In this document: in pieces, positions 1 to 28,965 of the stretch
Numbering within the stretch: the stretch's first letter is position 1
Layout: every line of letters starts with the position of its first letter
IMG/VR virus record: IMGVR_UViG_3300030098_001006
Span: 1-28,965 of that record
Source: a virus
DNA length: 28,965 nucleotides
Direction: 5' to 3' (one strand)
Notes under the pieces: model-generated
Databases searched by the model: none
Told to the model about the DNA's origin: nothing
The model's input: the letters and a program-made list of their open reading frames with translations, nothing else
Made by a program: the position numbers and the translations under genes

Positions 1-99
1 TCAGCTGTCATAGTGATATAGTCGATTGGCTCTTGCCTGATTGGATATTTAATACTGATTCTATGACCTTTCAAAAACTTGAAGGGCAAAAAAAAAATA
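1..99. repeat. Left copy of 99-bp terminal direct repeat
   Basis: Bases 1-99 are identical to bases 28867-28965, including a run of ten A near the end. The repeat lies inside one continuous reading frame when the ends are joined, so it most likely marks a circular contig with one assembler k-mer of overlap; the non-redundant genome would be 28866 bp. A genuine short terminal repeat is possible but less likely, because the repeat falls within a gene and its length is a common assembly k-mer. Confidence 0.95.
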
Positions 100-554
100 G
101 ACCAAAAATTAAATTTGAAATATACAAAACAGGAGATAAATCAATTTGGAAAATGTTTGCTAAACATCACTATTTAAGTCATTCACATAATAACGCTGCC
201 AATGTATATGTGGCATTTGTTAATGAACAATTAGCAGGGTTTATAAGTATATTGCATCAACCACACGCAAAGGTAAAAAATATAAAAAGAGTTCATAGAG
301 TTGTTGTTATGCCTGATTTTCAAGGAATTGGAATAGGTGTTAGACTATTAGAATATATAGGCAAAAAATATATTAATAATAAGTTTAGATATAGAATTAC
401 AACATCAGCTCCAAGTTTGATAAATTATTTTAAAAATAGTTTGCAATGGAAATGTGGTTCTTTTGGAAGAAAAAAAAATCACGGTGGCACATTAAAGGTT
501 GGAAAATTCGGTAGTGAAAACAGAATAACCACAAGTTGGGAATACAAATTATAA
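1..554 (+). CDS. ABC-ATPase/GNAT fusion protein, C-terminal part (continues from 28350)
   Basis: This is the 3' part of a gene that begins at 28350 and crosses the contig junction; joined, it encodes 356 residues. The part here holds the end of the ATPase domain and a complete GNAT acyltransferase-like domain (about residues 205-356 of the joined protein). Visible GNAT features are an H-H-Y cluster at about 228-230, a predicted strand pattern, and the acyl-CoA binding motif A, V-V-M-P-D-F-Q-G-I-G-I-G, at about 274-285. A C-terminal S-x-P segment and a G-R-K-K region follow. ATPase-GNAT fusions are known as a family (COG2401-like) and occur in phages. The phage Mu DNA-modifying enzyme Mom has a GNAT fold, so a role in base modification is a reasonable inference, not a demonstrated one. 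An internal TTG at 33 could suggest a separate protein, but the joined frame makes that start unnecessary. Confidence 0.85.
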   Translation, partial: SCHSDIVDWLLPDWIFNTDSMTFQKLEGQKKNRPKIKFEIYKTGDKSIWKMFAKHHYLSHSHNNAANVYVAFVNEQLAGFISILHQPHAKVKNIKRVHRVVVMPDFQGIGIGVRLLEYIGKKYINNKFRYRITTSAPSLINYFKNSLQWKCGSFGRKKNHGGTLKVGKFGSENRITTSWEYKL

Positions 555-571
555 TAGATTAAATAATACAA

Positions 572-919
572 ATGGCACACAATAAAAAAGAGAAACTATT
601 AAAAGCGTTAAAAGAAACGCAGGGCTTAATATACCACGCTTGTAAAAAAGCGGGTAATATAAGTAGAAGCACATACTATCGTTATATGCGAGAAGATGAA
701 GAATTCGCTAAAGCTGTTGAAGATATTAAAGAAGCACAGATAGATTATGTAGAGGGTGAATTGATAAAAAATATATCTAAAGGTAAAGAAACAAGTATCA
801 TCTTTTATTTAAAATCTAAAGCAAGAGATAGGGGTTATGCAGAAAAGTTAGATATTACAAGTGGTGGCAAAGCATTAACAGAACTTAAAATAGAAGTTAT
901 TGACACAGGCAAAGATTAA
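572..919 (+). CDS. terS: Terminase small subunit
   Basis: A 115-residue protein directly upstream of the large terminase, with which it overlaps by 20 bases. It has an N-terminal helix-turn-helix of the homeodomain-like type seen in phage small terminases (about residues 8-42, with the recognition segment I-S-R-S-T-Y-Y-R-Y-M). The second half contains the family pattern E-L-I-K-N-I, T-S-I-I-F-Y-L-K and A-R-D-R-G-Y, typical of phBC6A51-type small subunits. Its role is to recognise the packaging start on the phage DNA and hand it to the large subunit. Length and position fit the family. The start ATG follows an A-rich leader without Shine-Dalgarno sequence, as expected for Bacteroidetes. The packaging site (pac or cos) should be in or near this gene, but I cannot point to it. 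Confidence 0.88.
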   Translation: MAHNKKEKLLKALKETQGLIYHACKKAGNISRSTYYRYMREDEEFAKAVEDIKEAQIDYVEGELIKNISKGKETSIIFYLKSKARDRGYAEKLDITSGGKALTELKIEVIDTGKD

Positions 920-2057
920 AACAACCAATGTCTTTCACAAGGCATATAAATCAGATACTAGAATAACCTGTTTACAAGGTGGTACTCGTTCTAGTAAAAG
1001 CTATTCCTTAGCGCAATTATTTATAGTTAAATGTTTAGAAGATACAGGCAAAACATATACTATCTGCCGTAAAACATTACCTGCATTAAAAGCTACAGCA
1101 TATCGTGATATGTTACAAATCTTAAAAGAATTAGATTTATATAGTGAAGAAAACCATAATAAATCAGAACTATCTTATCAGCTTAACGGAAACCTGTTAG
1201 AGTTTATTTCTGTAGATCAACCACAAAAGATTAGAGGGCGTAAGCGTAACTATCTATGGTTAAACGAAGCCAACGAATTTACATATGAAGATTGGCAACA
1301 GCTTATACTAAGAACAACAGAAAAAATCTATTTAGATTATAACCCCTCAGATCCTTATTCCTGGATATATGATAAAGTAATAGTTCGTGATGATTGTACC
1401 TTTATTAAATCTACATATAAAGCAAATCCTTTTTTAGATGAAGATACTGTAGCTGAGATTGAAAGATTAAGAGATTTAGACCCTGACTATTGGCAAGTGT
1501 ATGGATTAGGTGAAATTGGTTCTGTGCAAACAATGATATTTAGAAAGTTTGAATTGGTAGATGAAGTACAGGGCAGATTAATAGGTTATGGATTAGACTT
1601 TGGGTTTACTAATTCACCATCTGCTTTAGTTGCAGTATACCAATCTGATGATAATTTATATATTAAGGAAATGCTTTATGAAAAGCGATTAACCAATACT
1701 GATTTAGCTAATAAGCTAAGGGAATTTAGAATAGATAGGCAATCAGAAATAATAGGCGACTCAGCAGAACCTAAAACAATCGAAGAAATATATAGACAAG
1801 GATTCAATATAAAACCCGCTAAGAAAGGTGCAGGAATACACTTAGGCATTGATATAATGCGTAGATACAAACTGCATATAACTAAAGATAGTTTAAATGC
1901 AATAAAAGAATTTAGAGGTTATAAATGGGCAACAGATAAAAATGGTGATGTGTTAAATACACCTGTAAAAGTTAATGACCATTTAGTAGATGCAACTCGG
2001 TATCTATGTTTAAATAAGCTGTCAATTAACCATAGTGGCAAATACTATATATTGTAA
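900..2057 (+). CDS. terL: Terminase large subunit (packaging ATPase/nuclease)
   Basis: A 385-residue protein with both enzymatic domains of a terminase. N-terminal ATPase: Walker A-like G-G-T-R-S-S-K-S at residues 27-34, the degenerate form common in PBSX/Terminase_3-type enzymes; Walker B-like Y-L-W-L-N-E at 118-123; a D-Y-N-P segment at 146-149 that may couple ATP hydrolysis to movement. C-terminal RNase H-like nuclease: G-L-D-F-G at 231-235, G-D-S-A-E-P at 286-291 and N-D-H-L-V-D at 359-364 supply the acidic metal ligands. The only good start is TTG at 900: the frame is closed by a stop at 891-893, and no ATG precedes the ATPase motif in frame. This start lies inside the small-subunit gene, which suggests translational coupling. 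The protein pumps phage DNA into the prohead through the portal. Confidence 0.95.
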   Translation: MTQAKIKTTNVFHKAYKSDTRITCLQGGTRSSKSYSLAQLFIVKCLEDTGKTYTICRKTLPALKATAYRDMLQILKELDLYSEENHNKSELSYQLNGNLLEFISVDQPQKIRGRKRNYLWLNEANEFTYEDWQQLILRTTEKIYLDYNPSDPYSWIYDKVIVRDDCTFIKSTYKANPFLDEDTVAEIERLRDLDPDYWQVYGLGEIGSVQTMIFRKFELVDEVQGRLIGYGLDFGFTNSPSALVAVYQSDDNLYIKEMLYEKRLTNTDLANKLREFRIDRQSEIIGDSAEPKTIEEIYRQGFNIKPAKKGAGIHLGIDIMRRYKLHITKDSLNAIKEFRGYKWATDKNGDVLNTPVKVNDHLVDATRYLCLNKLSINHSGKYYIL

Positions 2058-2061
2058 GAAA

Positions 2062-2090
2062 AAACAAATAATCAATTTTTATATTTATAA
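2062..2090 (+). promoter_or_regulatory. Bipartite late-promoter candidate, copy 1
   Basis: AAACAA at 2062-2067, exactly ten bases, then TTTATATTTATAA at 2078-2090, ending 3 bases before the ATG at 2094. The same element with the same spacing occurs at 10485, 11522 and 13952. It fills most of the 36-base gap between the large terminase and the tail block. If TATATTTAT acts as the -10 element, transcripts would start almost at the ATG. Confidence 0.7.
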
Positions 2091-2093
2091 GTA

Positions 2094-2675
2094 ATGAGGG
2101 AAGTAAAATTAACAATACCCGATAGGTGGTCTGACATAACAATAGAAACCTATCAAAAGTATGTAAAGATTCAAGAGGGTAAAGGAAGTGAGAAAACAAA
2201 GGTTTTAAAGAGTTTAGCTTTGTTATGTGGCACTAAACTTGTGGTAATAAAGAAAATGGCTTACAAGGACTTATTAGAGATAATGGGTATAATTAAAAAG
2301 CTAATTGATACAGAACCCGACAAAGGAGAATTTAAAAAGATATTTAAGTTTAAAAATGAAGATTACGGTTTTTGTCCTAATTTATCTCAAATTACTACAG
2401 GTGAATACATAGATTTGGAAACATATTGCAAAGAACCTATTGAAAATTTACATATTATAATGAGTATTTTATATAGGCGGATTTCATTTAAAAGAGGTGA
2501 AAGGTATGCAATAGAAAGCTATAATCCTGACCAATTTAAAGAAGAATTATTTAAAGATTGTCCAATGGATATAGCATTAAATTCGCTAGGTTTTTTTTTG
2601 ACTTTAGGAAGCAAATTAGCGAGGATTTCGCTCAATTATTTGAAAGCACAGGAAACGAAACCACAAAAGGTGTGA
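2094..2675 (+). CDS. Tail assembly chaperone, G-like product
   Basis: A 193-residue protein that opens the tail block behind a copy of the bipartite element. I identify it mainly by architecture: it is the upstream partner of a pair of overlapping frames related by a -1 shift, with a nine-T slippery run in the overlap, placed upstream of the tape measure, as in the lambda G/GT arrangement. Its N-terminus (L-T-I-P-D-R-W-S-D-I-T) and its helical body resemble proteins at this position in Bacteroidetes siphophages. In that family the G product and the frameshifted GT product are made in a fixed ratio and hold the tape measure and tail tube subunits during tail assembly; they are not in the finished virion. 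No enzymatic motif is visible. The family assignment is strong from context and moderate from sequence. Confidence 0.75.
   Translation: MREVKLTIPDRWSDITIETYQKYVKIQEGKGSEKTKVLKSLALLCGTKLVVIKKMAYKDLLEIMGIIKKLIDTEPDKGEFKKIFKFKNEDYGFCPNLSQITTGEYIDLETYCKEPIENLHIIMSILYRRISFKRGERYAIESYNPDQFKEELFKDCPMDIALNSLGFFLTLGSKLARISLNYLKAQETKPQKV
2591..2597 (+). promoter_or_regulatory. -1 ribosomal frameshift slippery site (T TTT TTT)
   Basis: Within a run of nine T (2591-2599) the heptamer T-TTT-TTT is in the X-XXY-YYZ register of the upstream gene: the zero-frame codons are GGT TTT TTT TTG. A slip by -1 moves ribosomes into the open frame ending at 2839. A small hairpin (AGCGA 2618-2622 with TCGCT 2628-2632) lies downstream, but it is about 20 bases away, further than usual, so its role is uncertain. 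Confidence 0.75.
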
Positions 2676-2839
2676 CAATGCAGAGCAAATGGGGATGGTA
2701 TAACATTCTATATAGTTTATCTAATAGCATATTAGATATAGATAAAATAACAAAATTACCAATAAGAGAAGTGTTAACTTATTTAGCATATACTCAAGAT
2801 TATAACGCAAAACAAAACAATAATTATGATAAGTTTTAG
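2597..2839 (+). CDS. Tail assembly chaperone, T extension (made only by -1 frameshift)
   Basis: This -1 frame continues the chaperone after the slippery site and adds about 80 residues, giving a predicted fusion of about 248 residues. The segment contains K-W-G-W-Y-N-I-L-Y-S-L, I-T-K-L-P and a C-terminal helix, a pattern I associate with the T part of Bacteroidetes phage tail assembly chaperones. An ATG exists at 2558 in this frame, but it lies deep in the upstream gene and has no supporting leader, so frameshifting is the better explanation. In lambda-like phages the T part binds the tail tube protein while the G part binds the tape measure. The open -1 frame is also compatible with a homopolymer miscount, but the overlap of well over 100 bases, the slippery register and the conserved gene position argue for programmed frameshifting. 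Confidence 0.72.
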   Translation, partial: FDFRKQISEDFAQLFESTGNETTKGVTMQSKWGWYNILYSLSNSILDIDKITKLPIREVLTYLAYTQDYNAKQNNNYDKF

Positions 2840-3317
2840 AAATGTAGTAGGATTTTTAGAAACAATAGCAGATAAGCATTATGAGATTAAATCGTTTCAT
2901 AGTGGTTTTATGGATGAAGTCGATATAAATAAACTTGGTGCAACAGATTATATTATACTATATGCAGAGCCAGGACAAGCCGTTGTAGATAAAGGTGTAT
3001 TAACCTATAACTTTACATTGTATGTTTTAGATATGATCAATGAAGATTTAGGTGATGCCCCTAATAAAGAGCGATTAGGTAGAATAGATACATTAAGCGA
3101 AAATCTGAGCATCTTGCAAGATGTTATAAATGAATTTCACCACAGCTTATATAGTACAAGTTGGGTAGATAATGAGGTTGTGTTAGATTTACCAATAACA
3201 GCAGAGCCATTTACAGCACGATTTAACAATCTTTTAACAGGATGGAGTGCAACCCTTAGTATGCAAGTAAACAACCCTAATAACCTTTGTATATCACCAA
3301 TAGAAGCTAATTCATAA
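2826..3317 (+). CDS. Tail completion/terminator-like protein
   Basis: A 163-residue protein starting 14 bases before the end of the frameshifted chaperone and overlapping the next gene by one base. It is a mixed alpha/beta protein without enzymatic motifs. The central part (Y-A-E-P-G near 46-50, L-T-Y-N-F-T-L-Y-V-L-D, D-V-I-N-E-F) and the C-terminal G-W-S-A-T-L-S-M-Q-V-N segment match the layout of conserved structural proteins that sit next to the terminase or tail genes in Bacteroidetes siphophages. By size, predicted fold and position it would fit a tail terminator or completion protein that caps the tail tube and joins it to the head. The function is inferred from context, not from a diagnostic motif. 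Confidence 0.55.
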   Translation: MISFRNVVGFLETIADKHYEIKSFHSGFMDEVDINKLGATDYIILYAEPGQAVVDKGVLTYNFTLYVLDMINEDLGDAPNKERLGRIDTLSENLSILQDVINEFHHSLYSTSWVDNEVVLDLPITAEPFTARFNNLLTGWSATLSMQVNNPNNLCISPIEANS

Positions 3318-3856
3318 TGCAATTTAAAAACACCATACAATCATTACAAAAATTAGGCGGTAGTGTAATTAAAGAGGGTCGTGGCATTCTTAAAAAGAAG
3401 AAGAAACAAACTAGATCCAATACATTATATAATGATTTTGACTATTTAGTTACTAATACAAAAGATACTGTAACCTTAGAATTTGAATTTGGTAGAGCAG
3501 ATGATTATTGGGCATTTGTAGATGAGGGAGTTAGAGGTGCAGGTGGTTATAAAGGTAGTGGAAGAATGAGAGGGCAAGGAAGTCCTTTTAAATTCTCTAG
3601 CAAAATGCCACCACGACAACCATTAATAAATTGGATTAAAAACAAACCATTAAAAGGTAGAGATAAAAAAGGGCGTTTCATTTCAAATGAAAGTTTTGGT
3701 TTTCTTATACAAAGAGCAATATATCAAAGAGGGTTAGAAAGAACTCAATTTTTTACAAGACCATTTACAACACAATTAAAAAAACAAGAAAAAAAAATAG
3801 TACAAGCATTTGCGGATGATTTAGAAGTATTATTAGAAAAAACATTAAAAGATTAA
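3317..3856 (+). CDS. HK97 gp10-like neck/tail completion protein (putative)
   Basis: A 179-residue, basic protein with a lysine-rich stretch near residues 25-33. The middle contains the pattern D-Y-W-A-F-V-D-E-G-V-R-G, then M-P-P-R-Q-P-L-I-N-W-I-K and G-F-L-I-Q-R-A-I-Y-Q-R-G, and ends with a helix. The 'W-x-F-V-E-x-G ... P-P-x-x-P-I-x-x-W' style is shared with gp10-like minor structural proteins that connect head and tail, and with Bacteroidetes homologues annotated only as structural. It lies between the tail completion candidate and the large tail proteins, three bases before the next ATG. A neck or tail-completion role is likely; the exact joint it forms cannot be read from the sequence. 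Confidence 0.55.
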   Translation: MQFKNTIQSLQKLGGSVIKEGRGILKKKKKQTRSNTLYNDFDYLVTNTKDTVTLEFEFGRADDYWAFVDEGVRGAGGYKGSGRMRGQGSPFKFSSKMPPRQPLINWIKNKPLKGRDKKGRFISNESFGFLIQRAIYQRGLERTQFFTRPFTTQLKKQEKKIVQAFADDLEVLLEKTLKD

Positions 3857-3859
3857 ATT

Positions 3860-5278
3860 ATGGCGATAGGAATATTTTCATTCGAACAAGAGCCAATAGG
3901 TGATTCTGACAAATTACCTGTTATTACTAATTGGACACCCGTTGTACCTTATACTGCTAAACAAACAAGTATGACGGAAATTTATTATTTTAAATTTGTA
4001 TTAGATGTGAGGTTAACGGATGCTTCAGGCACTTTATTGGCTAAAATGAAACAAAGACAAAATGGAGTTAGTTCTACAACTGATGTTTATTCCGTTTTTG
4101 ATATTAAAGATGTTGTTAATTCTGTGCTATATGACACTATCGCAGATGCAAACGATACAACTAAATCTATACACACATTAGGCGCCAATGTTGCTGCAGA
4201 GCCTTTTAGTCAAAATAATAATCAATTAAGAACTATATATGTGAAAGGCTATCAAGAATTTTCAACTGCACAAAATACATCACCAAGCCTATATTTAACA
4301 AGCTATGCAGAGGACACTAAATTTTATATGCAGGCTTCTTTACCTTTAAACACAGCTAGAGGCACCGCAGATTTTCAAACTACTGCCTTTTCAAATTTTC
4401 AATTAGATGGTTCTTCAAAAAAGTTTTTGAGCGATGTAGCATCTTCTTATAATTCAATAGCGAATGTTACAGGATATGTAAATGTGGTTAGAAGCACAGA
4501 TTATCATACGGTTGCCTTTTTAAATGGTGCAACTCATTTAGATAGTTCGGGTTCATTTTTTCAAATTAAATACTATGATTCAGATGGCATAATAGGAGTT
4601 GCACAAGAGATAGAAAACCATAATGCAACAGGTGGCGCACAACCTGTGTCAACTGAAGAAGTAGGTACAGACGCAGAAAGATTAATCTATTTTGGTTGTG
4701 GTCCTGGTAATTTACAAGCACAATCTGCAGTACCAGGCGCAAGACCTTCAGCATTTTCAGGGTGGACATATTATACTATACAAGCATTAGATAGTTCAGG
4801 TGGAACTGCTAAATCGGCTTTATATTATTTTGTTCAAGATGATGATAATTGCAAAGGTTTTGATGTAAGAAGATTAGGGTGGCGTAATAGTTTGGGGTGT
4901 TATGATTACTTTAATTTTAAAAAGAAATCTACACAAACAATAGAAATAACACGCAACAATTATGAAACTCTTTTGGGTGAATTTAATAGCACATCATATT
5001 CTTATGATAATTTTGGTAGAGGTGCAAAAACAAGACAAACAACTGCAAAAATAAAGGAAACTTTAAACACAGATTGGATAACACAGGAAGATGCTGTATT
5101 ATTAGAAAATCTTTTAACATCTACAAATGTTTATATTATAGAAAATGATTACAGCACATATACCGTTCCTGTTGCAATTACAGATAATAGTTTTATTAAA
5201 AAAACAACTGCCAATGATGGATTAATACAATACACTATTAACATAGAATATTCCAATCCTCTTAATACCAATTCATAA
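3860..5278 (+). CDS. Tail structural protein (distal tail/baseplate region, putative)
   Basis: A 472-residue, mostly beta-strand protein rich in S, T, N and aromatic residues. Its C-terminal third (about residues 330-465) has a pattern I recognise from Bacteroidetes phage tail proteins: R-R-L-G-W-R-N-S-L-G-C-Y-D-Y-F-N-F-K-K-K, a T-x-x-I-x-x-T-R-x-N-Y segment, D-N-F-G-R-G, and a final domain ending in strands around Y-T-I-N-I-E-Y. No enzymatic motif is visible. It is followed, with TAATG overlap, by the largest gene of the window. The pair is probably the distal-tail or baseplate module that positions the receptor-binding parts. In a linear comparison with other siphophages a Dit-like role would fit, but that is inference; a tail-sheath or fibre role is not supported. 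Confidence 0.5.
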   Translation: MAIGIFSFEQEPIGDSDKLPVITNWTPVVPYTAKQTSMTEIYYFKFVLDVRLTDASGTLLAKMKQRQNGVSSTTDVYSVFDIKDVVNSVLYDTIADANDTTKSIHTLGANVAAEPFSQNNNQLRTIYVKGYQEFSTAQNTSPSLYLTSYAEDTKFYMQASLPLNTARGTADFQTTAFSNFQLDGSSKKFLSDVASSYNSIANVTGYVNVVRSTDYHTVAFLNGATHLDSSGSFFQIKYYDSDGIIGVAQEIENHNATGGAQPVSTEEVGTDAERLIYFGCGPGNLQAQSAVPGARPSAFSGWTYYTIQALDSSGGTAKSALYYFVQDDDNCKGFDVRRLGWRNSLGCYDYFNFKKKSTQTIEITRNNYETLLGEFNSTSYSYDNFGRGAKTRQTTAKIKETLNTDWITQEDAVLLENLLTSTNVYIIENDYSTYTVPVAITDNSFIKKTTANDGLIQYTINIEYSNPLNTNS

Positions 5279-8200
5279 TGAATATCAGATTAGTTGCATA
5301 TAGACCTAATACGACAACCGATACAGTAGATACTGCCTTTGAACTTGAATTAAATGAAGCACCTAATATATCTTTAAACTTTCAATTTAGTGATATTAAA
5401 GAACCTGAAACAAGAAAAGGAAGTTATTCGCAAACATTTAAATTACCATTTACACCTAAAAATGATGAATTTTTTCAGAGTTGGTATAATGTAAATATAG
5501 ACACTCTAGTATTTAGTACAAGCAAAAAATTTAATGCTATAATATTTGTTGGCTCTACTCCTCAATTTGATGGTGTTCTAAAACTAAAAGCCGTATATTC
5601 TAAGGCTAGACAATATGAGGTTGTGGTTATGGCAAACTCCTCAGATTTATTTACTGAAATAGGCGATAAAAAGGTTGTTGATGCAATAGGTTCAGAATTT
5701 GATCATACCTTTAGTTACAATAATATTAAATTATCGTGGGACGGTTCTAGCACATCCTTTGACAATACATCAAGCGTTTCATTAAGAGATGCGGATGCAG
5801 GTGTTCAAAAAGTTATGTATCCACTGACTGTATCTGAAGTAGATACATTCTATTTTCCTATGGCATCTGCAAATGGTTCAGGAACCCATTTAAATATGAA
5901 CCAAGCAACACTAAATGCCATAAGTAGTGATACTGAAGCTGCTGAAAATTCCACAAGCATAGAACAATTAAAACCCGCAGTACAAATAAAAGCGATACTA
6001 AAATTAATAATAGCAAACGCAGGTTTTTCTTATAGTTCCGATTTTATAGATGGTAGCTATTTTGGTAAAATATTTATGACCACCTGCAACAAGGTGGATA
6101 GTGTTGTTCCGCCTATTGTATCGGGTGACCCTGAAGTTTGGGCTTCGGGAAGTGTTTCAGGTGAAGCAGATTGGACGGGAGAGCAGACTGCCTGGCCGCC
6201 ATCGGGAACGCTTTTAATACTTGGTGCAAATGAGTGGGTAGATGTTGATAGTTTTGCTCCTACTGTAGCGTGGTCAGACCCGCAAGGAGTAATACAATCA
6301 GATGGACAAACTTTTGAAATTAAGTCACCTGCACAAACTATGATGGCATTTTCAAACTTTGAACCATATAACCAATTTGCAACCGAACCCTCAACATTTA
6401 GAGCACGATTAATACCTGTTATTAGTGGTGTTCCACAATACGATAGTGATGGCGTATTATATGCTCCAGACGCTGAGGCATCTTGGGAACAAGTGGGTTC
6501 GGGAACAAACTATATTGCTAATTTAGATACTGCTATGAGTGGTTTTGTTTTTAATTTAGCAGAAAATGGAACACCCATTGTTGGCACACAATACAGGCTC
6601 CAAGTATGTGTAACAGAGGATGTTAACACCACAGGCTACCAACAAACCTGTACCTTTGGATTCAATAGAAATTCAGGCTCTAATTGGCAAGTAGATATTA
6701 TTTCAAGTTGGGCACCCCTTACAGAATCTGTTGTTGGAAATACTATTGATATTTCGGCTTGTATTGACCCCGATTTAACGCAAAAGGAATTTTTAAAAGA
6801 CATATTAGAGCGATTTAATATGCTTGTTATCGTTGACCCTGATAACCCAACAAATTTAATTATAGAACCCTATGTAGATTATTTAAAAAGTGGAACCATT
6901 AAAGATTGGACTGAAAAATTAGATGTTTCAAAAGAGATTGTGGTTAAAGATACCACCGCATTACAAAAAAAGGTGATTAACTTAACCGACCTTGAAGATG
7001 TAGATTTATTAAACAAAATAACATCTGAGTTTAATCCATCGTATAATGTATGGGGAAAATACTATCAAACCAACACAACAAATGAGTTTGCTATAGGTGA
7101 ATTAAAAAACAACCCTGTCTTTGCACCTTTTAGAGTTGAATCAGTTTATAAAGATTCATCAGGTTCATTAAATGTACAGGGTCCAGGTAATTTAGCGGTA
7201 CATTATGTGTTCTCAACAGAAACTACATCTGATGGCGTGGTAGATGTTTTAAAAAACACACAACCAAAACTATTCTATTATAGAGGGAGTGCTACAAATA
7301 TACAAACGCTAATGTCTGCAGATGATGTTAGTATCTTTATGCACAAAATAGATTCAACAACAGTTCCACAAACGAGAACGGCATATGAGTTTACCCAATA
7401 CCCCGTTTGTAGTGCTTGGGATATAGATACAGGGATAGCATCTTATGTAGACACATTAACAGCCGATAATAAGTGTTTATTTTGGGGTTTTGCACCGCCT
7501 GATAATCCTGATAATGACATCTTTAATTTTAACGGTTCTGTTAATTGGTCTGCCAATACATTGTATGGTTTATATTGGTCAAGTTATTTAAATGCCACAT
7601 ATAATGAAGATGCTCGAATGATGGAGTGTTATTTAAACTTAAATGAAGTAGATATATATAGCTTTAAATATAATGATGAAATTTTTATTAAAGATTCTTA
7701 TTGGCGTATTTTAAATATCCATAATTATCAAGTGGGGTCTAAGGTTTCAACAAAGGTTGTATTATTAAAAGCTATTGACACATTAGGACCAACAGGCGCA
7801 GCACCCATAGATTTGGGTTCAGATTGTTCTTATACACCTGGCACTTTGAGTGATGGAAATAATTTGTGGCTAGGTCAATTCTATGTGTGGTGTCCTGCGG
7901 GAACTCCAGGCTGTACACCCGATGTTGCAGCAGATCCCTGGACGGGTTCATATACAGATGCTTCTTGTTGTGAAAACTTACCCAATGCACAAATCGACCA
8001 ACAAGTACCTTATGAAGATGTGTATAGCGACAACCCATCTTTAGATGGATTAGTTGTGTGTCAACAAGTGCAGGGAGATGGAAACAACCCATCTAATATG
8101 CCTGCTTATTCTAATAATAATACCGCTTTATCTATGTTAAGTAAAAGTGGATTAACAAGTTATTTTAAAGCTAAATTAAATAAGAATTTTATTAGAGGTT

Positions 8201-8817
8201 CGGCAGATATGAAATTTAGCAAATTAATGATACCACAAACCGCAGATGATTTAGGCATTAAATATGTTAGTAGATTTAACAATATGCCACAAGTATCGGG
8301 TGAATCTCATAAACTGATCTTGCTTGGTACTACCACAAATATTGAAACCACAACATCATATATTCAAGGGGATAGTAATAATATGTCTATTCCAATACCT
8401 GCGCAATCTAATATGATGATTCAAGTAATGGGTATATCTACTGTTGTTAGTAGTTCCAATGCAACATATGGAGTGGGACACACAGAGCAATTTGTATATT
8501 ATACAGCTTTTAGAAATGTAGATGAAACTGTAACTCAAATAGGAACTGCATTAGGTAGAGGTGTTGTGACTAATATAGAGTCAGGTTCTGCTAATTCATT
8601 TTTAGAAATAACCTCTGCAGATGACACAATTACGGGTGGCAAAAAATTACAAATCAATGTTAAGAGTACAGCAGATAATACAACCAAAGTATTTACCCTG
8701 GATGTGAATATGACACTACAACGAATTAACTCATTTAATTATGATACCAATTGGGCGTTGTGGCAAAATGGTCAAAGAATACAATTACAAAATAACGAGT
8801 TTTTAGTATGGAATTAA
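5278..8817 (+). CDS. Large tail tip/baseplate hub protein (putative)
   Basis: The largest protein here, 1179 residues, starting one base inside the preceding stop codon. The N-terminal 130 residues (N-I-S-L-N-F-Q-F-S-D-I-K-E, then G-S-Y-S-Q-T-F-K-L-P-F-T) are characteristic of a large structural protein of Bacteroidetes phages. The middle, about residues 495-570, has a helical segment K-E-F-L-K-D-I-L-E-R-F-N-M-L-V followed by strands, similar to hub proteins; residues about 800-840 include D-S-Y-W-R-I-L-N-I. The last 300 residues are beta-rich with a Cys-containing segment around 880-915 and may be a receptor-facing domain. By size and position it is the best candidate for the tail-tip hub (Tal-like) and possibly the receptor-binding protein. 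No peptidase or glycosidase motif is evident. Confidence 0.55.
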   Translation: MNIRLVAYRPNTTTDTVDTAFELELNEAPNISLNFQFSDIKEPETRKGSYSQTFKLPFTPKNDEFFQSWYNVNIDTLVFSTSKKFNAIIFVGSTPQFDGVLKLKAVYSKARQYEVVVMANSSDLFTEIGDKKVVDAIGSEFDHTFSYNNIKLSWDGSSTSFDNTSSVSLRDADAGVQKVMYPLTVSEVDTFYFPMASANGSGTHLNMNQATLNAISSDTEAAENSTSIEQLKPAVQIKAILKLIIANAGFSYSSDFIDGSYFGKIFMTTCNKVDSVVPPIVSGDPEVWASGSVSGEADWTGEQTAWPPSGTLLILGANEWVDVDSFAPTVAWSDPQGVIQSDGQTFEIKSPAQTMMAFSNFEPYNQFATEPSTFRARLIPVISGVPQYDSDGVLYAPDAEASWEQVGSGTNYIANLDTAMSGFVFNLAENGTPIVGTQYRLQVCVTEDVNTTGYQQTCTFGFNRNSGSNWQVDIISSWAPLTESVVGNTIDISACIDPDLTQKEFLKDILERFNMLVIVDPDNPTNLIIEPYVDYLKSGTIKDWTEKLDVSKEIVVKDTTALQKKVINLTDLEDVDLLNKITSEFNPSYNVWGKYYQTNTTNEFAIGELKNNPVFAPFRVESVYKDSSGSLNVQGPGNLAVHYVFSTETTSDGVVDVLKNTQPKLFYYRGSATNIQTLMSADDVSIFMHKIDSTTVPQTRTAYEFTQYPVCSAWDIDTGIASYVDTLTADNKCLFWGFAPPDNPDNDIFNFNGSVNWSANTLYGLYWSSYLNATYNEDARMMECYLNLNEVDIYSFKYNDEIFIKDSYWRILNIHNYQVGSKVSTKVVLLKAIDTLGPTGAAPIDLGSDCSYTPGTLSDGNNLWLGQFYVWCPAGTPGCTPDVAADPWTGSYTDASCCENLPNAQIDQQVPYEDVYSDNPSLDGLVVCQQVQGDGNNPSNMPAYSNNNTALSMLSKSGLTSYFKAKLNKNFIRGSADMKFSKLMIPQTADDLGIKYVSRFNNMPQVSGESHKLILLGTTTNIETTTSYIQGDSNNMSIPIPAQSNMMIQVMGISTVVSSSNATYGVGHTEQFVYYTAFRNVDETVTQIGTALGRGVVTNIESGSANSFLEITSADDTITGGKKLQINVKSTADNTTKVFTLDVNMTLQRINSFNYDTNWALWQNGQRIQLQNNEFLVWN

Positions 8818-8981
8818 AGAAATATATAGAATCAACAAGCAAAATAATTATACCTACTATTGACCATTTACAATTAGTGGAATATAAAGGCAAAGAATTA
8901 GATTTTGTTTATGGTATGGAAGAATACCACACAAGTTTTAGAAGAATGTTTAAACAATTAATAAGATTAATATGTCAGTAA
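8808..8981 (+). CDS. Small protein between tail tip and tape measure genes
   Basis: A 57-residue frame that starts 10 bases before the end of the tail-tip gene and ends 10 bases after the start of the tape measure gene. It fills the 154-base space between them exactly, which strongly suggests a real, translationally coupled gene. It has no signal peptide or Cys motif; it is amphipathic, with a basic C-terminal helix (S-F-R-R-M-F-K-Q-L-I-R-L). I do not recognise a family. Given its position, a role in tail assembly is plausible, for example as a small minor tail component. Confidence 0.65.
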   Translation: MELKKYIESTSKIIIPTIDHLQLVEYKGKELDFVYGMEEYHTSFRRMFKQLIRLICQ

Positions 8982-10486
8982 AAAGAACTGTTAAACTAGA
9001 TTTAGATGCAGCAGATGTAATAAAAAAGCTAGACAGGATAGAAAAGGAATTAGAGGGTGTTAAAAAGGGTGTAGATGAAAACACCCAAGAGATGGGGCAG
9101 TTAGGTAAAGCTACTGCTGCCACAGCAGATGAAATGGGTACTTTAGCGGGGGGTATAGGTGTAGTTGCACTTGCGTTAAAAGCATTAGCAATAAGTACCG
9201 TATTAAGGGGGTTTGATATGTTTTTTACTGTTCTTAGAAACAATCAAATCATTTTAGATGCCACTAATACAGCATTTGAAACCCTTAACATTTTTATGAA
9301 AGGTTTAATTAATGACATTGTTAGGGTTACAACGACGGGTGTTGTAAAAGATTTTTTTGAAAGTTTTAATAATACAATCCCTATAAAAGAAATGACTAAT
9401 GCTGTTATTAGAGCAACGGGTAAACTTGGGTTTTTTCTTAAAGCGTTGGAATTAGTTGGTCAGGCAACAGGCTTTAATCGTAGATTAGGTGAAGCGAAAG
9501 CTTTAGCAGACCAAATTGTAGAATTAAGAAACGAAGTTTTATTAGCAGAAGCTGACCAAAGGATTTTGCAACTAACCTACCAAAGAGAGGCAGAGATACA
9601 GCGACAAATTAGGGACGATATTCGTAAAACACCTGAAGAAAGGTTAAAAGCCAATGAAAGGTTGGGTGAAATTTTACAGGAGCAATTAGCAGAAGAACAA
9701 AAAGTTGCAGAGAAAAGGTTGGAGTTAGCATTACTTGAACAAAGTACGGATGAAGAAAATGTTCAATTTAAGGTAAATGTAAAAAATGCTATAGCTGATT
9801 TGGCGGAGGTAAAAGAACGGATTACAAGTCAAGAATCAGAACAATTAACCAATCAAGCTTCTTTAGAAGAGGAAGTGTCTAAAGTAACCCAAGAGGGTAT
9901 AGAAAAGGTTATCACACTAAGAATGGAGGGCGCAGAACAAAATGAGATTAGTGTAAATAAAGAAATGCAGGCAAACAAAAAGAGGGTGGACGATGCAAAA
10001 CAAACCTCTGACTCATTAATTGAAATTGAAAAATTAACTGCAGATGCCAAAAGAAATATAGTTGCTAACACTTTAGATGATATTGCAGAATTAATGGGTT
10101 CAGAGTCAAAAGAAGCAAAGGCATTAGCAATAGCGTCTACCCTTATTAATACCTATAGTGCCGCCACAGCAGCATTAGCCGCCCCACCTGTAGGTGCAGG
10201 TCCTATATTTGGTCCTATAGCAGCAGTAGGTGCGATTGCTTCAGGTTTGGCAAATGTCGCTAAAATTAGAGCAACCAAATTACCATATGGTGATGATGGT
10301 GGATTAGATTCGGGTCCACAACCATCAGTACCGCAAGGTTTAAGTGCATCATTAATACCTAATTTAGAGGGTATACAGGGAACGCCTGTTGGTGAGGTTG
10401 CACCTGTCCAGGCATTTGTAGTAGAAAATGATATTTCAAGTGCTCAAGCGTTGCAGGAAGAACTAGATATTCAATCCACATTATAA
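8972..10486 (+). CDS. Tape measure protein
   Basis: A 504-residue, largely helical protein. Order of features: an N-terminal coiled-coil-like segment (about 5-50, with K-L-D-R-I-E-K-E-L-E-G-V), a hydrophobic Gly/Ala region at about 55-80, a long charged coiled coil from about 170 to 370 rich in E, K, Q and A, and a second hydrophobic block at about 385-430 (T-Y-S-A-A-T-A-A-L-A-A-P-P, then G-P-I-F-G-P-I-A-A-V-G-A-I). This last pattern is typical of C-terminal regions of tape measure proteins in Bacteroidetes phages. The tape measure sets tail length and leaves the tail during DNA ejection. At about 500 residues it is short for the family and predicts a short siphovirus tail. Its presence, with a tail chaperone pair and a tube protein, argues against a podovirus. 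Confidence 0.78.
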   Translation: MSVKRTVKLDLDAADVIKKLDRIEKELEGVKKGVDENTQEMGQLGKATAATADEMGTLAGGIGVVALALKALAISTVLRGFDMFFTVLRNNQIILDATNTAFETLNIFMKGLINDIVRVTTTGVVKDFFESFNNTIPIKEMTNAVIRATGKLGFFLKALELVGQATGFNRRLGEAKALADQIVELRNEVLLAEADQRILQLTYQREAEIQRQIRDDIRKTPEERLKANERLGEILQEQLAEEQKVAEKRLELALLEQSTDEENVQFKVNVKNAIADLAEVKERITSQESEQLTNQASLEEEVSKVTQEGIEKVITLRMEGAEQNEISVNKEMQANKKRVDDAKQTSDSLIEIEKLTADAKRNIVANTLDDIAELMGSESKEAKALAIASTLINTYSAATAALAAPPVGAGPIFGPIAAVGAIASGLANVAKIRATKLPYGDDGGLDSGPQPSVPQGLSASLIPNLEGIQGTPVGEVAPVQAFVVENDISSAQALQEELDIQSTL

Positions 10487-10513
10487 ACAAAAAAACAAAA
10501 TTTATATTTATTA
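10485..10513 (+). promoter_or_regulatory. Bipartite late-promoter candidate, copy 2
   Basis: AAACAA at 10485-10490 (overlapping the tape measure stop codon), exactly ten bases, then TTTATATTTATTA at 10501-10513; the protease ATG is at 10519. Same element and spacing as the copies at 2062, 11522 and 13952. Confidence 0.7.
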
Positions 10514-10518
10514 GTGTT

Positions 10519-11514
10519 ATGGCAAAAAAACGAAAACTTATAGAATTAATAATAGATGAAACTGCAGACCACTTTGGAGTTGATGCTATTAGTGTTGTTA
10601 AATTTCCTGCTATAGAGGAAAATTTTGTGTTCTTCAATAATGACTTTTTATCATTAGCAAAAGTAGATGAAGAAAAGAAACAATTAATTGGTGCAATTCT
10701 GATTCCTGATAAAAAGATTCCAAGACTAGATAAAGACACCAATGAGGAATACGATGTGTTCTTTACTAAAGATACCATTAAACAAGCGCAGAAGCTATTT
10801 ATGGCTAGTTTAAACAACAATAATCACACCCTTGAACATAAAGAGCCAATACAGGGTTTAACTGTCGTAGAATCGTGGATTAAAGAAGATAAGAAATATG
10901 ACAAGTCAAATATGTATGGCTTTAATAATTTGCCTGTGGGTAGTTGGTTTGTACAAGTAAGTGCAGAAAACAATCCTGAAATTTGGGACGCTATAAAAAA
11001 CAAAGAAGTTCGTGGTTTTAGTATTGAGGGGTATTTTACAGACAAATTAATTGAAGCATCTAAACAAAAAGACATTTTAGATGAAGTGTGTGAAGATTGT
11101 CCTGATGAATTTATGATGGGTAAAATTAAAGATGTTATTCTACAAAATGAATTAAGACCTGTAGGCGCATTAGATGGTGAGCCATTATTTAGAACAAAAG
11201 AAGAAGCTATGTTATATGCTGAAATGTTTAAAGGTTGCTCAGGCGCACATTCGCACAATGTGGATGGGGTTAAACTATTTATGCCTTGTGATGATCATTC
11301 TGCAGCTACAATGCGAGAAGAACACGCCGAAACAGGACGAAAAAAAAGAAAGAAAAAATACAAAATGTTAGAATATGTTGCATATGCTAAAAGAAAAGCT
11401 ATGTTAAAGTATTCGTGGGATGATTGTATGAGAGACCAAATCAAGGAATATGGTAACAAAGAAACGGCAGCTAAAGTCTGTGCCGCTATCAAAAATAAGA
11501 CAGTAAAACGCTAA
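10519..11514 (+). CDS. XkdF-like prohead serine protease with Cys/His C-terminal region
   Basis: A 331-residue protein. Residues about 1-180 match the XkdF/S78-like prohead protease layout: V-D-A-I-S-V-V-K-F-P-A-I near the start, Q-L-I-G-A-I-L-I-P-D-K at 55-65, T-L-E-H-K-E with candidate catalytic His107, and V-R-G-F-S-I-E-G-Y-F with candidate catalytic Ser168. The rest is an extension with a Cys/His cluster (C-S-G-A-H-S-H at 240-246 and M-P-C-D-D-H at 255-260) and a final region with Cys303 and Cys321 in an S-W-D-D-C ... K-V-C-A-A-I-K pattern that recurs in phage prohead proteins. It stands directly before the scaffold and capsid genes, where a maturation protease is expected. Its job would be cleavage of the scaffold and possibly the capsid protein during prohead maturation. 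Confidence 0.78.
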   Translation: MAKKRKLIELIIDETADHFGVDAISVVKFPAIEENFVFFNNDFLSLAKVDEEKKQLIGAILIPDKKIPRLDKDTNEEYDVFFTKDTIKQAQKLFMASLNNNNHTLEHKEPIQGLTVVESWIKEDKKYDKSNMYGFNNLPVGSWFVQVSAENNPEIWDAIKNKEVRGFSIEGYFTDKLIEASKQKDILDEVCEDCPDEFMMGKIKDVILQNELRPVGALDGEPLFRTKEEAMLYAEMFKGCSGAHSHNVDGVKLFMPCDDHSAATMREEHAETGRKKRKKKYKMLEYVAYAKRKAMLKYSWDDCMRDQIKEYGNKETAAKVCAAIKNKTVKR

Positions 11515-11521
11515 AAGAAAT

Positions 11522-11550
11522 AAACAATTTAAACACCTTTATATTTATTA
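11522..11550 (+). promoter_or_regulatory. Bipartite late-promoter candidate, copy 3
   Basis: AAACAA at 11522-11527, ten bases, then TTTATATTTATTA at 11538-11550; the scaffold ATG is at 11556. It lies in the 41-base gap between protease and scaffold and would give the scaffold-capsid pair its own strong transcript, ending at the terminator at 13249. Confidence 0.7.
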
Positions 11551-11555
11551 ATGTT

Positions 11556-12248
11556 ATGGGAACTCTAGAAAAAATTTTAAATATCTTAAAAATGAAAAAT
11601 GAACCTAAATCTTATAGCGTAAAGTTTTACGCTGAAATGAAATTAGATGATGGTCGTGTAATTGCTACAGAAGATGAGCAATTTATGATTGGGTCTAAAG
11701 TATTTGCCGTTGGTGATGATGGCGAAGCGGAAGCGTTGGTAGCAGGTAGCTATACAATGGAAAACGGTAATAAAATGACTATCGGGGATTCATCTGAAAT
11801 ATTAGATTTAGGTGAAGAAAAAGAAGCCGAAGATGTTGAAGCATCTGAAGAAGAACTTTCTGAAGAAGTTGCTGAAGAATCTAAAGAAGAAGAATTAGCT
11901 GAAGATGATGAAGCGGCAGTTGATGATTGGGCAGGAATGGAAAAAAGAATTAAAAATTTAGAAGATGCCGTAGCTGATCTAAAAGCAGATAAAGTAGAAG
12001 CATCTACTGAATTGTCTGAAGAAACTGAAGAAGATTCTGAAGAAGAAAAAACTGAAATGAGTTCAGAAATAATTGGTGAACTTATGACACAAGTTGAAGA
12101 ACTTAAAACTAAGATAGTGGAATTAAGCGGTGAACCTGCAACGGAGGGTATTAAATACAATCCACAGGGTGAGCATTTTAATTCTACTGTTGATTTAAAG
12201 AAACTGTCTACAAGAGAAAGGGCAGCATATTACATTAACAATAAATGA
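11556..12248 (+). CDS. Capsid scaffold protein (acidic)
   Basis: A 230-residue, strongly acidic protein. The N-terminal 85 residues form a small beta-rich domain (E-M-K-L-D-D-G-R-V-I, F-M-I-G-S-K-V-F-A-V-G). The middle, about 86-180, is dominated by Glu, Asp and Ser with a coiled coil (M-E-K-R-I-K-N-L-E-D-A-V-A-D-L-K near 129-144). A short C-terminal helix (L-S-T-R-E-R-A-A-Y-Y-I) may contact the capsid protein. Composition, length and position between protease and capsid genes are those of a phage scaffold. The stop codon overlaps the first possible ATG of the capsid gene. The Glu-rich stretch is encoded by repeated GAA codons. Scaffold would be removed by the upstream protease. Confidence 0.8.
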   Translation: MGTLEKILNILKMKNEPKSYSVKFYAEMKLDDGRVIATEDEQFMIGSKVFAVGDDGEAEALVAGSYTMENGNKMTIGDSSEILDLGEEKEAEDVEASEEELSEEVAEESKEEELAEDDEAAVDDWAGMEKRIKNLEDAVADLKADKVEASTELSEETEEDSEEEKTEMSSEIIGELMTQVEELKTKIVELSGEPATEGIKYNPQGEHFNSTVDLKKLSTRERAAYYINNK

Positions 12249-12256
12249 TTTTAAAA

Positions 12257-13234
12257 ATGGCAAATAATAAATATAATTTAAGTAAAGATTATCAGTTTGA
12301 TATAACCGTAACTGATAACACCTATGCAGGTAAATTAGCATTGCCTTATGTAACGGCTGCGGTAAAGTCACCTGATACTATCGCTAAAGGATATGTAAGA
12401 CAAATAGACGGTTTAAACAGAAAAGCAGTAATTTCTAATTTAGGCGTTAGTGACCCTGTGGTTGCTGCGGCTTGTGCTTTTTCATCGGGTGATGATACAT
12501 CATTAACTGAGCAAGTTCTGACATTAACTGATATGAAAGTTAATGAAGAAGTTTGTAGAGGAACTGTATTTCCGACTTGGATTGGGGAAAATATGGATAG
12601 AAATGGTAACTTACCAGGAACATTTGAGGACTTTTTATTAGCATCTATTGCAGCAAAAGCAGGTGCGCATATCGAAAATATGATATGGAAAGGTTCTTCA
12701 CCTTTTGGTGTTGGTTTCCAATCAGATGATGGTTCTTTAGATGAAACAGGTGCTGATGCTTCTGCAATGAAAGATTTTCACGAAGTTGATTTAGATGGTG
12801 CTATTACTACTGCTGATATTTTAACTGATTTAGCGGCAGTTTATGATAAAGCAGTTGCTTCTGCTGTAGGTATTATATCTAAACCAGGTTTCGGTTTTTA
12901 TATGAATCAAAAAACTTACGCTTTATATGCACAGAAATTAGCATCTGAAACTACATTCCAAGCATTGGGTGCTGCAGGTCAATTTAGTGGATTAACTTAT
13001 ATGGGCTTTCCTATTTATGTTTGTCCTGGTATGTTTAACGATACAATCGTTGCTACATATCCTGAAAACCTTGTAGTGGGAACAAACCTTGCAACTGATT
13101 GGACAGAAGCAAGAGTTATACCTACTTATCAATATGATGGTTCAGACAATGTAAGAGTTGTAATGAACTTTGCAATGGGTGTACAAACTGCAGTAGGTAC
13201 AGATGGTGTATACGCTACATCTGTTTGGACTTAA
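12257..13234 (+). CDS. Major capsid protein (HK97 fold)
   Basis: About 325 residues. I prefer the ATG at 12257 (M-A-N-N-K-Y), which has the better A-rich leader; an in-frame ATG at 12245 overlaps the scaffold stop and would add four residues. The protein has an N-terminal arm, then V-C-R-G-T-V-F-P-T-W (about 95-104), a motif close to the conserved V-C-K-x-x-F-x-x-x-W of Bacteroidetes phage capsid proteins, and a helix F-L-L-A-S-I-A-A-K-A-G-A-H-I-E-N-M-I-W like the spine helix region. The second half (G-L-T-Y-M-G-F-P-I-Y-V-C-P-G-M) resembles the P-loop and A-domain strands of HK97-fold shells. It forms the icosahedral head. A strong terminator follows 15 bases after the stop codon. Confidence 0.85.
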   Translation: MANNKYNLSKDYQFDITVTDNTYAGKLALPYVTAAVKSPDTIAKGYVRQIDGLNRKAVISNLGVSDPVVAAACAFSSGDDTSLTEQVLTLTDMKVNEEVCRGTVFPTWIGENMDRNGNLPGTFEDFLLASIAAKAGAHIENMIWKGSSPFGVGFQSDDGSLDETGADASAMKDFHEVDLDGAITTADILTDLAAVYDKAVASAVGIISKPGFGFYMNQKTYALYAQKLASETTFQALGAAGQFSGLTYMGFPIYVCPGMFNDTIVATYPENLVVGTNLATDWTEARVIPTYQYDGSDNVRVVMNFAMGVQTAVGTDGVYATSVWT

Positions 13235-13248
13235 TAGATACTTTAAAT

Positions 13249-13277
13249 GGGGAGTTGTAATATACTCCCCTTTTATT
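13249..13277 (+). terminator. Rho-independent terminator after capsid gene
   Basis: Stem GGGGAGT (13249-13255) pairs with ACTCCCC (13264-13270), eight-base loop, followed by TTTTATT. It is one of the few GC-rich stretches in this AT-rich genome. It closes the scaffold-capsid unit; read-through would be needed to reach the tail tube gene if that gene has no promoter of its own. Confidence 0.88.
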
Positions 13278-13299
13278 AACTTTTAAAAATTAATAAAAA

Positions 13300-13893
13300 A
13301 TGGCTTGTGATATAACAAGAGGACGATTAATAGACTGTAAAGATACTGTAGGTGGTTTAAAAGCTATTTATATTGCTAAATCTTATTCTAATAATGTTTC
13401 TGCGGCTGCAACTATAAACGCAACTGAGATGACTACGGCAGGTTTTGCTACTTGGTCTTGTTGTGGTGGTACTGTGGAAGTATTTAAATATGATTTAATA
13501 CCTAATTTATCAAGTTTGAATGTTACTATAAATTCAGACAATGCTAATGGAACTACATTTTTTACACAAGCATTATCTGTAACATTGCAAAAGATAGATC
13601 ACGATATGACAAATGAATTGCGGTTAATTGCATATAGTAGAGCGCAAATCTTTGTTCAAGATTCAAACGACAATGTGTTTTTATTAGGTATAGACAATGG
13701 TTGCTATGTAACGGGTGGAACTGTAATTACAGGTACTGCTAAAGGTGATTTAAATGGTTATACTATAGAATGGGGTGCAGAAGAAAATAATGCCTTAGTT
13801 CAATTACCTGCAAGTGCGGGTGCAGCAACTGCTAAATATCCATTTGATGGATTATCTGACGAAGCTAACTTAACAATTACATCGGGAAGTTAA
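13300..13893 (+). CDS. Major tail (tube) protein
   Basis: A 197-residue protein with the features of Bacteroidetes siphophage tube proteins: the start M-A-C-D-I-T-R-G-R with D-C-K-D-T-V-G-G-L-K-A-I-Y-I-A (about 12-27), a central F-F-T-Q-A-L-S-V-T-L-Q-K-I-D segment, and late on G-I-D-N-G-C-Y-V-T-G-G-T ... G-D-L-N-G-Y-T-I-E-W. The fold is predicted to be mainly beta strands, as in tail tube subunits that stack as hexameric rings. Four Cys before residue 60 (C3, C13, C54, C55) are notable. The gene stands alone between two strong terminators and has no copy of the bipartite element in its 65-base leader, so its expression probably depends on read-through from the capsid unit. Position between capsid and portal is unusual. 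Confidence 0.72.
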   Translation: MACDITRGRLIDCKDTVGGLKAIYIAKSYSNNVSAAATINATEMTTAGFATWSCCGGTVEVFKYDLIPNLSSLNVTINSDNANGTTFFTQALSVTLQKIDHDMTNELRLIAYSRAQIFVQDSNDNVFLLGIDNGCYVTGGTVITGTAKGDLNGYTIEWGAEENNALVQLPASAGAATAKYPFDGLSDEANLTITSGS

Positions 13894-13912
13894 TCGTTAC
13901 TCTAATACAAAT

Positions 13913-13941
13913 AAAAAGGGGGTATTTTTGCCCCTTTTTTT
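13913..13941 (+). terminator. Rho-independent terminator after tail tube gene
   Basis: AAAAAGGGG (13913-13921) pairs with CCCCTTTTT (13931-13939), nine-base loop, ending in a run of T to 13941. It is symmetrical with A on the 5' side, so it may work in both directions. A copy of the bipartite element begins 11 bases further on. Confidence 0.92.
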
Positions 13942-13951
13942 GTACATTAAA

Positions 13952-13980
13952 AAACAATTATTTAATTTTTATATTTATAA
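13952..13980 (+). promoter_or_regulatory. Bipartite late-promoter candidate, copy 4
   Basis: AAACAA at 13952-13957, ten bases, then TTTATATTTATAA at 13968-13980; the next ATG is at 13991. The element sits directly behind a terminator, exactly where a new promoter is needed, which supports a promoter function over a translational one. Confidence 0.72.
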
Positions 13981-13990
13981 TAAAGATAGT

Positions 13991-14158
13991 ATGGCTTGGA
14001 AACTAAAAAAAGAATGGGAAGGTAAGAGCATCGACTCTATTAGAATACCTTTAGATGATTTGACGCAAGAGCAAATAATGAAACTTAGGGATAATGTAAG
14101 AAACAATTTATTCATAGAAGAAAAACCTAAAAAGAAGAAGAAAGATGTTTCAATTTGA
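13991..14158 (+). CDS. Small conserved structural-region protein
   Basis: A 55-residue protein beginning M-A-W-K-L-K-K-E-W-E-G-K-S. The frame stays open upstream into the terminator, but the ATG at 13991 is the first real start behind the promoter candidate. The sequence has a short beta part (S-I-R-I-P-L-D-D-L) then a helix (T-Q-E-Q-I-M-K-L-R-D-N-V) and a lysine-rich C-terminus. Small proteins of this layout are common in the structural region of Bacteroidetes phages, with no known function. It overlaps the next gene by 14 bases and is the first gene of the unit leading to the portal. Confidence 0.7.
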   Translation: MAWKLKKEWEGKSIDSIRIPLDDLTQEQIMKLRDNVRNNLFIEEKPKKKKKDVSI

Positions 14159-14630
14159 AGTAGCGGGGGCTTCTTGGGATAATTATTTTTATATTAACCT
14201 CTATGACAAGATGGTTAAGAATGGTAATGAATTTACGCAAAAACCCGTATTTGCAATAACAAGCCAACAAACAGGAAAACAAAAACTTTTTTTTCCTAAT
14301 ACTTGGGCTATGAGTTCACATTACGAAAGGTATTATAAGTTTGTGGTTAAATATATAAAAACAGAGGTGGATGGTGTTTTTTATCCTGGAAACGGTTGGA
14401 TAGCATTAAACAATAAAGATTTTCCTTATGGTTTTTATGATTTACAATTATATCAAAAGAAGTATGGATTTACCACTTTAGATTTAGATAATGTTGAGGG
14501 TGTTATTTATACAGGACTTTTGAATGTTAAACCGTTAGACGCTTCAGATATAAGTGTTGAAGTTCAATATAACCAATATAATGACAATGATTCAGACACA
14601 GATAATGTTTATGTAACCGCCACACTATAA
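14145..14630 (+). CDS. Hypothetical structural protein
   Basis: A 161-residue, aromatic-rich protein predicted to be mostly beta strands (F-Y-I-N-L-Y-D, Y-Y-K-F-V-V-K-Y, Y-G-F-Y-D-L-Q-L-Y). The C-terminal part (G-V-I-Y-T-G-L-L-N-V-K-P) resembles a segment shared by small structural proteins near the portal or capsid genes in Flavobacteriia phages. No signal peptide, metal site or catalytic motif is visible. It begins inside the preceding gene and ends nine bases before the portal start. A head decoration, plug or neck role is possible; I cannot choose between these. Confidence 0.55.
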   Translation: MFQFEVAGASWDNYFYINLYDKMVKNGNEFTQKPVFAITSQQTGKQKLFFPNTWAMSSHYERYYKFVVKYIKTEVDGVFYPGNGWIALNNKDFPYGFYDLQLYQKKYGFTTLDLDNVEGVIYTGLLNVKPLDASDISVEVQYNQYNDNDSDTDNVYVTATL

Positions 14631-14639
14631 GAAATTAAT

Positions 14640-16532
14640 ATGAATTTAGATTTAATAAAATTATCACATTATAACATTCCTCATTTAGTAGAAAATCCAC
14701 AACAAGATTGGATTTCATTTGGTGAGGATAACCTTTACCCTAATTATTTGTTAGAACTATTCTTAGGAAGTGCCATTAATGGTGCATTAATTAAGTCAAT
14801 AGGAGCAATGATTTATGGTGAGGGTTTAGCAGCAACTAATGTTGATGAATCTACTGATACCAAAGAATCGTATTTAAGATTAACGGAATTATTACACAAT
14901 TCTGATGATGATGTTTTAAAAGACCTAGCAATGGATCTAAAATTGTTTGGTGGTTGTTATGTCAATGTAATATGGTCAAGAGACAGGAGTAAAATAGCTA
15001 AAATGATTCATATACCCGCTCAATATATTCGTAGTGGTAAAATGGTAGATGGCGAAATAGATACTTATTATTATTCAGCAGATTGGTCAAAAGCTAAAAA
15101 AGGTGAATATAGACCAAGACCATATCGGGCGTTTTCCGTAGAAGACAGAAGCCAGGCAAGTCAAATCTTAATGATTAGAGATAAAAACCCTGCTTTATTC
15201 TACGGATTCGCACCTGATTATGTAGCTGCTACGGATTGGATTCAAATGGAATTAGAAATAGCACAGTTTCATTTATCTAATATAACCTCAGGAATGACAC
15301 CATCTATGCACGTTGGATTTTCTAATGGAATACCAACAGAAGAAGAACGCAGAACTATTGAGCGACAATTAAACCAAAAGTTTGCAGGTAGTGGTAATGC
15401 AGGAAAGATATTAATTACTTTCAACGATGGAAAAGAAACCACACCTACTATAGAACCAATACAAATGAATGATGCACAATCTGCGTGGGTTGAAATGCAA
15501 AAAAGTGCAGTTTCAAATATACTTGCGGGGCATCGTGTAGTGAGCCCAATTCTCTTTGGAATCAGAACAGACACAGGTGGCGGATTGGGTAATAATGCTG
15601 ATGAATTACGAGATGCTTATAGTTTATTTAACAATACAGTTGTTATACCCTTCCAAAACACACTTTTAAAGGGTTTAGAGAAGATATTTAAAGTTAATGA
15701 TATAAACCTTGATTTATACTTTAAATCGCTTAAACCTGCTGATTTCATTGATTTAGAAGTTACAAAAACACAATCAGAAGAAGATCAAGAAAAAGAGGGT
15801 GTAACAAAAGAAGATATAGACACTGAAGATTTAGTTGAAATGTCTATAGATGTAGATGATGATGATGTATGTTTAGATTATTTTGATGAAATAGGAATAA
15901 CATTAGATAATGAAGAATGGTATGAAGCGCATATAGAAGAATTAGATGAACATAATATAGATAGTAGATACCACGAATTTGCATATGCACCTGCAGGTAC
16001 ACCAAATGTTGCAGATAGTTCTAGTGATATAGGTTTGTTTAGAATTTTATATAGATATTCACAAACTTTATCTATTAGTAAAAAAACAGGCAAAGTAACA
16101 AGTAGAAAATTTTGTGAAAAAATGGTAGCAAAATCTAAACAAGGTACTTTATATAGAATGGAAGATTTAAAGAAAGCATCGCAAAAAGCAGTTAATAAAG
16201 GATTTGGACCAAACGGTTCTAACACATATAACATTGCTTTGTATAAAGGTGGTGCTAACTGCAAACACAAGTGGGAACGAGTATTCTATTTTAGGAGAAG
16301 AGTTCCAAAGGGGCAAACATTTGTAGATGTAGATGGAAAAGAATATCAAGAAAATGAATATTTACCTAATGGCACATTAAATAATTTTAAGCTAGTATCA
16401 CAACAATTTGCTAATGGAAAAATGCCAATGCCAGATGATGCAGAAATGAGAAAGACAACGTGGAAAATGAAAAATCACGGATTTTTAAGACCTAGAAAAG
16501 AACGAGAAGAAAGCAGGTCAACACCTGTATAA
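14640..16532 (+). CDS. Portal protein with long C-terminal extension
   Basis: A 630-residue protein. The first ~390 residues have the portal layout: N-terminal N-P-Q-Q-D-W-I-S-F-G-E-D-N-L-Y-P-N-Y, a helix-rich wing (D-V-L-K-D-L-A-M-D-L-K-L-F-G-G-C-Y-V), D-W-I-Q-M-E-L-E-I-A-Q-F-H-L, and S-P-I-L-F-G-I-R-T-D-T-G-G-G-L-G-N-N-A-D-E-L, a pattern strongly typical of Bacteroidetes phage portals. An acidic linker (about 375-420) leads to an extra C-terminal domain with S-R-K-F-C-E-K-M-V, G-F-G-P-N-G-S-N-T-Y and Y-K-G-G-A-N-C-K-H-K-W-E-R, which recurs in related portals and may bind metal or DNA. The dodecameric portal is the DNA channel and the docking site for terminase. The gene lies downstream of capsid and tail tube genes, unlike the usual terminase-portal order. 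Confidence 0.82.
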   Translation: MNLDLIKLSHYNIPHLVENPQQDWISFGEDNLYPNYLLELFLGSAINGALIKSIGAMIYGEGLAATNVDESTDTKESYLRLTELLHNSDDDVLKDLAMDLKLFGGCYVNVIWSRDRSKIAKMIHIPAQYIRSGKMVDGEIDTYYYSADWSKAKKGEYRPRPYRAFSVEDRSQASQILMIRDKNPALFYGFAPDYVAATDWIQMELEIAQFHLSNITSGMTPSMHVGFSNGIPTEEERRTIERQLNQKFAGSGNAGKILITFNDGKETTPTIEPIQMNDAQSAWVEMQKSAVSNILAGHRVVSPILFGIRTDTGGGLGNNADELRDAYSLFNNTVVIPFQNTLLKGLEKIFKVNDINLDLYFKSLKPADFIDLEVTKTQSEEDQEKEGVTKEDIDTEDLVEMSIDVDDDDVCLDYFDEIGITLDNEEWYEAHIEELDEHNIDSRYHEFAYAPAGTPNVADSSSDIGLFRILYRYSQTLSISKKTGKVTSRKFCEKMVAKSKQGTLYRMEDLKKASQKAVNKGFGPNGSNTYNIALYKGGANCKHKWERVFYFRRRVPKGQTFVDVDGKEYQENEYLPNGTLNNFKLVSQQFANGKMPMPDDAEMRKTTWKMKNHGFLRPRKEREESRSTPV

Positions 16533-16544
16533 AATAATTAAAAT

Positions 16545-17126
16545 ATGGCAATACAACACACATTATATATATCAGCAAGCAGGTTAAAAAAAGATACTGC
16601 ATTAGGTGGTTCAGTAGATGACAACCTAATTATGCCTTATATCTTATTGGCACAGGATATGAATATATTACCAATTCTAGGAACTGATTTAGATGCTAAA
16701 TTAAAAACAGAGATTCAAGCCGACACATTATCGGGTGTTTATAAAACATTAGTAGAAACTTATATTCAACCCGCATTAGTTCAATTTGCGTTTTCAACAC
16801 TTGCACCATATCTTAGATTGCGTTTCAGTAATAATAGCGTAGTGGTTATGGGTGCAACAGAACAATCTTCAAGTGCTACCTATGATGATATAAAACCATT
16901 AATGGACACCGCTACGGATGCTGCTGAATTTTACAGACAAAGGTGCATAGATTACCTAAGAGATAATACAAGTTCTTTTCCTGAGTATTCAAGTAATACA
17001 GGTTCAGATTTAGATCCTACCACAAGGAATTACTATGCAGGAATAAATTTAGATTCTAATGTCCCTAGAAGTAATAGATTAAAGAGTTTTTTACAGGGCG
17101 CAGATATTACTATTTATGGGTGTTAA
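16545..17126 (+). CDS. Head-tail adaptor (DUF6712-like)
   Basis: A 193-residue, helix-rich protein starting 12 bases after the portal gene. The N-terminal pattern I-S-A-S-R-L-K-K-D-T-A-L-G-G-S-V-D, the P-Y-I-L-L-A-Q-D-M-N-I-L-P-I-L-G-T segment and the Y-I-Q-P-A-L-V-Q-F-A helix match a family found next to portal or capsid genes in Bacteroidetes phages and thought to be the head completion adaptor, analogous to HK97 gp6. It would form the ring below the portal on which stopper and tail assemble. The order portal-adaptor supports this. No enzymatic motif is present. Confidence 0.68.
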   Translation: MAIQHTLYISASRLKKDTALGGSVDDNLIMPYILLAQDMNILPILGTDLDAKLKTEIQADTLSGVYKTLVETYIQPALVQFAFSTLAPYLRLRFSNNSVVVMGATEQSSSATYDDIKPLMDTATDAAEFYRQRCIDYLRDNTSSFPEYSSNTGSDLDPTTRNYYAGINLDSNVPRSNRLKSFLQGADITIYGC

Positions 17127-17241
17127 GAGAAGAAAATATCCGCAGAGCGTGGAGAATTTTAAGAAATTAAAAAGATATATTAAAAAATTAAATAAAAATG
17201 GCAGGACAAAAGTTAACAGACAAGTCGGGACTAGATTTTAA
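17116..17241 (+). CDS. Possible small basic protein
   Basis: A 41-residue frame starting 11 bases before the end of the adaptor gene and overlapping the next gene by 44 bases. It is very basic (V-K-R-R-K-Y-P, K-K-L-K-R-Y-I-K-K-L-N-K). It would fill the 71-base gap between the two genes, but the long overlap with the following gene and the lack of a recognisable family leave it uncertain. The alternative is that this gap only carries the leader of the fibre-like gene. Confidence 0.3.
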   Translation: MGVKRRKYPQSVENFKKLKRYIKKLNKNGRTKVNRQVGTRF

Positions 17242-17740
17242 TACAAGTGCGGGTGATTTATATATGATTGTGGATGTCGATGACACCACAGGTAGTTCGG
17301 CAGGAACATCTAAGAAATTAGATTGTAGGTATGTAATTCAAACAGATGACATTTCTGTTTCAAATAGTGACTTTACATCTATGGACGATAGCGGTGGTGC
17401 GGGAACATATGTAACGCTAGTAGACGCATTTGGAACGGGGTATGCACCTGTGATTTTAGGGGTTAATGTGGCGGTTACACACGCTTCACCTGATGATAGT
17501 TCTAACAAAGATTTGAAAATTGGATATGTAGTGGACTCAACTCAGTATGCAATCAGCCAACGGCGCTTTATGAGCGGTGTTGGGGCTAATGCGGTTTATC
17601 CTATGGCTCCACAACCGGCTTCAGATGGAGCGGGTTCCTCATATGACAACGCAAAAGTGGTTATGTTTTCAAGTGGGAATTTTAACGGGGGTTTTAGTGC
17701 TGTTGTTTATATTACTTACCAAGTAATAAAATTATCATAA
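17198..17740 (+). CDS. Fibre-like virion protein (putative)
   Basis: A 180-residue protein rich in G, S, D and T. The N-terminal 40 residues (K-L-T-D-K-S-G-L-D-F ... D-L-Y-M-I-V-D-V-D-D-T-T, then G-T-S-K-K-L) match the opening of many phage fibre and appendage proteins, in which a repeated 'L-x-I-V-D-V-S-D-T-T-x-S-P-S-G-T-S-K-K' segment anchors a trimer. The remainder is a compact beta domain that could bind a receptor or decorate the capsid. No signal peptide is present, so it is likely a virion protein. The gene ends in a TAATG overlap with an exported protein gene. Codons look somewhat richer in G and C than in its neighbours, which may reflect recent exchange, as is common for receptor-binding genes. 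Confidence 0.5.
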   Translation: MAGQKLTDKSGLDFNTSAGDLYMIVDVDDTTGSSAGTSKKLDCRYVIQTDDISVSNSDFTSMDDSGGAGTYVTLVDAFGTGYAPVILGVNVAVTHASPDDSSNKDLKIGYVVDSTQYAISQRRFMSGVGANAVYPMAPQPASDGAGSSYDNAKVVMFSSGNFNGGFSAVVYITYQVIKLS

Positions 17741-18756
17741 TGAGATACTTACTATTATTATTACCGCTATTATCATTTAGCCAAATCGACTTTTTTAAGT
17801 ATTCCACCATATACACCTCAATGAGTGTGAACACAAGTATGGTTGAAGATGAAGATTATATTTCTGTTTCTAAAGGTTATGAAGATGTAACTCAAATTAA
17901 TCCTTATGACTATAATTTAACTATCGGAATTAGAAAAATTGCACGATTTGATTATGAATATAAAGTAAAAACCTGGTACTATGGAAACGAGAAAGCATTT
18001 TCTGATAAATCTACAATAGGTAATGCTTTAGGTTGGGAATATCTTTTCAACTATTCTTTTATAAGAACTAGAGGTGATAAATTTACAGAACAAAATTTTT
18101 GGTTAAGATATTTAGGAAATAAATGTGTTACCAAAATACAATACACCGACAATCAAAGGGTGGATTTAAAATATAATTCATTTGACACCCGATTAAGAAT
18201 AACTAAAGGTGATTTTGATTTTAGTCTTGGTGGTGTTTTTCGTGTTCATAACCCTTATGGCTTTGTTCCTATTCGTGATTTTTGGACTCCTGGCGAACAA
18301 TCGTTTCCACAATTAGCACAAGATTTTGGTTATTCTAGTGAGTTCGTAAATGGTTCGTGGCATTGGTTTAAAGATGGTGAATTATTAGCTACCTCAAATG
18401 ATGAATTTTATAAACACTATTTTGGACAAGCGATTGCAGATTTTAATACTCAAGAATTAGAGGCGTTGGGTATGCAAAAAGAACTTAGTTTAGTGATGGG
18501 TTTAGAATACTATAAATATGATCCTAATTTTTGGGTTCACATTTGGGCTAATCTAATGCCTTTACACTATGGTTTAGATAGTTTCTCTTATGAGTATGAA
18601 GAAAATGCCTTAGATGGCTTAGAATGGGACACAGGCGCTATAATTGGCTTTAGGGTTAATAAGCATTTAGGATTGTTCGTTGAGGGTGTGCATTTGAAGT
18701 ATTGGGGAAAACATATATACGAGTGTAAATTTGGGTTTAATTATTTAATATATTAG
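17740..18756 (+). CDS. Exported, outer-membrane beta-barrel-like protein
   Basis: A 338-residue protein with a clear signal peptide, M-R-Y-L-L-L-L-L-P-L-L-S-F-S|Q, cleaved before Gln in the usual Flavobacteriia manner. The mature part has no further membrane helices but many amphipathic strand-like segments rich in Tyr, Trp and Phe (for example Y-E-Y-K-V-K-T-W-Y-Y, T-K-I-Q-Y, L-G-L-F-V-E-G-V-H-L-K-Y-W) and ends in F-G-F-N-Y-L-I-Y, an aromatic last residue as expected of a barrel inserted by the BAM machinery. It starts in the stop codon of the fibre-like gene and precedes a second secreted protein. I infer that it is made late and placed in the host outer membrane, perhaps for superinfection exclusion or lysis. 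I do not recognise a named family. Confidence 0.6.
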   Translation: MRYLLLLLPLLSFSQIDFFKYSTIYTSMSVNTSMVEDEDYISVSKGYEDVTQINPYDYNLTIGIRKIARFDYEYKVKTWYYGNEKAFSDKSTIGNALGWEYLFNYSFIRTRGDKFTEQNFWLRYLGNKCVTKIQYTDNQRVDLKYNSFDTRLRITKGDFDFSLGGVFRVHNPYGFVPIRDFWTPGEQSFPQLAQDFGYSSEFVNGSWHWFKDGELLATSNDEFYKHYFGQAIADFNTQELEALGMQKELSLVMGLEYYKYDPNFWVHIWANLMPLHYGLDSFSYEYEENALDGLEWDTGAIIGFRVNKHLGLFVEGVHLKYWGKHIYECKFGFNYLIY

Positions 18757-18758
18757 TT

Positions 18759-19205
18759 ATGAAAAAATTAATGTTTTTATTCTTTATATTTTCAATTTCA
18801 TTTTCACAAGATTATGATTTTCAAGAATTATGTATTGCTTGTGCTGAGTCTCAGGGTTTTTATTGTGGAGATGACCCTGCTAATTGGACACAGTATTCGC
18901 CAGAGGGTTGTGTTCAAAACTCTTGGATAAATGATGGGTGGATCGATTGTGTAGATGCAACAGATGAAAATGGTGCAGTTCCAACACTAATAGAAGAATG
19001 CACCCCACCACCACCAATCTGTGATACTATCTATATAGTAGAATACCTTGATTGTGAAACAGGTTTACCTTGTTATGTTGGATTGCCTCAATTAATTAAA
19101 GAGTCGGAAAATACAGATTTTTTATATAATCTTAATGGTGATGTTATTGCAAAACCACAAGGAGTATATATAGAAAATGGTCAAATAAAATATAATATAA
19201 AATAA
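18759..19205 (+). CDS. Secreted Cys-rich protein with LDLa-like motif and T9SS-like tail
   Basis: A 148-residue protein. Residues 1-16 are a signal peptide (K-K-L-M-F-L-F-F-I-F-S-I-S-F-S|Q). The mature part has eight Cys; within it C-V-Q-N-S-W-I-N-D-G-W-I-D-C-V-D-A-T-D-E (about 51-70) follows the calcium-binding signature of LDL-receptor class A repeats (W, D-G, D-C, D, D-E). A Pro-rich linker P-P-P-P-I-C follows. The last 30 residues contain Y-N-L-N-G-D-V-I and P-Q-G-V-Y-I-E-N-G, which match the core of type A C-terminal sorting tails of the type IX secretion system, though shortened. It overlaps the next gene by one base. I infer display on, or release from, the host surface; the receptor or target is unknown. 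Confidence 0.62.
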   Translation: MKKLMFLFFIFSISFSQDYDFQELCIACAESQGFYCGDDPANWTQYSPEGCVQNSWINDGWIDCVDATDENGAVPTLIEECTPPPPICDTIYIVEYLDCETGLPCYVGLPQLIKESENTDFLYNLNGDVIAKPQGVYIENGQIKYNIK

Positions 19206-19342
19206 TGGCAACAAGGAAAAAATGTATATGCGGACAAACAAATAATTCTGAGGGGTTTTGTGATGGTTCGCACAGTAATGTTTGTGAAGATGATTTAGAT
19301 CAAAATGAAGATGTTCCTTTTGCTGATGAAATAAAACAATAA
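19205..19342 (+). CDS. Small CDGSH iron-sulfur protein
   Basis: A 45-residue frame starting in the preceding stop codon (TAATG) and ending four bases before the next ATG. It contains C7-I-C9-G-Q-T-N-N-S-E-G-F-C19-D-G-S-H23, which is the three-Cys, one-His ligand set of CDGSH-type [2Fe-2S] proteins; the spacing between T12 and C19 is one residue longer than in the commonest form. An extra Cys27 follows and the C-terminal half is acidic. Proteins of this family are redox-active or pH-labile cluster carriers; small single-motif versions exist in bacteria. Exact fit between neighbours plus the intact ligand set makes it a convincing gene. What a phage does with it in a lysis/host-interaction block is not known. 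Confidence 0.8.
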   Translation: MATRKKCICGQTNNSEGFCDGSHSNVCEDDLDQNEDVPFADEIKQ

Positions 19343-19346
19343 CAAT

Positions 19347-19583
19347 ATGGATATATTTAAAGATAATAACGATTGGAATGAAAAAGCCATAATTGGATTT
19401 GTTGCTTTCTTAATAATGTGTTTAATAATGATAGCTGATTTACTTACAGGATGGGTAGGAAAAGACCTTGTAATAAATGAATTTATTTACAATAGTTTTG
19501 TTTGGATTGTTTTAGGGTGTTTTGGTATTAGTGGAGTAGAAAAGGTGTCAAGTAATAAATGTGATAATTCTTGTAAGAAATGA
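19347..19583 (+). CDS. Small two-helix membrane protein, holin-like
   Basis: A 78-residue protein with two predicted membrane helices: residues about 14-33 (I-I-G-F-V-A-F-L-I-M-C-L-I-M-I) and about 45-62 (I-Y-N-S-F-V-W-I-V-L-G-C-F-G-I), joined by a short segment with G-W-V-G-K-D. The C-terminal end is basic with two Cys. A D-L-x-T-G-x-x-G-K-D-L-V-I-N-E-F-I-Y-N-S-F pattern occurs in small membrane proteins of phages of this group, usually annotated as putative holins. Position at the front of the lysis genes supports a holin or holin-accessory role. It overlaps the next gene by four bases (ATGA). A separate 3TM-type holin occurs at 20662, so one of the two may be an antiholin or have another function. 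Confidence 0.55.
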   Translation: MDIFKDNNDWNEKAIIGFVAFLIMCLIMIADLLTGWVGKDLVINEFIYNSFVWIVLGCFGISGVEKVSSNKCDNSCKK

Positions 19584-19876
19584 AAATAAACGAAGGTTCT
19601 GAATTTACTTTAGATTTAAAAACTATAATTCTAATTGTCGGTGGTATTATATCTTTATCTGCTACTTATTTTACTTTACAAGCTGAAATTGAAGTTGCTA
19701 AAAAATTACCTGAGATGCCTATAAGTGAAAAAGAATTTGAATTAAAAGATAAATTAATTCGCCAAACCATACTCAATAACGGCACACAATTAAAAAGTCA
19801 ACAAGAACAATTAAATAAAATTGAGAATAAAATTGACAAAATAGATGAAAGGTTATATAACATTAATAATAAGTAG
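19580..19876 (+). CDS. Membrane-anchored coiled-coil protein of the lysis block
   Basis: A 98-residue protein with one predicted membrane helix (about 13-34, T-I-I-L-I-V-G-G-I-I-S-L-S-A-T) and a long charged C-terminal coiled coil (about 50-95, repeated L/I at heptad positions, with K-I-E-N-K-I-D-K-I-D-E-R-L). The N-terminus is inside if the positive-inside rule holds weakly; topology is uncertain. Its shape, one membrane anchor plus periplasmic coiled coil, is like an inner-membrane spanin, and its position between holin-like and endolysin genes fits lysis. No lipoprotein partner gene with a lipobox is seen next to it, so the spanin idea is tentative. It overlaps the following gene by 32 bases. 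Confidence 0.5.
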   Translation: MKINEGSEFTLDLKTIILIVGGIISLSATYFTLQAEIEVAKKLPEMPISEKEFELKDKLIRQTILNNGTQLKSQQEQLNKIENKIDKIDERLYNINNK

Positions 19877-20171
19877 TTTATTTTTTATAAGCTATTCGCA
19901 AGTTTCCGTAATTCATTTTAATAGTGAATGGAACGCAGATAATAATTATGATATTTCAATTCTAAAAGATTGTGAAAAATCAGATGTGGTTATTTGCAAT
20001 AGTCCTGAATTACAGGAAAAATACAACATCTTTTCAGTACCTACTGTTATTATATTAGATAATGATATTGAAATTGCAAGATTTGAAGCAAATATAATGA
20101 TGCAATTAGAAGCGACAAAAGAAGAAATTCAAGACCAAATTGAAAAGATTCACCTAGCTAAATTCGAATGA
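19845..20171 (+). CDS. Exported thioredoxin-fold protein without CxxC
   Basis: A 108-residue protein. Residues 1-18 form a signal peptide ending S-Y-S|Q. The mature part follows the thioredoxin pattern: strand V-S-V-I-H-F-N-S-E-W-N, D-V-V-I-C-N, helix P-E-L-Q-E-K-Y, then I-F-S-V-P-T-V-I-I-L-D-N with the conserved cis-Pro, and E-I-A-R-F-E-A-N. The active site CxxC that should follow the F-x-x-x-W segment is absent (N-A-D-N), so it is not a classical disulfide exchanger; Cys residues elsewhere do not make a CxxC. Such degenerate thioredoxin-like proteins recur beside lysis genes of Flavobacteriia phages. It may bind a periplasmic partner. It overlaps the gene before by 32 bases and the endolysin by four. 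Confidence 0.68.
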   Translation: MKGYITLIISSLFFISYSQVSVIHFNSEWNADNNYDISILKDCEKSDVVICNSPELQEKYNIFSVPTVIILDNDIEIARFEANIMMQLEATKEEIQDQIEKIHLAKFE

Positions 20172-20665
20172 AACTTTCTAAAAATTTTACATTAGAGGAA
20201 TTAACAAGAAGCAATACCGCAGTTAGAATGGGTATAGACAATACCCCCTCTAAAGAACATATATTAAAATTGCGACTATTAGCCACCGAATTTTTACAGG
20301 TTCTGCGTGACCGTTTAGGACCTCTTAGAGTTACGAGTGGCTACAGGTCGCCTGAATTATGTGAAGCTATTGGCAGTAAAAAAAGCAGTCAACACGCAAA
20401 GGCAGAAGCCATTGATCTACAATATTTTAAAAGAGGTCAAATGGATAATCTAATGATATTTCAAGCTGTTGTAGATTCAGCATTAGAGTTTGACCAAATG
20501 ATTTTGGAATTTGGCGATAGTACCGAAACAAGCGACCCACTCTACCCTGATTGGGTTCATCTTAGTTGGAAAGTGACAGATAATAGGCGACAAATATTAG
20601 TTGCTTATAAAGACGCAAACAATAAAACCAAATATAGACATAAATTAAATTATAATTCGGTATGA
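20168..20665 (+). CDS. Endolysin, M15-family zinc peptidase
   Basis: A 165-residue peptidase of the M15 (Peptidase_M15_3-like) type. Visible motifs: V-T-S-G-Y-R-S-P at 55-62, S-S-Q-H with zinc ligand His76, A-I-D-L with Asp83, and the final D-W-V-H-L-S-W with His131. Asp or Glu near 115 (I-L-E-F) may be catalytic. Enzymes of this family cut peptide cross-links in the cell wall as D-Ala-D-Ala carboxypeptidases or L-Ala-D-Glu endopeptidases. There is no signal peptide, so it needs a holin to reach the wall; the 3TM holin gene follows, overlapping by four bases. Length and motifs are complete. Confidence 0.9.
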   Translation: MKLSKNFTLEELTRSNTAVRMGIDNTPSKEHILKLRLLATEFLQVLRDRLGPLRVTSGYRSPELCEAIGSKKSSQHAKAEAIDLQYFKRGQMDNLMIFQAVVDSALEFDQMILEFGDSTETSDPLYPDWVHLSWKVTDNRRQILVAYKDANNKTKYRHKLNYNSV

Positions 20666-21045
20666 ACTTTATAGGTAAATTATTAGGTGGTGATTTTTTA
20701 AATGGTGTTAATAAAATTGTGGATAATGTTGTAACTACGGATGCTGAGCGTAAACAATTAAAAAATAACTTGCGTGAAATAATAGCCAAAGCTGAAAGCC
20801 AAGCACAAGAACAAGTAACAAGAAGATGGGAAGCAGATACTAAAGCGGGGTGGCTACCTGCAAACATAAGACCATTAACCTTGATATTTTTAACCTTTGT
20901 GTTTGTAGTAATATCAGTATTTGATGGGAATTTGGGTGGGTTTTCAATATCATCAGCATATTTGCCAATTTATCAAACTTTGCTACTTTGTTGCTATTCT
21001 GCCTACTTTGCAGGACGCTCCATCGAAAAAATTAAGAAAAAATAA
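20662..21045 (+). CDS. Holin of the 3TM type
   Basis: A 127-residue protein with an amphipathic, charged N-terminal half (E-R-K-Q-L-K-N-N-L-R-E-I-I-A-K-A-E-S) followed by R-R-W-E-A-D and W-L-P-A-N-I-R-P-L-T-L-I-F-L-T-F, then two strongly hydrophobic segments (about 76-92 and 100-117) and a basic tail with A-G-R-S-I-E-K. The W-L-x-x-N-I-R-P-L-x-L-I-F-L and Y-x-A-Y-F-x-G-R-S-I-E-K patterns are typical of the holin_3TM family. It would form the membrane lesion that lets the M15 endolysin out. It is the last structural lysis gene, two bases before the probable TTG start of the next gene. Confidence 0.82.
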   Translation: MNFIGKLLGGDFLNGVNKIVDNVVTTDAERKQLKNNLREIIAKAESQAQEQVTRRWEADTKAGWLPANIRPLTLIFLTFVFVVISVFDGNLGGFSISSAYLPIYQTLLLCCYSAYFAGRSIEKIKKK

Positions 21046-21046
21046 T

Positions 21047-21793
21047 TTGAAAAAAGACTATAGATTAAGACTTAGCAAAACCGAAAAGAATTTAATTGAA
21101 GAATATAGAAGTAGAGAAAAAAACGATTTTCGCAATGTTTTGGTGGTGGGTGATTTGCACGAACCCTTTTGTCTTGATGGATATTTAGAGCATTGTTTAT
21201 CAGCTTATGAAAAATTTAATTGTACTGATACAGTATTTATTGGCGATATTATTGATAATCATTATAGTTCTTTTCATACTGCCGATCCTGATGGTTATGG
21301 AGCGGGTGAAGAATTGGATAGGGCAATAGATAAAATCCAGGTTTGGTATAAGTATTTTAAACACGCTAAAGTTTGTATTGGAAACCACGACGCTATTGTA
21401 AGGCGTAAGAGCTTCGAGGTGGGGGTTAGTAAGAAATGGGTTAGAGATTATAGTGAAGTCCTTAGAACGCCTAATTGGGACTTTAAAGAGGTTCATAAAA
21501 TAGATGGTGTAATATATACACACGGAACAGGAACAAGTGGCAGAAATGCAGCTGCTAATAAAGCCTTACAATTCGGACAACCAACCGTACAAGGTCACAT
21601 ACATACGGAAGCATCCGTTATAACTGTTGGTGAGCATTGGGGTATGCAGGTTGGATGTGGTGTAGATAGACAAGCATATGCTATGGCATACAGTAAATTC
21701 TTTCCTAAAACATATAAAATAGCTTGTGGAGTCGTTTTAAATAATGGCACACAACCTATTGTTCTACCTTTGACAACTCTGTCAAAACAATAA
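21047..21793 (+). CDS. Calcineurin-like metallophosphoesterase
   Basis: About 248 residues from a TTG start at 21047, one base after the holin stop. The frame is open further upstream, but that stretch only shadows the holin gene. All five metallophosphoesterase motifs are present: G-D-L-H (35-38), G-D-I-I-D (66-70), G-N-H-D (112-115), a lone T-H-G (158-160) and G-H-I-H (183-186), so a dimetal active site is expected. The family covers nucleases, nucleotide phosphatases and protein phosphatases, and sequence alone does not reveal the substrate. It is the last gene before the early promoter and ends in a weak hairpin. A role in nucleotide or signal-molecule turnover during infection is possible but unproven. 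Confidence 0.85.
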   Translation: MKKDYRLRLSKTEKNLIEEYRSREKNDFRNVLVVGDLHEPFCLDGYLEHCLSAYEKFNCTDTVFIGDIIDNHYSSFHTADPDGYGAGEELDRAIDKIQVWYKYFKHAKVCIGNHDAIVRRKSFEVGVSKKWVRDYSEVLRTPNWDFKEVHKIDGVIYTHGTGTSGRNAAANKALQFGQPTVQGHIHTEASVITVGEHWGMQVGCGVDRQAYAMAYSKFFPKTYKIACGVVLNNGTQPIVLPLTTLSKQ

Positions 21794-21797
21794 TTTT
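21769..21797 (+). terminator. Weak terminator candidate at end of late block
   Basis: TTTGACA (21769-21775) and TGTCAAA (21780-21786) form a seven-base-pair stem with a four-base loop, overlapping the end of the metallophosphoesterase gene. A short T-run follows about 8 bases later. The stem has few GC pairs, so efficiency is doubtful. Its position, at the end of a long late unit and before a new promoter, supports a terminator. Confidence 0.4.
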
Positions 21798-21827
21798 TAC
21801 TTTATTATTAAATTTTTTTTCTTTTTA

Positions 21828-21860
21828 TTTGTTTTATATTAAATTTATTTTATATATTTG
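21828..21860 (+). promoter_or_regulatory. Host-type promoter of the early genes
   Basis: TTTG at 21828-21831 and TATATTTG at 21853-21860, 21 bases apart, match the Bacteroidetes consensus TTTG-N17-23-TAnnTTTG read by the host's primary sigma factor. Start of transcription is expected about 21866-21868, giving a leader of about 24 bases before the ATG at 21891. This is the only full match I found in a gap between genes, and it differs from the four bipartite late elements. Confidence 0.75.
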
Positions 21861-21890
21861 TTTTATTGTTAATTATTAAAAACTTATAAA

Positions 21891-22145
21891 ATGACCAAAA
21901 TATATAAAAATATCGAAATGGATGTAGAACAAATATCAACAAGCATAATGGTATTTGAGAAATTTATTAATAATGAAAAAAAAGACATTGAATTTTTTAC
22001 TGACAAATTAAATGGTAGTTCTTCTACAGAAGAAGTAAAACAATTTCAAAAACACATTAAATCAAGTAGAGAAAAAATAACAGGATTTAAGAATTTAATT
22101 AGTCAAATGTCAAACAATCAATTCATCACTAAACATATTTTATAA
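21891..22145 (+). CDS. Early hypothetical protein, coiled coil
   Basis: An 84-residue helical protein, first gene behind the host-type promoter. Two long helices rich in K and E (E-Q-I-S-T-S-I-M-V-F-E-K-F-I, then V-K-Q-F-Q-K-H-I-K) suggest a coiled coil or helical hairpin. No Cys, no membrane segment, no known motif. As the first early gene it could be a host-takeover or anti-defence factor, but nothing in the sequence shows this. It overlaps the next gene by one base (TAATG). Confidence 0.65.
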   Translation: MTKIYKNIEMDVEQISTSIMVFEKFINNEKKDIEFFTDKLNGSSSTEEVKQFQKHIKSSREKITGFKNLISQMSNNQFITKHIL

Positions 22146-22441
22146 TGAAAGAATCAGTAAAACAAGAATTAACAGCATATATAAATGAAAATAAAAATGA
22201 TTATTCTGAAGAATTACATTATCACCTTTTTAATCAAGATTATTATTTAATAGGATACCACCAATGTCAAGAATGGTTAGATCAACACGATATTTCAGTA
22301 TTTGAAGCACTTGAAACTATTAGGGAATATGAAGATTTCCATTTTGGGGAATGCAAGTCTTATACTAATGCAGAACAGACCGTTAATATGCTTGTTTATA
22401 TATATGGAGAAGAATTATTAACTGAAATGGAATTAATATGA
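22145..22441 (+). CDS. Conserved early phage protein
   Basis: A 98-residue, acidic, mostly helical protein. It contains Y-H-Q-C-Q-E-W-L-D-Q-H (about 38-48), a helix F-E-A-L-E-T-I-R-E-Y-E, then F-G-E-C and N-M-L-V-Y-I-Y-G-E-E-L-L. I recognise this layout as a small family common in early regions of phages and some plasmids, without known function. It overlaps the next gene by four bases (ATGA). The two Cys and several His are not arranged as an obvious metal site. Confidence 0.65.
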   Translation: MKESVKQELTAYINENKNDYSEELHYHLFNQDYYLIGYHQCQEWLDQHDISVFEALETIREYEDFHFGECKSYTNAEQTVNMLVYIYGEELLTEMELI

Positions 22442-22620
22442 AAACTAAAAGAATACAAGATATAAACACCTTTCATTGTTCTGATAACGAAGTTTGTTTA
22501 TCAGGTAAAGATGAAAACGGAAATGAATTTACAATAGTTTTAAATGCTTTTGAGCTATTGGAATGGTTAGATATAGAATACATCAAAAAGCAAACATTAA
22601 AATATATAGAACAGTTATGA
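22438..22620 (+). CDS. Small early hypothetical protein
   Basis: A 60-residue protein with an N-terminal strand part (V-C-L-S-G-K-D-E-N-G-N-E-F-T-I-V-L) followed by A-F-E-L-L-E-W-L-D and a C-terminal helix. I do not know its function. It is enclosed by ATGA overlaps on both sides, which shows that it belongs to the same translation-coupled run of early genes. Confidence 0.62.
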   Translation: MKTKRIQDINTFHCSDNEVCLSGKDENGNEFTIVLNAFELLEWLDIEYIKKQTLKYIEQL

Positions 22621-23078
22621 AAAATTTTAATTTTAAAGAGGGTACTCAGAAACAAGTTCTTTATGATTACCTACTAACAGGAAAAACTATTACAACTAAA
22701 AAAGCTATGATTGATTTAGGCATAGCAGATTTACAAAGTGTAATTAGAGATTTAAAAAAAGCAGGTGTACCAATAGACACTCGGGACATTAAAGTACATA
22801 CCCGATACACTAAAAAAGATGGTTCACCTAAATATGCTTATGTAAGGGAATATAAATTAGAAAGTGTATTTGAATGTAATACACATACATCTACCTTTAG
22901 AACAGCAGAAGAACAAGCCGAATGGGAACAATGGGAAGGCGAAAATCCGTTTCCTGAAGATCTAGCTAAAGAAATAGAAAAAAAACATCAACATAGTCAT
23001 AGTGGTAACTGTTCGTATTTAAATAAAGATAATGGTATGGTTAGTACAGTACAAAGTTGGTTAGATAGAATTAAATAA
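22617..23078 (+). CDS. Helix-turn-helix protein (HTH_55-like)
   Basis: A 153-residue protein; the ATG at 22617 gives a four-base overlap with the gene before, so I prefer it to a start further upstream. Residues about 7-60 form a winged-helix-like domain: T-Q-K-Q-V-L-Y-D-Y-L-L-T-G-K-T-I-T-T-K-K-A-M-I-D-L-G-I-A-D-L (broken here as K-Q-V-L-Y-D-Y-L, T-T-K-K-A, L-G-I-A-D-L-Q-S-V-I-R-D-L) followed by a wing with R-Y-T-K-K-D-G. This is typical of phage HTH_55 proteins. The C-terminal part is acidic with W-E-Q-W-E and a His-rich end. It probably binds DNA as an early regulator or replication accessory protein. Confidence 0.65.
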   Translation: MKNFNFKEGTQKQVLYDYLLTGKTITTKKAMIDLGIADLQSVIRDLKKAGVPIDTRDIKVHTRYTKKDGSPKYAYVREYKLESVFECNTHTSTFRTAEEQAEWEQWEGENPFPEDLAKEIEKKHQHSHSGNCSYLNKDNGMVSTVQSWLDRIK

Positions 23079-23093
23079 ACTTATTAGTTTATT
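23074..23093. promoter_or_regulatory. Inverted repeat before Cro-like gene, possible operator
   Basis: AATAAAC (23074-23080), six-base spacer TTATTA, GTTTATT (23087-23093): a perfect seven-base inverted repeat spanning the stop codon of the previous gene, in the 59-base gap before an XRE-type regulator. It has the symmetry of an operator, but in such AT-rich DNA chance is hard to exclude. No T-run follows, so it is not a good terminator. Confidence 0.35.
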
Positions 23094-23137
23094 AAAATAA
23101 TTTGATTAAATTAGTGTTTAAATTAAAAATAGTTAAT

Positions 23138-23350
23138 ATGGATTTAAATAGAAGAAGACAGGATATTATTAGTTTTGCAATGTATAAAAACAAGATCACA
23201 AAATTACAACTATCTAAAGCGCTTGGAATTTCATACCCAACAATGCTTAGTAAATTAAAACAGACAGGAGATTTAAAGTTAAAAGAAGCTGATAATCTTT
23301 GTACTTATCTGAATATAAATTTAAACGAGTTTTTAACCTTAAATAATTAA
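23138..23350 (+). CDS. Cro/CI-type (XRE) DNA-binding protein
   Basis: A 70-residue protein from the ATG at 23138; a TTG further upstream at 23102 is less likely because the sequence before the ATG is non-coding in character. It is a single helix-turn-helix domain: K-L-Q-L-S-K-A-L-G-I-S-Y-P-T-M-L-S-K-L-K (about 25-44), then L-K-E-A-D-N-L-C-T-Y-L-N-I-N-L-N-E-F. Size and fold match Cro-like regulators of phages and small XRE antitoxins. With no integrase or CI-like protease-sensitive repressor present, it is more likely a Cro-like early switch than evidence of lysogeny. The inverted repeat at 23074 is a possible target. Confidence 0.72.
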   Translation: MDLNRRRQDIISFAMYKNKITKLQLSKALGISYPTMLSKLKQTGDLKLKEADNLCTYLNINLNEFLTLNN

Positions 23351-23352
23351 AG

Positions 23353-23757
23353 ATGCAGGAAACTAAAAAAGATATTTTAAATAGATTATTTGTAGAAAAT
23401 AATTTAACAAGTGAAGATGTTTTTAAACATCAACACTACACCATCATCACCCGTAATGGAATTGAAAAGATACAAGCTAATATGAATATATATATAGAAT
23501 ATGAGGTGATAAAATGTGAACCAAATTTTGCGGTTGTTAAAGCAAAAGGTGAAATAACAGATCAAAAATTTATACAAACATTTGGTAGTGCTTTAAAAGG
23601 TAAAAGTTATACAGATGGAAATACTAATAGTTGGTATGTAATGGAAATGGCAGAGAAAAGAGCAATGAGCCGTGCAGTATTAAAGTTGGCAGGTTTTTAT
23701 CAATTAGGTTGTTTTGCCGAAGATGAAGCAGATGCGTTTAAAAGGAGTAATAATTAA
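23353..23757 (+). CDS. Conserved phage protein, possible recombination/annealing factor
   Basis: A 134-residue protein starting two bases after the regulator gene. It has strands I-Y-I-E-Y-E-V-I-K-C-E-P-N-F-A-V-V-K-A-K-G-E (about 46-67) and a strongly conserved-looking block W-Y-V-M-E-M-A-E-K-R-A-M-S-R-A-V-L-K-L-A-G-F-Y (about 95-117). The 'A-E-x-R-A-x-x-R-A-L' helix also occurs in single-strand annealing proteins of the Rad52/Erf type, and the gene is followed by an SSB, as annealing proteins often are. I therefore suggest, with low certainty, a role in recombination or replication. It is shorter than typical Erf or RecT. Confidence 0.5.
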   Translation: MQETKKDILNRLFVENNLTSEDVFKHQHYTIITRNGIEKIQANMNIYIEYEVIKCEPNFAVVKAKGEITDQKFIQTFGSALKGKSYTDGNTNSWYVMEMAEKRAMSRAVLKLAGFYQLGCFAEDEADAFKRSNN

Positions 23758-23769
23758 TAAATAAATAAG

Positions 23770-24087
23770 ATGTATAAAATAAGAGGAAAAATTAAAAGTA
23801 TAGAAACATTAAATATTAACACTCAAAAAGGTGATTTCGTTAAAAAACTAATTACAATAGAAGAATTAGATACGGGGTTTAATCACGTTCAGCAGTTTGA
23901 GATTTTTGGACAAGAGAGAATAAATGTAATAGAAACTAATCATAAATTAAAAGAGGGTTTAATAGTTAATATAGATTTTTATATAAAAAGTAATGATTTT
24001 AAGGGAAAATTTTATAATACTCTAATGGTTAAAGAGTTGAGAATAGAAAACACTTTTATAGAAGAATCTACTGAAGCACCCTTCTAA
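23770..24087 (+). CDS. ssb: Single-stranded DNA-binding protein (OB fold, DUF3127-like)
   Basis: A 105-residue protein with a predicted OB fold: Y-K-I-R-G-K-I-K-S-I-E-T-L, K-G-D-F-V-K-K-L-I-T-I-E, Q-Q-F-E-I-F-G-Q, G-L-I-V-N-I-D-F-Y-I-K-S, and F-Y-N-T-L-M-V-K. The last strand pattern and overall length match DUF3127/SSB-like proteins of Bacteroidetes. It ends T-E-A-P-F, an acidic tip closing in Pro-Phe like bacterial SSB, which recruits partner proteins. Its role would be to cover single-stranded DNA during replication and recombination. It is the last gene of the early unit; a terminator follows five bases after the stop. Confidence 0.7.
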   Translation: MYKIRGKIKSIETLNINTQKGDFVKKLITIEELDTGFNHVQQFEIFGQERINVIETNHKLKEGLIVNIDFYIKSNDFKGKFYNTLMVKELRIENTFIEESTEAPF

Positions 24088-24091
24088 TTAT

Positions 24092-24125
24092 AATGCCTGT
24101 ATTTTATAATATGGGCATTTTTTTT
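24092..24125 (+). terminator. Rho-independent terminator after ssb
   Basis: AATGCCT (24092-24098) pairs with GGGCATT (24113-24119), one G-T pair; the loop can form a small inner stem (TATT with AATA). A run of eight T follows (24118-24125). It closes the early unit. Confidence 0.82.
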
Positions 24126-24138
24126 ATATTTAATGATT

Positions 24139-24906
24139 ATGAAGAAAATAAAACAAACATATTTCAGTCACGATTCTAATAGTAGAAATGATATTAAACT
24201 AATAAAAGTAAGAGCAAAACACGGATATCAAGGCTATGGTATATACTTTGCTTTGATAGAATTATTATTTAGCGAAGATAATAAACTTTGTGTAGATGAT
24301 TTTGAAACACTTGCTTTTGGTTTAAATTGTGATTCAGATATACTAAAAGATATTATTTTAAACTATCAATTATTTATAGTAGAAGATAATTGTTTTTATT
24401 CTAAGAGATTAAATACCACTATTGATGAAATAAACAAAAAGAGCCAACAAGCGTCTGAAAATGCAAAGAAAAGGTGGTCTAATGCGACAGCAATACCACC
24501 GCATTCCAACGGTAATGCTATTAAATTAAATAAAAATAAATTAAATGAAAATAAATTAAATCAAACAACTAATAGAATACACGATTTTAAAAAATCGGTA
24601 TTTACCCACAAAGATTTTGATAAAGAAGATTTAGAAAATTTTTATGCCTATTGGTCAGAGTTAAATAAGTCAGGTAGTAAAATGAGGTGGGAACTTGAGC
24701 GCACCTGGAATTTAAATCTACGATTAAAGAGGTGGGTAAACAATGGGTTTAATAAAGAAAAAAATAAAATGCCTGATTATTTTGATGAATTATTATATAA
24801 AAAAATGGATCGTGAGGGTAGAAAAAAATATGAAGAAAAATTAAAGTCACTTGGATATGAATATATATATAACCCTAATAGTGGCGGAAAATGGATTAAA
24901 AAGTAA
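24139..24906 (+). CDS. Replication initiation protein (Lin1244/DUF4373 N-terminus)
   Basis: About 255 residues. The ATG at 24139 (M-K-K-I-K-Q) is the best start; an in-frame ATG at 24133 adds two residues. The first ~95 residues are a Lin1244/Lin1753-type domain (Y-F-S-H-D-S-N-S-R-N-D-I-K-L, G-Y-Q-G-Y-G-I-Y-F-A-L-I-E-L-L) found at the N-terminus of phage replication initiators. An Asn/Lys linker (about 125-145) contains three repeats K-L-N-x-x. The C-terminal part (F-Y-A-Y-W-S-E-L-N-K-S-G-S-K-M-R-W-E) matches the end of such initiators. There is no helicase gene, so it probably loads the host helicase. The linker is encoded by three tandem 15-base repeats that may be the origin. A terminator lies just upstream, and TATATTTA at 24125-24132 may serve as its -10 element. 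Confidence 0.75.
   Translation: MKKIKQTYFSHDSNSRNDIKLIKVRAKHGYQGYGIYFALIELLFSEDNKLCVDDFETLAFGLNCDSDILKDIILNYQLFIVEDNCFYSKRLNTTIDEINKKSQQASENAKKRWSNATAIPPHSNGNAIKLNKNKLNENKLNQTTNRIHDFKKSVFTHKDFDKEDLENFYAYWSELNKSGSKMRWELERTWNLNLRLKRWVNNGFNKEKNKMPDYFDELLYKKMDREGRKKYEEKLKSLGYEYIYNPNSGGKWIKK
24523..24567 (+). repeat. Three tandem 15-bp iterons, origin candidate
   Basis: Three head-to-tail units of 15 bases at 24523, 24538 and 24553. Each begins AAATTAAAT; the rest is AAAAAT, GAAAAT and CAAACA. They encode K-L-N-K-N, K-L-N-E-N, K-L-N-Q-T in the linker of the replication initiator. Iterons inside the initiator gene are the arrangement of the lambda origin, and the stretch is extremely AT-rich, suitable for unwinding. 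The alternative is a purely protein-level linker repeat. Confidence 0.5.
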
Positions 24907-24911
24907 TTATT

Positions 24912-25082
24912 ATGAAAAAATTCAATTATTCACGAAAAGCATATTATACTGAAAATGAAATTCACCAAGAAACTTTTAGAATCACGAACTCTTGGGAGCG
25001 CAATTTATTATTGTCAGAATTTTTAAATAAATTAAGTGTAAAAGATAAATTAGAAATTATAGAACAATATTATAGAGGATAG
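24912..25082 (+). CDS. Small hypothetical protein
   Basis: A 56-residue frame five bases after the initiator gene, ATG in an A/T-rich leader. It is charged and helical in its second half (W-E-R-N-L-L-L-S-E-F-L-N-K-L-S-V-K-D-K-L-E-I-I-E, read in two helices), without Cys or membrane segment. I do not recognise it. Tight spacing and a normal codon pattern support a real gene. Its stop codon marks the beginning of the hairpin element before the methyltransferase. Confidence 0.6.
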   Translation: MKKFNYSRKAYYTENEIHQETFRITNSWERNLLLSEFLNKLSVKDKLEIIEQYYRG

Positions 25083-25147
25083 GGGGTGTAAAAAGCTGTT
25101 TTAAGATTTGGTCATCACGCAGCTTTAAATGTGTTCTATACACCCCC
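25082..25147 (+). ncRNA. Nested hairpin element before methyltransferase gene
   Basis: The 85-base gap before the methyltransferase gene is highly structured. Outer stem: GGGGGTGTA (25082-25090) with TACACCCCC (25139-25147), nine pairs. Inner stem: AAAGCTG (25092-25098) with CAGCTTT (25120-25126), seven pairs, separated on the 5' side by one base. The inner loop has 21 bases and a 12-base single-stranded segment follows it. No T-run follows, so it is not a standard terminator. It could be a structured leader of the methyltransferase mRNA, a small RNA, or a DNA site such as an origin or packaging element. The GC-rich stem stands out in this AT-rich genome. I know no family that matches. Confidence 0.5.
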
Positions 25148-25167
25148 CCTCTTTGACTCGAACCACT

Positions 25168-25581
25168 ATGAAAAATAGAAATTTAACACATAGAGATGAT
25201 TGGAAAACACCACAAGATTTTTATAATAAATTAAATGAAGAATTTAATTTTGATTTTGATCCCTGTCCATATATGCACGATATGTCTTGGGATGGGTTAA
25301 AAATAGAATGGAAAAGTAGAAATTTTATTAACCCACCATATAGTAGAAAATTAAAAGAAGCCTTTATAATAAAAGCAATAGAAGAAAGCAAAAAAGGAAA
25401 AGTTTGTGTTATGTTATTACCCGTATCAACATCCACCAAAATATTTCACGACCATATTCTACCGAATAAAAAAGAAATTAGATTTATTAGAAGAAGATTA
25501 AAATTTAGTGGATATAATACAAAAGGGGAATATGTAGATAATAAAGTTGGTATGCACGACTCAATGCTAGTTATATTTTAA
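25168..25581 (+). CDS. Phage Dam-type adenine-N6 DNA methyltransferase
   Basis: A 137-residue protein from the ATG at 25168; an upstream ATG at 25129 lies inside the hairpin element and is unlikely. Motifs of the phage Dam (PF05869-like) family are present: D-D-W-K-T-P-Q-D-F-Y at 10-19, F-D-F-D-P-C-P at 28-34 and the catalytic N-P-P-Y at 55-58, then V-M-L-L-P-V-S-T-S-T and F-H-D-H-I, and the family's closing M-L-V-I-F. Length is short but typical for this compact family. It should methylate adenine in a short target such as GATC, though target specificity cannot be read here. In this genome it may protect phage DNA or control gene expression together with the modification-like cassette at 27865-554. 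Confidence 0.85.
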   Translation: MKNRNLTHRDDWKTPQDFYNKLNEEFNFDFDPCPYMHDMSWDGLKIEWKSRNFINPPYSRKLKEAFIIKAIEESKKGKVCVMLLPVSTSTKIFHDHILPNKKEIRFIRRRLKFSGYNTKGEYVDNKVGMHDSMLVIF

Positions 25582-25582
25582 A

Positions 25583-25780
25583 ATGAAAACAATATCAATT
25601 TTAATTTGTTGGGTTATTACATTATATATGCTAATAAACACAAACAATACTATTAAGGACTTTAACTGTAATATTAAAAATTTAGAAGATATTTCACAGA
25701 CCTTGTTAATAGATTCATTACAATTAGAGATAATGGAAATTGGAGCGGAATTAGATTCAATGTATTTAAAACACGATTAA
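25583..25780 (+). CDS. Small membrane-anchored hypothetical protein
   Basis: A 65-residue protein one base after the methyltransferase stop. The N-terminal 20 residues are hydrophobic (I-S-I-L-I-C-W-V-I-T-L-Y-M-L-I), a membrane anchor or uncleaved signal; the rest is a charged helical domain (S-L-Q-L-E-I-M-E-I-G-A-E-L). I do not recognise it. The stop codon is shared with the next start (TAATG). Confidence 0.55.
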   Translation: MKTISILICWVITLYMLINTNNTIKDFNCNIKNLEDISQTLLIDSLQLEIMEIGAELDSMYLKHD

Positions 25781-26118
25781 TGAAAGAATATCAATTACAA
25801 AAAGCAGTTTGTAAATATTTAGATTTAAACAATGTTTTATATTGTGGTAGTATGGGTGGACAATATCAAGTTCATTTTAGTCAGCGTATAAAAGCCAAAA
25901 AGTCTGGCTACAAAAAAGGTTTTCCTGATTTATTTATATATGAACCAAGAGGCGATTATTATGGATTAGCAATAGAATTGAAGGTTGGTTATAATAAGCC
26001 AACTAAGGAACAATTATATTGGCAAAAAGAGTTAAATAAAAGAAATTATAAATCTTGTGTTTGTAAAGGAATAGATGAAGCATTAGATACAATAATCAAT
26101 TATTTAAATGAAAGTTAA
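25780..26118 (+). CDS. VRR-NUC domain nuclease
   Basis: A 112-residue protein made of a single VRR-NUC (PD-(D/E)XK-like) domain. Motifs: E3 and Q5 in the first helix (K-E-Y-Q-L-Q-K-A), G-F-P-D at 47-50 with the catalytic Asp, and I-E-L-K at 65-68 with the E-x-K pair, followed by T-K-E-Q and W. Stand-alone VRR-NUC proteins are frequent in phages and are thought to cut branched or flap DNA during replication, recombination or packaging. The catalytic set is complete. Start ATG overlaps the preceding stop by one base, and the next gene starts 11 bases before its end. Confidence 0.85.
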   Translation: MKEYQLQKAVCKYLDLNNVLYCGSMGGQYQVHFSQRIKAKKSGYKKGFPDLFIYEPRGDYYGLAIELKVGYNKPTKEQLYWQKELNKRNYKSCVCKGIDEALDTIINYLNES

Positions 26119-26389
26119 ACCTACATTCTTCAACACAAGAAAAGACCGCTTACATTGGGATTACATAGATACTAACAGTTACCTGTTTACAATTTTATTT
26201 GAGAGTGGTGCGGAGTTATGTTTTGTTTTACGAGATTTGAAAAAAAACAATTCTATAAAGAATTATATTTATAAAAGGTTACATAAAAGATTTGGAAACA
26301 TAGCAGAGGTAGATATTTCTAAAATCTCAAGTGTAGAATATAATTTAATGAAGCAACTGAATATACCCTCTATAATAAAAATATGTTAA
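26108..26389 (+). CDS. Hypothetical protein
   Basis: A 93-residue, basic protein. The N-terminal half is strand-like (Y-L-F-T-I-L-F-E-S-G-A-E-L-C-F-V-L), the second half helical and rich in Lys and Tyr (I-K-N-Y-I-Y-K-R-L-H-K-R-F). No Cys pair, no membrane helix and no catalytic motif. Overlaps of 11 and 7 bases with its neighbours support a real gene. Function unknown; nucleic-acid binding would fit the charge, but that is a guess. Confidence 0.55.
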   Translation: MKVKPTFFNTRKDRLHWDYIDTNSYLFTILFESGAELCFVLRDLKKNNSIKNYIYKRLHKRFGNIAEVDISKISSVEYNLMKQLNIPSIIKIC

Positions 26390-26889
26390 ACGAATACCTT
26401 GTAGCAAACTATGATAAACTAAAGGATATGGTTTATAATATAAGTAGTGGCAGGGGTTCAGATGATTTATTAAGTTTTGTAATTGAAGAATTATATAAAT
26501 GTGATCAAGATAGAATAAAAGAAATTATAGATAAAAAGCAAATGACATTTTATGTGGCTCGTGTAATGGTTAATCAATTCTTTAGTAAAACAAGTAGATA
26601 CTACTATAAATACAAAAAGTATTATGAATATCACGTTTCGCAAATAGTAGAACAAATTACCGAAGATGAAGTTGATTTTATAATAGAAGAAAAGGAATTA
26701 ATAGAAGAACGGTTAAATTGGATAGATGACAAATTAAAAGATTTATATTGGTTTGATGCAGAGGTTTTTCGCATATATTACCGAGAGGGCTTTAGTTTAA
26801 ATCAGATGCAAAGAGAAACTAAAATAAACCGCAACACCCTTCACAAAGCAATAACAAATGTAAAAACCTATTTAATAAATGAGAAATAA
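26383..26889 (+). CDS. Sigma-70-like transcription factor
   Basis: A 168-residue protein that resembles a compact sigma factor. Residues about 22-80 are helical and resemble region 2: D-L-L-S-F-V-I-E-E-L-Y, then F-Y-V-A-R-V-M-V-N-Q-F-F followed by a Tyr/Lys-rich basic stretch S-R-Y-Y-Y-K-Y-K-K-Y that could contact DNA. Residues about 125-164 form a region-4-like helix-turn-helix: D-A-E-V-F-R-I-Y-Y-R-E-G-F-S-L-N-Q-M, then I-N-R-N-T-L-H-K-A-I. Proteins of this type in Bacteroidetes phages are annotated as sigma factors. It is the best candidate to read the four AAACAA-N10-TTTATATTTAT elements and switch on late genes. That pairing is inference from co-occurrence. Confidence 0.65.
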   Translation: MLNEYLVANYDKLKDMVYNISSGRGSDDLLSFVIEELYKCDQDRIKEIIDKKQMTFYVARVMVNQFFSKTSRYYYKYKKYYEYHVSQIVEQITEDEVDFIIEEKELIEERLNWIDDKLKDLYWFDAEVFRIYYREGFSLNQMQRETKINRNTLHKAITNVKTYLINEK

Positions 26890-26890
26890 T

Positions 26891-26983
26891 ATGTTACAAA
26901 ACGAAGAAGATTTTATAGCTAATGTTTTAGTTGGAGTCACAATTATGGCATTAATAACTTTATTTTTAATAGCACTATGGTAA
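26891..26983 (+). CDS. Very small single-helix membrane protein
   Basis: A 30-residue frame directly after the sigma-like gene and overlapping the next gene by seven bases (ATGGTAA). Residues about 9-30 are a hydrophobic helix (V-L-V-G-V-T-I-M-A-L-I-T-L-F-L-I-A-L-W) behind an acidic start (L-Q-N-E-E-D). The tight fit in the 87-base gap supports it. It could be a membrane regulator or accessory; no family is recognised. Confidence 0.5.
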   Translation: MLQNEEDFIANVLVGVTIMALITLFLIALW

Positions 26984-27336
26984 AAAGTAAAGGATTAGGT
27001 GATTCAGTAGAAAAGGTATTAAAGGCAACAGGAATAGATAAAGTTGCTAAAAAAATACTTGGTGATGATTGTGGGTGTGAGGAACGCAAGAAAAAACTAA
27101 ACCAAATGTTTCCTTATAGTAGACCATTTACTGATGATGAAATGTCTATATATGAATCGGTATTACCTAGATTGGATAAAGGAACAATAACAAGAGATGA
27201 CCAGGCTATTATGGTAAAACTATATAATAAGGTTTTTAAAGCCAATAAAAAACCAAGTGGTTGCAGTAGTTGTGTTCAACAAACATTAAGTAAATTAAAA
27301 AAAGTATATCAAAATAGTTGTAAAACAAATGGCTAA
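26977..27336 (+). CDS. Conserved Cys-containing phage protein
   Basis: A 119-residue protein with a basic, helical start (L-G-D-S-V-E-K-V-L-K-A-T-G-I-D-K), then D-D-C-G-C-E-E-R-K-K-K-L-N-Q-M-F-P-Y (about 30-47) and a C-terminal S-G-C-S-S-C pair. The 'G-L-G-D ... A-T-G-I ... C-G-C-x-x-R-x-x-x-L-N-x-x-F-P-Y' layout is common to a family in Bacteroidetes phages whose function I do not know. Four Cys in two close pairs (C-G-C and C-S-S-C) could bind zinc. It is followed by a run of very small genes with short overlaps. Confidence 0.65.
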   Translation: MVKSKGLGDSVEKVLKATGIDKVAKKILGDDCGCEERKKKLNQMFPYSRPFTDDEMSIYESVLPRLDKGTITRDDQAIMVKLYNKVFKANKKPSGCSSCVQQTLSKLKKVYQNSCKTNG

Positions 27337-27439
27337 AAGAATAATATATGATCATAAAATAAAAAAACGCAAAAAGCGTAAAGGTATACATAGTAAAAAT
27401 AATAAACCCATTAAAAAATATAGAGGACAAGGGAGATGA
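27329..27439 (+). CDS. Very small, highly basic protein
   Basis: A 36-residue frame overlapping the gene before by eight bases and the next by four (ATGA). It is dominated by Lys and Arg (K-I-K-K-R-K-K-R-K-G, K-K-Y-R-G-Q-G-R), so DNA or RNA binding is likely. The precise fit between neighbours argues that it is translated. No family is recognised. Confidence 0.5.
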   Translation: MAKRIIYDHKIKKRKKRKGIHSKNNKPIKKYRGQGR

Positions 27440-27597
27440 ATAAAGAAAGCCAAATGTTTAGATTTTGTTTGCGTTGTGTAAGAATGACCTTAGTGAAAAA
27501 TAATTGTTGTAATTTTTGTAAAGGAAAATTTTTAGTAACATCACACAAGGATGATTTGAAGTTAATGCCTAGAAAGAAATATGAAGAAGCATACTAA
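27436..27597 (+). CDS. Small zinc-ribbon-like protein
   Basis: A 53-residue frame with C11-L-R-C14 and C25-N-F-C28 (plus C24), a two-pair arrangement like a zinc ribbon, and a basic C-terminal part. It overlaps the genes before and after by 4 and 17 bases. Small proteins of this kind in phages can act as transcription or nuclease accessory factors. The next gene encodes an HNH nuclease, so a shared role in DNA handling is possible. Confidence 0.58.
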   Translation: MNKESQMFRFCLRCVRMTLVKNNCCNFCKGKFLVTSHKDDLKLMPRKKYEEAY

Positions 27598-27868
27598 AAT
27601 ATATATGCAGTTCTTCGATTATGGAGAACAATCGTTTGTTATGTGTGAAATGTGTCAACAAGACCGTGCAGTAGACATTCACCATTTAAATTCACGTGGA
27701 ATGGGTGGTAGTAAAAATAAAGATTACATAGAGAATCTAATGGGCTTGTGTAGAGATTGCCACAATAAGGCAGAGTCAGATTCGGCATTTAATATGTTCT
27801 GTAGGATAAAACACCTGGAGAATGTATGCCACCAAATATATGCTAACCAAAAAAGATTTAAGAAATGA
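27581..27868 (+). CDS. HNH endonuclease
   Basis: A 95-residue protein with a complete HNH core: zinc-binding C-E-M-C at 22-25, D-I-H-H at 32-35 with the catalytic His, a G-G-S-K-N-K loop, then E-N-L-M-G-L-C-R-D-C-H at 51-61 providing the Asn, the second Cys pair and final His. Small HNH proteins in tailed phages often help the terminase cut DNA at packaging, but these usually sit next to terS. On the circular map this one is about 1.6 kb before terS, so a packaging role is possible. Homing activity is less likely because it lies in a tightly packed operon, not inside an intron. It overlaps the ParB-like gene by four bases. Confidence 0.85.
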   Translation: MKKHTKIYMQFFDYGEQSFVMCEMCQQDRAVDIHHLNSRGMGGSKNKDYIENLMGLCRDCHNKAESDSAFNMFCRIKHLENVCHQIYANQKRFKK

Positions 27869-28371
27869 ACATAGAATTAATAGCTATAAATAAACTAAAA
27901 CCCGCTACATATAATCCACGACAGATTAGCACAAAGCAGTATAAAGATTTAAAAGAATCTATAGAGCGATTTGATTTGGTAGATCCCATAATAATTAACA
28001 AAGATTTTACAATAATAGGTGGACACCAACGCTACAAAATATGCAAGGAATTAAAACACAAAGAAATTGATTGTGTAGTATTAGACCTATCAAAAGAAGA
28101 AGAAAGAGAATTAAACATTAGATTAAATAAATCAGGTGGTGAATTTGATATGGATGTTTTAGCTAATGAATTTAATATAGATGATTTAGTTGATTGGGGT
28201 TTTAAGCATATTGACTTAGGATTAAATGTAGATAAAATACAACAAGACTTATCAGATAAAATAGATTTACAGTATAAAATAGAAGTAGAAGTAATATCTG
28301 AAAAAGAACAAGAGGAATTGTTTAATGATTTAACAAAAAAGGGATATATATGCCGAATTTTAACATTGTAA
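27865..28371 (+). CDS. ParB/sulfiredoxin-fold protein
   Basis: A 168-residue protein. Residues about 3-90 form a ParB N-terminal (ParB/Srx) domain: I-A-I-N-K-L-K-P-A-T-Y-N-P-R-Q with N-P-R at 17-19, L-K-E-S-I-E-R-F-D-L-V-D-P-I-I-I, and the phosphate-binding G-G-H-Q-R at 52-56. The rest is acidic and has no ParB C-terminal dimerisation domain. In phages this domain is often linked to DNA methyltransferases or other modification enzymes and is known to bind or hydrolyse nucleotides. Here it overlaps the ABC-ATPase/GNAT gene by 22 bases, so the two are translated together. I infer that it works with that enzyme, for example in target selection, not in partitioning; no ParA is seen. Confidence 0.8.
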   Translation: MNIELIAINKLKPATYNPRQISTKQYKDLKESIERFDLVDPIIINKDFTIIGGHQRYKICKELKHKEIDCVVLDLSKEEERELNIRLNKSGGEFDMDVLANEFNIDDLVDWGFKHIDLGLNVDKIQQDLSDKIDLQYKIEVEVISEKEQEELFNDLTKKGYICRILTL

Positions 28372-28965
28372 AAGAAGTAAAACCAAAAAAAAGTTTTAGA
28401 GTAAGCTCAATTATAGGTAAATTTGATTTACAAACAGAACATATTAAAGAACAATTTACAGGCAATATAGATTTAGATGATAATTGGCAAATAGGCGTAA
28501 TTGTTGGAAGTAGTGGTAGTGGTAAAACTACAATAGCAAAAGAGTTATTTCCCGATAGTTATATTACAGACTTTAAATATAAAGAAGAAACAATTTTAGA
28601 TGATATGCCTGAAGATAAAAGTGTAGATGAAATTACTAGAACTTTTAATAGTGTAGGTTTTTCTTCTCCACCAAGTTGGTTAAAACCATATTCAGTATTA
28701 TCTAATGGACAAAAAATGAGAGTAGATTTAGCTAATGGATTATTACAGGACAATGAGTTAATGGTCTTTGATGAATTTACTAGTGTAGTAGATAGAAATG
28801 TAGCACAGATAGGAAGTTATACAGTCCAAAAAGCAATAAGAAAGACCAAAAGAAAATTTATTGCTGTCAGCTGTCATAGTGATATAGTCGATTGGCTCTT
28901 GCCTGATTGGATATTTAATACTGATTCTATGACCTTTCAAAAACTTGAAGGGCAAAAAAAAAATA
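28350..28965 (+). CDS. ABC-ATPase/GNAT fusion protein, N-terminal part (continues at 1-554)
   Basis: The gene starts at the ATG at 28350, 22 bases inside the ParB-like gene, and runs to the window end; across the junction it continues in frame to 554. Full length 356 residues. The ATPase domain (about 1-200) has Walker A G-S-S-G-S-G-K-T at 53-60, an ABC signature L-S-N-G-Q at 117-121, Walker B L-M-V-F-D-E at 137-142 and the switch His in S-C-H-S-D at 174-178. There is no membrane segment, so it is a soluble ABC ATPase, like those of DNA repair or translation proteins, not a transporter. The short spacing between Walker A and signature shows a reduced helical subdomain. The C-terminal GNAT domain is on the other side of the junction. 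Likely role: ATP-driven control or delivery for the GNAT domain acting on DNA; this is inference. Confidence 0.88.
   Translation, partial: MPNFNIVKEVKPKKSFRVSSIIGKFDLQTEHIKEQFTGNIDLDDNWQIGVIVGSSGSGKTTIAKELFPDSYITDFKYKEETILDDMPEDKSVDEITRTFNSVGFSSPPSWLKPYSVLSNGQKMRVDLANGLLQDNELMVFDEFTSVVDRNVAQIGSYTVQKAIRKTKRKFIAVSCHSDIVDWLLPDWIFNTDSMTFQKLEGQKKN
28867..28965. repeat. Right copy of 99-bp terminal direct repeat
   Basis: Exact copy of bases 1-99. Joining the two ends at this overlap gives a circle of 28866 bp and restores one uninterrupted gene (28350 to 554). Base 28866 (G) is the last non-redundant base. Confidence 0.95.

Follow-up and report, generated by a model that had tools for sequence, protein, structure and literature searches.

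In the viral DNA described here, a stretch of 28,965 nucleotides referred to below as the window, a gene for a ParB/Srx-fold protein overlaps a gene whose product joins an ABC ATPase domain to a GNAT domain (ABC-GNAT). The two proteins probably constitute a phage DNA-modification module that acylates DNA, similar to Mom in its way of working yet distinct from Mom. This reading is supported by the gene pair itself, by the intact motifs and the folds, by the conservation of ParB and its fusion with the enzyme, by the exchange of ABC-GNAT with Mom and with methyltransferases, by its position in the mom slot of Mu-like phages, and by the basic character of the GNAT domain.

The ParB/Srx-fold protein (168 residues, positions 27865–28371, plus strand, as for all genes and coding motifs listed below) matches ParB_N (PF02195) with E 2.7e-9 and a score of 37.4 bits, above the curated cut-off of 26.3. 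Further matches are to phrog_620 (E 3.3e-35) and, with E 5.4e-34, to the ParB portion of the ParB-methyltransferase family phrog_498, whereas against the partition family ParB/RepB/Spo0J (TIGR00180) its 32.6 bits fall below the cut-off of 58.45. Its C terminus is conserved as GYxCRxLTL. The end of this gene (CRILTL and the stop codon) and the start of the ABC-GNAT gene (MPNFNIV) share 22 nucleotides at positions 28350–28371, exactly as the preliminary description of this DNA had stated.

An exact direct repeat of 99 bp is present at both ends of the window (left copy 1–99, right copy 28867–28965), and the contig therefore represents a circular genome that was cut within the ABC-GNAT gene. The open reading frame joined over the junction runs from the ATG at 28350 to the stop at 554 and encodes 356 residues; its first part (28350–28965) comprises residues 1–205 with the ABC domain, and its second part (1–554), joined over the repeat, comprises residues 174–356 and the stop codon. 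Relatives of equal length with an uninterrupted gene, such as L007 (356 residues, 89% identical), confirm the circular join and also the earlier reading of the gene across the contig junction to base 554. With 182 viral relatives and 479 relatives in cellular genomes confirmed by tblastn, the ABC-GNAT observation lies beyond chance.

The ABC-GNAT protein matches ABC_tran (E 3.9e-9) and Acetyltransf_1 (PF00583, E 3.4e-8) of Pfam and, over both domains (residues 9–333), phrog_11143 (E 2.7e-98), a family annotated as of unknown function. Sequence and alignment place Walker A (GSSGSGKT) at 28506–28529, the ABC signature (LSNGQ) at 28698–28712, Walker B (LMVFDE) at 28758–28775, followed by the D-loop (SVVDR) at 28782–28796 (together 28758–28796), and the switch histidine, within the motif CHSD, at 28872–28883. 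All five elements are intact, and an alignment of 66 sequences shows little or no variation in them. The GNAT domain (nt 90–551) contains the N-terminal motif HHYLS (165–179), of which His229 and Tyr230 are invariant among 66 relatives, and strand β4 with the acyl-CoA loop, VHRVVVMPDFQGIGIG (291–338), with the invariant Arg272 and with QGIGIG ending at 338. Every motif named in the preliminary description (Walker A, LSNGQ, Walker B, the switch histidine, and QGIGIG) is thus preserved. In phages of Lactococcus and Streptococcus the ATPase and the GNAT are encoded as separate adjoining genes after ParB. In the ABC-GNAT frame of two contigs (L040:8001-9062 and L041) an in-frame TAA falls exactly at the codon of the signature Gln of LSNGQ, with the remaining frame intact; either the codon has mutated to nonsense or the stop is recoded.

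The AlphaFold model of a relative that is 94% identical (pLDDT 88.7, pTM 0.81) consists of an ABC domain (residues 1–209) and a GNAT domain (residues 207–358), each with Z of about 15 against solved structures. The GNAT domain of the window protein, modelled separately (pLDDT 88.5), leads to the same structural outcome, with Z of about 15 to GNATs. Among the matches listed, the leading ones for the GNAT fold are RimI, Naa50, and IAA acetyltransferase (Z about 14–15). The expected GNAT fold is thus present, but the closest solved structures are protein and small-molecule acetyltransferases, which is part of what the preliminary description had named as counting against DNA modification, and the comparison of structures leaves this point unsettled.

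These matches bear on the main rival to DNA acylation, in which ABC-GNAT would acetylate a protein of the host or of the phage, such as RNA polymerase, a nuclease, or the terminase, and ParB would do no more than tether the complex to DNA. In addition to the nearest folds, this alternative agrees with the proposal that RimI-like phage GNATs target proteins (PMC5512222), with the acetylation of RNA polymerase by the phage protein Rac (PMC7824862), and with the location of the ABC-GNAT gene next to the terminase in most relatives. We nevertheless consider it unlikely, in view of a ParB partner that is common to Mom and DNA methyltransferases, of the mom-slot position in Mu-like phages, and of GNAT domains that are uniformly basic. 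The net charge of the GNAT domain is between +10 and +25 in all 66 relatives (median pI 10.5), while their ABC parts are mildly acidic (median net charge −2.5). Mom proteins are similarly basic, and a control set of ordinary GNATs has a median net charge of −3, a value based on no more than 11 usable proteins, of which two or three come from doubtful frames. A basic GNAT domain fits a nucleic-acid substrate, DNA and RNA alike.

The preliminary description had proposed a survey of gene neighbourhoods, with absence of conserved pairing counting against the module; pairing with ParB proves to be nearly universal among close relatives. By tblastn, ParB is located directly upstream of ABC-GNAT in each of the 80 viral relatives examined; a profile search finds it adjacent in 78 of the 80, with an overlap of exactly 22 nt in 77 of those 78. 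Of 80 cellular-genome relatives, 64 have ParB as a neighbour and two have it fused (66/80); the 22-nt overlap recurs in 29, and four of the remaining 14 have no upstream sequence in which ParB could be judged. The two single-chain ParB-ABC-GNAT fusions belong to Gemmataceae (L108, 611 residues) and Planctomycetota (L172, 584 residues), and the cellular carriers as a whole span Planctomycetota, Actinomycetota, Pseudomonadota, Spirochaetota, and Chloroflexota. In a tree of 94 dereplicated ABC-GNAT sequences, ParB-paired members occur within every main branch; no ParB was detected there for T4-like phages, for Nonlabens phages, or for some members of one Mu-like clade. The neighbour search likewise detected no ParB beside the enzyme in T4-like, jumbo, and Nonlabens phages, and the partner is therefore not obligatory.

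A small upstream gene that overlaps a downstream GNAT gene is also what would be expected of a toxin-antitoxin-like or superinfection-exclusion pair, in which the GNAT would acylate tRNA or aminoacyl-tRNA and would be restrained by ParB. GNAT toxins such as AtaT do exist (PMC7595197), and an RNA substrate is equally compatible with a basic GNAT domain. Such a pair is, however, very improbable here, as the genes are conserved beside packaging genes in both lytic and temperate phages, ParB and ABC-GNAT may be fused into single chains, and ParB accompanies DNA methyltransferases and Mom as well. PADLOC, in turn, returned no system match except for a weak similarity of the ATPase to mad3, confined to the ABC signature region.

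The company kept by this ParB subfamily links the pair, by context, to DNA modification. ParB of Enterococcus phage phiEf11 is 41% identical to the window ParB across 118 residues, and its gene overlaps by 14 nt a gene for Mom (PF25680, E 1.8e-45); in Microbacterium phage Appa the corresponding ParB/Mom (PF25680) overlap is 8 nt. ParB is adjacent in 70 of 80 viral loci with Mom of the phiEf11 type, some of which are near-copies of one another, and overlaps in nearly all of these 70. Many Streptococcus and gut phages carry a ParB domain fused to an N6/N4 DNA methyltransferase (N6_N4_Mtase), and PADLOC's type II methyltransferase model, MTase_II, likewise has a ParB part, to which the window ParB aligns (E 1.6e-20). 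One ParB subfamily is thus paired with ABC-GNAT, Mom, or DNA methyltransferases, the enzyme partner being exchanged.

The kinship to Mom that had been suggested for the GNAT domain does not extend to sequence. The window protein gives no match to the Mom profile PF25680 at E up to 0.1, compared with E of 1e-45 or better for true Moms, and alignment of the GNAT domain with Mom by hhalign has a probability of 0.2%; membership of ABC-GNAT in the Mom family is rejected on this basis. The structure of Mom (8bv8) is absent among the 50 structural matches listed, an absence that is no sign of a different fold. His48, Tyr49, and Arg101 are invariant in 17 Mom proteins, and His229, Tyr230, and Arg272 of ABC-GNAT are similarly placed, with the profile alignment covering the His-Tyr region only and being non-significant. 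The His-Tyr pair and the later Arg that are invariant in both families are treated as a lead only, read from sequence. Of the DNA-modification system inferred earlier, the pairing is therefore real, conserved, and tied by context to DNA-modifying enzymes, and the homology to Mom is the part that found no support.

The position of the gene in Mu-like phages is consistent with a Mom-like role. Within the clade that contains Pseudomonas phage Komp_PAO1_1, ABC-GNAT is encoded after the tail-fibre region; many contigs measuring about 33–45 kb have only a few bases to 2.5 kb between the end of the gene and the end of the contig. A transposase domain of the Mu type (Mu-transpos_C) is found in 14 of 25 long contigs of this clade, mostly near the opposite end; it is a better marker of Mu than DDE_2, which is present in 5 of the 25. 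Mu itself has mom as its last gene, and ABC-GNAT thus occupies the mom slot in Mu-like phages. Within the Komp_PAO1_1 clade a formyltransferase (PF00551) follows ABC-GNAT in 33 loci and is missing from 28, a further 19 lacking the sequence in which to judge. Formyltransferase genes of the same family lie directly 3′ of ABC-GNAT in Gordonia, Pseudomonas, and Porphyromonas phages (L089:2312-2962, L092:6074-6691, and L088:6089-6562); the one in Gordonia phage AnClar is annotated as a tRNA-methyltransferase. The putative adduct in the Komp_PAO1_1 clade may thus bear an amine that becomes formylated.

In the window, ABC-GNAT is followed by the terminase small subunit (572–919, phrog_4044, E 1.6e-12) and the terminase large subunit (900–2057, PF04466, E 1.3e-27). 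The latter is the usual +2 gene in viral loci and is also common in the cellular loci, many of which are therefore prophages. Upstream of ParB is an HNH nuclease (27581–27868, PF01844, E 2e-6), which is shared by only some relatives. A Dam-type adenine methyltransferase, encoded by a separate gene (25129–25581, PF05869, E 8.4e-20), and a VRR-NUC nuclease (25780–26118, PF08774, E 4.8e-7) complete the run of genes that had been connected earlier with the module; all three enzymes are indeed present, and their link to the module goes no further than co-location.

Several smaller genes are found in the same region or beside relatives of the pair. The product of a gene at 26383–26889 (168 residues) belongs to a family that 27 viral loci retain at a distance of three to six genes upstream of ABC-GNAT, and gave no above-chance match in Pfam and PHROG family searches. 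Since the gene following VRR-NUC in Nonlabens phage P12024S is annotated with sigma-70 region 2, this product is a possible sigma-like factor. A Cys-containing protein of 119 residues (26977–27336; phrog_32048, function unknown) is encoded upstream in 24 related viral loci, and an open reading frame of 53 residues with two CxxC pairs, resembling a zinc ribbon and without a family match, directly precedes the HNH gene (27436–27597). In Streptococcus phage MismyG the GNAT gene is succeeded by one with an ASCH domain (PF04266; L096:6117-6485), and a similar-looking gene is found beside ABC-GNAT in several cellular loci, such as L134; its product could possibly be a reader of a modified base.

The recurrent neighbours also bear on the annotation given in several records, according to which ABC-GNAT would be the ATPase of an ABC transporter or a small-molecule acetyltransferase. 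In the phage records H2, H4, H5, and H17 it bears the name of an iron siderophore transporter or of a hemin importer, and its ParB partner that of a DNA modification methylase; neither label seems to suit the genes present. The ABC domain does match transporter ATPases structurally. The entire chain, however, consists of ABC and GNAT, the neighbours are ParB and the terminase with no permease, and fusion with ParB occurs in two genomes, so that this assignment is scarcely credible; the transporter in particular is rejected, as no membrane domain is fused or adjacent.

A mechanism can be outlined for the favoured DNA-modification module. ParB-fold proteins in other fusions bind CTP, ATP, or GTP (PMC12704722), and the ParB-fold protein is predicted to be a nucleotide-binding positioning or clamp subunit, by which the enzyme is either recruited to phage DNA or gated there. 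ParB would use a nucleotide in loading or positioning the enzyme, as can be inferred by comparison with those fusions (PMC12704722) and with DpdB/DpdA (PMC12839542). The ABC domain would dimerise head to tail upon binding ATP and would clamp or distort DNA, making a base accessible. In SMC and Rad50 proteins, ABC dimers clamp DNA on ATP. The basic GNAT domain would then transfer an acyl group from acyl-CoA to an exocyclic amino group, with N6 of adenine as the most plausible acceptor, and DNA made late, about to be packaged, might thereby resist host restriction.

A more far-reaching version is put forward tentatively, and we hold it to be somewhat less likely to be right than wrong. The pair would then be a widespread, ATP-gated and acyl-CoA-dependent system for acylation of DNA bases, with its own chemistry and an origin independent of Mom, and in the Mu-like clade the adduct would be further formylated by the adjacent formyltransferase, yielding an N-formylated acyl (perhaps glycyl) base new to DNA.

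The core idea of DNA acylation is not new: in 2013 Iyer et al. (10.1093/nar/gkt573, to the extent conveyed by PMC7824862) predicted that GNATs coupled to an ABC ATPase acylate a DNA base, and a paper of 2021 (PMC7824862) repeated the prediction for Tenacibaculum phage pT24, whose protein is a tblastn relative of the window ABC-GNAT. What is documented here beyond that prediction is the pairing with ParB, the fusions, and the exchange of partners with Mom, some of which may already be contained in the 2013 work. The literature consulted, mostly papers available without subscription and hence a weak basis for absence, yielded neither a report of the ParB/ABC-GNAT pairing nor one of a modified nucleoside in any carrier of ABC-GNAT. 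In the paper on the Leptospira phages LE3 and LE4 both genes are classed under replication, restriction being outside its tests. Should the proposed module be real, an unrecognised modification of DNA bases would be present throughout a large family of phages and prophages, with consequences for restriction, sequencing, and phage biology, and ParB-fold proteins would serve phage DNA-modifying enzymes in general as a platform, whether these are methyltransferases, Mom, or ABC-GNAT. Cultured carriers are found among phages of Lactococcus, Streptococcus, Oenococcus, Gordonia, Arthrobacter, Pseudomonas, and Leptospira (Lactococcus P335, Arthrobacter EastWest, Gordonia Jace and AnClar, and Leptospira LE4 among them) and include Pseudoalteromonas SL25 as well, and the prediction of 2013 is directly testable in phages already in collections.

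Comparison with known systems places the pair closest to the ABC-coupled GNATs of Iyer et al. and PHROG 11143, with the same domain order, family, and functional proposal and with no difference in kind. Mom of phage Mu (PF25680; 8bv8) resembles ABC-GNAT in belonging to the GNAT superfamily, in its basic character, in the small overlapping partner gene upstream, and in the right-end slot in Mu-like phages, and tentatively also in the invariant His-Tyr pair and later Arg. The partner of Mu Mom is Com rather than ParB, whereas Mom of the phiEf11 type has the ParB partner in common with ABC-GNAT. Unlike ABC-GNAT, which keeps the canonical QGxGxG acyl-CoA loop and has an ATPase domain attached, Mom lacks this loop in the alignment. 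The phage fusions of ParB with N6/N4 methyltransferases (phrog_498) contain the same ParB subfamily as the window, and the fusion of this type in Streptococcus phage Javan124 is located a few genes upstream of the terminase, although their catalytic part is an AdoMet methyltransferase. Finally, in the insertion of 7-deazaguanine into DNA, the ParB-like ATPase DpdB serves DpdA during base insertion (PMC12839542); there, too, a ParB-like ATPase assists a base-modifying enzyme, but the chemistry and the enzyme fold are different and the system is one of bacterial defence.
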